From Taxawa tesnikishii (nom. ined.) (lineage: Eukaryota > Ascomycota > Dothideomycetes > Dothideales), in assembly GCA_030247885.1 (NCBI GenBank), contig JAPDRO010000007.1:503501-567500 (forward strand): a stretch of 64,000 bases of DNA. The letters are read 5' to 3'. The translations under genes were made by a program, and so were the position numbers. Below, in pieces: positions 1 to 64,000 of the stretch. Each line of letters starts with the position of its first letter. The first letter of the stretch is position 1. The notes beneath the pieces were generated by a model, which did no database searches, was not told where the DNA came from, and worked only from the letters and a program-made list of their open reading frames with translations.

Positions 1-44
1 TCAATGAAACCCCCTTCCCACCAATTGACCGGCAGGTGGGACCT

Positions 45-509
45 TCATACCCTGACGAACTTGGTGTGAGTGCCGGTAATGACAGTCCGTCCTCTCTGGC
101 CGTCCTCGACCTTGTAGATGTTGACTTTGGTGAAGGCCAAGCTGCCTCCGACCTTCTCTGCAATGCCTTCAATCTCGATCTCGTCTCCATCTTTTGCAGA
201 GCTTTGGTATGTGACATGAATGTCGACACTGACACCCGTTTTTTCTCTGAGATCCCACGAAGCTATAGCCATTCCACCCATCCAATCCACGATAGTTGCT
301 GAAACAGCACCGTGAATGCCGCCTTTACTGTTCATGTGGTTCTTGGTCAATGCTAAACGACAGAGCACATGGCCCTTTGACGCCGAGACAACCGTGACAT
401 CAGAGAGCAAGAAGGCGTAGATTGGAGATCCGGGCAGTTTATTCTCGACGAGCTTCTCAATGTGTGCATGCTCGGCACTCTTGCCAGCAACTTCAGTTTT
501 CTGGGCCAT
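45..509 (-). CDS. Hotdog-fold acyl-CoA thioesterase (ACOT13/PaaI-like)
   Basis: A single-exon 154-residue protein of normal length for the small PaaI/ACOT13 thioesterases, which hydrolyse fatty acyl-CoA and act as homo-oligomers in mitochondria or cytosol. The motif region NSKGGIHGAVSATIVDWMGG (about residues 60-80) carries the family's Asn, the HG pair at the start of the hotdog helix and the Asp on that helix. The rest reads as alternating beta strands ending in THTKFVRV. No clear targeting peptide is visible. The ATG at 507-509 is the first in frame. The gene is divergent from the DDHD lipase gene across about 700 bp. The family call is secure; the substrate is not. Confidence 0.88.
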   Translation of the reverse strand: MAQKTEVAGKSAEHAHIEKLVENKLPGSPIYAFLLSDVTVVSASKGHVLCRLALTKNHMNSKGGIHGAVSATIVDWMGGMAIASWDLREKTGVSVDIHVTYQSSAKDGDEIEIEGIAEKVGGSLAFTKVNIYKVEDGQRGRTVITGTHTKFVRV

Positions 510-1208
510 TGCGTGACGGGGTGCGAAAGCTGCGGTGAATCAAAGTCTATAACTTCGTCAGTAACCGACTTCTCGCAGGCGTCCAGCTCGGCGAGACATG
601 AGCAACGATGCTAGTGAAACAGCGTGCAGTACATGCAGCATGATCTCGCTGCATCTCTGACGCACCCCATGCACTTCATCTCGCGTGCAGGATGCGTGCG
701 CATGCCAGGTTGATGGAACTGACCTGGCTGGGTTCGATGCCGGAAATTCTGTGTGAGGTTGGGTGGTGCATGACTTTTCTCAGCCCAGCTGGTCAGGGCG
801 TCCGATCCGAGCCTTGCCTTGGTTGCGTCTCGGATGCGCGTCATGCAGACTGGACGATTGACTGACAGCATATGCACGCGAAGCTTGCTTGAGTGATCCA
901 ATCTCAGTCTCTAACCAACTACATACGTGTCTCGCAGCAGCACTTACTTACCCGAGTCGTTCCTTCCTTCCAACTTCTGTATCCTCGGAACCGTCTCAGA
1001 GCAGGTTACTAGCACCATCGTGCTGCAACTGCTGCTTCACTTAGAAACGCTTCCCCATCCGCAGCCGTTCACGGTGGCCCGGCTAAGCTCGTTCATTCAA
1101 ACCGTTCGCAACCGCATTCCTTACGCGCCGTCTCAGCAGAGTGTGAACAAGAGCATAGCAGTCTGGTTGAGCAGGAAGGAAGCCGATGCCCCGCGGGCCA
1201 CGGGCAAG
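510..1208. promoter_or_regulatory. Divergent intergenic region, thioesterase / DDHD lipase
   Basis: No supported gene lies in this 699-bp stretch. It separates two genes transcribed away from each other and so must hold both promoters. I see no distinctive motif that I can name. Confidence 0.45.
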
Positions 1209-4200
1209 ATGTCCACGCCAGACAATCAGTCCTACCTCTCAGCAGGCATCAACAAGCTGTCTGCCTGGGCTCCCCGTAGCCCTGTGATCAAGCCCGCACA
1301 GCCCACACAGAACCAAGAGACCGAGTCGACCTCCGCAGATGCGGGACTCAAGCAACAAAGAGGAGGAGATCACAGAGTCAGCCATAGACATAGACTTAGC
1401 CTGAGAAACTACCCCGGGACTGTCCGCCCCTAGCCGTCCAGTGGTTCTTTGCTGTTGATGTTCCCAAGAGAAAGCCCAATCTGGCGGGAGGGGCCCCTAC
1501 AGCTAAGACCGAGAAACCCAAGGCGGCGCCGAAGAAGTATTCCGCATTTTCCAACAACGACTCTCGGGCCATCGAAGCCGCATTCCAGAAGTTGGGCGAA
1601 GATGAGGATGCTGAGGAGCGGAAGAAGCTCGAGGTGGAAGACGACATCTCCGAGTACAAGTCGGATATTGGCAGGCGCACAGATGGGCAGACGAACATTG
1701 GTATTGAAGAAACAGAAGATGAGCTGAAGCCAGGTCCGGTCAAAGTTGCTGTCAATGAAGACTTCCTCTTCGATGTAGATATTGAGCGGAGGGAGTTGGG
1801 TCCCGCCTACTGGCTTGGGCCAATCTACGAGGTCAGGAGAGGAACGTGGTTCTATCAAGGTGGGTGCGTCGGGCCGCATATACCAACCTTTGTTGACAGG
1901 CCGCAGATGGCAGTGTACAGAAGCCTTGTGATGAGAACCTGGCTGTGCAGCTGGAAGAAGGCTACCTGAAAGTGAAGCCCTGGCGCTTCACCGTTCCTCA
2001 GCGTTCGGCGTCCCAATCACGAGCACGTCCGCTCTCAACCGGCCCAAGTCTAGGCCTCAATCCACTCAACAAGCCAGGTCCAGTCTCTGCTTCCACGCCT
2101 GTGACTCCGAAAGCGTCCTCTGACAACCTCCGCGACAAAGCAAGTGAACAGGCTACAAAGTCCGAGGTTATCAAGCAAGACCCGCTAGCAGAGTCAGCAC
2201 CGTCCAACAATACGCATCGCTTGTTTGGACCTCATAACTCGACGGTGGTTACTTACCAGGATGCGACGACAGCTTGGCTGTTAACGGATGACTTCATGTC
2301 TCGCATGAGCAGTACGATGTATTCACGTTTTGCTGGTGGCGGTCACTTCGCAGGCATGAAGGTCACTCGAGGTTACGTTGATCCGGCGAAGAAGGTTGAC
2401 TTGAAGGATGGTAAGGATGGCAAGGGTGACAAGACGCCACAGCGACCACCCAGTAGAGAGGGCATGGAAAAAGATGAAGGCAAGCAGCAAAGCAGCGAAA
2501 CGTCAGGAGAGCAAGACGTACAATCGAGCGAAGCTGTAACCAGTCCGGCATCTGAAACACGCAGGCAGACGTTGGAGAGGCAGATGTCTTCTCTAGTGGT
2601 TTCTGCGGGTCATGAGGATCCAGAACAACAGGAAGAAGAGGTCCGAAAGCGTGACGAAAAGGAGATCCAGGATGACTATCGCGATCAGGAGGGTGACGAA
2701 CAAAACCGTCAAATCGAACATCTTGTGCTCGTGACGCACGGCATCGGCCAGCGTCTGGGGCTGCGTATGGAGAGCGTCAACTTCGTCCATGACGTGAACA
2801 CCCTGCGGAAGACTCTCAAAGCCGTGTACTCGCAGTCGGCAGATCTCCAGGCCCTGAACAGCGAAGTCAACTCAATGCCAAAGAACTCTCGCATTCAGGT
2901 TCTGCCTATCAATTGGCGCCACAAACTCGATTTTCCCAAGCAAAGTCTTAAGCACAACCGCAAAGAGCATGACTTAGGTGATTCCGGCTTCGGCGAAGAA
3001 GAGGACTATCCAAACCTTGACGACATCTCGGTCGAAGGCGTTCCTGCAGTCAGAAATCTGATTACCGATCTTGCGCTTGATATTCTACTGTATCAGAGTC
3101 CGGCTTACAAAGACCACATCTCACGGATCGTACTGGAAGAATGCAACCGCATCTACAAGCTTTTCTTAGAGCGTAACCCAACATTCAACGGCAAAGTCAG
3201 CCTTATTGGACATTCCCTAGGCTCCGCTATATTATTCGACATTCTCTGCAAGCAACCAGAGGCGCAGGAACTGCACAGGACAGGCTCAACTCGGCAACGT
3301 CGCAAAGGAGAACATCCGACGAGGCTGGATTTTCAAGTCGAAGACTTCTACGCTCTAGGGTCACCAATCGGACTTTTCCAGATGCTCAAGGGTCGTACAG
3401 TGGCAGCACGTCAGGACCCAACCAACGCGCCTTCCTCGATCGAAGAATCGAGCGACCCCTTCCTGGATTCTGCTCCCGGTGGTTCTTCGAAAATGGGCAA
3501 CGCCATGGGCACGTCAAACTCGGAGATCCCGGTTTCCTCGCCCAAGTGCAGCCAGATCTTCAACATTTTCCACCCAACGGACCCGATCAGCTACCGCATC
3601 GAACCGCTCATCTCACCCGCCATGGCGTCCTTGAAACCGCAACCCCTGCCTTATACTAAGCGTGGTATTTTTGGCGCACCCGTTGGCCAAGGACTCACTG
3701 GCATCGGCGCCAGAGTGGGTCAAAGCGTGTCCGGATTATGGTCGAGCTTTAGTTCTGGCATAGCCAGCAGTCTGCTGAACAGGAGTTTGGGGATTTCCGC
3801 GGAAGACGCACCGAAACTGGGCGTACCGTCTGGAACGGCAACAACGAGAGCACCTTTGTCGTTAGGCGCAGGAACTAACGTCCAAGCTGGCATCGTACCT
3901 AATGCGCCAATGCCGGCTACAGGAACGGACATTTTGGATGGGTTGGCGAAGCAGAAGGTTGCCGAGCAAGCGCCCGCGAGCGGAGAGGGCGAGCATCCAT
4001 CGACACTCATAGAGTCCGAACTCGAGACGCTCTACGCGGGATTTCAAAGCCGCCGGAAGAGCGCGCAGAGTGATGAAGTGCATGATGCGAGTCACGGTGT
4101 GGATTGGGCAGAAGCAGAGGAACGAGCGCGAAAGCTCAAGAGAGAAGAAGCAAAAGTTAGAGCCCTCAACGTCAACGGCAGGGTGGATTACAGTATCCAA

Positions 4201-4403
4201 GAGTAAGTGGTTCAGCGCGACTTCATCAGAGAAGAGTACTGATCCTTCAAAGGGGCGCTTTCGATATCTCTCTCATCGCAGCTGTCGCCTCTCACTTGTC
4301 ATACTGGGCGGATGAGGACGTCAGTCACTTCATGATTTCCCAGTTGCTGTCGCGGCAGCGGATCGTCAGGAAGACGAAGAGCAGCCAGAGTCTTCGTGGA
4401 TGA
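1209..4403 (+). CDS. DDHD-domain phospholipase (PA-PLA1 family)
   Basis: Three exons, 1209-1859, 1907-4202 and 4253-4403, with 47- and 50-nt introns, give about 1032 residues. The family comprises phosphatidic-acid-preferring phospholipase A1 and cardiolipin-type lipases of the cytosol or organelle surface (yeast Ddl1, animal DDHD1/2). The lipase elbow GHSLGS lies near residue 650. The DDHD part follows, with FHPTDPISYRIEPL and, after the last intron, DISLIAAVASHLSYWADEDV and its terminal His. The N-terminal part has the fungal pattern around VQWFFAVDVPKRKP. The 1209 ATG is the first in frame. The reading frame breaks at the CCCC run at 1412-1415: frame 3 ends in NYPGTVRP, whereas continuity to RDCPPLAVQW needs one more C. 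Adding one base makes the total length divisible by three. I regard this as a sequence error. Confidence 0.9.
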
Positions 4404-4518
4404 ATGACCCTCCCCAGAAGCTCACGCTGGAGCCAGACACCTCACAGGGCGTATGGCGTATCGTCTCGGCAAGCAAACCCTTGTGAGGAACCTGAGCATA
4501 CGTGTACCCGCGTCACTT

Positions 4519-5369
4519 TCAGGCGCCTAACCGCCCCTCCCATCCATGCCAAACACCACCAGTCTCGACGGCCAGCTGCTGTGCAGTCTTCCCGTCGGCA
4601 TCCCTCAACGTCCGAATATCAGTCTTTCCTGTCTGGTCCTCACGCATGATGCCCAAGGCACCGGCTTCCTGGTAAACCAAGGCTGGGAATTCCAACTCTG
4701 GCAGATGACTTGCCAGCAGCAGCAACAACCACGCAACCTCACGGCTTCCACCAGCCACAGCAGCATGCAAACCCGTCTGCATTTCGCCGATCGGGTCCTG
4801 ATAGCGCAGTATCTCGTCTTTGCTCTTCTTCGGTTCCGGCGGACTGTCATCATCCATATCTTCGTCTTCGTCCGAATCTTCGTCGCAGCTCTTCAGCAGT
4901 TCTACGACGGCGGAAACGTCGCCCTCGCGGCAAAATTCGAGGAACGCGCGACACTTCCGGTCTTCGGGGTAGGCGCGCAGGTATGCCTCTTCGGTCAGGA
5001 GGGGCAGCATGTCCAGGTTCTCTTGCAGTCCGCCCTCATTGTTTAGGGTACATAGGATCTGTGCGGCGCCGTTGGAGGAGGTGGAGGTTATGGTGCGATC
5101 GCAGTTGGGGCATTGTGTGAGTTGGTACGAGTCCAGGAGGCATGGACTGTAGGGCATTAGCTCCATGGGAGAAAGCAACCACAGCCGTGGGAACTGCAAA
5201 CGTACTAGTGGAAATGGCAGCCGCACGGCAGTCCTACGTCGTCGGGCACCGTCTTGACGGGAGCGGCGGCTGCGCTCGAGGAGCCCGCTGTCATCTGCAC
5301 GTCTTCGTCGTCGTCGGAGAGGTCGATGTCGAGCACCAACGGCTGCTGGCAATGCGCGCACACGGACAT
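4519..5369 (-). CDS. RING-like zinc finger plus ankyrin-repeat protein
   Basis: Two exons on the minus strand, 5206-5369 and 4519-5146, with a 59-nt intron (GTACGT...CCTACAG), encode 263 residues. The N-terminus starts MSVCAHC. After splicing it contains CGCHFHYPCLLDSY and CPNC, so Cys/His spacing resembles a RING or RING-variant finger split by the intron. A middle acidic tract (DEDSDEDEDMDDD) follows. Two weak ankyrin repeats come next (FLEFCREGDVSAVVELLKSC and TGLHAAVAGGSREVAWLLLL). A RING plus ankyrin layout suggests an E3 ubiquitin ligase or zinc-dependent adaptor, but that is inference. The gene is convergent with the DDHD lipase gene. Confidence 0.75.
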
Positions 5370-5994
5370 GGTGTGATCGTTTCAACTTGTTGGGATGCTT
5401 GCGGTGGTTTGTAGTGCAGTAGGGTAGTACAATTGCTAGGCGTCTTGCAGCGGAGTAGAGTAGAGCAGAGTAGAGTAGAGTAAAGTAAAGCAGAGCAGAG
5501 CAGAGCAGGGTAGAATAGAGTAGAGTAGAGTAGAATCTGCTTGTTGTAGTGTTTCGCTTTCACGGTCGACTTCTCTCGTCTCTCAAGAAAATGTCCCGCA
5601 TCGACGTCTATCAGATACGTCAGATGCAGGGCACACGCTCAGACTCCAGAATGCTCCGTGCACGCTGCTGCCTTCGAGCTTCTTTGTGATGATGTCGGCG
5701 TGTGTGTGCGTGTGTGCGTGTTTACATGCACTACTACCTCGAGGTACTTATGAAGTACAAGTGTCGGGAGTTTGCGCCAGTGACCACCACCTTCTCTTCT
5801 TCTTCTTCTTCTTCTTCAATCCTCACCACGCTCATAATTCGCTCACATCCTTCTCACCTCGCGGTTGCGGCTGTCTGTCTTGCGCGACACCTTTGTCTGA
5901 CCTTTGGTCTGCCATCCTAACACCAACTCTGCGACTGCCCCACCGCGCTGGCAATCAAATTACCCTACCACCAACGACAGTCATTGCAACAATC
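5370..5994. promoter_or_regulatory. Divergent intergenic region with 5-bp microsatellite
   Basis: This is the shared upstream region of the ankyrin gene (minus) and the Src1/Heh gene (plus). It contains an AGTAG/AGCAG pentamer array near the ankyrin start and a CT-rich stretch with (TTC)n around 5792-5817 on the Src1 side. Pyrimidine tracts just upstream of starts are common in fungal promoters. Confidence 0.5.
5453..5536. repeat. Imperfect pentanucleotide microsatellite (GTAGA/GCAGA)
   Basis: About 16 imperfect copies of GTAGA, GCAGA and TAAAG-type pentamers lie in tandem, starting about 80 bp upstream of the minus-strand ankyrin gene's ATG. It is non-coding. Confidence 0.9.
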
Positions 5995-8198
5995 ATGGCC
6001 GACGAATACGCCTACCTTGAGCCGGACTTTGATCCAAGCACGCTTACTATGCCCAAGTTGCGCTCTATACTGGTCGCGCACAATGTCGCCTACCCGTCAT
6101 CTGCTAAAAAGCCTGAGCTCGTGGGCCTGTTCAACGATAATGTCGCATCACAGGCGCGCGCACTCAAGAGTGCGAGATCCAGGACTGTACGATCGTCCAG
6201 AGGCATTGTCGACGTGCCTTCAATCCAGGCCAGCACTGTCGATGAAGACGAGGCGCCGCCTGCTCCGCCTACTGCGCGACGCCCCTCGAGAAGGACTACA
6301 CGCTCACGGCCGGAGGAGAGAGCTGAATCACCGCCTGAAGTGGTGGCTCGCACACCAGCGACGGTCAAGCGTCCCTCCAGCAGACACAGTCGACTCCAGG
6401 GAGATGGACTGGACGGCGCAGATGACTCTGCAAGACTTGCTTCGGTCAGGAAGACCAGACAGAGTGTTCCGTCCGCCGTCACACGTCAGCTGGAGCCGGA
6501 GCCGGAGGCCGTCTATCCTCAAGGATCAGAGTCTCCTTTCACAAGCGATAACCCATTTCAAAGTGGCAGCTCTCCGCCTTCAGCTCTGAGAGGCAAGAGC
6601 AGCGAAGCCAGGCGAACTACACTCGGTCCAGCCAAGGAGAGGACAAAGAGCAGAGAAACCAGGCGCAGAACGGATGGTTACACTGCGAGGGATGAGGATG
6701 GTACGGTTTCGCACAGCTTTGAGATGCCTGTTGCCAGAGTGAAGCAGCAGCTGCCCAAGGATGAAGAGGAGGCGGCAGAGATCGCTGCCGGAGAAGAGTT
6801 CACGCCGGAGGAGCAACTCGACCTCGTGCGGTCACGCGCCCAGAATGGAGAAAGGGACATTTTGCCGCCACGGAGAAAGAAGCAACCCAAGAAGACCGGT
6901 GTTTCAAGAGCTGCGCCTTGGACCGTACTGGTCGCCATGCTCGGGGGTATAGCTACAGTCTGGCGTCAAGAGAAGATCAACGTGGGTTACTGCGGTGTCG
7001 GCGAACCATCCACCGCCCTGGCAGGCGTTGAGATACCAGAATGGGCGTCGTTCATCCAGCCACAGTGCGAGCCTTGCCCACAGCATGCATATTGCTACGA
7101 AGGCTTGAGGACGACGTGCGAACAGGATTTTGTTCTCACTCCGCACCCGCTTTCGCTTGGCGGTCTCGTTCCCCTGGCGCCGACCTGTGAGCCGGATAGC
7201 GACAAGGTCCGCAAGATCAAGGCGGTGGCGGACCACGCTGTTGATAATGAGCTGCGCGTGCGTAACGCGCAGTACGAGTGCGGCGAGATCAAGTCTCCGG
7301 ATATCAGCGAAGAGGAGCTGAAACAGGTCGTTTCCGCCAAGCGATCGAGGAAAATGACGGATGAGGAGTTCAACGATCTCTGGGAACCCGCCATCAACGA
7401 GATGCTTGGGCGTGAGGAAGTGGTCAGCAAGGTCGAAGGGTAAGTTTCGCATCTTCTCGCCTTCTTCCCGTGTACTGTCTCCGTCCAAAGCACGTATATC
7501 ATTACCACACATGAAGCTTACACTAACAGCCTCGCCATCGCCGCAACAGACCAAACAACACGCGAGTCCTCCGCAGCAACTCCCTCGCCCGCATCAGCCT
7601 CAGCTGCTCAATCCGACGATCCCTTCTCCTCGCGCTTAGACAGAATCTTCAATACCTTGTAATCCTCGTCTCCATCATCTTCACCGGCGGCTACGGCCGC
7701 CATCGCTACATCACCTACCGCTCCACATCCGGCAGGTCCAAACTCCTCGCCGCTTCGGCCCTCGACAAACTCGCCACCCAGGCCAGCCTGCACGCCTCCG
7801 ACCCCGTCGCGTACCCGGAACCGTACATCAGCATGACGGCGCTGAGGGACGACGTCCTGCGAGAGGAGTTCAATGCAAAGGAGCGAGTGCGCATCTGGAA
7901 CGTCGTTAAGGGTCTCGTCGAGGGCAACGCCAACGTCCGGACGATGGTCCGCGAAGGCCGAACCGGCGACGTCAGCCGCGTGTGGGAGTGGATCGGTGCC
8001 GTCCACATGATCGAGGGCGTCAGTCCTGCCAGCGCCGGCAGGAGGGAGAGTGGCAGGTTCGGACGCGCGGGCGCGGGCAGGATTGCCGACAGTCCCGGTC
8101 GCTTGACGGATGTCAAGGCGGACCGGGAAGAGGATGAGGGCGCGTTGGTCAGGGGCCAGGTGCAGAAATGGGAGGAAGGCGAGAGACCGTACTATTAG
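5995..8198 (+). CDS. SRC1: Src1/Heh-type inner nuclear membrane protein (HeH + MSC domains)
   Basis: Two exons, 5995-7439 and 7550-8198, joined across a 110-nt intron with branch point CTAAC near 7523, give 697 residues. Residues about 10-50 form a HeH/LEM-like helix-extension-helix (LTMPKLRSILVAHNVAYPSS). A long Ser/Arg-rich nucleoplasmic linker follows. TM1 is APWTVLVAMLGGIATVW (about 306-323). The lumenal loop is rich in Cys, with CEPCPQHAYC. TM2 is LQYLVILVSIIFTGGYG (about 512-528). The Man1-Src1 C-terminal domain ends in KWEEGERPYY. Family members sit in the inner nuclear membrane, tether chromatin and rDNA and take part in nuclear pore quality control. The start was chosen at MADEYAYLEP because the HeH domain begins directly after it. 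Confidence 0.93.
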
Positions 8199-8778
8199 CC
8201 GTTTCTTTCTTGCTTCGGAGTTGGGCAATCGGGGGTGGACGGGGGCGGTGTGGAGTTGGAGGCATAAGCAACGATACCATACACGACAATTGCGTGAGAA
8301 CTAGGAGAAGCTGTGCATCACTTCGTGAAGGGGGGCGGAGGCTGTGTATCAACTCAAGACTACGATCCGAAAGACACGTTCAACGCATAAGACTTACACG
8401 CGTGGTGAGGGGTTGGAGTATCACCAGAGTTCTTGGCGAGCTTTATAGGTCCGTCGTGCATTAGTGTTCTATATAGGCTGTCTAGCGGATAGGTAGCCCT
8501 CTAAAGAGCCGGCTTGTTAAGAGCAATCCGTCAAACAGCTGTTCGTTCACTGTTCTCTCCAACGAAGGTAAAGAGGCATTGTGACGAGTGATAACAGACT
8601 CTCAATGCCAACAGTCTATAGAGAACACATGATCTAATCTAAGGATATTGCGACCTTCGGTAGTTATTGTGGGCGGTAGTTGGGTCGAGCCCATTGCTGC
8701 TCGCGCGTGCACAGACCGAGCTGCAGTCATTCAATATTGCATTCGTAAAGGTTCGTGTTCAGCGTCAAAGTCGTCTGT
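8199..8778. other. Convergent intergenic region
   Basis: I see no gene in this region between the 3' ends of the Src1/Heh gene and the M20 peptidase gene. It presumably holds both 3' UTRs. Confidence 0.4.
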
Positions 8779-10533
8779 TCATGTCTTTCCCTCTTCGCCG
8801 CACCTGGGCACTTCATTCTCCCCCAACCCATCGAAATTCCTGATGAGCTCGTAGTACAACCTGATCGCCTCCATATGCGCGCCCATGTCAACGCGTTCGT
8901 CAATCGCATGCACACCCTCAGTCGTGCCCTCCCTCCTGGGCGAAAACCTGTAGATGTTCTTCGAGAGATTCCAATAGTGTACCGTGTCCGTGTTTCCCGA
9001 CGAGATCGAGCCCACCGGCACAACGAACCTCGCACCCAACGTGTCAACACTTTCGTAGACCTGTCGAATGGTGCCCGCGAACAAATTCCATACTTGGTTG
9101 CTGGGGTCTGTCGACGTGATGGGCGCGGGCGGGAGGAGATCCTTGGACGTCAGGTTCAGCAGACCGCCAGGACCACGTGGTTCAGAGGACCCGAATCCCT
9201 CGACACCGATGGAGTACTGGTGGGCGATGGGCGCTAGGATTTTGACCGTGCTCGAGGTCAGCTCGTCGACGCTGTCGGTGGGCAAGATGCGGTAGTTGAC
9301 GAGCGTGCGCACGAGGTCGGGAAGCTGGTTGTCCTTTTCGCCGCCGTTGATGACATCGACGGCCTGGGACGTCTGGATGGACCATCGGGCCTCGTCTCCT
9401 CTCGACTCGGCGATCTTCTGCCCCAAATCCTTGCTGCTCATCAGTTCCTTCTTCAACCAGCTTTCCACCTGGCCGGGCGAGTATTTGGCTTGGCACTCGA
9501 GATATCCGCGGAACGGGTTGCTCGAGTCAACGTATGGCGAGTATGGATTCTCCTCGAGCGCGCTGATTAACTTGGCCATTATCCCAATCGCGCTATGTGC
9601 CGGCGGACGCGAACTGTGCCCGCCAGGCGTCTCCAAGGTTATCACGATGTCCAGGAAACCTTTCTCTGCTGTTGCGGGCAGGGCATACGCGACATCGCCC
9701 ACAGTGTTGATGCCCATACCTCCTTCATCCATTATCATTGCTACACTGTCCTTCCCCAGTTTCTTCTCGATGTGAGCGGCCAGATATGCCGCGCCACGCT
9801 TGCCGCCCGTCTCCTCGTCGAACCCAAACGAGAAAAGTATCGTCCGCTTGTTCTTGTAATCCTGGCTCAGCAGGCCCTCCATGGTGCTCAGTAAGCCAAT
9901 GAGGTTGTTCTTGCAGTCCACCGATCCTCGTCCCCAGAGCCATCTTCCGTCGTAGTGTGCTTCGAAGGGCGGATAGGTCCATCTCGATGCGTCTCCAGCA
10001 GGAACGACGTCCTGGTGCGCCATAAATAGGATTGGTTTGAGTTCTTTTGAGCTACCTGGGAGCGTGTACAGCAGGCCGTATTTATTGACTTTCTCCAGCT
10101 CCAGCTTCTCGTGGCTGCCGCTTGCGTCAGGCTCGACCATTGCACTATCACACACCGTTTCTACTCACACGAGAGGGAACAGCCTTTGTAGGACTACATG
10201 CAGGTCCCCGAAGGTCTTCCAGCGAGCATCATCCTCGACATCGCCATTATCGTCATAGCTCACTGTCGAGACGTTGACGGCTGCAGACAGTCTTTCAATC
10301 TGCAGCTTCAGGGCGTCGTCGCCCGAGAACAATGTAGAGTTCTTCAGTCCGTCGTTGGAGGCATTTGGAGGCGCAGGCAATGGACACCAGTTTTCAAGAT
10401 CCTTATCGTGCTTCCCGGAGGAGCCGATGTTCAACGCTTCTCGGTTGTTTGGGAAGGCGACGGTGAGGAGGAGAAAGGTGACGGCGAGGAAGAGCAGGAG
10501 CTTCCACCAGACGAAAGTGTCCTGCCATGCCAT
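8779..10533 (-). CDS. M20 metallopeptidase, carboxypeptidase S (Gly-X) type
   Basis: Two exons, 10169-10533 and 8779-10114, with a 54-nt intron (GTGAGT...CGGCAG), give 566 residues. A single N-terminal signal-anchor (WWKLLLFLAVTFLLLTVAF, residues 9-27) precedes the M20 fold, as in vacuolar carboxypeptidase S. Zinc and catalytic motifs are present: FMAHQDVVP, GRGSVDCKNN, FDEETGG, MDEGG and the C-terminal HAIDERV. The acceptor was chosen because it joins LFPLV to HEKLELEK in frame and gives an intron of ordinary size; a nearer AG would leave only 24 nt. A longer in-frame start exists at 10620, but the shorter ATG puts the membrane anchor at the extreme N-terminus. The gene is predicted to release C-terminal residues from peptides in the vacuole lumen. 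Confidence 0.92.
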
Positions 10534-10943
10534 TACGACGGGTGAACGACACAAGGCGAGACCCCGACGTGTCAGTTCGGGTTTCGCGGAGATGGAACCT
10601 ATCAACCCCACAAACGCCAAGGACGACGCCTCTCAGGTACGCCTTCCGGATTTGGCATAAGAGCTTCACGCCCCGTCTACTTCACTTGTTATACATGGAC
10701 ATTCGTAACACTAACTGCGCGGAACTACCAAGGATGGATGCGTGCGAGCGCGGTGGCGTGGAATTCGACCGCACCTCCTTCTCGTTTGCTCAGTTCACTC
10801 GGACGTCAAATGTGCTCGGCTCGCATATCTGTCTTCATTCATATGATCTTTAGAGCCTACTCGAGAACTGCAGCTGCAAGCGGCTTCAACGGAGTTTCAA
10901 GCTCAAAAGCTCCACTGGTTCTTGGCCGGGAATCTCTACTCTC
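10534..10943. other. Intergenic region upstream of the M20 gene
   Basis: This region lies between the M20 gene start and the GH43 stop, both on the minus strand. I see no supported gene. It should include the M20 promoter. Confidence 0.4.
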
Positions 10944-12242
10944 CTAGGATTGACCAGAAGGTACAGGGTACGGACCGTAACCCGGACGTGGGAACTTGGG
11001 CGAGCCGTCGGCATTCCACGTGAACTGCTGCGTCCTGATCGTGCGCGCGGACCAACCGGTCGTGGGGTCAAGCATCCCGTGGTACACCATCCAGTCTTCC
11101 TTCCCGTCAGGACTCTTGGTGAAGCTTGCGTGTCCAACGCCATACGCCTGCTCGAGTGCATTCTGGTAGAAGACACAACCCTCGTTGTTCTTCCGCCAGT
11201 CCTGTGGGTTCATAGGATCTTCACCGACCAGCTCGAGTTGTCCGAGGCAATAGTTCCTGTTGTCGGAGCGAGCTGCACTGTAGATGACGAAGTTTTGTCC
11301 CGTGTTAGGGTTGATGAGCTGTTCTGGTCCTTCGTTGGAGGACAGACGCTCGTTGAAGGGTCGGCCGTATGGCGTCTTTTCCCATGCGTTATCGGGCACG
11401 CTGATGATTTGCCGCTGGGTGAAATTTGACTCGACAGTCCAGGGATTGGACATCTTTGTAATGCAGAGGTTGGATGGCCATCCATCGTATCCTCTGTACC
11501 AGCAAGAGTATATGTGGTAGAGTCCAGTGGAGTGTTGGAAATAGGTTCCTATCCTCGACAGTCAGTGTCTCGTGCAACGGATTGGCACCCTTGGAATAGT
11601 AGACATGGCTAAGTCTGATAACAAGGAGTATGCCAAAGCTCAGCTGTCGCTGCCCTAATCCCCTTGCATCTCCCTCCTGAGTAAGAGGGGCACCAGCCAT
11701 GCTCGAACTTCTGATCACTTACCGTCAATCGCAAACTGATCGTACGTGTTTAGTTGACTCTTGTACTCGTACGATGATTCCCACGGATCTGAGGTAGAGC
11801 TTTCCAGAACGAACATGCGGTGGTAGATGGCCGGGCAGTTGAAAGGACAGTACATGTCTACCTCAGGAGAGGGCGTGTCATAGTTCGGGTCACCGGTGAA
11901 GATGATGTACCAGCGATCGCCAATGGCATGTAGTTCAGGTGCCCAGAGATCTGTAGAGTAATTGTAACCGTAGTCGGGATTAAAGACGAGCTTGACATCG
12001 GCGTTGTTCCAGTCGGTGAGGACTGAGCTTCGGAGCATGGTGATGTTGTCGTTGGTGGTATATGTCATGTAGTAGTAATCGCCATGGCGTATGACCCACG
12101 GATCCGCTCCTCCTTTATTGAGGATCGGGTTGGTGTAGGTTGCAGTGGCATTGCTCGAAGTCGAGTTCACTCCTTGAGCAGATCCAAATGCCGGCAAGCT
12201 CGAAAAGAGCGAGAGAATCACGGCGGGCGTGTTGAAGTGCAT
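10944..12242 (-). CDS. Secreted glycoside hydrolase family 43
   Basis: Two exons, 11723-12242 and 10944-11548, separated by a 174-nt intron, give 374 residues. The first residues (MHFNTPAVILSLFSSLPAFG) form a signal peptide. The five-bladed beta-propeller motifs of GH43 follow: GGADPWVIRHGDYYYM (general base Asp), TDLWAPELH, and SSNEGPEQL with the candidate acid Glu. Extra Cys residues (CPFNCPAIYH) and several N-X-S/T sites fit a secreted protein. GH43 enzymes release arabinose or xylose from plant cell-wall arabinan and xylan, so this points to a plant-associated or saprotrophic lifestyle. An upstream in-frame ATG at 12266 would add 8 residues. Exact substrate cannot be read from the sequence. 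Confidence 0.9.
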
Positions 12243-14057
12243 AATGAAGACTACCGAGCGGGGCACGTTGCAGCAGACACGGTGCAGAGAGCCATGTTTA
12301 TGTAGTCTTGCTCGTGTTTACATGTACCGAGTACTCCTCACTTTACTCCGCAAGTGGCTTGGACTGGAGGATTCGGTGTCCCGCGCTCGTGTGATGATCG
12401 GCGTCATGCAGTTTGAGCTTGTGTATATCCGGACCGTGACTGTAACCTCAACTTCAACGCGTACATTGTGAGACTGGCACGCAAGTGAAGCGTTCGACTC
12501 GAGCTGTACAGCTATACAGCTACACTCTTCTTGTGTATGAGATGAGATACTAACGTATAGACAGGGCCGTCGCCCTTTGCCTTCAAACTTGCATATGCGG
12601 CATCGTAGCAGGAGCAAATGTACGATGCAAAGCCAAACAACGGATTGTACGTGCATTTTGACGACTGCCAAATCTCTTCATGGCGCCCACGGCAAGCACT
12701 GTACAAGGCCTAGTTGCCGGTTGAGTTTGAGTATTCGATCGTTCAATCCAGGGGCACAGCATCGAGGACACACCGGCCGCCCAAACTCCAGACTCTAGAC
12801 ACTGCAACGTGCAAGCACGTCTGGTTTGGGTAATATCTTGTGCAAGTCGTACGCTGTTACCTGAAACCTTGACATAACAATAAATGCACTCGGGTTAGCA
12901 GCAGATGCTCAGTACAGCAGCACGTGTGTGCACGTTGTGTGCATATGATCAGAGTTACCCGGTCTACGAGCTCCGCGCATAACACTCGACTTAAAAACCT
13001 GGGTATGTAATGTATCGTCTCGCGATCACCAGAGAAATCGTTCCCGAGACGTCCGGAGAGCGTCCAGCCAGATGAGAAAGTACTAGTGCCAGAGCCCCCG
13101 GCTGGCGAGAAACTGTGGGCGTAAGGCCAGTTGCGGATGGTGTATTCCCGCCATGAGTGTGACAAGTGGGCGAAGTCTGATGCTGCCGTAGACACTTGGA
13201 AAGTGAAGTGAGCACAGATTGAATTCGGGCTCAAGAATCCTAACAGGTCACGGGGCACGTTCTTGTTTGCTGCTCTTTTGTCTTCCTTTTTGTTCTTTTC
13301 TCGATCTCTTCTTAGTTGCACCTTCGTCGGTGCCTTTCGATTGTGAGAAGGTCAGTTCTGGTTTTACGCTGCATGCTCTAGCTTTTTCACTTGATACTCT
13401 TGTAGTATTGCAGGAGGCCTCTGTATGAGATGGGTGTCAGTGACACTCTGCGTGCTCTCCTGGTCATGCTGAAACGCAGTATTGAATTGGTTCATGGTGA
13501 TATCTCTTCCAGGCCAAAATCCCATGTCCCTAGCTGAACGTTGTCCGGTAAATAAATCAATCTGTATGCCTCCAGGGCGTCATGCCGTCCGCGGTGTCGT
13601 TTCGCACGTTCGATGCATACACAATTCTCAGCAGAGACTGACGCACTTTCGCGCCTTTACGCCGCTTCGATTGTAGACAACCTACTCTCTAGGTTCCCAA
13701 ATTCATGTCTCGCAATTCGTAACAGACACAGAAGATGACGATGGTGAGTGTGCCGTCACAGACCAGATCATCCTCTGTGACGTACGACTGGTGGGCTTTC
13801 GCACTTGAGTCGACAACAGCAACGAAAACGGTCTGTACCGCGATCTCATCATCGTCCACAACAATCATCATCATACGTCGCTGCCGTCTCCATAGGGTTC
13901 ACTTCTTCCGCAACAGACTAACATGTCTCAAATATCAAAGTGGCTCAGAACACCCAGACTCCCAACATCGGGTTCCGAGATGAAGTACCAATCTAAACCA
14001 ACTGCCGTCCAAGAACACTTGAGCAAACTGCTTCTCAACCCGACAACCAGTACCCGA
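12243..14057. other. 1.8-kb gene-poor region
   Basis: No open reading frame here has recognisable composition, splice structure or family. Short open frames up to about 150 codons occur on both strands but look random. It includes the GH43 promoter (right of 12242) and the 3' side of the alcohol dehydrogenase gene. Confidence 0.4.
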
Positions 14058-15758
14058 TCAAAACTCCGCGCCCAATTCTTTCTCCTTCTTGATCTGCTCT
14101 TCGTCCACGATAATGATCGCCTTCCCCTGAATCTTGCCTCCATGCACGAGCTCTGTTAACTTACCAATCTGGTCTAATCCGTGGAATGGGTTCGTCTTAA
14201 CCGATATGCCGTGTTCGGATATAGTCTTCAGCATGCTCTTGGACTCCTCCTCCGAGCAGAGCAATGAGCCCCGGACTCGGATGTCCCGGAAAACGAACTA
14301 CCAAGGCGAACGGACTATCAGCGATTGCTCTGTTTCGTAATGCCCCAAAACAAGACAAAATGCAACGAGAAGGAACCCTGAACGACCTCACCTCGTGGAA
14401 AGGGATCACGACCTCATCCGGCTGGGCAATCTGTATCATGGTTCCATGCATCTTCGTTACCGCACACGCCAACCCGGACGCCTCCCTCGCATCACTTATC
14501 GTGACCGCAGCATCCACGCCTACTCCCCGGTTACCTTCTGCACCTCCTCCACAACCTTCTCCTTCCCTTTCCTCGCGTCAACAACCACATCCGCACCAGC
14601 GCTTCGGCTCAATTCCAGCCCCTCATCCCGCGCATCGACGCCTACTACCATCAGTCCCAGCGCCTTCGCGAACTGGATCCCGAGATGGCCCAGCCCGCCA
14701 CCGGAACCGATCAGAGCGAGCCAGGAGCCCTTGGTGAGCTCTGTTTCAAGGATTCCGCGCCAGACAGTGCGGCCAGCGCAAGCGAGAGGGGCGGCAGAGG
14801 CAAAGGTTATTTTGTCTGGAAGCGGTGTGGTAGCGCGGGAGTCCACAACTGGTATGTTTAGCAATAGCACATTGACATAATTTGGGTACCTGCTGTGGAT
14901 GGAAGCAGACTTACCTACGTACTCGGCGAAGGCGCCATCAGTAGTCACGCCGACCGCGCCTGCAGAGTTCGGGCAGTATTGAGTGAACTTTTCGGGCCCT
15001 AGGCAGTCAGTGCAGCGTCCGCAACGATGGAGTGGGAGACTGGGTTCGGTTTAGCACAAGCATGTTCAATCGTGCCCTGACATCAAGCGGGGCAATAGTT
15101 TTAACGAATGCAGAGCAGAACCTAGGCACGCTTGAGAGACACTGACCCGCACATGACGCGATCGCCCTCTTTGAACTCGGTCACGGATTCTCCGACGGCG
15201 ACGACAGTGCCGGCACCCTCGTGCGATGCGGTGCATGGCAGTTTTGTCTTGAAGACGCCCGCCTGCACCATCCCTACAAAAGGTCAGGATAATGCCGGGA
15301 TTCTTAGCTTTGCTCGCGACTTAAGGTGCGCTGACCGTCGGTATGGCAATTTGATGCCACAGCAACCTTGACAAGGAGATCCGTAGGCTGCAGTGCCTTG
15401 GGAACAGGGACGGTCCTAAGCTCGTACGGCTTGTTGTACTGTTGTACGGAAATGATTTTTTAGCACTGGGCCCGGATGATCAACAACGAAAGAATTGTTG
15501 CAAGTGTGTGATACGCAGCGAGCACCAGGACAATGGTGCATAGGTGAATGGAGGGCAAGGTGTGCTGTACGGATGTGTGCTGAACACGAGGGTAATAACA
15601 ACCTAATGGAAAGTGTGGTTCTCACACCCCCGAACGTCTCATTCTACCACGGTATGTTTATAGTCCAGAAATGAGCAGCCTGCTAAGCGCTTCAGCAATT
15701 CACGTACCTCAACGACCTGCACCGCCTGCATTGTATCTGGAATCTTGTCCAAACCCAT
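14058..15758 (-). CDS. Zinc-dependent medium-chain alcohol dehydrogenase
   Basis: Six minus-strand exons (15708-15758, 15336-15438, 15147-15273, 14915-15039, 14392-14848, 14058-14297) give about 367 residues. Catalytic zinc ligands lie in SNCHTD and SHEGAG. The four structural-zinc cysteines are in CGRCTDCLGPEKFTQYC. The Rossmann motif is GSGGGLGHLG. The order and length match fungal NAD-dependent ADH/propanol-preferring dehydrogenases, cytosolic enzymes interconverting alcohols and aldehydes. Intron 1 is unusually long (269 nt). The frame breaks at the run of four C (plus strand) at 14524-14527. Reading ...KVTGG/VGVDAAVTISDARE across it needs one more base, which also restores divisibility by three. 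This is most likely a sequence error. Confidence 0.88.
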
Positions 15759-16302
15759 TTTGAACCGGGTTCTACTGTATGAGGAAGGAAACGATGTTTT
15801 CTCTAAGTCGGTTCTTGTTAGGATGCGTTCCTAGTGACATCCTAGTGTTGGAGGTGTGAGTGTTGATATATCCAATCTGTCCATTCAGCCTGAGCTTGGA
15901 AGGGTAGTCGACGTCATCAGATGCGGGTTCACCGCGGGGTGAAAGAAGGTTGCCTCATGCTGATCGGAAAGGAGTTTAGAGTTCCATTCATCCCAAAGTA
16001 TTGTTATTTTGTCGTCTATACATTATGCCCGCATGCAGAATACGCAGGGGAAACAATGTGCTATGTACAGTAGAACGTTTCATCTTCATCTTTGTATCCA
16101 GGGAGCAGAATTCGTTAAGAATGAAGCGAGAAGACGCTGCAAGGATGCGCCTGAAGAAGATGCAGAAATGACAAGACTCGCTAAACTGCTGCTCGATAAA
16201 AAAAGAACATCAAAAACATACAATGCAAAGATGCTGGTTCATGCATTTCCGCAATGCTCGTTTCCATTCAAATTTAGCATCGATATCGTGACGATTAAAA
16301 GC
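15759..16302. other. Intergenic region upstream of the ADH gene
   Basis: This 544-bp region lies between the ADH start and the stop of the large disordered-protein gene, both on the minus strand. Nothing recognisable was found. Confidence 0.4.
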
Positions 16303-19300
16303 CTAAACCTTCCTCAAGAAGACCGGCACATCGCTCAAATCGACACCGAAGTTCTCGGCCAACACAATGCTCTTTCTCTGTGCCTTGCTTTCATTTCCTC
16401 TGGTACCCGCACTGCCCGCAAACCCGGCACCGCGCTCCCAGCCGTAATCGAGGCCGCCGCTGAAGCGGTCAAACAACGAGTCGGGCGATGGCGTCGGTGC
16501 CACGATGCGCGATTGTGAGAGAGGGCGCGAGGATTTAGGCGGAAGGGAGAAGGACGAGTTGTTGTTGGGGAGCCTGGGACTGGTAAGGGCGGTCAGAGTA
16601 AGGGCGTCGGACTGCCGGTAAGCGCGATAGCCCTGGTTCATCTCGCTGCTGCTGTTGGTGTCCTGTACATCGGCAGGGTTGCGGGCAGTGGCATTGGAAG
16701 CGTACGAAACGGCAGAGCGGAAGGTGGCCGTAGAAATCGCGCTGTCAGTGCGAGGAACGTCCGATTTCGCAGGGCGAAGATCGGTGCGATTGGATTCACA
16801 GAGGGTATAGTACGGGTCAATGTGGTCGTCTTCATCTTCCGTTTCTTCTGTGACAGGGGCAGGGGTGGTCCCGGTGGCTTCTGCTGCCTGCGCAGCGAGC
16901 TCTGCTCCAGTGGGCGTGATGTAGCGTGAGACGAAGATGGCAGGCGATTGAGGAGTGGTGACCTTTGGTGATTGCTTGTATTGAGCGACGATATGTGTGG
17001 AGGACGTAGAAAGCTTGGGCAGAGATTCACTGAGAGACTTCCTGTGCTCGCGCCAGCGACGGGCTTGAGTCTCCCAACCTGGCCATCCTGGATGCATGGA
17101 GTCGTGGGAAGGAGACTCCACAGCACCTTCAGTCATTTCACCACTTGATATCTGCGCATTTACAGACTCGCCACTGAGCTGTTGCGGGCTGGCGCGGAGT
17201 TTCATCGCCGGAGATTCCTCCGTAGGCAGAGGGTGCCTGCCTACACGTGGAGATACCGACTTGGCACGCTCCCTACGCTCTTGAGGCGCACGGCGTGGTG
17301 CCTCAGATGCAGTACGCTCACGAGAACCAGGCAGCTGCGGCAAACCTTCAGTGTAAGTGTTTCGCGAACGGCCCATTCTGGGCGTGGCAGGCGTTGGTGT
17401 TTGTGCGGGGTCCGCAGGTAATTTAGGCGTGGGAGGATGTTGCTCTGCAGCGTCGTTGCTCTTAGCATAGTATCGTGGCAAGGACTTGGAACGGCTGCGG
17501 CTGCGCGATGCCCTCCTCGAAGCCTCTTCTGTACGTCCTCTGCTCCTTGTACGGCTGTGTTCGGTGGAGGCCCGCTCGTCCATCCCCTTCGAAGGGGAGG
17601 CGTTTCTTGAAGTCCGGTCGGTGCGGCCTCGGCTTGTTGCACGGGCATGCTGGGCAGTGGCCCTCTCGATCATATCTGGGGTAACAATACTTTCTTCAGA
17701 AGGGTTGTTTAACTGTGTCGAGATCTGATGTGGGTGAGAAATTGGCCGTGCGCCCTGAGATGCAGCGACCTTAGACTGTTTTGTGGCCAAATCGTATGGA
17801 GAACCTCCAAGAGACTGCGCAACAGAACCAAGATCGGAAATCGTGGGTACTGGAGGTGCGTCTGGTCGGAACACTGAAAGGTCGGCTTGTGACACACTCT
17901 TGCTCCTGCTCTTGCTCCGCCCGCGCAACCGGAAGATGCTCCGCTTCTTCTGTAAAGGCGACGAATCATCGCTTGGCTGCTCCGGTTGAGATACCTTACT
18001 TTGACTACGACCGCGGGTTGCTTTGGCGGCTGAGGAGTCAACGCCTCCAGATGGGGAACTAAATCCGCTCTTCCGTTCTTTGGCTGATTGAGCAGTGTTT
18101 TCTTGCGAGACGTCATCGACTGAAACATAGGTCCGGTCGAGAGCAGCCATCTTAGGAGCGGTTGTGAGTCGTCGAGAGAAGTTGACAGAAACCTCAGCAG
18201 GGACATTTGGTAAAGCATTAGACCGTACGTTCGTCGCCGACTGTACTGTTAATGGAGCCCTGGTCTGCTGTCCGGAAACCGAGCGACCCTTCTGTTGGCG
18301 TTTCGCGTTCTGTCCCGGAACGTCGGTGCTGATGTCTTGAACAGGAAGGCTTTGAGTTGATCCGGTGGGGACGAAGCTCGTGGTGGAACCCTGAGGTACC
18401 GTGCCGTATACGGGCATACTGTTACGCTGCAAAGGACGTTGCTTCATCGGAAGAGGCAGGAAAGCTTCATACTCTGCGGAAGGGCTTTGAACAGACACGG
18501 TGGATGGCAGGCTCGTAGTGCTGGTCTTCTCCGGTGTAACTTCAAGAGATGCGGCTCCGACAGAGCTCCGGTCTTGCTTGATTTGAAACGATGCTTCGGA
18601 GCTGTAACCACTGTCACTCTTGGTAGGTGCGAGAATGGGACGTAGCTGCGACGGCGTAGGTCGGAGGACATGCTCGAGAGTGCTGGCGCAGGAATGGGAT
18701 CCCAGCGGAGGACAAATGTCCAAAGGCTGATCGGTTCCGTTGAGTTTTCGAAGAGCCTCTTCAGGACTGCCAACCTTTTCAACAGGCGAGATGTCAGACA
18801 TGGAGGGAACAGTGCTGAGACGGTGAACAAAATGTCCTCCAGAGATTTTCCTGTTGTATGGGCTAGGCGAAAGATCGCATTCGGACATGTAATCCTGCGC
18901 AATATCAGAAGCTCGGTGACGAGGACGTACCCTGGAGCGCTGTCGTGCATCTGCTGACTCCGACTCCGCATCGTACTCTTCGATTGAGGTCTTAATGCGA
19001 AGTGGAGCAGGAGGCTTCGGCCGGCCATCACAGGACTGGGCCCTCATTCTTGCGCTCCTTGGAGAGTTGCCTTGCCGAGCGGCCTTGCTGGTGCTAAGGA
19101 TTTTGTCTCGGACAGATAACCCTTCCAAGTGCGGGCCATCAAAGGTATCATTGCTGCTGCAATCCTCATCGGCGGTGAAGTATCCATCTGCGCTCTTTAG
19201 GTCCGGCGAAGAAGCTCGCTCGGCGATTCTCAGAATGACACTGGGGTCTGGAGAAGCTGCACCGTTAGTGATGCGTAAGGTACCCTGCTTGTATGAGCCG

Positions 19301-20157
19301 ATCTGGTAGTCCATGTCAATTGGCGTTGCGGCTCTGGCATCGTAGATGTTCTGCGACTCTTCTGCAAGATCCAGAGCGGCAAGGTTGTTCTTGTGGTCCT
19401 TGTCCGCGTTTGAACCCGACAAAGTCAAGGGCCGCTCAGATTGAGGTCTGCGAGACTTAATCGGTAGTGGCGTCCCCTTCTTCAAGTTTTCCTGGGAGGG
19501 AGCTGACCGAGTGGCGATGCCTGCCGGGAGGAGCGACTTCCGCCTGATAAGCGACGAGATAACGGATCTCTTCTCCTCCAGAACGGGCGTGCTCTGAGGA
19601 TCGAAATCAGTGTTCGGAAGCAAGGCTTTGTGCAAAGCGACGAGATCCTCTGGTGACGCCTTCTTCTTCAGCTCTTGCAATAGCGCAATAGCGGCGTTGA
19701 CATCCATGTCTGAAATATCAGTCGAGTCTCTGACGGTCGAGTTCCGTTTCACGTTCAGTGTATCAACCGTTGTTGTCGATGAGTTCTTCAGATTGGCAAC
19801 CTGTGCTAAGATAGAGCCCGATCTGGAAGGCACATCTGCGGGGTCCGTGCCAATGGTGTCTGTGGAGTATTCTTGGGCTGGAGATAGCTCCTGTGGGAAT
19901 GGCTGCGCAGATTCATACGAACGCGCAGAATGGTGCGAACTAAATGATCTTAAAAGCTCCTGAGGCTCGCCTCTTTCCTGCAGCGGGCTTTGCACATCCG
20001 CGTCATCTGTGGGACCAGGAGATGCAGCTTTGCTGGGCGAGGACGTTGGAGACGTCGTATCAGGCTTCGAACATGCATGAGGAGAATTAGTGTTGGTTCG
20101 TGGTTTTGTCAAACGGGTTTGCACCGGCGGCGCGGCGGAAGACGGAGCATTGCCCAT
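16303..20157 (-). CDS. Large disordered protein with N-myristoylation-type start
   Basis: A single uninterrupted frame encodes 1284 residues. It begins MGNAPSS, which fits the G2-x-x-x-S6 N-myristoylation pattern. Most of the protein is Ser/Pro/Arg/Glu-rich and predicted disordered, with SR-like clusters (for example RGRSKSRSKS). Conserved-looking segments are ISDMDVNAAIALLQELKKKA (about 148-167) and the C-terminus, where SKAQRKSIVLAENFGVDLSD precedes the terminal VPVFLRKV. I do not recognise a domain. The amphipathic, non-repetitive C-terminus looks like a short linear binding motif. If myristoylated, the product would sit on a membrane as a scaffold. Function is unknown. It is notable as the longest intact frame in a window where many genes show broken frames. 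Confidence 0.8.
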   Translation of the reverse strand: MGNAPSSAAPPVQTRLTKPRTNTNSPHACSKPDTTSPTSSPSKAASPGPTDDADVQSPLQERGEPQELLRSFSSHHSARSYESAQPFPQELSPAQEYSTDTIGTDPADVPSRSGSILAQVANLKNSSTTTVDTLNVKRNSTVRDSTDISDMDVNAAIALLQELKKKASPEDLVALHKALLPNTDFDPQSTPVLEEKRSVISSLIRRKSLLPAGIATRSAPSQENLKKGTPLPIKSRRPQSERPLTLSGSNADKDHKNNLAALDLAEESQNIYDARAATPIDMDYQIGSYKQGTLRITNGAASPDPSVILRIAERASSPDLKSADGYFTADEDCSSNDTFDGPHLEGLSVRDKILSTSKAARQGNSPRSARMRAQSCDGRPKPPAPLRIKTSIEEYDAESESADARQRSRVRPRHRASDIAQDYMSECDLSPSPYNRKISGGHFVHRLSTVPSMSDISPVEKVGSPEEALRKLNGTDQPLDICPPLGSHSCASTLEHVLRPTPSQLRPILAPTKSDSGYSSEASFQIKQDRSSVGAASLEVTPEKTSTTSLPSTVSVQSPSAEYEAFLPLPMKQRPLQRNSMPVYGTVPQGSTTSFVPTGSTQSLPVQDISTDVPGQNAKRQQKGRSVSGQQTRAPLTVQSATNVRSNALPNVPAEVSVNFSRRLTTAPKMAALDRTYVSVDDVSQENTAQSAKERKSGFSSPSGGVDSSAAKATRGRSQSKVSQPEQPSDDSSPLQKKRSIFRLRGRSKSRSKSVSQADLSVFRPDAPPVPTISDLGSVAQSLGGSPYDLATKQSKVAASQGARPISHPHQISTQLNNPSEESIVTPDMIERATAQHARATSRGRTDRTSRNASPSKGMDERASTEHSRTRSRGRTEEASRRASRSRSRSKSLPRYYAKSNDAAEQHPPTPKLPADPAQTPTPATPRMGRSRNTYTEGLPQLPGSRERTASEAPRRAPQERRERAKSVSPRVGRHPLPTEESPAMKLRASPQQLSGESVNAQISSGEMTEGAVESPSHDSMHPGWPGWETQARRWREHRKSLSESLPKLSTSSTHIVAQYKQSPKVTTPQSPAIFVSRYITPTGAELAAQAAEATGTTPAPVTEETEDEDDHIDPYYTLCESNRTDLRPAKSDVPRTDSAISTATFRSAVSYASNATARNPADVQDTNSSSEMNQGYRAYRQSDALTLTALTSPRLPNNNSSFSLPPKSSRPLSQSRIVAPTPSPDSLFDRFSGGLDYGWERGAGFAGSAGTRGNESKAQRKSIVLAENFGVDLSDVPVFLRKV

Positions 20158-22013
20158 AACGAGGGATTATTGTCTGATGAAACTGTCAGCAGGGCTCGAA
20201 CGGGCCTCCATGGCTGAAGAAGATTCAGGAAGATCAGTGAGGGGGAAAGCGAAGACGTACAGTTGTAACGACCGTTAGGCTAAAGAGTAGCTCACTGGCG
20301 TGAGGAGTTAGTGCAGAAAGCCTGCAGCGCTGCCTGCAGCAAAACGATAGTATGGTTCGGGGCAGGCGGCAGGGAGATTGAAAGAACGTCGACGAGGCTC
20401 AAGGATTTGGGATCAATTCCATGTTACGTGGATTGGCCGTCAAGAAGATTGGCAATTGGACATGGCCTACGATGCGGGTCACGAGAGGGGTCGCGTTTCA
20501 GGATCGTTTGACTGGAGCTGAGGGTCATACGACGGGGAGCGAATCCTTTTACATGGGCAAAGTCGACGGAGGCAGGAAATGGAGCTTATAGATGCATATT
20601 GGTGGCAGGTCTCCAAGCAAGTTTGGGATCCCTGTCGTTGATTCGTAGTCTGCCCTGGCAACACAAGTGTTTCAGGCTTTTGGGCGCGCGCTTGTCGGCG
20701 ACCTTACCGCAGCGGGCATAAGTGTGGCGCGACTGTGGCTGGGAAAGGCGGCCAAAGGCAGCGATTCGCAACGATGCGCAGCGATTGCTCCTCCGGCACC
20801 CCCTCATTTTCCTGATCGACGCTAGGTTGATTCTTGGTGCGTGACAACCGACTTTCCGGACAGCCTCCGGCAGTGGGGAGCTCTCATCGAGCAAGCGTGC
20901 TCGATCTCAGATGTTCGATAGCAAGCGAAGCCGCACTTTGATTGCACTGCCATCATGCCGTTGCTGCGCGTTCGCCTTCTTCTAATGAGCCGATGGCGAC
21001 TAAACAAACCGCAATTTCGGTGGCTGTTTGAGGGTCGCTCGGCACGGCACGGCAGGACAGTAATTGCGAGCGATGGTGCCAGTGCCTGCGCCTGTGCCAG
21101 TGCAACGTCAACTGCTAAACTGACAGCGTGGGTGGCTGTGTTTAGCGGCCTGGACGGCGGCCGTTCCGCCTGAGCATATCCACAACCCCTCCAGCCTCTC
21201 CTCTTGTCGGCGGTTGCATTGTGGTCGGGTCAGGTGTTGGTGATTGTCTGCATGAACTGCACGCGCGCCAACAAGTTCATGCATATGCTGCATGATGCAG
21301 ATGCATGGTCTTCCGTGCGAGTATTGCTCCTTTCTGTGTGTGAAATTGTCTGGCGGAGGTCGAATTAAACGTGGGCTGGGGCTCTACGCTCTACTCTACA
21401 AACCGAACCAAAACATCCGACACGTGCCTCGCTACCAGCTGTCCTCTACACAACCTTTCCACCAGCTCGCGGCCGTTTACCTTTCCTACCAAACTACATG
21501 CAACGCGCCGTTTGCCCCCAGTACGCGTCCTTGGATATCAACAAGAAACACATTTCGCCAAAACGGCACCGAAACTCGCCTGATCCGAGGGACGAGCAAG
21601 GGGCTGTCAATCGATCAATCAGGTTATCTCTCCACGCATTATTCATGGGCCGCAACCTTGATCATGCTATCGACGACGGTGCATGGTTATCTCCATCTCA
21701 CGCTGCACGACGGGTTGCAGGCCAGCCATCCAGATCAAAGGAGGTTGCAGATCACCTCCCACATGACGCCAAAGTTATTCATAGATAGGATCATCGAAAC
21801 AGAGTTTCCCGAACTCTTCTCAGCGAGCGGAATCATCGTGGACATATACAACCCGCACTGCAACCGTCGCAGCCTTCTGAATAACCCCTATCACATCATT
21901 GCAACGGGTCACGAGTGTCGACAGTGGCCGGAGAAGAACGCCAGCGAATTCTAATCTAGTCGTCGCAGTGGGACGGTTTCGTCTTTGACAGTAGATACTC
22001 ATTAACCTGACGT
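20158..22013. other. 1.9-kb region without supported gene
   Basis: This is the upstream region of the 1284-residue gene and the 3' flank of the F-box-like gene. A 220-codon plus-strand open frame at 21292-21954 has no recognisable similarity, no repeats and no domain. I do not annotate it. Confidence 0.35.
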
Positions 22014-22824
22014 CTATATCAAGCACCTCTCAGCTGGCCGCTCAAAAATCGTCGTCACCCAATCGATCAGCTCATTGTGGTGCTGTCCAACCTGACGCAG
22101 CCAGTCCTTGTGGAGATCCTCATCTCTTCGTAGAACAGTCTCCAGGTCTGCGCCGTTGTTGAGCTCTGCCTCATACTTGCTTTCGGTTTCTCTCGAGCAG
22201 GTTCGTAGTTCATGAATTGTATGAACTTTCCATGCACTATACACCCTCCTCGATTGAACCGCTGCCTCAGAAGGCCCGACGCGGATATCCGGTTCCATCT
22301 AGAATTTAGTCTCCTCTCCGTTACATCGCGGTCCATTCGTAAGGTATTACACCATCACCGTCACTAAACACTCAGGATGGAGCCGCACCGTTTTGCTCAG
22401 CATTGCAACGGTGGCGATGGTCGAAAATGCAGTCCCCAGCACATCACGGCGATAATTTCTTTCTCAAAACTGGTATGGTGCAGGCTCATTGAAAAGACGA
22501 GGCGCTTGGTGTGTACAGTGTGAACCCTTTTAAGGAGGTTCAGCCATTTGGGGAGCAGACTTCCTTTACCCTGATCCAGAAATGCTCCCGAAACGCGTTG
22601 ACAGAGAAAAGTATCGGGAGAGCCTCTTCCTGTGCCTCGCGGCAAACAGCGATGATGGGATGACGTTGAGCAATGTTGGCGATGGGGTTTCGCACCTTGA
22701 GAGCGTTGCTGATTAGTTTGGGTGTGATGTTTTCAGGCTCCCAGTTGAGCGCTCCATTTAGAACAAAAGCATGGATGCGGTCACGGATCTCTCGCGGCAG
22801 TTTCGCAAGTGGTGAGGCCTCCAA
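22014..22824 (-). CDS. Small F-box-like (2EXR-type) protein, start unresolved
   Basis: The conserved-looking N-terminal part is LAKLPREIRDRIHAFVL, an F-box-like helix pair. It is followed by CREAQEEALPILFSVNAFRE, the pattern of fungal F-box/2EXR proteins. Continuity runs through SLLPKWLNLLKRVHTVHTKR and MLSKTVRLHPECLVTVM. It then crosses a 54-nt intron (22299-22352) into a last exon with RRVYSAWKVHTIHELR and DLHKDWLRQVGQHHNELIDW. Two single-base breaks are needed, near the TTT run at 22565-22567 and the CCCC run at 22434-22437. No in-frame ATG precedes the F-box part in this frame. A tiny first exon, ATGGTTG before GTAAGT at 22966-22972, is possible but I could not phase it. Such proteins may recruit substrates to SCF ligases; no target is known. 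Confidence 0.55.
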
Positions 22825-23106
22825 ATCGATAAAGACAGGAACAGACGGTGGCAGGAGGATATGGAAGCTGAAGCATGTTGTAAGAAAATCGAATAGATTG
22901 GATGAACAGCAAAGATGTGAACCCTACGTAGAAATGGATTCGACTTGCAACAGTATGTAACTTACCAACCATTACACGCGATCCATTCGCGGCTCAACTC
23001 CGGCAGCATGTGAAGTGAAGCTCCCTGTCGCAGCTACTACTTGGCTGCGAGTCTAACCACTTAACCTACGAACATCAACTCTGGTACGTGTCTTTCCCTC
23101 TCAGCA

Positions 23107-25978
23107 ATGCCGCACACGAGCAGCTCAAGCAAGAAAAGGAAGAGGCCTGAAGAAGCAATTTATAACGAATTCAAGAAGCCCAAGTTACACAACCCAGTCA
23201 CGCCTGCACGAAAAGAGACTGCCTTCGCGATACCCCAGGAATCTCAGCACAATATCTCTACACCCCGAACAGTGAGCACGTGCAAGCGAAGAAAAGTACG
23301 CAAGGAAAAGCAGAAGAAGAGGAAGCAGAAGACGAAGGTCGCATCGGTAGCGGACGCTCCTGTGGACGGGACGATCAACGAGCTCCCGCCCGATAAGGCT
23401 GCTGCGAAGGCTGCGAAGAGGGCATTGAGGCCCGAAAAGAGGGAACAAGAGAAAGGCACTCATAATGCCGACACTGGTAAGGCCGCAGCAAAGTCTGCTG
23501 CTAGCACCAAGAAGAAGAAAACAAGGAACCGACGGCGAAAAAGAGCATGTCTGTTATTGCGGCTATCATAGAAGATCAGGATAGGGCAGACGCTTCTGCT
23601 CCTTCCCGCGTGACCAAGGACGATGTTGAGCGTGTACCTCCCTCTCTGACAGGAACTAACAACACCTTTACAACCGCGGCAGAGCATATTTCGTCGGCTC
23701 GAAATACGCCAAAATCACCTGGTAGCACGAAGCTAGACCCTGAACTATTCAATGCTGAGGTTGGTAGCACTCTGCAATCGACTCCAGGGAAGTTCGAAGC
23801 GGCTGCAGTGCCTGCTGTAACTTTCCCAAGCGGTCCAGCTGAGCTCACACCCCAGCCTGGTGAATCATCGTCCAAACAGGAGCGGGAGGCCACCGCAACA
23901 GATGAATCTCGGACGGTTCAACCCGCTCATACCGCACGCCATGAATCCCCCACGCACGTCCGTCGGATACAACTCAGAACGTCACTAGCATCTGGTGGCA
24001 TCAACGTACCACAAGTCATATTCCCACCGAGAGCAGACGAGAGTAGCGACAATGACAGCATCTCTAGCGACAGTGAAGACGAAGACTTTGTCAAGCCAGC
24101 AGGACGCCAGCCGGAAACAAGAGTGGAAGTAGCGTCTTCACAACCCCAAAATCACGTAGCAACCACAGTACACAGCAAAGACGTGGAGTGTTTGGCTACG
24201 AGCAATGCAGCAACTGATATAGCACCGGAACCAGTCGCCGCTATTGAGCGCAACTACACGACTTACACATGTCCGGGCAGTGACAACGGAGAAGGTATTG
24301 TGAATTTCGCGTCGTTCAACAGCAGCATGTCCAGGCTCGCAAACGATGCGACAAAGCCGACACTAGAGATAGCGGACCCAGCCCATCTTCTACCATCTGA
24401 TGATTTCGCTTCTGGACAATCAGAGCATCGTGCAGCGGATCAAAAGGCAACCAAAACCGACACCGGGCATGAGCTCACACCGGACACCGCTGCAAACCTA
24501 CCGTCAGGCGAAAACGCACCCGCCTCATCCGGCTGCTCAACTCGGTCTTCACATCACAGTCAGACAGCGCATAGCACAACAACTACACGGAAAATGCGGG
24601 GACCTGGAACGGTCATCTCATTAGACCGTCTGAGGCGTGCCTCATCACCACAAGTGATAGTCCGCCCCATGTTGGAAAGTGCCATAAGCGAGTACGTACC
24701 CTATGACGACTTGCCATTGACCAAAAAGCCGAGTAAAAGGCGTTCTTCAGACGATAACTCTTCGTCTCCAGGACATTGGGACGTGCTTCAGGAAGCTGCT
24801 GAAGCAGAAGAAGCTGGTAAAGGGACTGGGCCTAACGGTCGCAGAGCGAAGGTTAAGCTCAAGACAACCGGCAAACGCTCGTCACATTTCCCTTCTCCTG
24901 TGAAGACGCAGCGTGTACCGGCCGGCACATCGCGCATTCCCTTTCCTCGGCCCTCCGCTAAGAGTTTTGGCCTGGTCCAGGAAGAGCTTGCTTCGGACCC
25001 TTTCCGCTTGCTGGTCGCTGTCACATTTCTTAACAAGACTGCCGGGAAAAGTGCCATCCCAGTATACCGAACGCTTATGGAGCAATATCCTACTCCTCAA
25101 GCCTTAGCTGCAGCAGATCAAGCAGAGGTCGCCGCCACTATCCACCGCCTTGGCTTGCAGAACAGCCGCACCAAAAGCCTGATCAGTCTCGCGCGTCAAT
25201 GGGTTGAGAATCCGCCGGTCAAGGGGCGTAGACATCGGACCTTGCACTACCCATCTCAAGGGGACGGCAAGGACATCAAACGTGGCTGTGTCAGTGAAGA
25301 CGCCGAAGACTGCGCTGGTGCTTTGGAGATCGGGCATTTGCATGGCACTGGTCCTTATGCCTGGGATAGCTGGCGCATCTTCTGCCGCGATAGGTTACGC
25401 GGAGTTGCGGACGGTTACAATGGCGAAGGGAGGGATGAAGACTTTGAACCCGAATGGAAGAGGGTTGTCCCGCAAGACAAGGAGCTCAAAGCGTGCTTGA
25501 GGTGGATGTGGCTGCGGGAAGGTTGGGCCTGGGATCCAGACACCGGGAGAAAGGACTTAGCAAGCACTGAGATGATGAAGGATTTCGGTGACGGAAAAGC
25601 CGGCTGGGAGCAGCCCGAGAAAAGTCCGGAGCGCCTCAAATTAGCCACGATGGCGGTGAGCATACCGCGACAGTTGTTTCGGAACCAGAGAAGGAAGCTG
25701 CAGAACAGATTGAAGGACCTCAGGGGCCGCAGTCGCTGGAGCCTGGCGCAACAGCAGTGGATCCGCACGCCGAAGTAGTACCTCGTTTTTCCGACGTGCG
25801 CGAAATCGACGAGTCTGAGCAGGAAGACGTGAAACCGAAGGTGACAAGGCCCAAGATGAGAAAGGCAAAGACTGCATATCTCTCTTCGTCTTTCTCCTCA
25901 GATACATCGGATGCGACGGACATTGACGAGGAGAGGGTCAGGGAGTCGCCGGTGAGGGAGGCAAGCGCGGAGTTGTAA
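23107..25978 (+). CDS. MBD4/HhH-GPD-type DNA glycosylase with long disordered N-terminus
   Basis: The inferred protein has about 957 residues. A basic N-terminal tail (SKKRKRPEEA) is followed by some 600 disordered residues. From about residue 630 there is a HhH-GPD glycosylase domain: DPFRLLVAVTFLNKTAGKSA, IHRLGLQNSRTKSL for the hairpin region, then GTGPYAWDSWRIFCRD with the catalytic Asp. This is the MBD4-like branch, which removes T or U from G mismatches, the product of 5-methylcytosine deamination. No methyl-CpG-binding domain is visible. The frame breaks at AAAA 23518-23521 (joining KKKNKEPTAKKSMSV) and at AAAA 25620-25623 (joining WEQPEKKSGAPQ to an acidic tail ending REASAEL). Two added bases make the length divisible by three. 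A shorter start at 23547 is possible if the first break were real. Confidence 0.82.
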
Positions 25979-26290
25979 CCAAGCATCTGTACTCGTAATC
26001 CGTCGGGCCTGTACCAACATAGACATGTACTATAGTATCGAAAATATCCAGTAATATAGATCCCATCATGAATATCTCTCAATGCCACCAGACGAATCAG
26101 TCACTTGATCATCTGGTTATGTACTCTGCTTATGCACAAATGCACAAAGTTGTGAAGCCGCACATCGGGGCATTGTCGGCGTCGAAAGGCGTTGAGCACG
26201 GACTGCACCACAGATTTCGAACCTCTTTCCTCGCTGAGATCGTCTCGCGAACGAAACCACACCCAACGACAACACCCAACGACCGCAACA
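25979..26290. promoter_or_regulatory. Upstream region of eL36
   Basis: This 312-bp region lies between the glycosylase stop and the eL36 start on the same strand. It presumably holds the glycosylase 3' end and the ribosomal protein promoter. Confidence 0.4.
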
Positions 26291-26998
26291 ATGCCAAAGG
26301 AGGTTAAGCAGAAGAGCGGCCTTGCTCGCGGCCTCAACGCCGGCCACGTACGTTCGATCCCAGTCCCTCGACGAGGAAGATGGAGCCAGAAAAATTGCAC
26401 ACGGAGAGATTGAGGAAGAGCCGGGCGCAGAAGTCGTGACGGAGGGATGCAATGCAAGGCAGTGAAACTCAGGTCGCTGACGCGAGTTCGATATGCAGAA
26501 AGTCACCCCTCACCAGCCAAAGCCCCGTGTGTCGCGCCAGAAGGGTCATCTGAGCAAGAGGACTGCTTTCGTCCGCGACGTTGTTAAGGAGGTTTCTGGG
26601 TACGCCATCACCACCATCCATCCGTCCATCTAGCCTGTTGCTCGTACATCCTTTGCAAAAATTTCTGGCCACTGTTTTGTTCCACCACACCACAACTCTA
26701 TCCAGTCGTTCACAACACGCTCAACCGACTGCACCGAAGATAAGCAAAACCGCTAACGGAACTTTCAATAGTCTCGCCCCATACGAGCGCCGTGTTATCG
26801 AACTTCTCCGCAACAGCAAGGACAAGCGCGCCCGTAAGCTCGCAAAGAAGAGGGTACGTCCCTTACCGGTCTTACAAACACCACATTGAGAACGGCAAAG
26901 CTAACAGCACTGCCCAGCTCGGTACTTTCGGCCGTGCTAAGAGAAAGGTTGACGAGATGACCAAGGTCATCGCCGAGTCGAGGAGGGCCGGTCACTAA
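26291..26998 (+). CDS. RPL36: 60S ribosomal protein eL36
   Basis: Four exons, 26291-26347, 26499-26599, 26772-26853 and 26918-26998, give 106 residues, the normal length of eL36. The sequence begins [19 protein letters not shown]. It continues with the basic RNA-binding body ([20 protein letters not shown]), the [18 protein letters not shown] helix and ends [21 protein letters not shown]. Introns of 151, 172 and 64 nt occupy most of the locus, typical of highly expressed fungal ribosomal protein genes. All four exons join without any frame correction. The product is a component of the large ribosomal subunit. Confidence 0.97.
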
Positions 26999-27426
26999 GC
27001 GATTCCCATACGATGGTGTGCTTTTGCTGGGTTTGGGGCGCTTTCACAGACAAATGGCATTCGGGCAAGGCATCACGGACATGTCTTACAGTGGTTAAAA
27101 AGCTTGCTCGTCTCGAAATGCCAACATGATGGTTTCTCTGGCAAAAGGACAAGGAGTTTCATGTGTCTGCAGTGGGCCAGGGTCAAACGATTCCTCTCCG
27201 TCATAGGCGTGAAGTATAGTGAAGACAATCATAAATCAACGACTCGCAAAAGACATGATCACACGTCAGGCATGTCTCCTAGTCTTCGAGACGTCTCTCT
27301 TGTTGCAGCTGCCCTTCTACAAGCCATGATAGAAGGTCTGGAACTCCCAGCTCCGTGTAACTAGTGGTACAGTCCTCCTCAACGCCGTTCCAAATGCCCG
27401 CCATGCCATGCTTGCTTGCCGTGCCT
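26999..27426. other. Convergent intergenic region
   Basis: This region lies between the 3' ends of the eL36 and proteasome beta7 genes. I see no gene in it. Confidence 0.4.
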
Positions 27427-28340
27427 CTAAGCCGTCTGCGTACCGTATCCCCTGATTCCCTCCGCGAAAGCCCAGCTCTGGTTCTCTAGCTTCTCATTCT
27501 CCTTGAGATCTACGCCGTCCTTGCCCACCACGGCGATGCTGTATCCGTCCATACTTCTCGCGTCGCGGTAGAAGAGTACCTTCATGCATTCCTTGACCGC
27601 CTTGACCGCGCCTTCCCTGTCCAGCTTCGCACTCGCCTCCTCATTCGGCACGTACCTCCGCAGGATCGGCTGGGCGAGGTGCGCGCCAAAGCCCGTCGCG
27701 AGCGTGGGTGCGGCAAACGTGGTTCCCAACAGGTCCGCGCTCGCGAGGAACGGCTTTCCGCCGTCGTCCAGACCGGCGACCAGGATGGCGTTCCACAGCG
27801 GGTTGAAGTCGGAGCGCCGCTTGTACATGACTTTGGAGATGTATGTGTGCAAGTTCTTGGCGCTGAGGCGGGTCTCGGGCGACGAGGACGAGTAGTTCTC
27901 GTTGATGGACAGCGAGTTCAGCAGGCGGTCGAGATACTGCATGTCCGAGACGTCACCGCCGAAGCCGACGACGGCCAGGTCGTTGAATTGGCGGAGACGT
28001 TTCACATCGGTGAAGCGGGCGAGAGAGCCATAGGATGCTGTTGTACTGCGTGTTAGCATGGTGACGTTGCCGTGAGGGGAGAGAGGAGCAGGAGTGATGC
28101 GTACCTAGATTGTCGGCTGCGATGACCACGCCTTCGTTGTACTTGACTGCTATTACTGAGGTTCCGGTGACGATGGGAGATTGGGTGTGCTGAATGGGGC
28201 CGTTGGCATGGAAGTGCGAGTGGTCGTAAGGTCCGTAGACATCATTTCTGGGCTGGAACATGGGTCAGATACTGCGATGGCGAGCTACCGTATGGTGGTG
28301 AGCTACGTACTCTGCCCCAGGCTTCCGGGAAGTGGTTCAT
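27427..28340 (-). CDS. PRE4: 20S proteasome subunit beta7 (PRE4/PSMB4)
   Basis: Three exons, 28311-28340, 28105-28252 and 27427-28037, give 262 residues. The mature region starts near [20 protein letters not shown], a hallmark of beta7. It continues [20 protein letters not shown] and SGDVSDMQ-type sequence ([15 protein letters not shown]). Beta7 has no catalytic N-terminal Thr and is structural in the beta ring; the short propeptide is visible before TQSPIV. The first exon encodes only ten residues ([10 protein letters not shown]). The gene lies 1.7 kb from the beta6 gene. Frames join without correction. Confidence 0.95.
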
Positions 28341-28655
28341 TCTGAAGGCTGTTTGGCGTGCAGGAAGGAAGTTCTCGGCTGAAGCCTTGTAGAGGGACTA
28401 CTGTAGCTTGGAGAAGATGTAGAACGGCGGAGGAGGTCGTGTGCAGATGTGAGCGGTGATGGTGTTGCGGCGGATTGCAGACTGAGAGCTCCCCAAGGCA
28501 GCGTCACGACGCGAAACATGTGGCTCGTGCACGACTGTGTTCTTCAATGCTACTGACATGCACTCACTCTATAAACCGTCTACTCTTGACATGCACATTT
28601 GCAGCCGGCAATAACAGTGCTATTCTCTCAGGAATGCTTTTTATGGGAGAACGCG
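28341..28655. promoter_or_regulatory. Upstream region of PRE4
   Basis: This 315-bp region lies between the PRE4 start and the HCNGP stop, both on the minus strand. It should contain the PRE4 promoter. No Rpn4-type GGTGGCAAA box was seen. Confidence 0.4.
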
Positions 28656-29648
28656 TTAGAAGAACTGATTCGCGTTAATCTCGTGGGCTTTGGTAACTGG
28701 CGCATCGTCTTGAATGGGCGGCTTTGGTTCAACCTCTCCCTCGATGCCTCCCTTCCCGGTCGTCAAAGCGGCTGCGTTTGCCCTCTGAGGCGGTGAACGC
28801 ACCGTTAGAGCTCGGTTGCTGACCCCGGACACGAACTGCACCTCCTCGCCTTGCCCTCGCGCCCTTTGTTTTGCTATGCGTTCGTGAGCTTTCAACAACT
28901 CATCCACGTACGCCCATTTGGGGAATTCAGTCGGTACGCCAGCGTCCGCCGGCAGCGTAGTCGTATGGCTGTCTTCCTCACTAACGCCAGCAAATTCCAT
29001 AAGATTTTGTAGTAAGCTTGGGTTCCGTAGCGCCGAAGATTGGTTCAGCCGCTCGTTGAAGTGAACGCCTTTCTTCTTGAGCTCCAGGAATCGCGTGAAT
29101 CTGGCCGTAGATGTTGGCGGCGGAGAACCAGGTGGCGATGGTGGAATGTCGAAGTTGGGAACCGGCGGCATGGTCAGGTTACGGATCGTCAAGCAATTTA
29201 CTGTGTACGGCGAGGCTGGCGCAGAATCTTCCTCGAGTGGGAGAGTTGGGCCTGCATTAACCTCTTGCAATGGCATGGGCGCAGGTCTTGGTGCAGGTCC
29301 AGACACAGGCTCTTCGGTGTTCGCGTTCGCCTCCTGGCCGTTCAGGCGGGATTCCGTTTCCGGTTTCCTTTCTGTCCCAGCTTGTGTCGAAGATAAAGCT
29401 ACAGCTGCTCAACACGCGACCCATATGCCATCATGATGGGCCCTACTGACCTGACGTGGCCGGGGCAGAATTTGGAACTGTTGTTGCCGGTAATACTGCA
29501 GCCGCCTAGCATTGCAATTATTAGCAGCTATCCGCACTTTTCGAATTGAATTGCAAGGTTACTTTCTTACCTGTACTGCATCAGGCATGGGTTGGTCGTC
29601 TTCCTCATCACTACTTGCATAACCTCCGAGACCAAGAGCAGCACTCAT
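28656..29648 (-). CDS. HCNGP/SAP30BP-family nuclear protein
   Basis: Three exons, 29571-29648, 29451-29505 and 28656-29398, with 65- and 52-nt introns, give 291 residues. The N-terminus MSAALGLGGYASSDEEDD is the typical acidic start of this family. The HCNGP core is clear: IPPSPPGSPPPTSTARFTRF, LELKKKGVHFNERLNQSSAL, then RNPSLLQNLMEF and PTEFPKWAYVDELLKAHERI. SAP30BP/HCNGP proteins are nuclear and linked to transcriptional co-repression and, in animals, to splicing of short introns. The gene is divergent from the proteasome beta6 gene over 373 bp. Confidence 0.93.
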
Positions 29649-30021
29649 TTATGGATCTGTTGCTTCGAGTTTTCATGAAACAACACTCTCTCTTGTACAG
29701 CCGCAATGTGCTTCTTGAATAGTTTAGTGAATTGAATATCTTTTACAGATAACTAACTGAGAGCTAGGTGAAAGTGAAAGGGTGCAGCTCGCTTGCAGCA
29801 GGCTAGTCTCGCTTTCAAAAGTCAGTCTGTCGCGGGATCTCCAGGCAGGGCAAGACGCGCATCGCTGTACAGCTCCAAAGCTACAGCTACATCATCCGAA
29901 ACATTACACTCGCGCACGCCGCATCAACCCATTTTACCAACCCAACACACGCTTCTCGTTCCAGTTCACCTCACTTCGACATTCACCTTGTGCTTCTTCC
30001 ATCACTGCTAGAACATCACCG
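29649..30021. promoter_or_regulatory. Bidirectional promoter region, HCNGP / PRE7
   Basis: This is a 373-bp gap between two divergent starts. It is AT-richer than the flanking coding DNA on the HCNGP side and pyrimidine-rich just before the PRE7 ATG. Confidence 0.5.
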
Positions 30022-30917
30022 ATGGCCTCCATGTTTGCAGCGGGTATGCCTACGGGCGTCCCAGGATACTCCTTCCAGTCCGCTCCACACAACGCAGCAT
30101 CCGGACCAAGGCAGCACGCTGGCTTCTATCCGTGAGTAGAGCTTTTCTGTGACCCGAAGTCTGTCTGACTCCTTCGTAGTTACACTGACAACGGCGGTTC
30201 GACACTGGGCATCTCAGGCGCAGACTTCACCATCATGGCAGGCGACACCAGATCGACTTCCGGCTACAACATCAACACAAGATATGAGCCAAAGCTCTTC
30301 AAGATTGGCGGAGAAGGACCAGACAATGCCGGCGCCCGCATAGTGCTGTCCGTCGTGGGATTTGCCGCCGACGGCCATGCTCTCAAGGAACGCCTGGACA
30401 CGATTGTCAAAATGTACAAATATCAGCATGGCAAGCCCATGAGCGTGGCGGCCTGCGCGCAGCGGTTAAGTCACATACTTTACAACAAGCGCTTCTTCCC
30501 CTACTATGTACACGCAATCCTGGGTGGCCTGGATGAGAACGGCAAGGGTGCGCTCTACAGCTACGACCCGGTGGGAAGCTACGAGAGGGAAATGACACGC
30601 GCTGCGGGAGCAGCAAGCTCATTGATCATGCCATTCCTCGACAATCAGGTCAACTACAAGAACCAATACGTGCCAGGAAGCGGAGAGGGCCATGCGTTGC
30701 AGCAGAGGGTTCCGGAGCCGCTGCCCAGGAAGGACGTGGAGCAACTGGTCACGGATGCCTTCACTTCGGCCACAGAGAGGCACAGTAAGTACCATCTCAC
30801 CACGCACTTCCGGTGCAAAACTAACGATTTGCAGTCGAGGTTGGTGATGGGCTTCAGATGATGATCATCACGAAGGATGGCGTTCAAGAGATCTATAAGG
30901 AACTAAAGAAGGACTAG
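30022..30917 (+). CDS. PRE7: 20S proteasome subunit beta6 (PRE7/PSMB1)
   Basis: Three exons, 30022-30131, 30180-30784 and 30835-30917, give 265 residues with 48- and 50-nt introns. The second intron has a CTAAC branch site at 30821. Beta6 hallmarks are YTDNGGSTLGISGADFTIMA, GDTRSTSGYNINTRYEPKLF, NKRFFPYYVHAILGGLDENG and the C-terminal VGDGLQMMIITKDGVQEIYK. It is a non-catalytic ring subunit: no N-terminal Thr is exposed, with GGSTLG in its place. An alternative start nine bases downstream (MFAAG) is possible. All junctions are in frame without correction. Confidence 0.95.
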
Positions 30918-31972
30918 ACGGGTTGGAGTTCCATAAGGGCGTGTACATTATCATGGCATTATGCATGGCGCGTGGCGTTGCATGAGCCTGGACTCAATTT
31001 CAGAGGCTCATGGAGAGATGAGGGATGCTTTTCGATCCAATCCAAGAAGGAAGACGATTGCTTCCTGGTCCCTGCGCTGATTGCTGTGTGCCTGACCCTT
31101 GGACTTGGACCTGGACCTGGTTCTGGCTCCAGGTCGGGCATGGGCCGTCTCGAACCTCTTTCCCACGCGACGCTGTCATGTCAGGGAACTCCTGCCTTGA
31201 GTTTCTTTCGACACGTTTGCTGTACAAACATAGACATAGTATAGAGGCAAACGGTACGTTGCGGGAAATCTCGGGTCTGAGCAATCCATGAAGGTCTGTA
31301 AGCTGTCATGATTTGTCCCAAACACCACCGACCGACAGTCTCAGCAGAGAAATGGAACATGACGTTCCCAGAGCATCCCTCTGGCGAGCTCACTCTAACG
31401 AAGCTTAACCTTTAGGGGGCCGGATTTTCTCAAATCTGTCGACCAGAAGATTGACATCACAGTTCCTGATGGCTCCATAAGACATCGAGCTATTCGGCAA
31501 TCAACCGACAGCCTGCAGCTAGAGACTGAGATGCCAGAATCATCGAGCACAGATCATTGTTCGCAGAAGAACACGAGAATGTCTTGCGTCGCAGAGAGCT
31601 GTTTATGCAGGCTCAACGGGATCAGCCGTGACGCGTTGCCTTCACCTGTGTTATTGAATACTCTGAGTGCCAAGACGCTGTCGTTGCTCCAGTCAACCCC
31701 AAACTGCGACCGGGCCACTTCAACAGCGCATGAATCGCTCACCGCAATGATTGTGTGTGTATGACTGGGCAACTGGTATCCTCAAATCATGCTTTCCTCG
31801 AAGCGCTCAGCATGATAGCGAGCTGCGCGCATCGTTGGTGGACTCTTGCCGCCGCCCAATCATCGTCCACTCGGTCGCACTTCTAGACGCCCGCAGTCAG
31901 GGTACCCAATCCTCGCCAGGGCTGCCTTTAGGGTACCTGGGCCCCTCCTCCCACTTCCACTTCTCCTACAAC
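30918..31972. other. 1.05-kb intergenic region
   Basis: No supported gene is present between PRE7 and the KD-repeat gene. A short imperfect CTTGGA/CCTGGA hexamer run lies near 31098-31130. The 3' half must contain the promoter of the KD-repeat gene. Confidence 0.4.
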
Positions 31973-34785
31973 ATGCCCTCGAAAGAGGACGAGCCACGCC
32001 GGCGAAAAAGGACTACGACCGTGACCGCGAAAGTACCAGCACCACCAACAAATCGAGAGACAAGGACAAGGACAAGGACAAGGACAAGGACAAGGACAAG
32101 GACAAGGACAAGGACAAGGACAAGGACAAGGACAAGGACAGGGACAGGGACAGAGACAGGGACCGTCACAGATCTTCCAAGAAATCACACCGCAGCCGGC
32201 GAGCTTCTACAAGTCGAGAACGCAGTCGCGACCGAGACGCCGGTCGTCTAGCTGCTTCGTCCGTCTCAGATCTACACTCCCGCTCCGGCAAGAAGGTCAC
32301 CATGGTTGTCCCCGAGATGGAGCGCCGCCCCTCCACTGGAGAGTCCAAAGTCAGCTCGTACCCTTCCTTCTCCAAAGCCCACAGCAGAGAAGCGGTCAGG
32401 AGCCGAGACGATGTGGGAAAGCCCAAGGTGTCCATCGTTACGCCTGATCCAACGGACCTCGGCCGCGATTTGCATTCGAGAAACTCAAGAAGATCTCATT
32501 CTCCTCCCTCTGCCGGGGCAGCCCCTCCAAGCCGTGCGCCGCCCAGCCCACCGCTTACTGCGGATGAGCCAGACCTTAGAAGAGCTTCGAGTGGTAGTAG
32601 TATCAAACGGACGGCTGAAAGGATCAAGGCGGAGTCCCGAAATAGCCGCAGGAGTATGGACAGTGGACTACGGGTCAACCGGTCTAAGCATTCTGACTCG
32701 CCCTCAAGTGCCGGGAGATCGCCTCACGCAGAGGCAGACTCCGAATTGTCTGCAGCCACGGGGACTTCAAAGACCAGCACGGCGATGCACGAATCCGTTG
32801 CAGAGCACGTCTCGCCTACGAAGCAGCGCATGACTGGTCGGTCGGTGTCAACAGGATCCCAACAAGGTTCAACACTCACCGCTTCCACCGTCGATTCACA
32901 GGCCACTTCAATAGCGCCCGAGAGGAAAGGCGCGGCTCGTCAACCGCCTCCCCGCCACTCGCGCCTCACGTCGACTATTCCCTCCCTCACGCCCCGATTC
33001 TTCACCCCGCACACCGACACCTCATGACCAGCAATTTCCGCCGCACGTCAAGTCAACACCAGTCATTGATGTTGGAGGTGGAGGTTTCTCGCCTCAAGCC
33101 TTTGGCATGGCTCCGGTGAATATTCCTCCCCACCTCCACCTCCGCCAATGATGTTTCCTCCTGATGTTCCAAGAGTGGATTATCTTCTCCAAAACGGCGG
33201 CCTTCCTTACACTATACCCAAATCGCTGGCGCCAACCAATTCTCAAAATCCGGTGCAGGCGTACCAGCAGTATGCCTCACCTCGTCTCCCACAGGGATTT
33301 CAACACCAGGAATTTGCGCAAGTCTTTGCCCCGATTAGCAAACGACTTGACGATTTCACGAAAGTTATGGCAAAGAACGGTTCGATTGCAGTGGCTACGG
33401 GCTACCGTTCGGTGGCACGAAGGCTGCTTGACCGGCTCGAGCAAGTCTTTGCTCGAAATATCTCTTCCGAGCGTTGCCACTGCGTGGTGTGTAAGACCAC
33501 GCCGCAACCTCAACTGTCTGATGAAGAAGACACTGGCGTCAGCTGGGGCGAAATATTAGAATTTGTCTCTGGCCGGAGAGACCTGCCACAATGGCCACCT
33601 TTCAGCATTGCGGAAACGGGCGGCCTTGGGATTTCCGGCTTTGAGCATACTGCACCCATGCAAAAACTCGATCCAGATGTCCCCGAGGAATATCGTGACC
33701 ATTACATCAGGCAGAATACAAAAACCAAGAAGGTGGTGCAAAACTGGCTCGCAAGCCAACCTGACTTTCCCTCTAGCCCACCGCAGGAGGTTGATGACGA
33801 GACACTAACGTTTGCCATGCTTACGCACATGAGTCCCGAGCAGCGTCCCTTCTTCAATGCTTTGATGAAGGGCGTAGACAGCATCGCCGCTTCGCGTGCA
33901 CCTACGCCGGCTCCAGGTGTGGAGCAAAGACCAGAAAACACTGTTCTGCAGAAGACCGCACTGGCCTTGCAACGTCTGTACCGTTTACCTTCGGCACCAA
34001 GGGATCCTGAGTGCGCGATATACCTTCTGAACAACTCTCATCTTCACAGTATGCTTGCCACTCTGGCCGTCGTCAGCCCTGGCGAGTGGGACATCTTGGT
34101 CTCTGGTCGCTTTGACGGCTTCCTTTGGTCGGGCGCCGAAGCTCCCTTTCCACCGTCTGCGTCCGCATACGCTTCACCATCGGTCTCTCGTGGACCTTCC
34201 CGTGGGCCCACCGCTACTCCGCAGTCGCGTACTACGACGCCTTTCAGTGGCGGTGCGCCTTCTCGTGGAACTACACTTTTCTCATCGAATATGTTTCCCT
34301 CTCGCGGACCAACACCAGGACCCGGTGGCTCGGTCACAGCGCCCGCGCCGGTGCAGATGGACGAAGAGACCGAGGTCGCTGTTCTTGCGGAAGTCGAACG
34401 TGAGATCTACCGTGGAATGGAAGTTCTCGAAGACTACTTCGAAGCACTGCATCAACAAGCGGAAGCCGTGCGCCAGCAATTACGCGAAAGAAGTGCTGGA
34501 TTAGCCATGGCGGCTCAAGCACGCAGAGGGTCCCTTAATGACGATATGGTCCGGATGGGCACGCCTGCTTCTGGAATCGGTGGAGCACCGTGGGCTGGGC
34601 TTGATAACTGGGACGACGGCGATGGCCTCGACAACAGGTCGGAGATCGCACCGGATGACTCCGCCAGTAACATCTCGCGCAACCGCCGTCGTAGACCCAA
34701 AAGGAGGGACGAAAGGAAGACGCCGGCACCGGTTGAGGAAGAAGACGAGGAGGAGCACGAGCAACGCCATCACCACCGCCGCTGA
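31973..34785 (+). CDS. Conserved fungal protein with KD/RD-repeat N-terminus
   Basis: The inferred product has about 938 residues and no intron. It starts MPSKEDEPRRRK, followed by a (KD)n-(RD)n charged stretch and RS-like sequence (RASTSRERSRDRD). Roughly 250 disordered residues follow. The C-terminal half is folded-looking: VFAPISKRLDDFTKVMAKNG, RCHCVVCK, GVSWGEILEFVSGRRDLPQW, MSPEQRPFFNALMKGVDSI and SPGEWDILVSGRFDGFLW. A C-terminal coiled coil ends in basic and acidic tails. The RS/KD character suggests a nuclear, RNA-linked role, but no family function is known to me. Four breaks are needed: AAAAA 32005-32009, CCCC 32950-32953, CCCC 32992-32995 and CCCC 33128-33131. Adding one base at each gives a length divisible by three. 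Confidence 0.7.
32059..32166 (+). repeat. GACAAG/GACAGG hexanucleotide array (coding, Lys-Asp/Arg-Asp)
   Basis: Thirteen perfect tandem copies of GACAAG (32059-32136) are followed by four GACAGG/GACAGA copies and a variant. Read in the host frame this encodes alternating Asp-Lys then Asp-Arg. Copy number is a multiple of the codon pair, so length variation would be frame-neutral. Confidence 0.97.
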
Positions 34786-35478
34786 AGAGGACAACCAACC
34801 TTTTCGCACAGTCTGGGTTACGTAATCCACCATTACCACGGCATCTATATGAATCAGCACGCAAGCACGAGAAAAAACGCCCCAAATAACAGATACCAGG
34901 CATAGCATAGCATAGCGAAAAGGCGTTATTGTCCCAAGGCGATGAAAGCCTTACTCGAACAACAGATTTCGACGGCTACGCAAAATCTGCACCATGTGCG
35001 TCAATCTTCTGCACTTTGCATTTGAAATCCCGTCAACCTTGTGTTGAATCGCTGGTCGATGACAGCTCTTGGGCTTCGATGGCAGGGACTTTATCCAGTT
35101 GTAGTTTAGATGGCATACATACCCACTTTACGAATGAAACGAAGCATCACTGCATCCTTTCAGCAAGGACCCAATCTACTATCGTTCTCAGCCGCCACAC
35201 ACTCCATCTCTATGGTCGCCTCATCACCACTACCGTTGCTTCAGATGCAAACAGCACTGTCAGAATAGATTATTACCGAAATGGGTTAAGCGTACTTCGG
35301 CCCCAGCCAACCGCCAGCCTCCCCGCATGAGCTAATAACATTAGCGCGACCTCGTGTTCGCGTCGCACTTTCCCTCGATACATCACCTTCACCTTCTCTC
35401 CACCTCCACCTTTCCAACGTTTCCAACGCTCTACGCTTTCGGACCTTTTTCCGCCGCTATTATGCGCACACTCCGATC
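34786..35478. promoter_or_regulatory. Upstream region of the Myb-like gene
   Basis: This 693-bp region holds no supported gene. A CT-rich segment (CACCTTCTCTCCACC-type, about 35385-35450) lies directly upstream of the next ATG, as in many fungal promoters. Confidence 0.45.
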
Positions 35479-38400
35479 ATGAAGCTCCTCATCAACATCC
35501 TGCCGTTGCCGGCGGAGCAGCCTTCATCCTCCAGAGCAGCCATCGAGCCTATCGCGAGCTTCGCGCTACCCGTAGACTCCAAGACCGCATTTGGTACAAT
35601 CTGGAGGAAGATTGAGAGACGCTTCTACGAAAATTACGCAGCAGGAAGGGCCCGCGATTATGTCCTCAAGAAGCTACAGGATGGCACCGGTTGTGACATC
35701 GACCTTCGTGATACCGCTGCTGAGCTCTTCGGCGACGAAACCGATCCAGCTAAACGGCTCGTGCAAGTCGTGAGGATGTCACGCGATCGCGAGACCTCTC
35801 TTCCCGTGGACTCTCACCTCCACCTTCCATCCTCAGCCCCCGTGTCCCACAAGAGGAAAGTCAGAAGGCATACTGAACCAATAGGGATTTCGAAGAGGAG
35901 GAAGCTACAAGATACTAGTCTTGATTTTGAAGAAGAAAAGTCTCATGAAGGGCCTTGCCGCCTCGCCTCACCTGAACTCGGAGAGCCAATCACGGATGGC
36001 CAATCGGTCATGTCTGAGGCTTCATCCGCTAAGCACGACCCAGAAGATGGCACCGTGCCGGACGGCGATGAAGGAGCCCGAAATGTCAGCATGTCGAACG
36101 TCAAGTTCCCAGCGGAGGTAGGTTTTCAGGTTGGGATACTGTTGCAAGGCGCAGCTACCGCGACATGTAGGAAAAGCTGACGTTTGGTAGCTTACACCCC
36201 CGTTGTTGCCGGCCACCAGAACGAAGAGAACGTACAGCTCGAGGATCTGCCCCTCTGGATCGGGCAGATAACAAAAACGGTATTATAGTCTCGCCTTATG
36301 GCACCCGAGATCACGCTCATGATCAGAACACTGGAATGGAAACGGTCATCCCAAGCTCGCAAGCCGGAATGTCATGGACCCCTGCGGAAACGGAATTGTT
36401 GGTCTCTTCTCTCGCCGACGGCATGGATCATGAAGCCATACAGGAGAGACATCTGCCATACCGGTCGATCAACGCTATCAAAAAGAGAGCCAACAAGCTC
36501 AAAGATGAAATCAGCAAACTCCGAAGTAAGAAAAAGGGCAAACAGGTTGAGGTAAGGGTTGAAGTTGGACCAGCACAGGCAGTGAATGGGATCGTGCAAA
36601 CGTCAGTAAACACCAACCATCTTTGGTCAACTGCGGACGACGCTAAGTTCGTGCAAGCCGTCAGACGCGGACGAGACGCGCACACGTTGCACGACATGTA
36701 TTACAACGATAGGCCCTTGCAGCTTGTTATGCGGAGGATGAGCGAAACTAGACAGAGGCTTGAAGATGCCAACAACAAGGCGAGAGCAGAACAGCGTCAC
36801 AAAGAGCAAGTCGACGCCGGAAAACCTTCCAGCCAACCCGGAGAAGACTTCAAGCAGGAAGAAGACGATTATCTGCTGGCAGCTTTGATGGAAGGCGCTG
36901 AAATAAAGCGTGTCGCGGATTGGCGTTTCCCTTACGAGATCCTGAAGAAGTCAAAAGGCAAGCGTTGAAGCTATCGAAAAAGGCGAATAAAAAAGCGAAC
37001 AAAAAGCCGAGAAGCGTCGCAGGTCTCTCGCCGACGCGTTTGTTCCAAATACTCCAGCTGAGGAGTCTCCGTGCTCCTCGAGCCAGCCCCCAGCCTTTTC
37101 CTGTCTCAAGATTCCATTCAAAGTATACTCGTCAGCCTCAAGCCTGAGAAACTGGAGAGGATCACTACTTTAAGGCATGTCGTCCGCCAGGATATGCAAA
37201 AGTTCAACGACGACCGTACGGTGGAACAATCGGAAAAGGCACGGTCGCAACAAGTGGCTGAGAAGAACCGGGCAGAGGCCAGTGATCGCCGGGAGAGACT
37301 GCGTGCTCAATCTGTCAGACTCGAGGCTGAGGAAGCTCAAAAGGCTGCCGAAGCGGACGTTGCGGATCGCAGGTTGCAAGAGGATTTGAGGAACGAGCAT
37401 ACGTACAATGTGCGCTATAGCGAATGGGTAAGTGTGGGTCGAGGTCGAAATTCGGTACATGCTAATAAGTTCAAAGCAATGTCAAGCAAGGGTCAATACT
37501 GAAGCAGGCAGACCCGCTCCAGCGCCTCCAGAACGACCTCAGGGTAGTGCAATCGGCACCGAGATTGCTATACACGACGAACTTGTGAAAAACAGATCGT
37601 CTCGCGACCGTACTTCCACATCAGGACCCGCAACTACCTCCTCGCGTCGCTCGGTGTCATTCAATCCTGCTGTGGCAGAATACAATGAGCGAGCCCAACC
37701 CTCCTCGCCGACAGAGGCCAGGAAGAAGGCTCCTACGAGCATATTAAGAAGGACATCACCGCAAGTGGTTATTTCAAGTCAATTTCGTCAGCCTCCGCGC
37801 GCCTCGGGCCAGCCTCCACGTTTCTCAGGCATCTTAGCCGAGGACCTAATCGAAGACATTGAGGACATCGAAGCAGATGCCGAATACGGTTCTCTCGTGA
37901 CAAAACCAGTGATGTCCTCACCTCTGCCTGCGCTCGAGTTCAAATCCAGTCAACCGCTCACAACATATTCAGCCAGGAGAATTAGGCAAACAAGGCCTTC
38001 CTTCCCAAGTCAAGGGAGCCAGAGCGCCAAGATTAAAAAACAGACGCCAAGGTCTTCACAGATAGCTCCGAAGCCTTCACGGAAACGCAAAGCATCACAA
38101 AAGCGCAAAGCGGCCGGACGCCCTTCCCAACAACCGACTGATATTGCGTCAGACAATGAAACATCATATACAGACTCTGATCTTGACGATGACACCCTGT
38201 CAGAGTTCGCTCAGCGGTCTTCCGAAGAACGGGCGCTACGATCCAGTGATGAGTTTGACAATGTTGCTGACGCTGAAGGGGCAAGACGTGCGATGGAAGC
38301 CAGCCGAGCAAGCGGTGTGGTCCACCGTCAGGTGGATGCTCTCCCTGCAGAGGCTGCAAACCAAGCCGACGAGCAGGAAGGCACGGAAGAGGATCTTGGT

Positions 38401-38826
38401 GATAACGAAGATACTGGCATTGACTGGGAAACTCACCGGGAGTTTGTGGAGTCCCTCCAGTCTCAGAGGCAGTCGCTCCAGTTTCGGAAACAAGAAAGAG
38501 AAGAAGAACAAGACGTGGAGGACATCGAGGTGTACCGCAGCGGACCGGAAGGACCAGAAGAACGTTATGGACCGGGATCCGACGCATCTGACCTCGATCA
38601 GGAGGAAGCTGCTTGGTATGCCTTCAGAAGAGGAGAGTACGTGGACACGAAGCTGTATCCGCACGTTCTCGACGACGATTATTTCAAGCCCCTCCCCCTC
38701 CTCCCCAGGCAATCAGGCTCAGGCAATCATGCAGGACGCTTAGCTAGCATCAACCTCGCAGAACAATTTTGCCGGAAAGTGTGGATTAGATATCCAAGAC
38801 CAGACACGGGAAAATCATGTACGTAA
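35479..38826 (+). CDS. Large nuclear protein with Myb/SANT-like repeats
   Basis: Exons 35479-36117, 36191-37427 and 37477-38826 encode about 1076 residues. The N-terminus (MKLLINILPLP..., with DYVLKKLQDGTGCDIDLRDT) resembles a ubiquitin-like beta-grasp, tentatively. Basic NLS-like clusters (SHKRKVRRH, SKRRK) follow. Three Myb/SANT-like modules come next: SWTPAETELLVSSLADGMDH, HLWSTADDAKFVQAVRRGRD and EEDDYLLAALMEGAEIKRVA. A coiled coil near 37170-37400 precedes a long acidic, disordered tail. DNA- or chromatin-binding is inferred. Frame continuity needs one extra base at each of CCCCC 36197-36201, AAAAA 36273-36277, AAAA 36953-36956, AAAAA 37001-37005 and CCCCC 37087-37091. The corrected total is divisible by three. 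The second intron has a TGCTAATAAG branch site. Confidence 0.72.
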
Positions 38827-39654
38827 TTAGTGAACAATGTATGAGAGCACTCTCTTACATGGTGTCTCCTCCATGTTCGGAAAGGAATTCGGGCTTTACT
38901 CAGTGCTCTCGATAGCATGTTGTAGTACTCGAACAGCAACCATCTCAAGCGGGCTCCATTGAAGAAAGCAATACAGGAGAACCTGCCTCGAAACTGGCGA
39001 CTGAAGATGTCAAGCTCCTATTACAATTCAGGGCCAACTCTACGTTTGGTTTAGTCTGCTCGATAATTCAGTATGCTTCTAGCATTAGAGAGGTCCTCCG
39101 AGGTAACGGTCAGCAGAGCGAGTATCATCCTGAAATCCTTAACAAGCATAACGGTCTAGTCATTTTTTTCGCCTTGCAACAGCAGTTGTTCCGCTGCACG
39201 ACTTGTTATCTTTTTGTACGGGTCTGCTTCAGCTATTGGCAAGAACGTGACAGTCGCACGTCTGTTGATTGATTTGACATTCCCTGGATTCCTTCAGCAC
39301 AAATGCAGCCTCATGCTCTGCCGTGCTGTTGTTGGTCGAGGGGTTGACACACTAAATGCGACTGATCGAACATGGCTAGCAGGTACTACTCTTGATAGCG
39401 AAGAGGATCATAACTTGGGTAGGGATCTGAGTAGTTAGAATCACAAAGTAATACCATTAGATTGTGATCGAGTTTGCACGTGAACGTTTGCATTGTTTGC
39501 TCGGGCTCTTCCGTCTCTGCTTCACACCGCGCTGTGCATCTTACATAAACCTATATGTGCTTTACTGGTACCTGGAAACTCGCATTGCTATGGATGCGTC
39601 TTGACCGGCACTCCCCAAGGAACATCGCCGCGGCCAGTCTCCGAAACACCCATC
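38827..39654. other. 828-bp intergenic region
   Basis: I see no gene here. It separates two plus-strand genes and must contain the promoter of the RED-like gene. Confidence 0.4.
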
Positions 39655-41310
39655 ATGAACAACCAGCAATTCCGGCGCCTTGTGCTTGATACGCCCGCGC
39701 GACAAGATGGCGCAAGCGGCGGCAGCCCAAAACCGGGTTCAGTGCCCTCCAGTCTCGGCTCCAAGCGCTCATCGTTCGTGCCTATGACCCCACGTACAGT
39801 TAGAGGGAGCGGAGGAGTCGACTTTGCGCGACAGCTCGCAGAGCGCGACTCGCAATCTCAGCCAACGAAGAAGTTCCGCTCTGCGGCAGCGCCCAGAGGC
39901 ACTAAACTCGGCGCAGGCTACAGAGACCGTACTCTCGACAGGCAGGAACAGGATGAAGCAGACGACAAGGCCGCTAGGATCAAGGCGTTGGAGGAGCAGA
40001 TGAAGCTGGGCCAGATTGAGCCGGAGGTCTTTGAACGGCTGCGGGATCAGATCACGGGTGGAGATGTAGGTTCTACGCATTTGGTCAAAGGGCTGGATCG
40101 ACGGCTACTCGAGCGGGTGAGGAGAGGGGAGGATGTCTTGAACGGCAGCAAGGAAGACAAGAGCAGCGAGCCACAGCCGGACGTGGACGATGAGTTCGAG
40201 AAGCTGGAAGAGCAAGAGGTGGCGCCCGTGGAGAGGGAAAAGGTCGTCAAGAGGGGAGACATGGCGCCGCCCCCACCCATTGCTGGAATCAAGAGATCGA
40301 GAAACGATATCCTAGCAGAGCTCAAGGCGCAGAGACTGGCTGCAAAGACGGCCGCGGAACCAGCCCCCGATGCGCGATTCAGGGACATAGGCGCACAGAA
40401 GCAGCAAAACACAAGGATACAACGTGACGAGAAGGGCAGGAAATCATGTTTGTGACAGATGAACACGGCAACGTCAAGAAGAAGGTCAGGAAGGTACAAC
40501 AGAGCACAAAGTCACCCGTAGCAGAGAAACCTGTCAAGTTCTTGGATGAGGGTGTCCTCGTACCGGAGATCAAAAAGGTAGCGGAACCTGAAGAAGAAGA
40601 CGATGACGATATTTTCGAAGGCGCGGGTACAGAATACAATCCTCTTGGTGATGAAGACGAAGACGAAGACGAAGATATGGAGGCTGAAAAAGCACCTGTG
40701 ATCACCCCTCCAGATGACGGAGAGGGCGAGGAGGAGGGGAGTTGACCGACAGAACCCCAACTCTTGCTGCCGCACAAAGCGAAACACCAGCACAGGTGCC
40801 ACCTCCGCAACCCACCAGCAAGCCGCGCAACTACTTCAAATCCACACCACTTTCGCAGATACTAGACGATGCACCTCAGAATCCGCTCAGCGATCCGAAC
40901 TTCTTAGCCGCCGTCAAGCGCGCCGGCTCACTGGCGAACTTCAAGCTCAACCTGGAGAAAGAAGACCAGGACCGCTCAGCTGACGACGGAGAAGACCCGG
41001 AAGCCAAGGAAGCTCGCCTGAAGCGCCGCGCACAGATGCTTGCGCAGGTGGACAGAGATCTCGAGGATATCGACATGGGCTTCGGTGAGAGTAGGTACGG
41101 AGACGATGAGGGTGAGGAGGAAGGTGGGACGAAGATTAGGCTTAGTGAGTGGAAGGGTGTGGACGCGGCAGACAACGATGAGGACGAAGGCGCCGAGGGC
41201 GGTGGTGGTAGAGGCGGGAAGAGAAGAGAGCAAGGAAAAGGAAGGGGGACAAGAACAGTGCTGCTGATGTGCTGGGTGTGCTTGAGCGGAGAAAGGGCGA
41301 GGCGAAGTGA
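39655..41310 (+). CDS. RED/IK-family spliceosome protein
   Basis: The intronless product has about 552 residues. The start MNNQQFRRLVLDTPA and the RED_N-type block (KLGAGYRDRTLDRQEQDEAD, LEEQMKLGQIEPEVFERLRD, GGDVGSTHLVKGLDRRLL) identify the family. RED/IK joins the spliceosomal B complex with Smu1 and Prp38. Later parts include a DEDEDEDEDME tract, NYFKSTPLSQILDDAPQNPL and a C-terminal acidic/basic tail. The reading frame breaks at AAA 40441-40443 (restoring DEKGRKIMFVTDEHG), GGGG 40736-40739 (EEEGELTDRTPTLAAA) and AAAA 41236-41239 (ending VLGVLERRKGEAK). Three added bases give a length divisible by three. Confidence 0.88.
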
Positions 41311-41668
41311 TACCCATATCTAGTAGACGGAACATGTATACAAACTGAGGAGCAGGTCTGCTCCGGAACAGGCCTGTCCATCTGTTCCGCCAAGCGTGTC
41401 TACCTTGAAGAACGGTCAAGGTCAACATCGAGGTTTGCTTTTTGAAGTAACACCAGGAACAGCTCGTGACACAGGTGCAATCAAACACGGCTTGACAAGT
41501 GGGTTTGCATTGTACAACATCGATGTGGAAATGCAGCAACTGCTAACAATCTCCTTCGCCTCGGCCGCCTGACCTGGTATTGAACGCCGATGGCTATCCA
41601 TGGCCAGTATCACATACCTCACCATCCGCGTCCCACAGAGCCGAATCCGACCTCACGAACGGCCGGAC
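41311..41668. other. Convergent intergenic region
   Basis: This region lies between the 3' ends of the RED-like and GST genes. No gene was seen. Confidence 0.4.
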
Positions 41669-42525
41669 CTAATCATCCCTCTCCAACCACTTCCCACACG
41701 CCTCATACAACCTCCCAAACCCCTCATCAAACCGCACGCACCTCTCAAACAGCACACGCCTATCCACCCTCTCGAAAAACCTCAAGAATGCGACGAAGAC
41801 AAAATCGGCATAGCTCACCTCGCGACCCAGAAAGAACGGCCCGCTCGCATCCTCGCGCAGCAGCTCCCGCAACGCCGCCAACCCCCTCCTCCGCCTCCCG
41901 CCACACGCGCCCCGACCGCACCGCCTCGCTCTCCGCGAGCCGCGCGAGCGGCTGTCCGAACCGCTCCGCGCGCGTGCGCAGGAAGAACGAGGCGCTGGGC
42001 TCGTTGAGCAAGGTCGCGGGCACCATTGGCAGGACGAGCGGGCGCAGCGCCGCGAACGCGTCCGAGACCGCGCGCTGCACTGGCTCGAGCACCGCCGCGT
42101 CGAGGTGCAGCGACGGCGAGCGCGTGTGGGCTTCCAGTGCGTGCGCGATCGCGAGCGAGTCCGTGATTATGGCGCCCGAGGGCATCTGGACCGTGGGGAT
42201 CGTGTAGGCTGCGGGCCCGGCTTCGTGGGGGCGAGGCCGCTGGGTTTGGGTGAGTTGAGCTGGTTTTTTTTGGGGGGGGGTGGTTAGACACGTACAAGGC
42301 GGTGAACTTGGGCGCGATGTCGGGGTACTCCGTCCATTCTGTCGTGTATGGGATCCCCTTGTAGTTCAGCGCCAGGCGCGCTGCCGCGGGTTTTTGTCAG
42401 CGTCACAGTCCGTCACGGTTGGGAACGTCGGACGCAGAGGTTTGCGTACTCTTCCACGGATTCAGCGACCAGCAGGCACAGCGGCCTTTCGAAGGGAGGT
42501 CGTAGAGTATGACCTTTCCTGACAT
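41669..42525 (-). CDS. Glutathione S-transferase-like protein
   Basis: Three exons, 42450-42525, 42296-42380 and 41669-42239, give about 244 residues. The N-terminal thioredoxin fold has VILYDLPSK, CWSLNPWKTRLALNYKGIPY and the cis-Pro motif YTIPTVQMPSG, then ITDSLAIAHALE. The C-terminal helical domain includes ALRELLREDASGPFFLGREV and SYADFVFVAFLRFF, the conserved N-capping region. The CWSLNPWK start places it near the fungal GST-like/Ure2-distant group with a Cys or Ser active site. Two frame problems occur in exon 3: one missing base near CCCCC 42227-42231, and a second shift at CCCCC 41882-41886, where either two bases are missing or one is extra. Intron 2 carries a run of eight T next to nine or ten G (plus strand). 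Confidence 0.83.
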
Positions 42526-42868
42526 GGTGAAGATATGGATGTATCTCCGGCACGAGAAATCCTCCTTTGCGTAGAAGGCTGCGGGGCGAATATGGACCTA
42601 CCACGCGGGGTCCGCCTTTGATCTGGCCTGCGTGGATGAAGTGCCGGCGTAGGAAATATTATATATACACGATGTGGTTTGTTCTGCTGACGAGGTGTTG
42701 GACTCCAACCCGCCAAACGATGATGACAAATGCGGGACTCGGTGGGGAATGACATGCCATGACAGTACTTTGGTACATCGTTTTATCAACACACATATGC
42801 TGATATGCGTGAGTGTTACACAGCTACGAACAAGAAACTTTAAGAGGGTGACACGCACCGGCCCCAGT
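42526..42868. other. Intergenic region upstream of GST
   Basis: This 343-bp region lies between the GST start and the stop of the membrane-protein gene, both on the minus strand. No gene was seen. Confidence 0.4.
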
Positions 42869-44643
42869 TCAGGTCGTCCCCCAGTGCATTTTCCTGATCC
42901 CGACCCATCGAACCCCCGCCCACACGGCGCCAAAGACGGCACAGTCCATCATACTTTCCAAGGCGAAGCACAACCCGATTTTGCCCACGTAGGCACCCAG
43001 AGCTCCAGAATCACCGCCAACTATACTGTGCCTAAGCAACGTGACAAATGGCTTGCCGGTGCGTGGCTGATAGCGCGGTCCGGCATATCGCCCCGCTTCG
43101 ACTCCTGAGGCATGGAGTGAGCTGCTGAGATATGCGGATGCTAGTGAGCGCAGAACTATGGTTTCCAGCGGCAAGAGGATGATCTGTCGCACGGTGAAGT
43201 TGATCGCCTCCTCAAGGAAGCTGCAGGCCGCCATCGAGAGGGCAGAAAGGCGGTAGTTACGGGCTCTGTTAGCTAGCTCTCGTTCGTTCGTTGAAGACCG
43301 GGCGGAGTGAATATCGATGGAGTCGTGGCTCGTCCATCCGAGAAGGGACAAGAAACCCTGTCGAAATCGTATGAATGGTCGAAGATAGAGCGGCGAAGGC
43401 TGCGGCTTGCGATCTGCACTGTATGGGCCACGGAGTGCAGGTTGATCATAGGATCGGAAGAGGTCGAAATCTCGCCAAAGGCGTATATCCAAATATTCTA
43501 TGACCAGAAGCAGCAGTAGTGGCGATGGAAGGTGTGATGTGTCCTGGCGACGAAGTAAAGCCCATTGTACGGGGATGATGAATGCCATGGCAGAAGCGCG
43601 GTGAGCGGGAAGACCAGCCTCTGCGGCGGAAACAGATGCAGCTGCTGCAGAAGGGAGAACAAATCGAAGGTGACCAGAGCCACCTGTGTGACACCGCTGA
43701 GCCTACAAAAGTTCATCAGCCGAGGAGTTCAATATTCTTGACGGCGAAGGAAGCTTACAGATCGCCTGCCGCATGGACCAAGTCCAGCCATATTGGCTGC
43801 CAAGTGGGCGTCATACGCGATCGTATGATGGCCTGCTCCGTAACCAGGCAGAGCTCACCAGTCAAGCCCTCGGCCCACGGCTCTATGAACCGTCGTAGTG
43901 TGCCTGGGACCACACCGGCCGTGAAGTAACTTAATCCTCGTATGGGGCCAAGCGAACGCATCATGGACCATTCTCCTACAACGATTCGATGGAAGGGCAA
44001 TCGAGCGTCAAGCCCCACCTGTTCGATCAGCAATGTGGTATCTAGGAGATGAAGTGGGATTGTGGCTTACTTGAAGCCGCCTGCGGACAGTCTTTGGCCA
44101 CCAGTGAGTGGCGTCGTGTGCAATTCTGGCCCAGTACTCAATAGAAGATCCATACTGGTTCTCCACCTCCATCAAAACGTCCCACTCCTCCTCGGAAAAT
44201 GTGATCGGGTCGGAAGTGGCATCGTTCGGCGCGTCTCTCTTCTCGACGACCCCGACTGCGGCAAGCACTTGGTTCTTAGCTTCTATTTGTGCCAAGTTAC
44301 GGGCGGTCGCTTTGGGGTTGATGGGATTGCCCCTGGTATCGTACTGTTGTACATAGGCGTCGGATTGCTCTTCGTTTCCTTGGGCTTCCGTCGATGCACT
44401 GGACTCATCTGGTGCCTCAAAGGCCGACCGGCCCTACACCTCATGGTATCAGCAATCGAGGAACACCTGACCCGATCCAATGCAATATTTGTCCCCTCGC
44501 GGTAGGTTGAGCGGGAGTTTTGACCCAAAAGCCCTCACAAAACGCTTCAAAGGTTTCTTCTGGCGTGTTTGACGGAACCAGGAGATGGAAAGAAATAGAT
44601 GGCTTACCAGTGCCAGTCTGGTGAGAAAGGCTTGACGGCCCAT
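42869..44643 (-). CDS. Unassigned multi-exon membrane protein
   Basis: Four exons, 44608-44643, 44071-44433, 43759-44018 and 42869-43702, give about 497 residues. The N-terminus MGRQAFLTRLALGRSAFEAP could be a mitochondrial presequence. A soluble section follows (EEEWDVLMEVENQYGSSIEY, HWWPKTVRRRLQ), then VVGEWSMMRSLGPIRGLSYF and TPTWQPIWLDLVHAAGDL. The C-terminal half has hydrophobic stretches (LPSPLLLLLVIEYLDI, LSALSMAACSFLEEAI) and RQIILLPLETIVLRSLA, faintly like the PLET motif of Ugo1-type carrier relatives. I do not recognise the family. One break near CCCC 43571-43574 or slightly upstream is needed; one base makes the length divisible by three. Confidence 0.62.
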
Positions 44644-44977
44644 TGCTCAGAGCAACCTCAGCAGCACATAGTTGACCCGATGCCGCGTGCCATGAAGCGT
44701 TCTATCATTCGAGATGGATTATACTCTGCTCACAACCATTCACGTACGGAGTAAAACCAAGTCACTATAAACTCAAAGATGTAGTTACAAGGAAACCTCA
44801 GCCGAGTCGTTCGAGCTTCGGCGGCCAATCCGGACCGAGACCCTTGGTGCCAAGCCCGGAAGCCGTCTAAGAATTATTTGGAGATTTGAACGAAAGAAAG
44901 AGAGCTTCGCCTTCCAAACACACATTTTTCGCTAGCAAACGCCCCCTACTGCGACACACAGAAGGTACATATATGGA
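44644..44977. promoter_or_regulatory. Divergent promoter region, membrane protein / RRP9
   Basis: A 334-bp gap separates two divergent starts. Nothing else was seen. Confidence 0.45.
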
Positions 44978-46805
44978 ATGTCGTCCTTCTTCACCCTCCC
45001 CGCCTCCCAACGCAAGCGAAAACAACCACCCACCGGCTCGTCGGCCAGACGGAGCACCCAGCCCGAGCGACCCGCAAAGCGAAGAAACACCCGCGACGAG
45101 AGCATCTCCGGGAGCGAATCCGAAGATGAAGGAAGAGGCGCTGCGGTGACCGACGAGGAAGAGAACGCCGGGTCGTCCGAATCCGAGGACGACGACGACA
45201 ACAACAACGAGGATGCTGCGGGACGGCGCACGAGGCTCGCGGAGCGGTATCTCGAGAACACGCGGGCGCAGATTCTGGCCGAAGGCTTCGACGCGAAAGA
45301 CGTCGACGCCGAGCTCCTCGCCGAGCGCACCGGCGAGCGGCTGAAGCAGGACACGGCCGAGGGCAAGGGCAAGCTGTACAAGTGGATCGCGGGCGAGCTT
45401 GACTTTGCGGGCGCAGCGCGGGCGCAGTTCCGCGCCGACACGGATGTCGTTACGGGCGTGGCCGCGTGTCCGCCTTACGTCTACACCGTATCCAAGGACA
45501 TGACGCTCATCAAGTGGGAGACGCGGGCTCGGCGGGACGACTCAGAAGCGGCGGGACGGGCGGATGGGACGGGGAAGGAGAAGGGGACGGGACAGCCCAA
45601 TGCGGCGAAACCGAAGAAGCTCGTCTACACCCGCGGCAATGGGAAGAGGAGTAGGGACGTCAACTTCAAACACCACACAGGCGCCATCCTCTGCGTGGCT
45701 GCGTCCGCGGACGGCAAGTTCGTTGCCACGGGCGGCCAGGACAAGAAGCTCATTGTCTGGGAGGCCGAGACTCTAACGCCGCTCAAGATCTTCACCCAGC
45801 ACCGGGACGCGGTCACTTCGCTCTGCTTCCGGCGCAACACCAACCAACTTTTCTCCGCGAGCAAGGACAGGACGGTCAAGACTTGGAGTTTGGACGAGTT
45901 GGCCTACGTGGAGACACTGTTCGGACACCAGGACGAGGTCGTCGATGTGGGAGCGCTGAACCAGGAACTGTGTGTCACGGTCGGCGCGAGGGACCGGACG
46001 GCACGGTACTGGCGGGTCGTGGAAGAGAGCCAGCTCGTGTTCCGTGGCGGGAAGGAGGCGGGGAAGAGGAGGAAGGGAGACGATGGTCGCGAGGACGTGC
46101 AGCAGACGTATTCCGAGGGCTCGGTGGACCGGATCGCCATGGTCGACGACGAGACGTTCATCACCGGTTCCGACAATGGCAGCCTGTCCCTGTGGAACAT
46201 CCAGAGGAAGAAGGCCGTCTTCACGCTGCCCCTCGCGCACGGCCTGGACCCGCCTCTGAAGCCGGAAGAGGCAAGTGCGGAGCTGCACCCTGATCCGGAC
46301 GTAGTCGGCGAACCCCAGCCCCGCTGGATCACCGCGCTCGCATGCGTGCCCTTCAGCAACCTCATCCTCTCCGGGAGCTGGGACGGACAGGTCCGGGCCT
46401 GGCGCATCACCGACGACAAGCGGAGGATCGAACCCTTGGGCCCCGTCGCCTGCAACGAGCAGGCCCTGCGCAAGTTCCCGTCACCGGAGTCCAGCGCCAG
46501 CAGCAGGACGCTGGATGGAGGGCCGGACGTGCCGGACTACACCCAGCACGAGGTGCCCGAGGACAGGAAGACGGTCAGGGGCGTCATCAACGACATTGCG
46601 GTCTTCGAGAGGGGGACAGGGGAAGGATGGGGTGGGCATTGTGGTCGCTGCCGGCAAGCATCACCGTCTGGGCAGGTGGTTGAAGGGCACAGGCAAGAAC
46701 TATGCTATGCTGTTTGAAGTGTCGAAGACCGTCCCCAAGAAAGACGGTGACGATGCAGAGGCGGAGGATGGGGCCGCCTCTGAGGATGTGGCGCTGAACG
46801 CGTAG
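44978..46805 (+). CDS. RRP9: U3 snoRNP WD40 protein RRP9 (U3-55K)
   Basis: The intronless product has about 609 residues. The acidic N-terminus with a basic cluster (MSSFFTLPASQRKRKQPPTG) and LAERYLENTRAQILAEGFDA is characteristic of Rrp9. Seven WD blades follow, for example VSKDMTLIKWETR, HTGAILCVAASADGKFVATG, SASKDRTVKTWSLDE, TGSDNGSLSLWNIQ and LSGSWDGQVRAWRI, then the C-terminal AAGKHHRLGRWLKG. Rrp9 binds the B/C motif of U3 snoRNA in the nucleolus for 18S rRNA maturation. Two breaks near the end, GGGGG 46611-46615 and GGGG 46619-46622, separate VFERG from DRGKDGVGIVVAAG. Two added bases restore a length divisible by three and the expected C-terminus. Confidence 0.93.
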
Positions 46806-47205
46806 GCGATTGAGTGTGCGGCGTATATACCCGATGTACCAATCGAAAACATGGCTTCCAGAGAATCCAATAAATGCTTCGGTTTCTCCTCTGCCCCTTT
46901 CCCCCTGTTGCTCCTGCTTCGAGTTCCGTATCGATTTCGCTGCTTGACTCACTTGGCAAACGATTCGATCTTCCAGATATGACATGACACATAACGATTG
47001 CCTGAACTCGTCCTCATCCGAAGCCGGCCAGACGGCAGGAAAGTAGTCTTGCTTGCCCTCTCACGGTAGATCTGTTGAGCTCGATTTTTCCACGTTCCTT
47101 TGGAAGAACAGCCGTCCTCATCAACGCTCTATAACTTTTTCGTAGCTTACAAGGGAAAGGCAATCTGATATACAGTACACGCTTCCCCGTCCGGCGCTCC
47201 GGAAC
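46806..47205. other. Convergent intergenic region
   Basis: This region lies between the 3' ends of RRP9 and ERJ5. No gene was seen. Confidence 0.4.
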
Positions 47206-48596
47206 TCACTTTGCTCTGTTCAATCTCCGCTTCCTCGTCTCACCGTTCTGGTTGGTGGCAGTAGCGGCCTGCAGGGCAGCGTCGGCGTCCTCTTCTCGCT
47301 CCTCCTCGCCCACGTTCTCGGCGACTTCGGCGTCGAGCGTGCGCTTGTTCATTGCCTTGCCCACGGTGCGGTTCCACGCCCACAGCGGCAGGCGGAAGAG
47401 CACGGTATCATAGACTGTCGGTTTGGGGATCTCGTCCACCTGCTTGGGGGTCAATCATGGCTGCCGTGGGTGCGAACAGGGACGCTGTGGGGGAAGGGTG
47501 AATGAAACTCACATCGAGAAGGAATTCGTGGACGTCGCCTTCCTCGGTCTCTTCCTCGAGGTACACGTTTCCGGCGCTGTCGACGATGAGCACCTTGCCG
47601 TTCTCGGCGACGGTGCGCTTCTTCGCGCCCACGGGCCCGCTGGTCAGCTCGACCTCCTGCGGCGTGCTGATGCCCGAAGTCCGGGCCTTCTCGGCCGCTT
47701 TGGCGGCTTTGGGATTCTTGCTCGCGCGTCTGTTCTCCCGCTCCTGCATGCGCTTTTGTTTCCTGTTCCACTGCATGGCGGGCTCCTCAGCCTGGCTGTC
47801 CGGCTGCACGGGCGGCGTGGCCGTGCCATTGGTGCCCAGACCCGCAATGCCCTGGATGCCCGTCTCGTCACCCCACGCCATGCGTCTTGCGTGTCTGATG
47901 TAGCGGTCGACGAAGTCGCGCTGTCGCTTCCAGCCCAGCCACAGGGCGAGGTAGTGTGCGCCGCCGCCGACGAAGGCGAACAGGCCCAGCAGGACGGTGC
48001 CCAGACCGGGCCGGAAGCGCTCGTAGTAGTAGCCGGTGCCCCTCCACTTGGGGAAACCGTTGCGGAGGAAGTGGTCGTAGCGGTCACGCTCCGGCCCACG
48101 AAGCACGTTGGCCACGATACCGAGACGCTGGAATCGAGCGGTGGCTTCCTTGGTGAAGGCTGTGATCTCCCGCTGCGAGGGTTGCTTGTGCTTGTGGACG
48201 TGCACGCCGGGCTTCTTGCCCGGCTTGGGTGTTGTGGTGGGCTTCACGTCGGCGCGGTCGTAGTTGGCAATGAAGGACTGGCGGGCCTTGTCCGGGTGGA
48301 TGATTCTGCTCCTCTTGCGGTAGGCCTTGTTGATCTCGTCGAGAGAGGCAGAGGGCTTGACGCCGATGAAGGAGTAGAAGGTGGCATTCTCGCCCTCGTG
48401 CTGGGCTACCTCGTCACGCAGACGAAAGATTTCGTGGTCTGTGTTGGGGACGAGGGGTCAGCTTGTTGCGTTTTCGTTGTGTTTTCTATCGGATACATCA
48501 ATTGCAAGATCAATGAGTCGTACCTTCCTTGCTCCATGCCGCCACAAGGGAGATCAGGCAGCATAGCAGCAGGACTGCTGCATACGTGGACCTCAT
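47206..48596 (-). CDS. ERJ5: ER membrane J-protein ERJ5
   Basis: Three exons, 48524-48596, 47513-48438 and 47206-47439, give 410 residues with introns of 85 and 73 nt. A signal peptide (MRSTYAAVLLLCCLISLVAA) is followed by a J domain: ATFYSFIGVKPSASLDEINK, AYRKRSRIIHPDKARQ with the HPD triad. A loop of basic, Lys/Pro-rich residues sits inside or after helix III. A membrane segment (TVLLGLFAFVGGGAHYLALW) and a cytosolic basic tail (WNRKQKRMQERENRRASK) follow, ending in RKRRLNRAK. Family members stimulate the ATPase of lumenal Hsp70 (BiP/Kar2) during ER folding. Frames join without correction. Confidence 0.94.
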
Positions 48597-48761
48597 ATTT
48601 GTGTGGAGGTGAATTGTCAGGTCACAGAATTTCCAAGGCGTCGAGGGAGAAGCTCTGCAGGCCTCCGCGCGCACACACGTACACGTACACGGAGAATGCG
48701 AATGCGGGTGCGGCAGAAGTGCAGCGTTAGCGTTAGCGCCGCTCAAGACGTGCCAGAAGCA

Positions 48762-48813
48762 GGCTGAGGCTGAGGCTGAGGCTGAGGCTGAGGCTGAGGC
48801 TGAGGCTGAGGCT
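48762..48813. repeat. Hexanucleotide microsatellite (GGCTGA)n
   Basis: Nearly nine perfect tandem copies of GGCTGA lie about 170 bp upstream of the ERJ5 start (minus strand). It is non-coding. Confidence 0.97.
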
Positions 48814-49118
48814 CACGAAGGAGAGGAACGATAAACCTCTGCTTTTCTCTTCGCTTCTTTTCTCGTTTCTTCTTTGTGCCGCTCTCTCCCCTTTTCTTGT
48901 CCTCTCCTGTCTCTCCGTGACCACCTTCAAGGGTTCTTTCCCCTCGGATCTGACCGTTGTCCCAACAGTCTGACGGGTTCGTGTTGATCAACAGCTACTC
49001 GAGCAGGTGCTCCTTCCTCAGCTGTTGCCGCTCGAGTCACTGAAAGGAAGTTTCCGGAGATGTGGGCGGGAGCTGCGCCTTCCCTTTGCGGGCCGAGCTG
49101 AAGTCAGGGGCCTGCCCG

Positions 49119-49166
<48 letters not shown>

Positions 49167-49167
49167 G
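49119..49167. repeat. Tetranucleotide microsatellite (CCTG)n
   Basis: Twelve tandem copies of CCTG, about 460 bp upstream of the PRA1 start. Confidence 0.97.
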
Positions 49168-49263
49168 CTCTTGCCGTGTTTGCGTTCGCGAATTCCGTGG
49201 CTCTTGTCAGTTACAATTACACACGTATTAGGGCACATAACAAACAAACTCTTCCGCTCTTCC

Positions 49264-49293
49264 ACTCTCCCTCTCTCCCTCTCTCCCTCTCTC
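49264..49293. repeat. CTCTCCCT octamer array
   Basis: Between three and four tandem copies of an eight-base pyrimidine unit in the PRA1 upstream region. Confidence 0.85.
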
Positions 49294-49625
49294 ACGACCG
49301 AGCCCACGTACTACAGAGAACACAGCACGTCTGCCTGCTTTGCCGCCAACAAAGCACCTTGCACGCACTTCTGCCTTTCCCAGTCACTCATTCAACAAAC
49401 TTTCTACTCGAGTAAATACCGTGAGCACACTCCACGTATGATACATCTTACCCGTCCACTCCCGCTTGTCCCCCTGCAATTTTCACATGACAAAGCTTTT
49501 ATTGACACGACGCGCGTGTTGACTTATCCCTTTTCTCACAGCAACTACTGCTCTTCTTCGACACTCTTGTTGCAAACTCCTCGACACCGATATATTGAGC
49601 ACCGTTCACACCCCACTAAAGACAA

Positions 49626-50159
49626 ATGGCCAACCGCATCAATATTCCCCTCGACGCTCTCACGTCCCGTCTCAACCTGTCCGGCCGCTTCGACAACGTG
49701 CGCTCGCAGTCCATCGCCAACCGCTTCGCCAACCTGAAGCCCATCTCCGAGTTCCTTGACTTCAAGCGTCTTTCCAAACCACAGAACTTCGGCGAAGTCC
49801 AGAATAGGGTAAACTACAACCTGGCCTATTTCTCGAGCAACTATGCCGCCGTCTTTGTCATGCTCAGCGTTTACACCCTGCTGACCAACTGGCTTCTCTT
49901 CTTCGACATTGTCCTGGTCATTGGCGGCATGTTCGGTATCGGAAAGCTCCAAGGACGCGACCTTGACGTCGGTTTCTTCCGCGCAACTACCTCCCAGCTC
50001 TACACCGGACTGGCAGTCATCGCCATCCCAGTCGGCATCATCGCCAACCCCATCTCTGCCGCCCTCTGGCTCATTGGAGCTTCCGGCGTCAGCATTCTGG
50101 GTCACGCGTCGTTCATGGATAAGCCAATCGAGAATGCTTTTTCCGAGGAGGCGGTCTAG
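49626..50159 (+). CDS. YIP3: PRA1/YIP3-family prenylated Rab acceptor
   Basis: The intronless 177-residue protein is of normal length. The soluble N-terminus has LKPISEFLDFKRLSKP and the Pra1 signature FGEVQNRVNYNLAYFSSNYA. Two hydrophobic hairpins follow: AAVFVMLSVYTLLTNWLLFF with DIVLVIGGMFGIG, then LYTGLAVIAIPVGIIANPIS with AALWLIGASGVSILGHASFM. The tail is short and acidic. PRA1 proteins sit in ER/Golgi membranes and act on prenylated Rab GTPases during vesicle traffic. The stop is followed after only 78 bp by the start of the next gene in the same reading frame. Confidence 0.94.
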   Translation: MANRINIPLDALTSRLNLSGRFDNVRSQSIANRFANLKPISEFLDFKRLSKPQNFGEVQNRVNYNLAYFSSNYAAVFVMLSVYTLLTNWLLFFDIVLVIGGMFGIGKLQGRDLDVGFFRATTSQLYTGLAVIAIPVGIIANPISAALWLIGASGVSILGHASFMDKPIENAFSEEAV

Positions 50160-50237
50160 GTGGTCGGCCGCGAGCTCCTTACTCCTCGCCCCACTGGGGA
50201 AGACCACCCGGGGCTCTCTTGGCGGATGTGGGTGGTA

Positions 50238-51580
50238 ATGGCAGGAGAAGGAGAGAACGGGGGCCCCGCCACATGTTCCACGAAGTGGACAATAGCGACG
50301 AAGACGATGGACAAGGCGTTATTCTGGACCCGGCAAGTTTCATGTCGGCATCACCAGCATTGAACCAAAGGGCCTTTGCTGGCGATGAGTTGTTTTTACC
50401 GGATATGATCTGGCGAACGGAAGGACTTCTGCGAATGCACCGTTTGATGACGTGGGATATGGAGATGGCTATGGGTATTCGGATGAAGATGGACAGTACG
50501 ATTACGAACCGGGCACCGTGGCTTACCCGATCCCTGAGCAAACTATGGAGGAAGCCCTGGTGCAGTCTGCACTCGAGAAGATTCGGAAAGCAAGGGCGAG
50601 AGGGAGGAACAACGTCAATCTGAGCCAGGACGAAGTGGATGCGCTCGAGCGTCGGAGACAGTACCCAGCGCTCGAAGCCCCGGCACCTAAAACACCCTCG
50701 AAAGGGAGAGGGAGTCGATCCGGAAGCGTGGTCAGCATCAGCAGCGACAAGTCCCGAAAAAGAACAACCGCCTGATTGCCGCTGCGTCACCCTCCAGCTC
50801 GCGCTCACGGGGTACACCTAAATCATCCCGCAAGCCCTCGAACGAGCAGAACAATGCAGCTTATACCTCAGGCTCAGCAGCAGCAGCAGCAGCAGCAGCA
50901 GCGGCACCACCGCCGGGCTTCCGAGTCGCAGGACCAGATGGCCAGCCCATTTACGCCCCTTTCGGCTACTATCCACCTTCCGACACCGCCCGCCACTCGC
51001 CTACCACGTCCCGCACAACCTCGCGCTCAACTTCGGCGAGCAGCAAGCGCCAACCCACACCACCCTACGATGCTCCACATCCGCCTGGCTACCAGTCACG
51101 TTACTACGGTCCTCCGACACCGGACCTCCGCCCCCGGTCCTCGACGTCGACGCGTTCGGACGAACCACCTCGCATCCCGCGCAACCGTTCGGCGTCCAGC
51201 GCGCAGCAGTACTACGCCGACGTCTTCGGCCCCGGTCCCAACCCTGCTCCTCCAGGCATTGGCAGTGCCGGCGGCCGACGCAACTTTTCCGGCCCACCCG
51301 ACGTCTCGTACTCGACATTGCGACGCGTTCCTCCCGCCTCATCGTCGCCGCTGCGGGCGTCAGTCCCCGTGTCTGCGTCTGATCCCAATCTGCGCGTCGG
51401 GAGAGGGAGCAAGAGCGCGCTGGGCAAGGAGAGCTCGAGCAGTACGGACGAGGAAGGTGAGGGTGTACAGGTTGAGGTAGAGGTCGTGCCGGAGACCAGG
51501 ACGACGGGGGAGGGGGCGAGGGCTACAGGATCGATAGAGTGCCTGTGGGTGGGGAGAGGAAGAGGAAGGGGAGGAGATGA
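50238..51580 (+). CDS. Disordered Pro/Ser-rich protein immediately downstream of PRA1
   Basis: The inferred product has about 448 residues. It starts MAGEGENGG then RHMFHEVDNSDEDDGQGV. The best-conserved-looking part is YPIPEQTMEEALVQSALEKI-RKARARG with LSQDEVDALERRR, a helical segment. Tyr/Pro/Gly-rich sequence follows (DGQPIYAPFGYYPPSD, YYADVFGPGPNPAPPG) and a poly-Ala tract encoded by a CAG array. The C-terminus is basic (ERKRKGRR). No domain is recognised. Breaks occur at GGGGGCCCC 50259-50267, TTTTT 50393-50397, AAAAA 50757-50761 and near 51500. Four added bases make the length divisible by three. The start is uncertain because the frame continues open upstream to the PRA1 stop. Confidence 0.6.
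50875..50902 (+). repeat. CAG triplet array (coding, poly-Ala in the host frame)
   Basis: Nine tandem CAG triplets. In the frame supported by flanking composition they read as GCA, giving a poly-Ala tract before PPPGFRVAGPDGQ. Confidence 0.93.
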
Positions 51581-52258
51581 GGGACTTGTTCATCCGTTCA
51601 TTCGTTTGCCTGTGTCTTCCTTTTTCCTTCTGGGCTCAGGGTTTGGGAAAAGGGTTGTCTCTGGAGGCCAGGGGCCTACAGAGTTACATGGGCGTTAACA
51701 GGTGGTTTTCAGGGACCATAGACTTCCTGTTCTTCTGCCCTTTTCCAAATCGAATCCACATCCATTCTTCTCGACCTTCGAACCCCCCTTGATCTTGTTG
51801 CTCGGCGTTGTTTTTGTGTTCAAGACGGGCTCATGGTGGCCTTTTCCGCATCTTTTCGATTGAGGTATGCGATTGAGGTATGTGGTGGTACACGATTTCC
51901 CTGCATTGCTCTTCTCCTTAGGGTATTTACGCCTTGAAAAAAAAACGCCCCGACGAACGCAAAATCCACCAACACACGGGCGGACAGAGAGCTTTCCCCT
52001 CCCCTCCCCCCTTCTTTGATTGCTCGCTTTTTGATGCTGGTAGTCTTTTTCTTTTCTTGTTTTAACTTTCCCACGCGCACATCCCTCAGCACACACACTC
52101 CCACATCTCAACTCATCCTCTCATCTCCTCCCCTCTCCTAACCTCCTCCAACATCCCCCACAATCTTCCCCTCTCTCCCTCTCTCTCTCGAAATGTCCAT
52201 CGCAGACTCACCCGCCCAGGCCCGGCCCGGCCCGGCCCAGCACAACCCGACCCAGCCC
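51581..52258. other. Convergent 678-bp region
   Basis: This region lies between the 3' ends of the disordered-protein gene and YSY6. It includes a run of nine A near 51937 and pyrimidine-rich stretches at 52080-52190. No gene was seen. Confidence 0.4.
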
Positions 52259-52602
52259 TCACGCGCCCCGAACCCGAAAACGATCCTCAAGAGCTCGAAG
52301 ACGAGGCCGCCGCAGACGACGAAGAGGAGGGCGAACAGCCAGCCCTTGGATATGGGTATCTTTTGCGACTGCTGCTTCTGCTGCTGCTTGAGCGCCGCTT
52401 GGGGCTTGCCGCGCTTGTTCGATTCGGCGCGCGCGTAGGCTTCGTTTGCGCGGCGTTGGGCGGGGGTTTGGGCCTATTGGGGGAGGGATGGGGTTAGTTG
52501 GGTGGGTTTTAGGTCGGGAGAGGGAGGAGAAGGAGGAGAGAGGGAGAGAAGGGATAGGAGGGTAGGAGGGTAGGAGGGTAGGAGGGTGTTTTTGTTTACC
52601 AT
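52259..52602 (-). CDS. YSY6: YSY6/SERP1 (RAMP4) ribosome-associated ER membrane protein
   Basis: The first exon is only the ATG (52600-52602). A 126-nt intron follows, and exon 2 is 52259-52473, giving 72 residues. The sequence AQTPAQRRANEAYARAESNK, KRGKP, KIPISKGWLFALLFVVCGGL and VFELLRIVFGF is the classic SERP1/RAMP4 pattern: a basic N-terminal helix and one C-terminal tail anchor. The protein sits at the Sec61 translocon with ribosomes and protects membrane proteins under ER stress. The open frame runs past the expected end unless one base is added to the CCCC run at 52266-52269, which gives the terminus FGFGGA and a TGA. Too small and too spliced to be caught as an ordinary open frame. 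Confidence 0.9.
52555..52586 (+). repeat. TAGGAGGG octamer array with G-quadruplex pattern
   Basis: Four perfect copies of TAGGAGGG give GGG tracts separated by 5-nt loops, plus a fifth GGG just upstream at 52551-52553. It lies inside the YSY6 intron, close to the 5' splice site, with the G-rich strand opposite to the transcript. Confidence 0.92.
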
Positions 52603-53114
52603 TGCGAGAGGTCGACGTGGTGGTGTTTTGTGGTAGTGTTGCGGTGGGTTGTGGTGGTTTGGTACGGGAAACCCTTTTTGGGGGGGAAGTTGTCACGTTT
52701 GATGGGATAGAGGATCGGTGGGATTGGAAACCGGCTTGGTGGAGAGAAGAGCGAGGGCGTTTATATAGAAGGGAGAGGGCTCTCTGAAGTCGTGGGATTG
52801 AGGACAGGTTCCCGGAGAAGGCGACAGAAGAGGATACGGGTTCGACTGAATTGTTATTCACATGCGATGCAACGCGGGAGGGATGGACACCTGGCCGATC
52901 GACAGCCCATACAAGCTCCGGCTTGGCAGGGTCCGAGGCAGCCAGCTGAGCGGAGGCCGAAGCGGAAGCGGAGAAGGACTTCCGTGAGCTCTCTCTCTCT
53001 CTCTCCTCCAACTAATCTCTCAAAGGGGCTTGGATATCATCAGCAAACTGTCTCCCTCCTCCGTGCATCAGGCCGCTCCAGCAAACTGTTCTCCCGCTTT
53101 CCAAGCAGAAAACG
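52603..53114. promoter_or_regulatory. Divergent promoter region YSY6 / small mitochondrial protein
   Basis: A 512-bp gap between two divergent starts. It contains a (CT)9 tract at about 52988-53005. Confidence 0.5.
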
Positions 53115-53790
53115 ATGAACGCCGCAACCCTCTCGCGACTCGCACGGGCTCCAGCGCTCAGGACCTCCTCCTGGGGAAGAAGAAGATGGCAGAGCTCCTA
53201 CCAACCGCCCAACAACAGCCCGTCTGGCCAAGCAGACAACCCTCACGTACGCGAGTCCCTGTTTTTGAAAAGAATCCGAGAAAAGAAGAAGGACACGGGA
53301 GCTGACTCTGTTTTCTTCTTTCCCGCTCACAGCGCAATTTCTACAAATCGTTCGGTCGTCCCATAGCAAAGAACATCGCCATCGCCTACTGCACATACCA
53401 GATCCTGTACTGGTGCTGGATGAAGCTGGAGAGTATGGAGGAGAGGGAAGGGAAGGAAGGTATGTGGGATGTCTTTCTTCAGGATCAGCCAAGGAAACGT
53501 GTCGGATGAGGACGCACTCGCAAAAGAGTGGTTTATAGAGAGGGGGGGGCTGTCGTTCGACGGCTGGGCCGGTCAAGACCGCATGGGAAAACAGCTGACG
53601 CGTCCAGTCAGAGGAAGTCAGGCACCTTGAAGGACGACTGCGCACCGTGAAGGCAGCTGCGGACGCCAGGAAGCTCGAGGAGCAGAAGCCCACCGTCCCA
53701 TCTCCTGTTGCGCAAGATGGATCCGTGGTCAAGAAGGGAACACGATCCTGGCGCGATACCGTTTCCGAATATCTAGGTTTCTCGCGCTGA
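53115..53790 (+). CDS. Small putative mitochondrial membrane protein
   Basis: Three exons, 53115-53246, 53333-53459 and 53612-53790, give 145 residues. The N-terminus MNAATLSRLARAPALRTSSW-GRRRW is a typical mitochondrial presequence: Arg/Ser-rich, without acids, amphipathic. NFYKSFGRPIAKNIAIAYCT-YQILYWCWMKLE follows, a short segment that could span a membrane. A charged coiled-coil region (EEVRHLEGRLRTVKAAADAR) and SWRDTVSEYLGFSR end it. The third exon's acceptor was chosen at 53610-53611 because the nearer AG gives an immediate stop. Family and function are not recognised. Confidence 0.72.
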
Positions 53791-54430
53791 GGGTTCGGTG
53801 GCGGAGAGGGGGATCGCGCGGGCGAGCTTTGGTCGTACTGCCCCTCGGATGTCGTCGAAGCTGAATCCTGACAAACGTGGAGGTGTCTTTGCTTGAGACG
53901 ACGGTATGCGAGCCTAGGGGACAAGACTTCGGCGTGCAGAGCGGTATGGCACGATGCATTGGGTCGCCGCCTCCGACAATGCAGGGCTCGGTCGCATGAG
54001 ATTCCTTCCGTTTTGTCGGGGTGAACCTGCAACTGATTGAGCGACCAAAGCTGGAGACACGCCGCTATCACGGGACAAGTTGGTATACTGAGACCGAACC
54101 GCCGGTACAGACCTGCGAGGTGTGGCAGAGACGTGCCGTAGCGGACATATCTTACGCTCAGCTGGCAAACAAGACCGAATGCAATTCCCAGGTATCCAGT
54201 GGCTTGTTCCGCTTGAGGATGCTAGGGACGTCGTCTTGAAACCGGCACGCGCTGCACAAAGAGTCGGGTATGGATACATGGGTGAATTCACAGCCTACAA
54301 CATCACTGCTGGCGTTGCACCATATGGACCCACGACAACACCTAGAAGCGACACTAACGTCGAATGGCAACTCCCCATCGAATTGAGTGTGATGACGATA
54401 CCAACTCCTAAACTCCAAGTATCCCGTAAT
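53791..54430. other. Convergent 640-bp region
   Basis: This region lies between the 3' ends of the small mitochondrial-protein gene and the giant repeat gene. No gene was seen. Confidence 0.4.
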
Positions 54431-57400
54431 TTATATAACATTGCTCCCTGTATCCATCGCTGATGGTCCACTCACCAAACTCTGTCTACTCCTCCTGGGC
54501 TCATCAATCTCCATAGCCCCACTCATGACCCTGACGACCTTCTTTCCTTTGTTCGCGCTCGCGACAAGCACCTGGGCGGGACAAACCACAATCTCCTCCT
54601 CGCCCTCGCCACTGTCATCGCCCTTTTTGACGACCAGCGGGAACAGCACGATCTTGACGACCGAGTGGCTCTGCTCGAGCTCATCGTTGCTGTTGTACTC
54701 GCCGGACCGCTCGTTCATCAGCGAGGCGTTGAAGTGCACCTTGCGCACCAGGTCGCCGTTGGTGTCGTACTCGGGCTGCAGCGGGGGAGCATAATGTACT
54801 CTGCACGCTGCGTGCGCATCTCGATGGACAGGTCGACCGCAATGCGGAGCACGTTCTTGAGGGAGGCGACGATTTGCGACTCGCGATCCGAGGGCGGGGG
54901 CAGCAGCGTTGCGAGCACGCCATAGATCTCGAGCGCGACGGCTTCGGTGTCGAGGTTGCGCTGCGTCGCGAAGGCCGGTCGGCGCGAGAGCAGCGTGAGG
55001 GTGGTGGCGCGCCATTGCGCGACGGCGCGTGCGGGACCAACCTCGGACAGAATCTTTTCGAGCGCTTTGAGCTTCTGGCGTTGCTCGCGATCCATGCCGA
55101 AGAGGTAGCGCGTGAAGACGTACTCCCACACCATGGTCATGACGACCGACATGAAGACGTCTCTTCTCCGAACGCGGTCGCCTAGCAGCTTGTCCACGTC
55201 TGAACCGTCCAAGATGGCATTGTCAAGCCTTGCTTCAGTCTTTTCGTCAGCGATTTCCGACGACAGGCGGCACATCCGATTGTCGGAGTACTTGGAGAAG
55301 CGGAGGACCCATTGCTGGACATGTTGACACAACTTCTGGCAGGCGCTATCGAAATAGTCCTCGTCGCGGACGGTCAGGAAGTCGCTTGTCTTGGAGGCTT
55401 GGATCTGTGACTGCAGGGCACGGATTTGATCGGTAGCGATGCTGAGCTCTTCACGCAGCCTGCGGATCTCGGCGTTCTTGTCGGCCAAGGCCGTTGCGAT
55501 TTCCTGACGCACAATGTCTTCCATACCGCTGCTGAGGGCGCCGTGCTGCTGCCTCAGCTGCTCGAGGTCCTTGCTGGACTGCTCCCACTGTCTGTGCGCA
55601 TGGGCATGCTCTGCTTGTAGAACCGCATATCGGTTGTTGGTGTCTGCAATGAGGTTCCTGTTGGCTTCAGTGAGGTTGCCGTTGATCTCGGACAGTCTCG
55701 CAATCTCTTGCTGCAACGGCTCCAGCATGGCTCGGATCTGGTTGATCTCGGCATCCTTCTCGCGAAGTTGCAGCTCACGTGACTGGAGTGCATCCTGGAG
55801 AGCATGGCTATCGGAGTTGTGCTGGTGGTTGGCATTTTCTGCATTGTCCTTTGCTTCCTGTAGTTGACGGTTTTCGGATACGAGCTGGTCGAGACGGGCT
55901 TCCAAGTCGATTATGTGCATGCTTTGGCGCTTGCGCATGCTTGGCGGCTTTGTCGGTGAACGCGGCGAACCTTGCACATCGCCCCAACCCTCCTGTAAAC
56001 AAACAACAGCGTCAGCAAAATCACCATCATTAGATGTTGCACGTATGCATTGCTGCAGTCTAAACTTACATAAACGTTGGACATGACGGCCCGCCCGCTT
56101 TGGTAGTCGTCCTGCAACGGCGGCGTTGGCGGAGGTTCGATGGTGATTGTTGTTTGCGATGTTCGAGGAGCCGCGCTTTCGCCGAGCCTGCTAGCCGCAC
56201 GCAGGTCACCTGACAGGCTACGGTCAACGCGTCTCAGTGACCGGTTGCTGTTTGCGCTGGCAGACCGAAGCTGGTCTGGCGTTCTGAAATACGAGGCGCT
56301 GCCGGCCGATCGATTGCTCTGAACCGAAGGTGAACGTAAGTCGTATGCAGCGCGTTTTGATGTGTCCAGTCTCAGGCCACGATGCGTGCCACCAGCCTCT
56401 TGCTCTTCATCGATTGCTTGCCATGAAAGGTTCGATGAACGTTCAACTGGCGACAGAGGGGATTTAGGTCCTGCGCTGGCTTGTGCTGGCGGACTTCGGG
56501 CCTCGAAACCTGAGGGCGATGGGGCAGAGCTCATTCGTTCACGGAACGATTGCAACGGCGTTGCGGAACGCCTGGCGGCCTTTACGCCTCTGTCCGGGAA
56601 ACCGACGTCCGATACAGCGCGGCTTTTCTTGCTAGCAGGTGATTCTGTAGGTATGTAGCCTACAGTTTGCGCTGAGGGCTGATTGGCGTGGTCGCAGCAC
56701 TCTCAGGCGGAGGTGGCGCATGCTCATTGACAGGACCAAAATAATCATCAGTCGGCTCGTGACGACTGCCTTGGGCTTGAGACGTCTTCGGAATCGGAGA
56801 AGTGACATGTTCGGATCTTGGGTCTTCGATTCTGCCAACAGCAGGAGGCGATCGGAACAGGTATGAAGTTCGGTCTTTGGTTGTCGACTCTACCGGAGAA
56901 GGTGGTTCGTTGGCGTTTGCGCCCTCAGATTCGTTGACAGCTCTGGCGCTTTTCTGCACTGAACCTGCAGGGTCGGGGCTTTGCTTGGACCGGTCCCCTT
57001 CCACTGAGAGTTGCCACTCTGGATTGACCTCGATAGAAATACGAAGTGGGTCAGCGTTGCCGCCTGCAGAACGACGCTCCCTCAGCTCTCTGACGGGATT
57101 GTCGATAGCGTCGTCGTAGCCGCTATCTCGGACTGTGTTAGGATTAGGGGACGGAGCGCGTAGAATTGGCGAGTCCATCGATTGCATGCCGCTATCGCGA
57201 ATACTATCGAAAGACCATGATGATTCCGGAGCAAAAGGCATGGCCTTCGTGTGGTTGTCGGTGGGTATGGGAAGAGACTGAGAAACTTCAGAGGTGTGCA
57301 AGAAGCCCTGATGGCTCGTATCGGGTTCGCCTGCCACATTGTCGTCTTCTTGCATCTCAACTTGTACCGATGCTGGCTGTTCAATCTGCTCCAGAGGAGT

Positions 57401-60400
57401 GCTTTCCCGCGTCGAGGCTTTGGATTTCTTGCCCTTCTTCTTCTTACTAGTTTCTCCGAACTCATCCACCTCTTTTGTAGCCTGCATGGGCTCTTGCGAA
57501 GCTTGGCCAGCAGCTACGGGCTCTTGCGATTCAGGGAACGGGCTTCCGCTTGACGGCTCCTCCAGGCTCGTAACCATAGCCTGCTTCTTCTTGTTCTTCT
57601 TTCCCTTCTTCGTTGAGAGGCCTACGAAATCGTCTTCAACTGCTCGATCGGTACGGTTGTCCATGAAGATAGACTGTCCAACTCGCGCATGTGTAGGTTC
57701 TAGAGCCTCACTAGCCATATCAGTGTCCGGTGCTGGTGGATCAACCTCAGCCGCGGGAGTGTCAACCACCAGATCTGCGTCGTCTCCGCGCTTTTTCTTC
57801 CCTTTCTTGCCTTTCTTTTTCGTAGGCAGTGCCCATTCGTCTTCCACCCCAGCCTCTGGTTGTAGTGGCGGCTGCTTCTCGTCGTCATGCCGGACTTCTG
57901 GCAAAAGCTCTGTGGGCTGTGTGAAAGGCATCTCACGCTCCGCTTCCTGTGGGATAATGGCAGCTGATGGAGTATCTGTCAAGCCATCTGCGGTGGCCTG
58001 CGGCAATCTCTGCTCAGGAGGGTAGTTGGTGGCAGCCTCCGCTTCTTCAAGGTGAGTTACTGGTGCAAGACTGGAAGCATCATTGGTAGATGACATTGAC
58101 ACCTGAGCGGCTCCTGCGGTGTCATAGGAGGTGTCCCACGATGTGTCGGGCTCAAGAGCAGGCTGTGATTCCTCTACCGGAGGGCTGAGCGGCAGTGATT
58201 TCTTTCCTTTCTTGCCCTTCTTCTTTCTTGACTGAGCGAAGGAGAATTCTTCAGGCTCGTCGGCTGCTGCGGCCTGCCCCAATGCAGGGTTTTGAAGAAG
58301 TGCGCCTGCAAAACCAGAAGCAGCTAAGCCGGCACTCAGGGCGGCGGAAAAGTCATCCTCTTTCGTCGGTTGCTCGGAAAAGGGGCATCTTCAGCAGGGA
58401 CGCTCTTTTCTTCCGGGACGTGAATGACAGTCTCTTCGACTGGCGTTTCTGCTGCCTGGTTCTTCTTGCCCTTCTTGCCCTTCTTTCCTTTCTTGGTTGT
58501 GGTAGTCGAGAACACTTCATCTGGATCAGCTTCAGCGACGAGGCCGGGCGGAGATGCACGTCGGTGGAATATCGGGTCGTTCACTACGAGATCTGGGTCA
58601 AAGCCGGAGTCTGCCAGACCTGCAGCAAGGGTCGCGGCAAAGTCGATGTCCTGACCAGAACGTTCGTGTGTCTGAAGACTTCCTGAGATATCCTCTGTAG
58701 TGGACGGTTGAGCCTCGTCAGATGCTTCCAGTGGTTGTCGAGATTGCTCGGGCGACAGAGCGACCTCGCCAGCCTTCTCCTCAGTTGGGATGATCTGCTC
58801 TTGTTCCAGCCGCTGAAGCGATGCATCGGCTCCGTCCGCTTCCTGTTGTGGGACTGGTTCTGCCTTGCTGTACGAACCGTCTTCCTCAAGGTGTGATTCG
58901 TGGACCAGCTGCGGCTCTTGAGCCGGCGCTTCGTATGCCTCAGGGCTTGCGTGTTTGACCGGCTGTTCTGCATTACCGGTAGTGACGATGACGTCTCTGG
59001 GGTTGATGCTCCCCTCTCCCAAGGGTTGTCCGACTTGCTGATTGGCATCCGGCCGAGAAACAGATAGGTTCGAGGCGCCTGCGGGTATTCCTTGCTGACC
59101 GTCAGCAGGTGCAGGACTCTCAGGTTCATCCCATGATAGTGCGCTTTTCTTAGCCTTCTTTTTGTCCTTCTTGCTCTTCTTACCCTTTGACACCAGGGCA
59201 AAAGTATCTTCATGGTCTGGAGTCTCCACAGTTTCGAGCGCAATGGGACCCTCGAGTTGCTCAGCAGAAGGTTGCTTGTGTTCTTCCACTGGGTCTTGGA
59301 GAACAACGGGATCGCTCCCTCCCGACGGCTGTTGCACGCTGCTGTCAAACTCTGCCGAAGCCTCAACGGCTGAGGACTCCGTTGGTTCTTCGATATCAAC
59401 GAAGGTAGCTTTCGCCTTCTTGGACTTCTTCTTGTCGTTCCTGGACGGTTTGACCGGAGCCTCCTCAGTCAGTTCTGCTTCCGTAATCGTTGATGGCTGT
59501 ACTGGAATGTCTTCGCTTATAGGATCGGTAGCGGCAGCCGGTTCTTCCACCACTTGTTGCTGGAGGGGATCAACCGCTTCTTGGGTGGCAAACTCAGGTG
59601 TAGCTTCCTGCGGTTCTTCAGGCAGAACTTCTTCCCAAGCTTTGGCTTTCTTGGCTCTTTTCTTGTCCTTCTTTGCTGATTTGGAAGGAAAAACTGCTGC
59701 CTCTTCGGGATCGACGTCAGCAGGATTTTCCAACTGTGGAGTTTCGGAAACAGCAGCCTCCGCATCCATCTGCATCTGCATAGACTCCGCCGGATCTTGA
59801 GTCAACGGCTCCGCGATCTCCTTGCTCTCGCTCTCGCCCATTCCAGCCGGTTCCTCCCAGCCAACGCCCTTGACCTTCTTATCCTTCTTCTTATCTTTCT
59901 TTGACTTCTTTAATGGCGCTGCCCATGCTTCCTCCACAGTCCCAGCATCTTCGGTTGAGGGTAGAACATCTCCCGCAGGCTGCTCGGCAGACTGAGTCGC
60001 CTCTAGGGCTGGATGGGATTGCACTGTCTCGATTGAGGTTGGCTCGACCGTCATGTTCTCTTCTTGTGCCACAGGCTCTGCCTTGCCTTTTTCCCTCTCT
60101 TCTTCTTTGACTGTTTTGACGGCAGCGCCCATTCATCCTCGCCAGCTGCAGTTGTAGGCAAAGTGGTGCCCCCAACAACGGACGGTTCCCCGACTGATTG
60201 TTCTTGGTGCAGGGGCTCAGCTAATGGCTCGAGGGCTGGTTCTGTGGGCATCGGCTCAGGTATCTGAACGATTCCTCTTTCCGGCTCCGCAGGCATTGCA
60301 ACCGTCTTGCCCTTCTTAGCTTTCTTCTTATCCTTCTTCGAAGCCTTCGCAGGTACAGCCCACTCATCTTCGGCCTCTGTGACTGGGGGATCGTCGGTGG

Positions 60401-63400
60401 TGAAAGGATCCTTCAGGGGCTGCTCCTGCGGGATAGCAGTCTCGAACGGAGTCTCTGGTAAGGCAGCTTCAAGCGCGTCCTGAGGGACGGCACGGACTTC
60501 AGCCTCAGGATCTCCCGAGAGGGCTGGTACTACTGGAGGCAAAGACGTCTCATCAAGTTGCTTGCCCTGGCTGGGCCCGAGTGGGGTCTCCGGCACAGGA
60601 ATGTGGATTGTATCTTCGGGGAAGCTAGGGACTTCGACTAATTCGGCCGGCGGTAAAGGCGCCTCCTCCAATTGCTTATCTTCCTTGGGCTCTAATGGAG
60701 TTTCTGGCAAGGGTGTCTTCACTGCATCTTCAGGAACGGTAGCGATATCAGCGGTTTGCAGCTCCTCGTCAACCTGATCCTCTGGGGCTGAAAAGGATGG
60801 CTCTGGTACCATAGCCTCTGGTTGAGCTTCCTCCGAAGGCGTTTCTGGCAAAGGCGCTCGAAGTGCGTCTTGTGTAGTCGTCTGAGCATTGAAAACATCT
60901 TGACAGTCTCTAGATGCTTGCATAGGAGGTAAAGGTGGAGCTTCTAACACTGGCTCTTCAATGATGACACGTGGTCCAACCACATTGCCTTTCTTTCCTT
61001 TCTTCTTGTCCTTCTTTGACCTTTTCGAGGGCAGCGCCCACTCATCAGGCTCAGGGGCGGCAGCAGCATCGCCGCTTGTGTCTTCAACCATGGGCGCCAG
61101 CTTGGCAGTGGGTTCTTCATAGGAAACCTCGAGCTGCGGATTGGAATCATGTCCTTCCGCCGGCTCGCTAATTTCCGGTCTGTCTTCGGGCCCATCAGTC
61201 CATGCTGCTGTTGCTTTCCTTTCTTCGCCTTCTTTTTGTCCTTTTTGGATTGCTTAGAAGGTGCTGCCCACTCGTCCTCGGCGATTACGGCGGAAGTCGC
61301 TTCTTGCAGCTCCTCTGAGGCTGCCGGCTCAGCAGTCTTTTCTTCCGACGGCAGTTGGACGACTTCCTCGACAGGAGTCCCAGCCACAAGCTCTTCCGGG
61401 AGATCAACAGCTCGGGAACTCTCTTCAACTGGAGCCGACGAGCCCGAAGCCTTTGCTTTCTTTCCCTTCTTGCCTTTCTTTGACGCCTTCGCAGGTAGAG
61501 CCCATTCATCAATATCCTGGACGGGCTCGACAGAAACTTGGAGATCCTCTTGGGCAGGAACGTCCTCATTCACTTGGTTTGGAGGAGGATCCTCACTCAC
61601 GCTCTCCGCCAATTGGAATGGCTCTTCGAAAGGTTCGACGGTGTCCTTCTTAGCCTTCTTCTTGTCCTTCTTAGATTGCTTCAGGGAGAAACTGTCCGGT
61701 TCTTCCTGGTCGGCAACGACAACTTGGTCCTGTTCTGGGCCAGCATCGTCCTCCATAGCACCCGCTACATTCATGTCTTCCTGCGGCATCTTGTGAGCTT
61801 CTTTAATGACCTCATCCATCACACCGGCGACCGTAGGCATGCGAAGGTGAAGGGTGCCCATTGTCGGTTGGTCTTCACGCCCATCCATGGCTGATACGGG
61901 TGCAGTGCTGTCTGCTGTTCGATCATGCACTTCCATTAATGTCTGTTCCGCACCTGGGTCTGCAACTGTTAATGATTCCTGGTAGGTCATCGGCTGTACT
62001 TGGAAATGATGATCCGATGGAGGGACGACGGGTTTTTCAAGAACCGCAGACTCGGAAACTGCCTGATTGTCTCCAGCCATTTGTTCTGGAAGGGGCGAAC
62101 GGCTCACTGGAGTAGGAGTTGGCGACCGGTCGCGGAGTATCGTAGAATCCGTGGTAGACGTGGACTGATCGAGTACCGGCTCTGCCACCCATTCAGACGG
62201 TTGTTCTTCAAAGGGCGTGGCAAATACTTCGGCTTCCCTCTCTGCAAAAGGGGTCTCGAAGGGAGTTGTATCCTTAAATGGTGTGGTGCGTTCGACCATA
62301 GGAGTCGCAAAGATGTCCTCACCAATATCTTCCACTATAGCTTGGGGCGATAAAGGGTCCTGGACCTTTGATTCCGTAACGTCGACAACTTCGGGATCAA
62401 CAGAAGAGGTTACCGCTGCTGGAGGTGCTGCACCTGTAGCGTTGGTATGGGCGATACTATCTTCATTGGGAGCTGCTGGCTGGCTTGGCTTTGTCTCTCC
62501 GGTTGCAGGAGTTGGTTCTTCTTTGATGGGTGCTGCAGCTGTTGGCTCAACCAGAATGTGCTTCGTGACATCGGCGGACTCAGGAGGCGCAGATACATCA
62601 TCGGGTTGTACCTCCGTTGCTTCCTCCTCACGATTGCTCTTTCTGCCTTTCTTGCCCTTTTTGTCTTGACTGGTGCATCCCAAAGATCATCCGGATCCTG
62701 CTCAGGTACAAGAGCAGCTTCTGCTGGCGATGCTGTTGGGGCGGTTTCTGTCGATTCTGGCTCAAAACTCTTCTCGTCAACAGGTGTGGCAACAGGCGTC
62801 TCTTCTTGGACAGCTCGCTTGTTCTTCTTGCCCTTCTTGCCCTTCTTAGTGCTAGTTGGAGCCCAGTCCACCACTTCTTGGTCTGCAGCGATTGATTCGG
62901 CATTCAGTGATTCCGCCGCAGATGGAAGCTCCTGTTCCGTAGGTACGTCCTCTAATGGTGGAGCTTGGCTTGCTTCCTGTACAAATTCATCGGCCGGGAC
63001 AGGTTGTTTGTTCCTTTTCCCCTTCCTGCCTTTCTTGCCGGTTGGGGCAGCCCAAATATCTTCCGCAGTGACATTCTCGGTTACCGGCTCAGTTGCTGTG
63101 GGTACGGCAAGAACATCAACTGCCTTCTCGAGCTCAGCGGTAGATTCGGGATGCTCAGGCTGCACAATCGTCTCCAGCAGCTCCACCTTATCGCTTCCCT
63201 CCGTAAAACTAACTGCAGGCTCCTCGGTAACGAGCGTGGAAATGCCGGATCCTTTCTTCCCTTTCTTGCCCTTCTTCGCTTTTTTGCCGGAAGATCGAGC
63301 CCAAAGATCGTCGGTAGATTCTAGAGCAGGTGTTTCAGGAAGTGGAACGGACCTCGCTCCTTCCTCCTCGAAAGGAGTTGTACTCTCCACATATTGGGGC

Positions 63401-64000
63401 TCTATGGAGGCCTCGGCATCTCTCTCAACAGAGAGCGAGTCGGCCGAGGGTTGATCTTCAGAAGGACCTGACTCTGGGATAGGCTCGAAGTAGGTACTGG
63501 ACTGCCTGCTTTTTTGCCCTTTTTCCCTTCTTACCCTGCGATAGCGCCCACATATCCTCAACAGTTTCCGAAGCCGGGGTTGCTGGAAGTGGTACACTCG
63601 CTGGCTCGACTCCGTCCTCACGGACCGCCATCTGTTCTGCACCAAGGTTTGTTGGAGTGTCTGCGTTGTCGATGAGTAAGTCTTGATCGTTGAGTGGTGT
63701 GGCTTCAAGAACAGTCGTTCCAACAGCAGATTCGGATGATTGCTTGCCCTTTGTGCCCTTCTTGCTTTTTTATCTTTCGTGCTGGTCGGCTGCGTCCAAA
63801 TGTCTTCCGTTGACTCTGAAGATGCGGGCTCGTATGATGTGGCGTCGTCTGCGGCCCGTACTTCTTCTTGCTCATGAACTCCCACCGATGGCTTCACTGC
63901 AGACTCAAGCTCGTTGGTTGGTACATGCACATCTGCGTTGGGCTCCGTCAAAGGTCCGGAAGCTTCAGGTGCTTGACTCTCGGGCAACGGTGCGACTGCT
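54431..64000 (-). CDS. Giant Lys-rich repeat protein ('involucrin repeat'/Leashin-like), 3' part
   Basis: The minus-strand gene enters from beyond the right edge, so the N-terminus is missing; over 3,100 codons lie here. From 64000 to about 57400 there are some 21 spaced units of the form (D/E)-W-A-x-P-x-K-x-x-K-K-x-K-K-x-K-K separated by acidic, Pro/Glu/Val-rich linkers. Two copies of DFxAxLxAGLAxSGF lie near 58.6 and 58.3 kb. A Ser-rich region follows, then a 77-nt intron (55993-56069), a long coiled coil (55.9-55.4 kb) and a folded C-terminal domain (FSKYSDNRMCRLSSEIADEK, RDVFMSVVMTMVWEYVFTRY). This matches giant fungal proteins annotated as involucrin repeat proteins. Leashin (Lah), the Woronin body-to-septum/cortex tether, has the same broad layout; orthology is inferred. 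Nine single-base breaks, all of missing-base polarity, include those near 62.66, 61.2, 60.12, 58.36, 56.66 and 54.79 kb. Confidence 0.8.
57410..63790 (-). repeat. About 21 dispersed Trp/Lys-rich protein repeat units
   Basis: On the plus strand each unit appears as a block of CTTCTT/CCTTTC (reverse-complemented Lys codons). Approximate block positions in kb are 63.77, 63.52, 63.28, 63.03, 62.84, 62.66, 61.66, 61.48, 61.25, 61.02, 60.34, 60.12, 59.90, 59.67, 59.42, 59.16, 58.49, 58.22, 57.81, 57.61 and 57.44. The spacing is irregular, about 170 to 1000 bp. Two sub-types are visible: SKKDKKKAKKGK (mostly 59-61.7 kb) and TKKGKKGKKxK (both flanks). Confidence 0.9.
60430..60890 (-). repeat. LPETP protein repeat, four copies
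   Basis: Four copies of a segment with consensus (P/E)DAxxxxLPETPxE followed by KQLxExxLPP occur at about 60.46, 60.60, 60.71 and 60.86 kb, 110-145 bp apart. More distant relatives (VPLPETPALE at 63.34 kb and VPLPATPASE at 63.59 kb) sit just ahead of Trp/Lys units. Confidence 0.82.

Follow-up and report, generated by a model that had tools for sequence, protein, structure and literature searches.

A putative giant leashin (Lah) of Taxawa tesnikishii with a recurring lysine-unit pattern and a C-terminal domain that may be soluble

We analyzed a 64,000-nucleotide stretch of DNA, referred to here as the window (G000:C32:503501-567500), from the soil-crust black yeast Taxawa tesnikishii JES_119 (Dothideomycetes, Dothideales), whose genome measures 29.37 Mb. 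The end of the window is occupied by the 3' part of a putative gene for Leashin (Lah), a giant protein that anchors wound-plugging organelles at the pores connecting the cells of mould hyphae (Table 1). Elsewhere, the window contains a 1284-residue open frame at 16303-20157 (-) that gave no Pfam match at E<=1e-5, and a PRA1 family gene near the leashin 3' end at 49620-50159 (+), whose match spans almost the entire Pfam profile within one frame. The published description of JES_119 gives desert soil crust as its source, reports meristematic and budding cells, and presents a 29.38 Mb hybrid assembly that combines Nanopore with Illumina data (PMC11195213).

Table 1. Features of the putative leashin gene, in window positions
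Feature	Position	Strand	Basis
3' 42% of lah (leashin) gene	54431..64000	(-)	ORFs, 5' flank, colinear tblastn of five long relatives
Predicted LahC domain, helices and C-terminal beta strands	54551..55371	(-)	AlphaFold2, primer match
Helix published as transmembrane (RVRRRDVFMSVVMTMVWEYVF)	55114..55176	(-)	Same residues as the V-V to E-E mutant
Predicted coiled coil (single 135-residue helix)	55396..55800	(-)	AlphaFold2 of near-identical P0002, residues 47-181
Intron GTAAGT...CTGAC...TTTACAG, 77 bp	55993..56069	(-)	Sequence
Array of 21 Lys-run units and acidic linkers	57412..63780	(-)	Unit scans, spacing/charge, conservation 0.11-0.32 per 200 residues
Second motif, AGLAASGF	58310..58333	(-)	Frame translation
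Conserved 46-residue island with first motif, AGLADSGF (58600-58623)	58495..58632	(-)	Conservation in otherwise variable region
Eight single-base frame breaks	near 63763, 63492, 62665, 61232, 60132, 58375, 56693, 54790	(-)	Three-frame path
The break near 54790, in a C5 run	54784..54792	(-)	P0002 reads through in one frame

The original prediction had described one coding unit, still open at the window edge. In the flanking sequence, the coding region extends as far as an ATG at ext 77403 (G000:C32:580903; ext positions carry the window numbering on past position 64,000), 13.4 kb past the edge, giving a gene of ~23 kb with 9.6 kb inside the window. By tblastn, five long relatives (5506 to 6954 residues) align colinearly on one strand from ext 77340 to 54434, and the relatives P0126 and P0128 match the gene from residues 24 and 35, respectively, through their last residue, with gaps in mid-protein. 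The joined whole-gene model has 7699 residues, including ~39 ahead of the ATG and some intron residues, and a net charge of -403. The lah product of T. tesnikishii is ~7.6 thousand residues long, with both ends in one colinear gene. The predicted coding unit is probably a single gene but not a single open frame, being interrupted within the window by eight single-base breaks and one intron.

A three-frame path through the gene took 19 single-base steps, of which 14 were counted as breaks and five were dropped (introns, unresolved, or before the start). A homopolymer of at least four bases occurs within 20 nt of 13 of the 14 breaks, compared to 27% of random places, and 13 of 14 resemble one missing base. 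P0002, a 99% identical copy on another contig, has an intact single frame across the 54790 break. Adjoining leashin is a MutS-family gene (domains I-V; L004 663-3469 (+), ext 80663-83469), which we take to be MSH3-like and which is likewise split over frames, possibly by introns. BUSCO completeness reported for the species falls from 97.4% with Illumina to 92.9% with Nanopore (PMC11195213). For these reasons, the frame breaks are most likely assembly errors. Since A5-A6 runs inside Lys units host four of the eight window breaks, we also considered a biological origin, either a decaying gene or programmed frameshifting within lysine runs; given the evidence above, and the fact that C runs are hit as well as A runs, this origin is extremely improbable.

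The public gene model P0001 (H2203_003971, 502 residues) omits 21 conserved residues at the break in the C5 run. Its start, MSN-EGWGD, implies a splice at the intron in Table 1 that uses a different nearby donor. P0001 is a fragment representing the last part of lah only, and no longer lah model from T. tesnikishii was present among the matches listed in the C-terminal and long-relative protein searches. The broken gene model is a warning that the public annotation presents this leashin gene in pieces.

To identify the gene, we used seven primers for Aspergillus fumigatus lah listed in Table 1 of a published study (PMC5345055). Six of these translate to EGWGESP, FSKHSDH, MDREQRQ, EQRQKLK, IFMS(EE)MTMV (with VV changed to EE), and STMDISNVI-stop, and the window reads EGWGDV, FSKYSDN, MDREQRQ, EQRQKLK, VFMSVVMTMV, and SAMDTGSNVI-stop at the corresponding places, two of the six sites overlapping. 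The seventh primer, which lies upstream (AIAEFDE), had no match in the window with a loose pattern. On P0002, the LahC288 and LahC219 starts fall 289 and 221 residues from the end, compared to 288 and 219 in A. fumigatus. The C-terminal domain, which had looked conserved from the sequence, is indeed conserved: a 490-residue C-terminal piece retrieved 960 proteins of similar length at E<=1e-3. Long relatives numbered 504 at E<=1e-3, the best among the matches listed being 75% identical over 397 residues. Many relatives among the matches listed carry the UniRef name 'Involucrin repeat protein', and AFUA_2G08060, an A. fumigatus 'involucrin repeat protein', is described as a Woronin body tether (PMC8227032).

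The 5' extension revealed a conserved N-terminal region colinear with the C-terminus. Residues 24-444 and 454-842 of P0126 (5944 residues) match the extended gene at 45% and 53% identity, with E ~1e-80 each; this match was measured via relatives rather than via the A. fumigatus or Neurospora LAH-1 (1-344) sequences. The same genome encodes HEX1, the Woronin body core protein (G000:C34, L006 1477-2136 (-)), which ends in SRL and matches 8qlw, a solved Woronin body major protein, with an E of 5e-98. The T. tesnikishii HEX1 also has a six-His run near its N-terminus.

Together, the primer-site C-terminus, the N-terminal matches to relatives, and the presence of HEX1 bear out the Leashin identity suggested in the original prediction, and Leashin is the overall best explanation for the locus (probability about 0.88). 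By sequence comparison, the gene is almost certainly the leashin orthologue of T. tesnikishii, and a known family thereby gains a member from a new species. Published work shows that Leashin binds WSC and tethers Woronin bodies (PMC2690989) and reports that Lah targets the septal pore rim (PMC5345055), and the encoded protein very probably acts as a Woronin body tether. Neurospora LAH-2, whose C-terminus is equivalent and which functions at both the Spitzenkorper and the pore (PMC7275032, PMC2690989), suggests a different role, in which the protein would be chiefly a polarity or septal scaffold (clients COT-1 and GPI-1, hyphal tip) and not a Woronin body tether. We consider this improbable given that one gene encodes the N-terminal half colinearly with the C-terminus, as it does in relatives, and that HEX1 is present in the genome; scaffold and tether roles may also be held at once.

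The T. tesnikishii protein resembles A. fumigatus Lah (AFUA_2G08060) in the order and length of the C-terminal 288 residues at six primer sites, in the coiled coil ahead of the C-terminal region, and in being a single long protein, although A. fumigatus Lah has ~5.5 thousand residues (inferred from published numbering) compared to ~7.6 thousand here. With Neurospora crassa Leashin (LAH-1, LAH-2), it shares coiled coils, conserved ends, and an acidic, repetitive, poorly conserved middle. In N. crassa, however, leashin is split into two transcription units, while in Taxawa both ends are colinear on one strand and may represent the unsplit single gene, which is the ancestral leashin form. The gene is of a known kind, and the points that go further are the recurring Lys-unit pattern and doubt about the claim that the protein is transmembrane.

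The LahC domain overlaps the published 288-residue septal-pore targeting region, except for the tail. AlphaFold2 block means were 93-98 for residues 191-460 of P0002, with a pTM of 0.64 for the whole 502 residues, which include the coil and tails. Leonhardt et al. reported that A. fumigatus Lah crosses the membrane and placed its last 219 residues outside (PMC5345055). With a true transmembrane anchor, the disputed helix would span the plasma membrane, leaving the last 219 residues in the space of the septal wall, a topology we regard as possible, though the less favored of the two. We lean instead, with modest confidence, toward a Lah that is not transmembrane. Its C-terminus would be a compact soluble domain, a helical bundle with beta strands from a wider set of fungal coiled-coil proteins, that grips the pore rim from the cytosol with the disputed helix in its buried core.

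Several features of the disputed helix argue against a membrane anchor. Its best 19-residue hydropathy reaches 1.6 in only 1 of 111 aligned relatives (mean 1.21), position 272 is Glu in 97% of the 111 rows and position 277 is Arg in all, and invariant basic residues flank it on both sides (R255, R258, and R259 before; R284, R287, and K291 after). When the 199 residues of the window that span both sides of the helix were modelled, AlphaFold2 predicted one confident unit (pTM 0.86) in which the disputed helix is one of eight. AlphaFold2 models no membranes, so burial of the helix is something we infer from this model. The supposed outer part of P0002 has a single Cys, which also counts against an anchor. 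Furthermore, the published mutant phenotypes may not discriminate, since all three results would also be expected if the core helix of a soluble domain were removed, exposed, or mutated.

The second half of LahC has a paralogue in the same genome (C8:556367-556768; phmmer E 2.6e-4 and 1.1e-6; hhalign 96.6%, E 4.8e-10), located in a second protein (L014 630-1923 (+), G000:C8:555496-556789) where a coiled-coil-like frame precedes it. At the place of the disputed helix, the paralogue is less hydrophobic than Lah (0.83 compared to 1.18), although this stretch aligns weakly (E 0.38). Weaker LahC-like matches were detected on C7 (L024) and at C32:141228 (L018), and together with the paralogue these matches could point to a larger family of such domains in fungi. 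Counting against the soluble reading are an N-x-S/T site in 68 of the 111 rows, a helical moment near zero, and the pellet and perinuclear findings published for A. fumigatus Lah (PMC5345055). Membrane proteins also occur among the structural neighbours of LahC, at scores too low to be meaningful. A soluble C-terminal domain would give the three published mutant results a new reading and shift the search for its receptor from outside the membrane to the cytosolic pore rim.

Upstream of LahC, the paired AGLAxSGF motif, the coiled coil, and the acidic linkers anticipated in the original prediction were all recovered, the coiled coil as a single predicted helix. A. fumigatus Lah has a published coiled coil in the equivalent position (PMC5345055), and Pfam coiled-coil matches here were below cut-off only. 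The 'about 21 Trp/Lys-rich units' held up as 21 Lys-run units. Their general plan is an acidic patch, usually a Trp or Phe, a Ser/Thr, and then KKxKKxKK. A three-frame scan of 54431-64000 (-) with frames unjoined found 20, and a 21st at 63777 spans a frame break. In the ten residues before the lysines, Trp occurs in 11 of the 20 units, Phe in seven, and neither in two, one of which, at 62662, spans a frame break. The joined whole-gene model contains 43 Lys units, whereas 200 residue shuffles gave 0.7 on average (maximum 4), and Trp lies within 14 residues upstream in 18 of the 43, compared to a mean of 0.05 (maximum 1) in 200 shuffles.

We then surveyed units in 54 proteins, comprising this gene and 53 non-redundant long relatives obtained by thinning the best 120 of 504 with an 88% identity threshold over their last 420 residues. 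Proteins had 10-51 Lys units (median 26), with a profile of D/E at -10 to -7, W/F at -7 to -5, and S/T at -2 and -1. Across 1436 units, D/E peaked at 48% at -8; position -6 was Trp in 15% and Phe in 11% (background 0.6% and 2.1%); and Ser/Thr reached 43% at -2 and 53% at -1 (background 17%). At least one of the two residues before the lysines was S/T in 1054 of 1437 units, compared to a fraction of 0.30 at random places. Gaps of 40-100 residues made up 52% of 1383, compared to 24% with random placing, a difference partly helped by the merging of neighbouring runs, which emptied the 0-20 bin. Charge per residue was -0.19 in linkers and +0.50 in Lys runs (1116 gaps of 30-200 residues).

Among 30 tallied proteins, shuffles gave mean unit counts of 0 to 2.5. 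Five of the 30 (Taxawa counted) had 10-14 units, so a large unit number is not essential. Conservation per 200 residues was 0.11-0.32 at residues 3201-6800, compared to 0.66-0.82 at the end (24 relatives). Because the units recur though the intervening sequence is poorly conserved, it is the pattern rather than the sequence that is kept in the Leashin middle. The relatives' name suggested kinship to animal involucrin, which has Gln-rich decapeptide repeats. We rejected this, as Gln makes up only 4.7% of the joined lah model and ten pieces of the gene searched against Pfam gave zero families above cut-off; the name is a label only.

We tentatively propose, at slightly less than even odds, that the middle is a blocky polyampholyte spring. 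The short positive units, ~43 in number and with a net +0.5 per residue, would stick weakly to the acidic linkers that space them (net -0.19 per residue), in the same or neighbouring tethers, with Trp/Phe adding stickiness, and many tethers bundled together could form an elastic cable with recoil. The Ser/Thr ahead of the lysine runs might offer kinases an entry point for loosening. The MARCKS effector domain similarly combines lysines, aromatics, and phosphorylatable Ser, in one copy compared to dozens of Lys units in Leashin. Ng et al. described an acidic, PELS-rich middle and cited recoil (PMC2690989); the Neurospora repeats in the same study, LPVDEDLDLLPALPES and PEEVELPASP, are acidic and without lysine runs, whereas Taxawa has them; this difference and the low unit number in some relatives count against our explanation. 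By analogy rather than by sequence, the middle resembles titin PEVK, a long, disordered elastic filament rich in Pro/Glu/Val/Lys with mixed charge. Ng et al. 2009 drew this titin parallel (PMC2690989), and Steinberg et al. 2017 called it speculative (PMC5745230). For a tether known to recoil, unit spacing and a charge pattern that recur despite sequence drift provide a concrete, testable basis for elasticity.

That acidic patch, aromatic, Ser/Thr, and lysines recur in this order could instead reflect binding to a specific acidic partner (membrane, tubulin, or actin) rather than to the protein's own linkers. Contacts of the units with acidic partners, as suggested in the original prediction, are possible, and Lys-rich repeats that target the cell periphery are reported elsewhere (PMC5207086). 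We consider binding to such a specific partner rather unlikely, given that the protein itself always supplies an acidic partner in its linkers. A further reading, more doubtful still, is that the dozens of [acidic]-[W/F]-xx-[S/T]-lysine units act in series as an electrostatic switch that phosphorylation loosens, and that ATP and kinases would use it to time the entry of Woronin bodies into the pore. This switch is worth testing because loss of YakA is reported to change Lah phosphorylation and to make LahC leave the septum (PMC11166925), and ATP is reported to keep pores open (PMC5656841).

Within the otherwise variable middle, AGLxx[S/T]GF was present in 101 of the 120 long relatives examined (the best 120 of 504). 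Some database entries for leashins carry misleading names, including futsch-like, reticulocyte-binding protein 2, Titin, and murein-binding lipoprotein Lpp (P0138, P0150, P0209, and P0085). Three fungal leashins (P0032, P0142, and P0150) are catalogued as proteins of avocado (Persea americana) and cork oak (Quercus suber), which probably reflects plant assemblies contaminated with fungal DNA.
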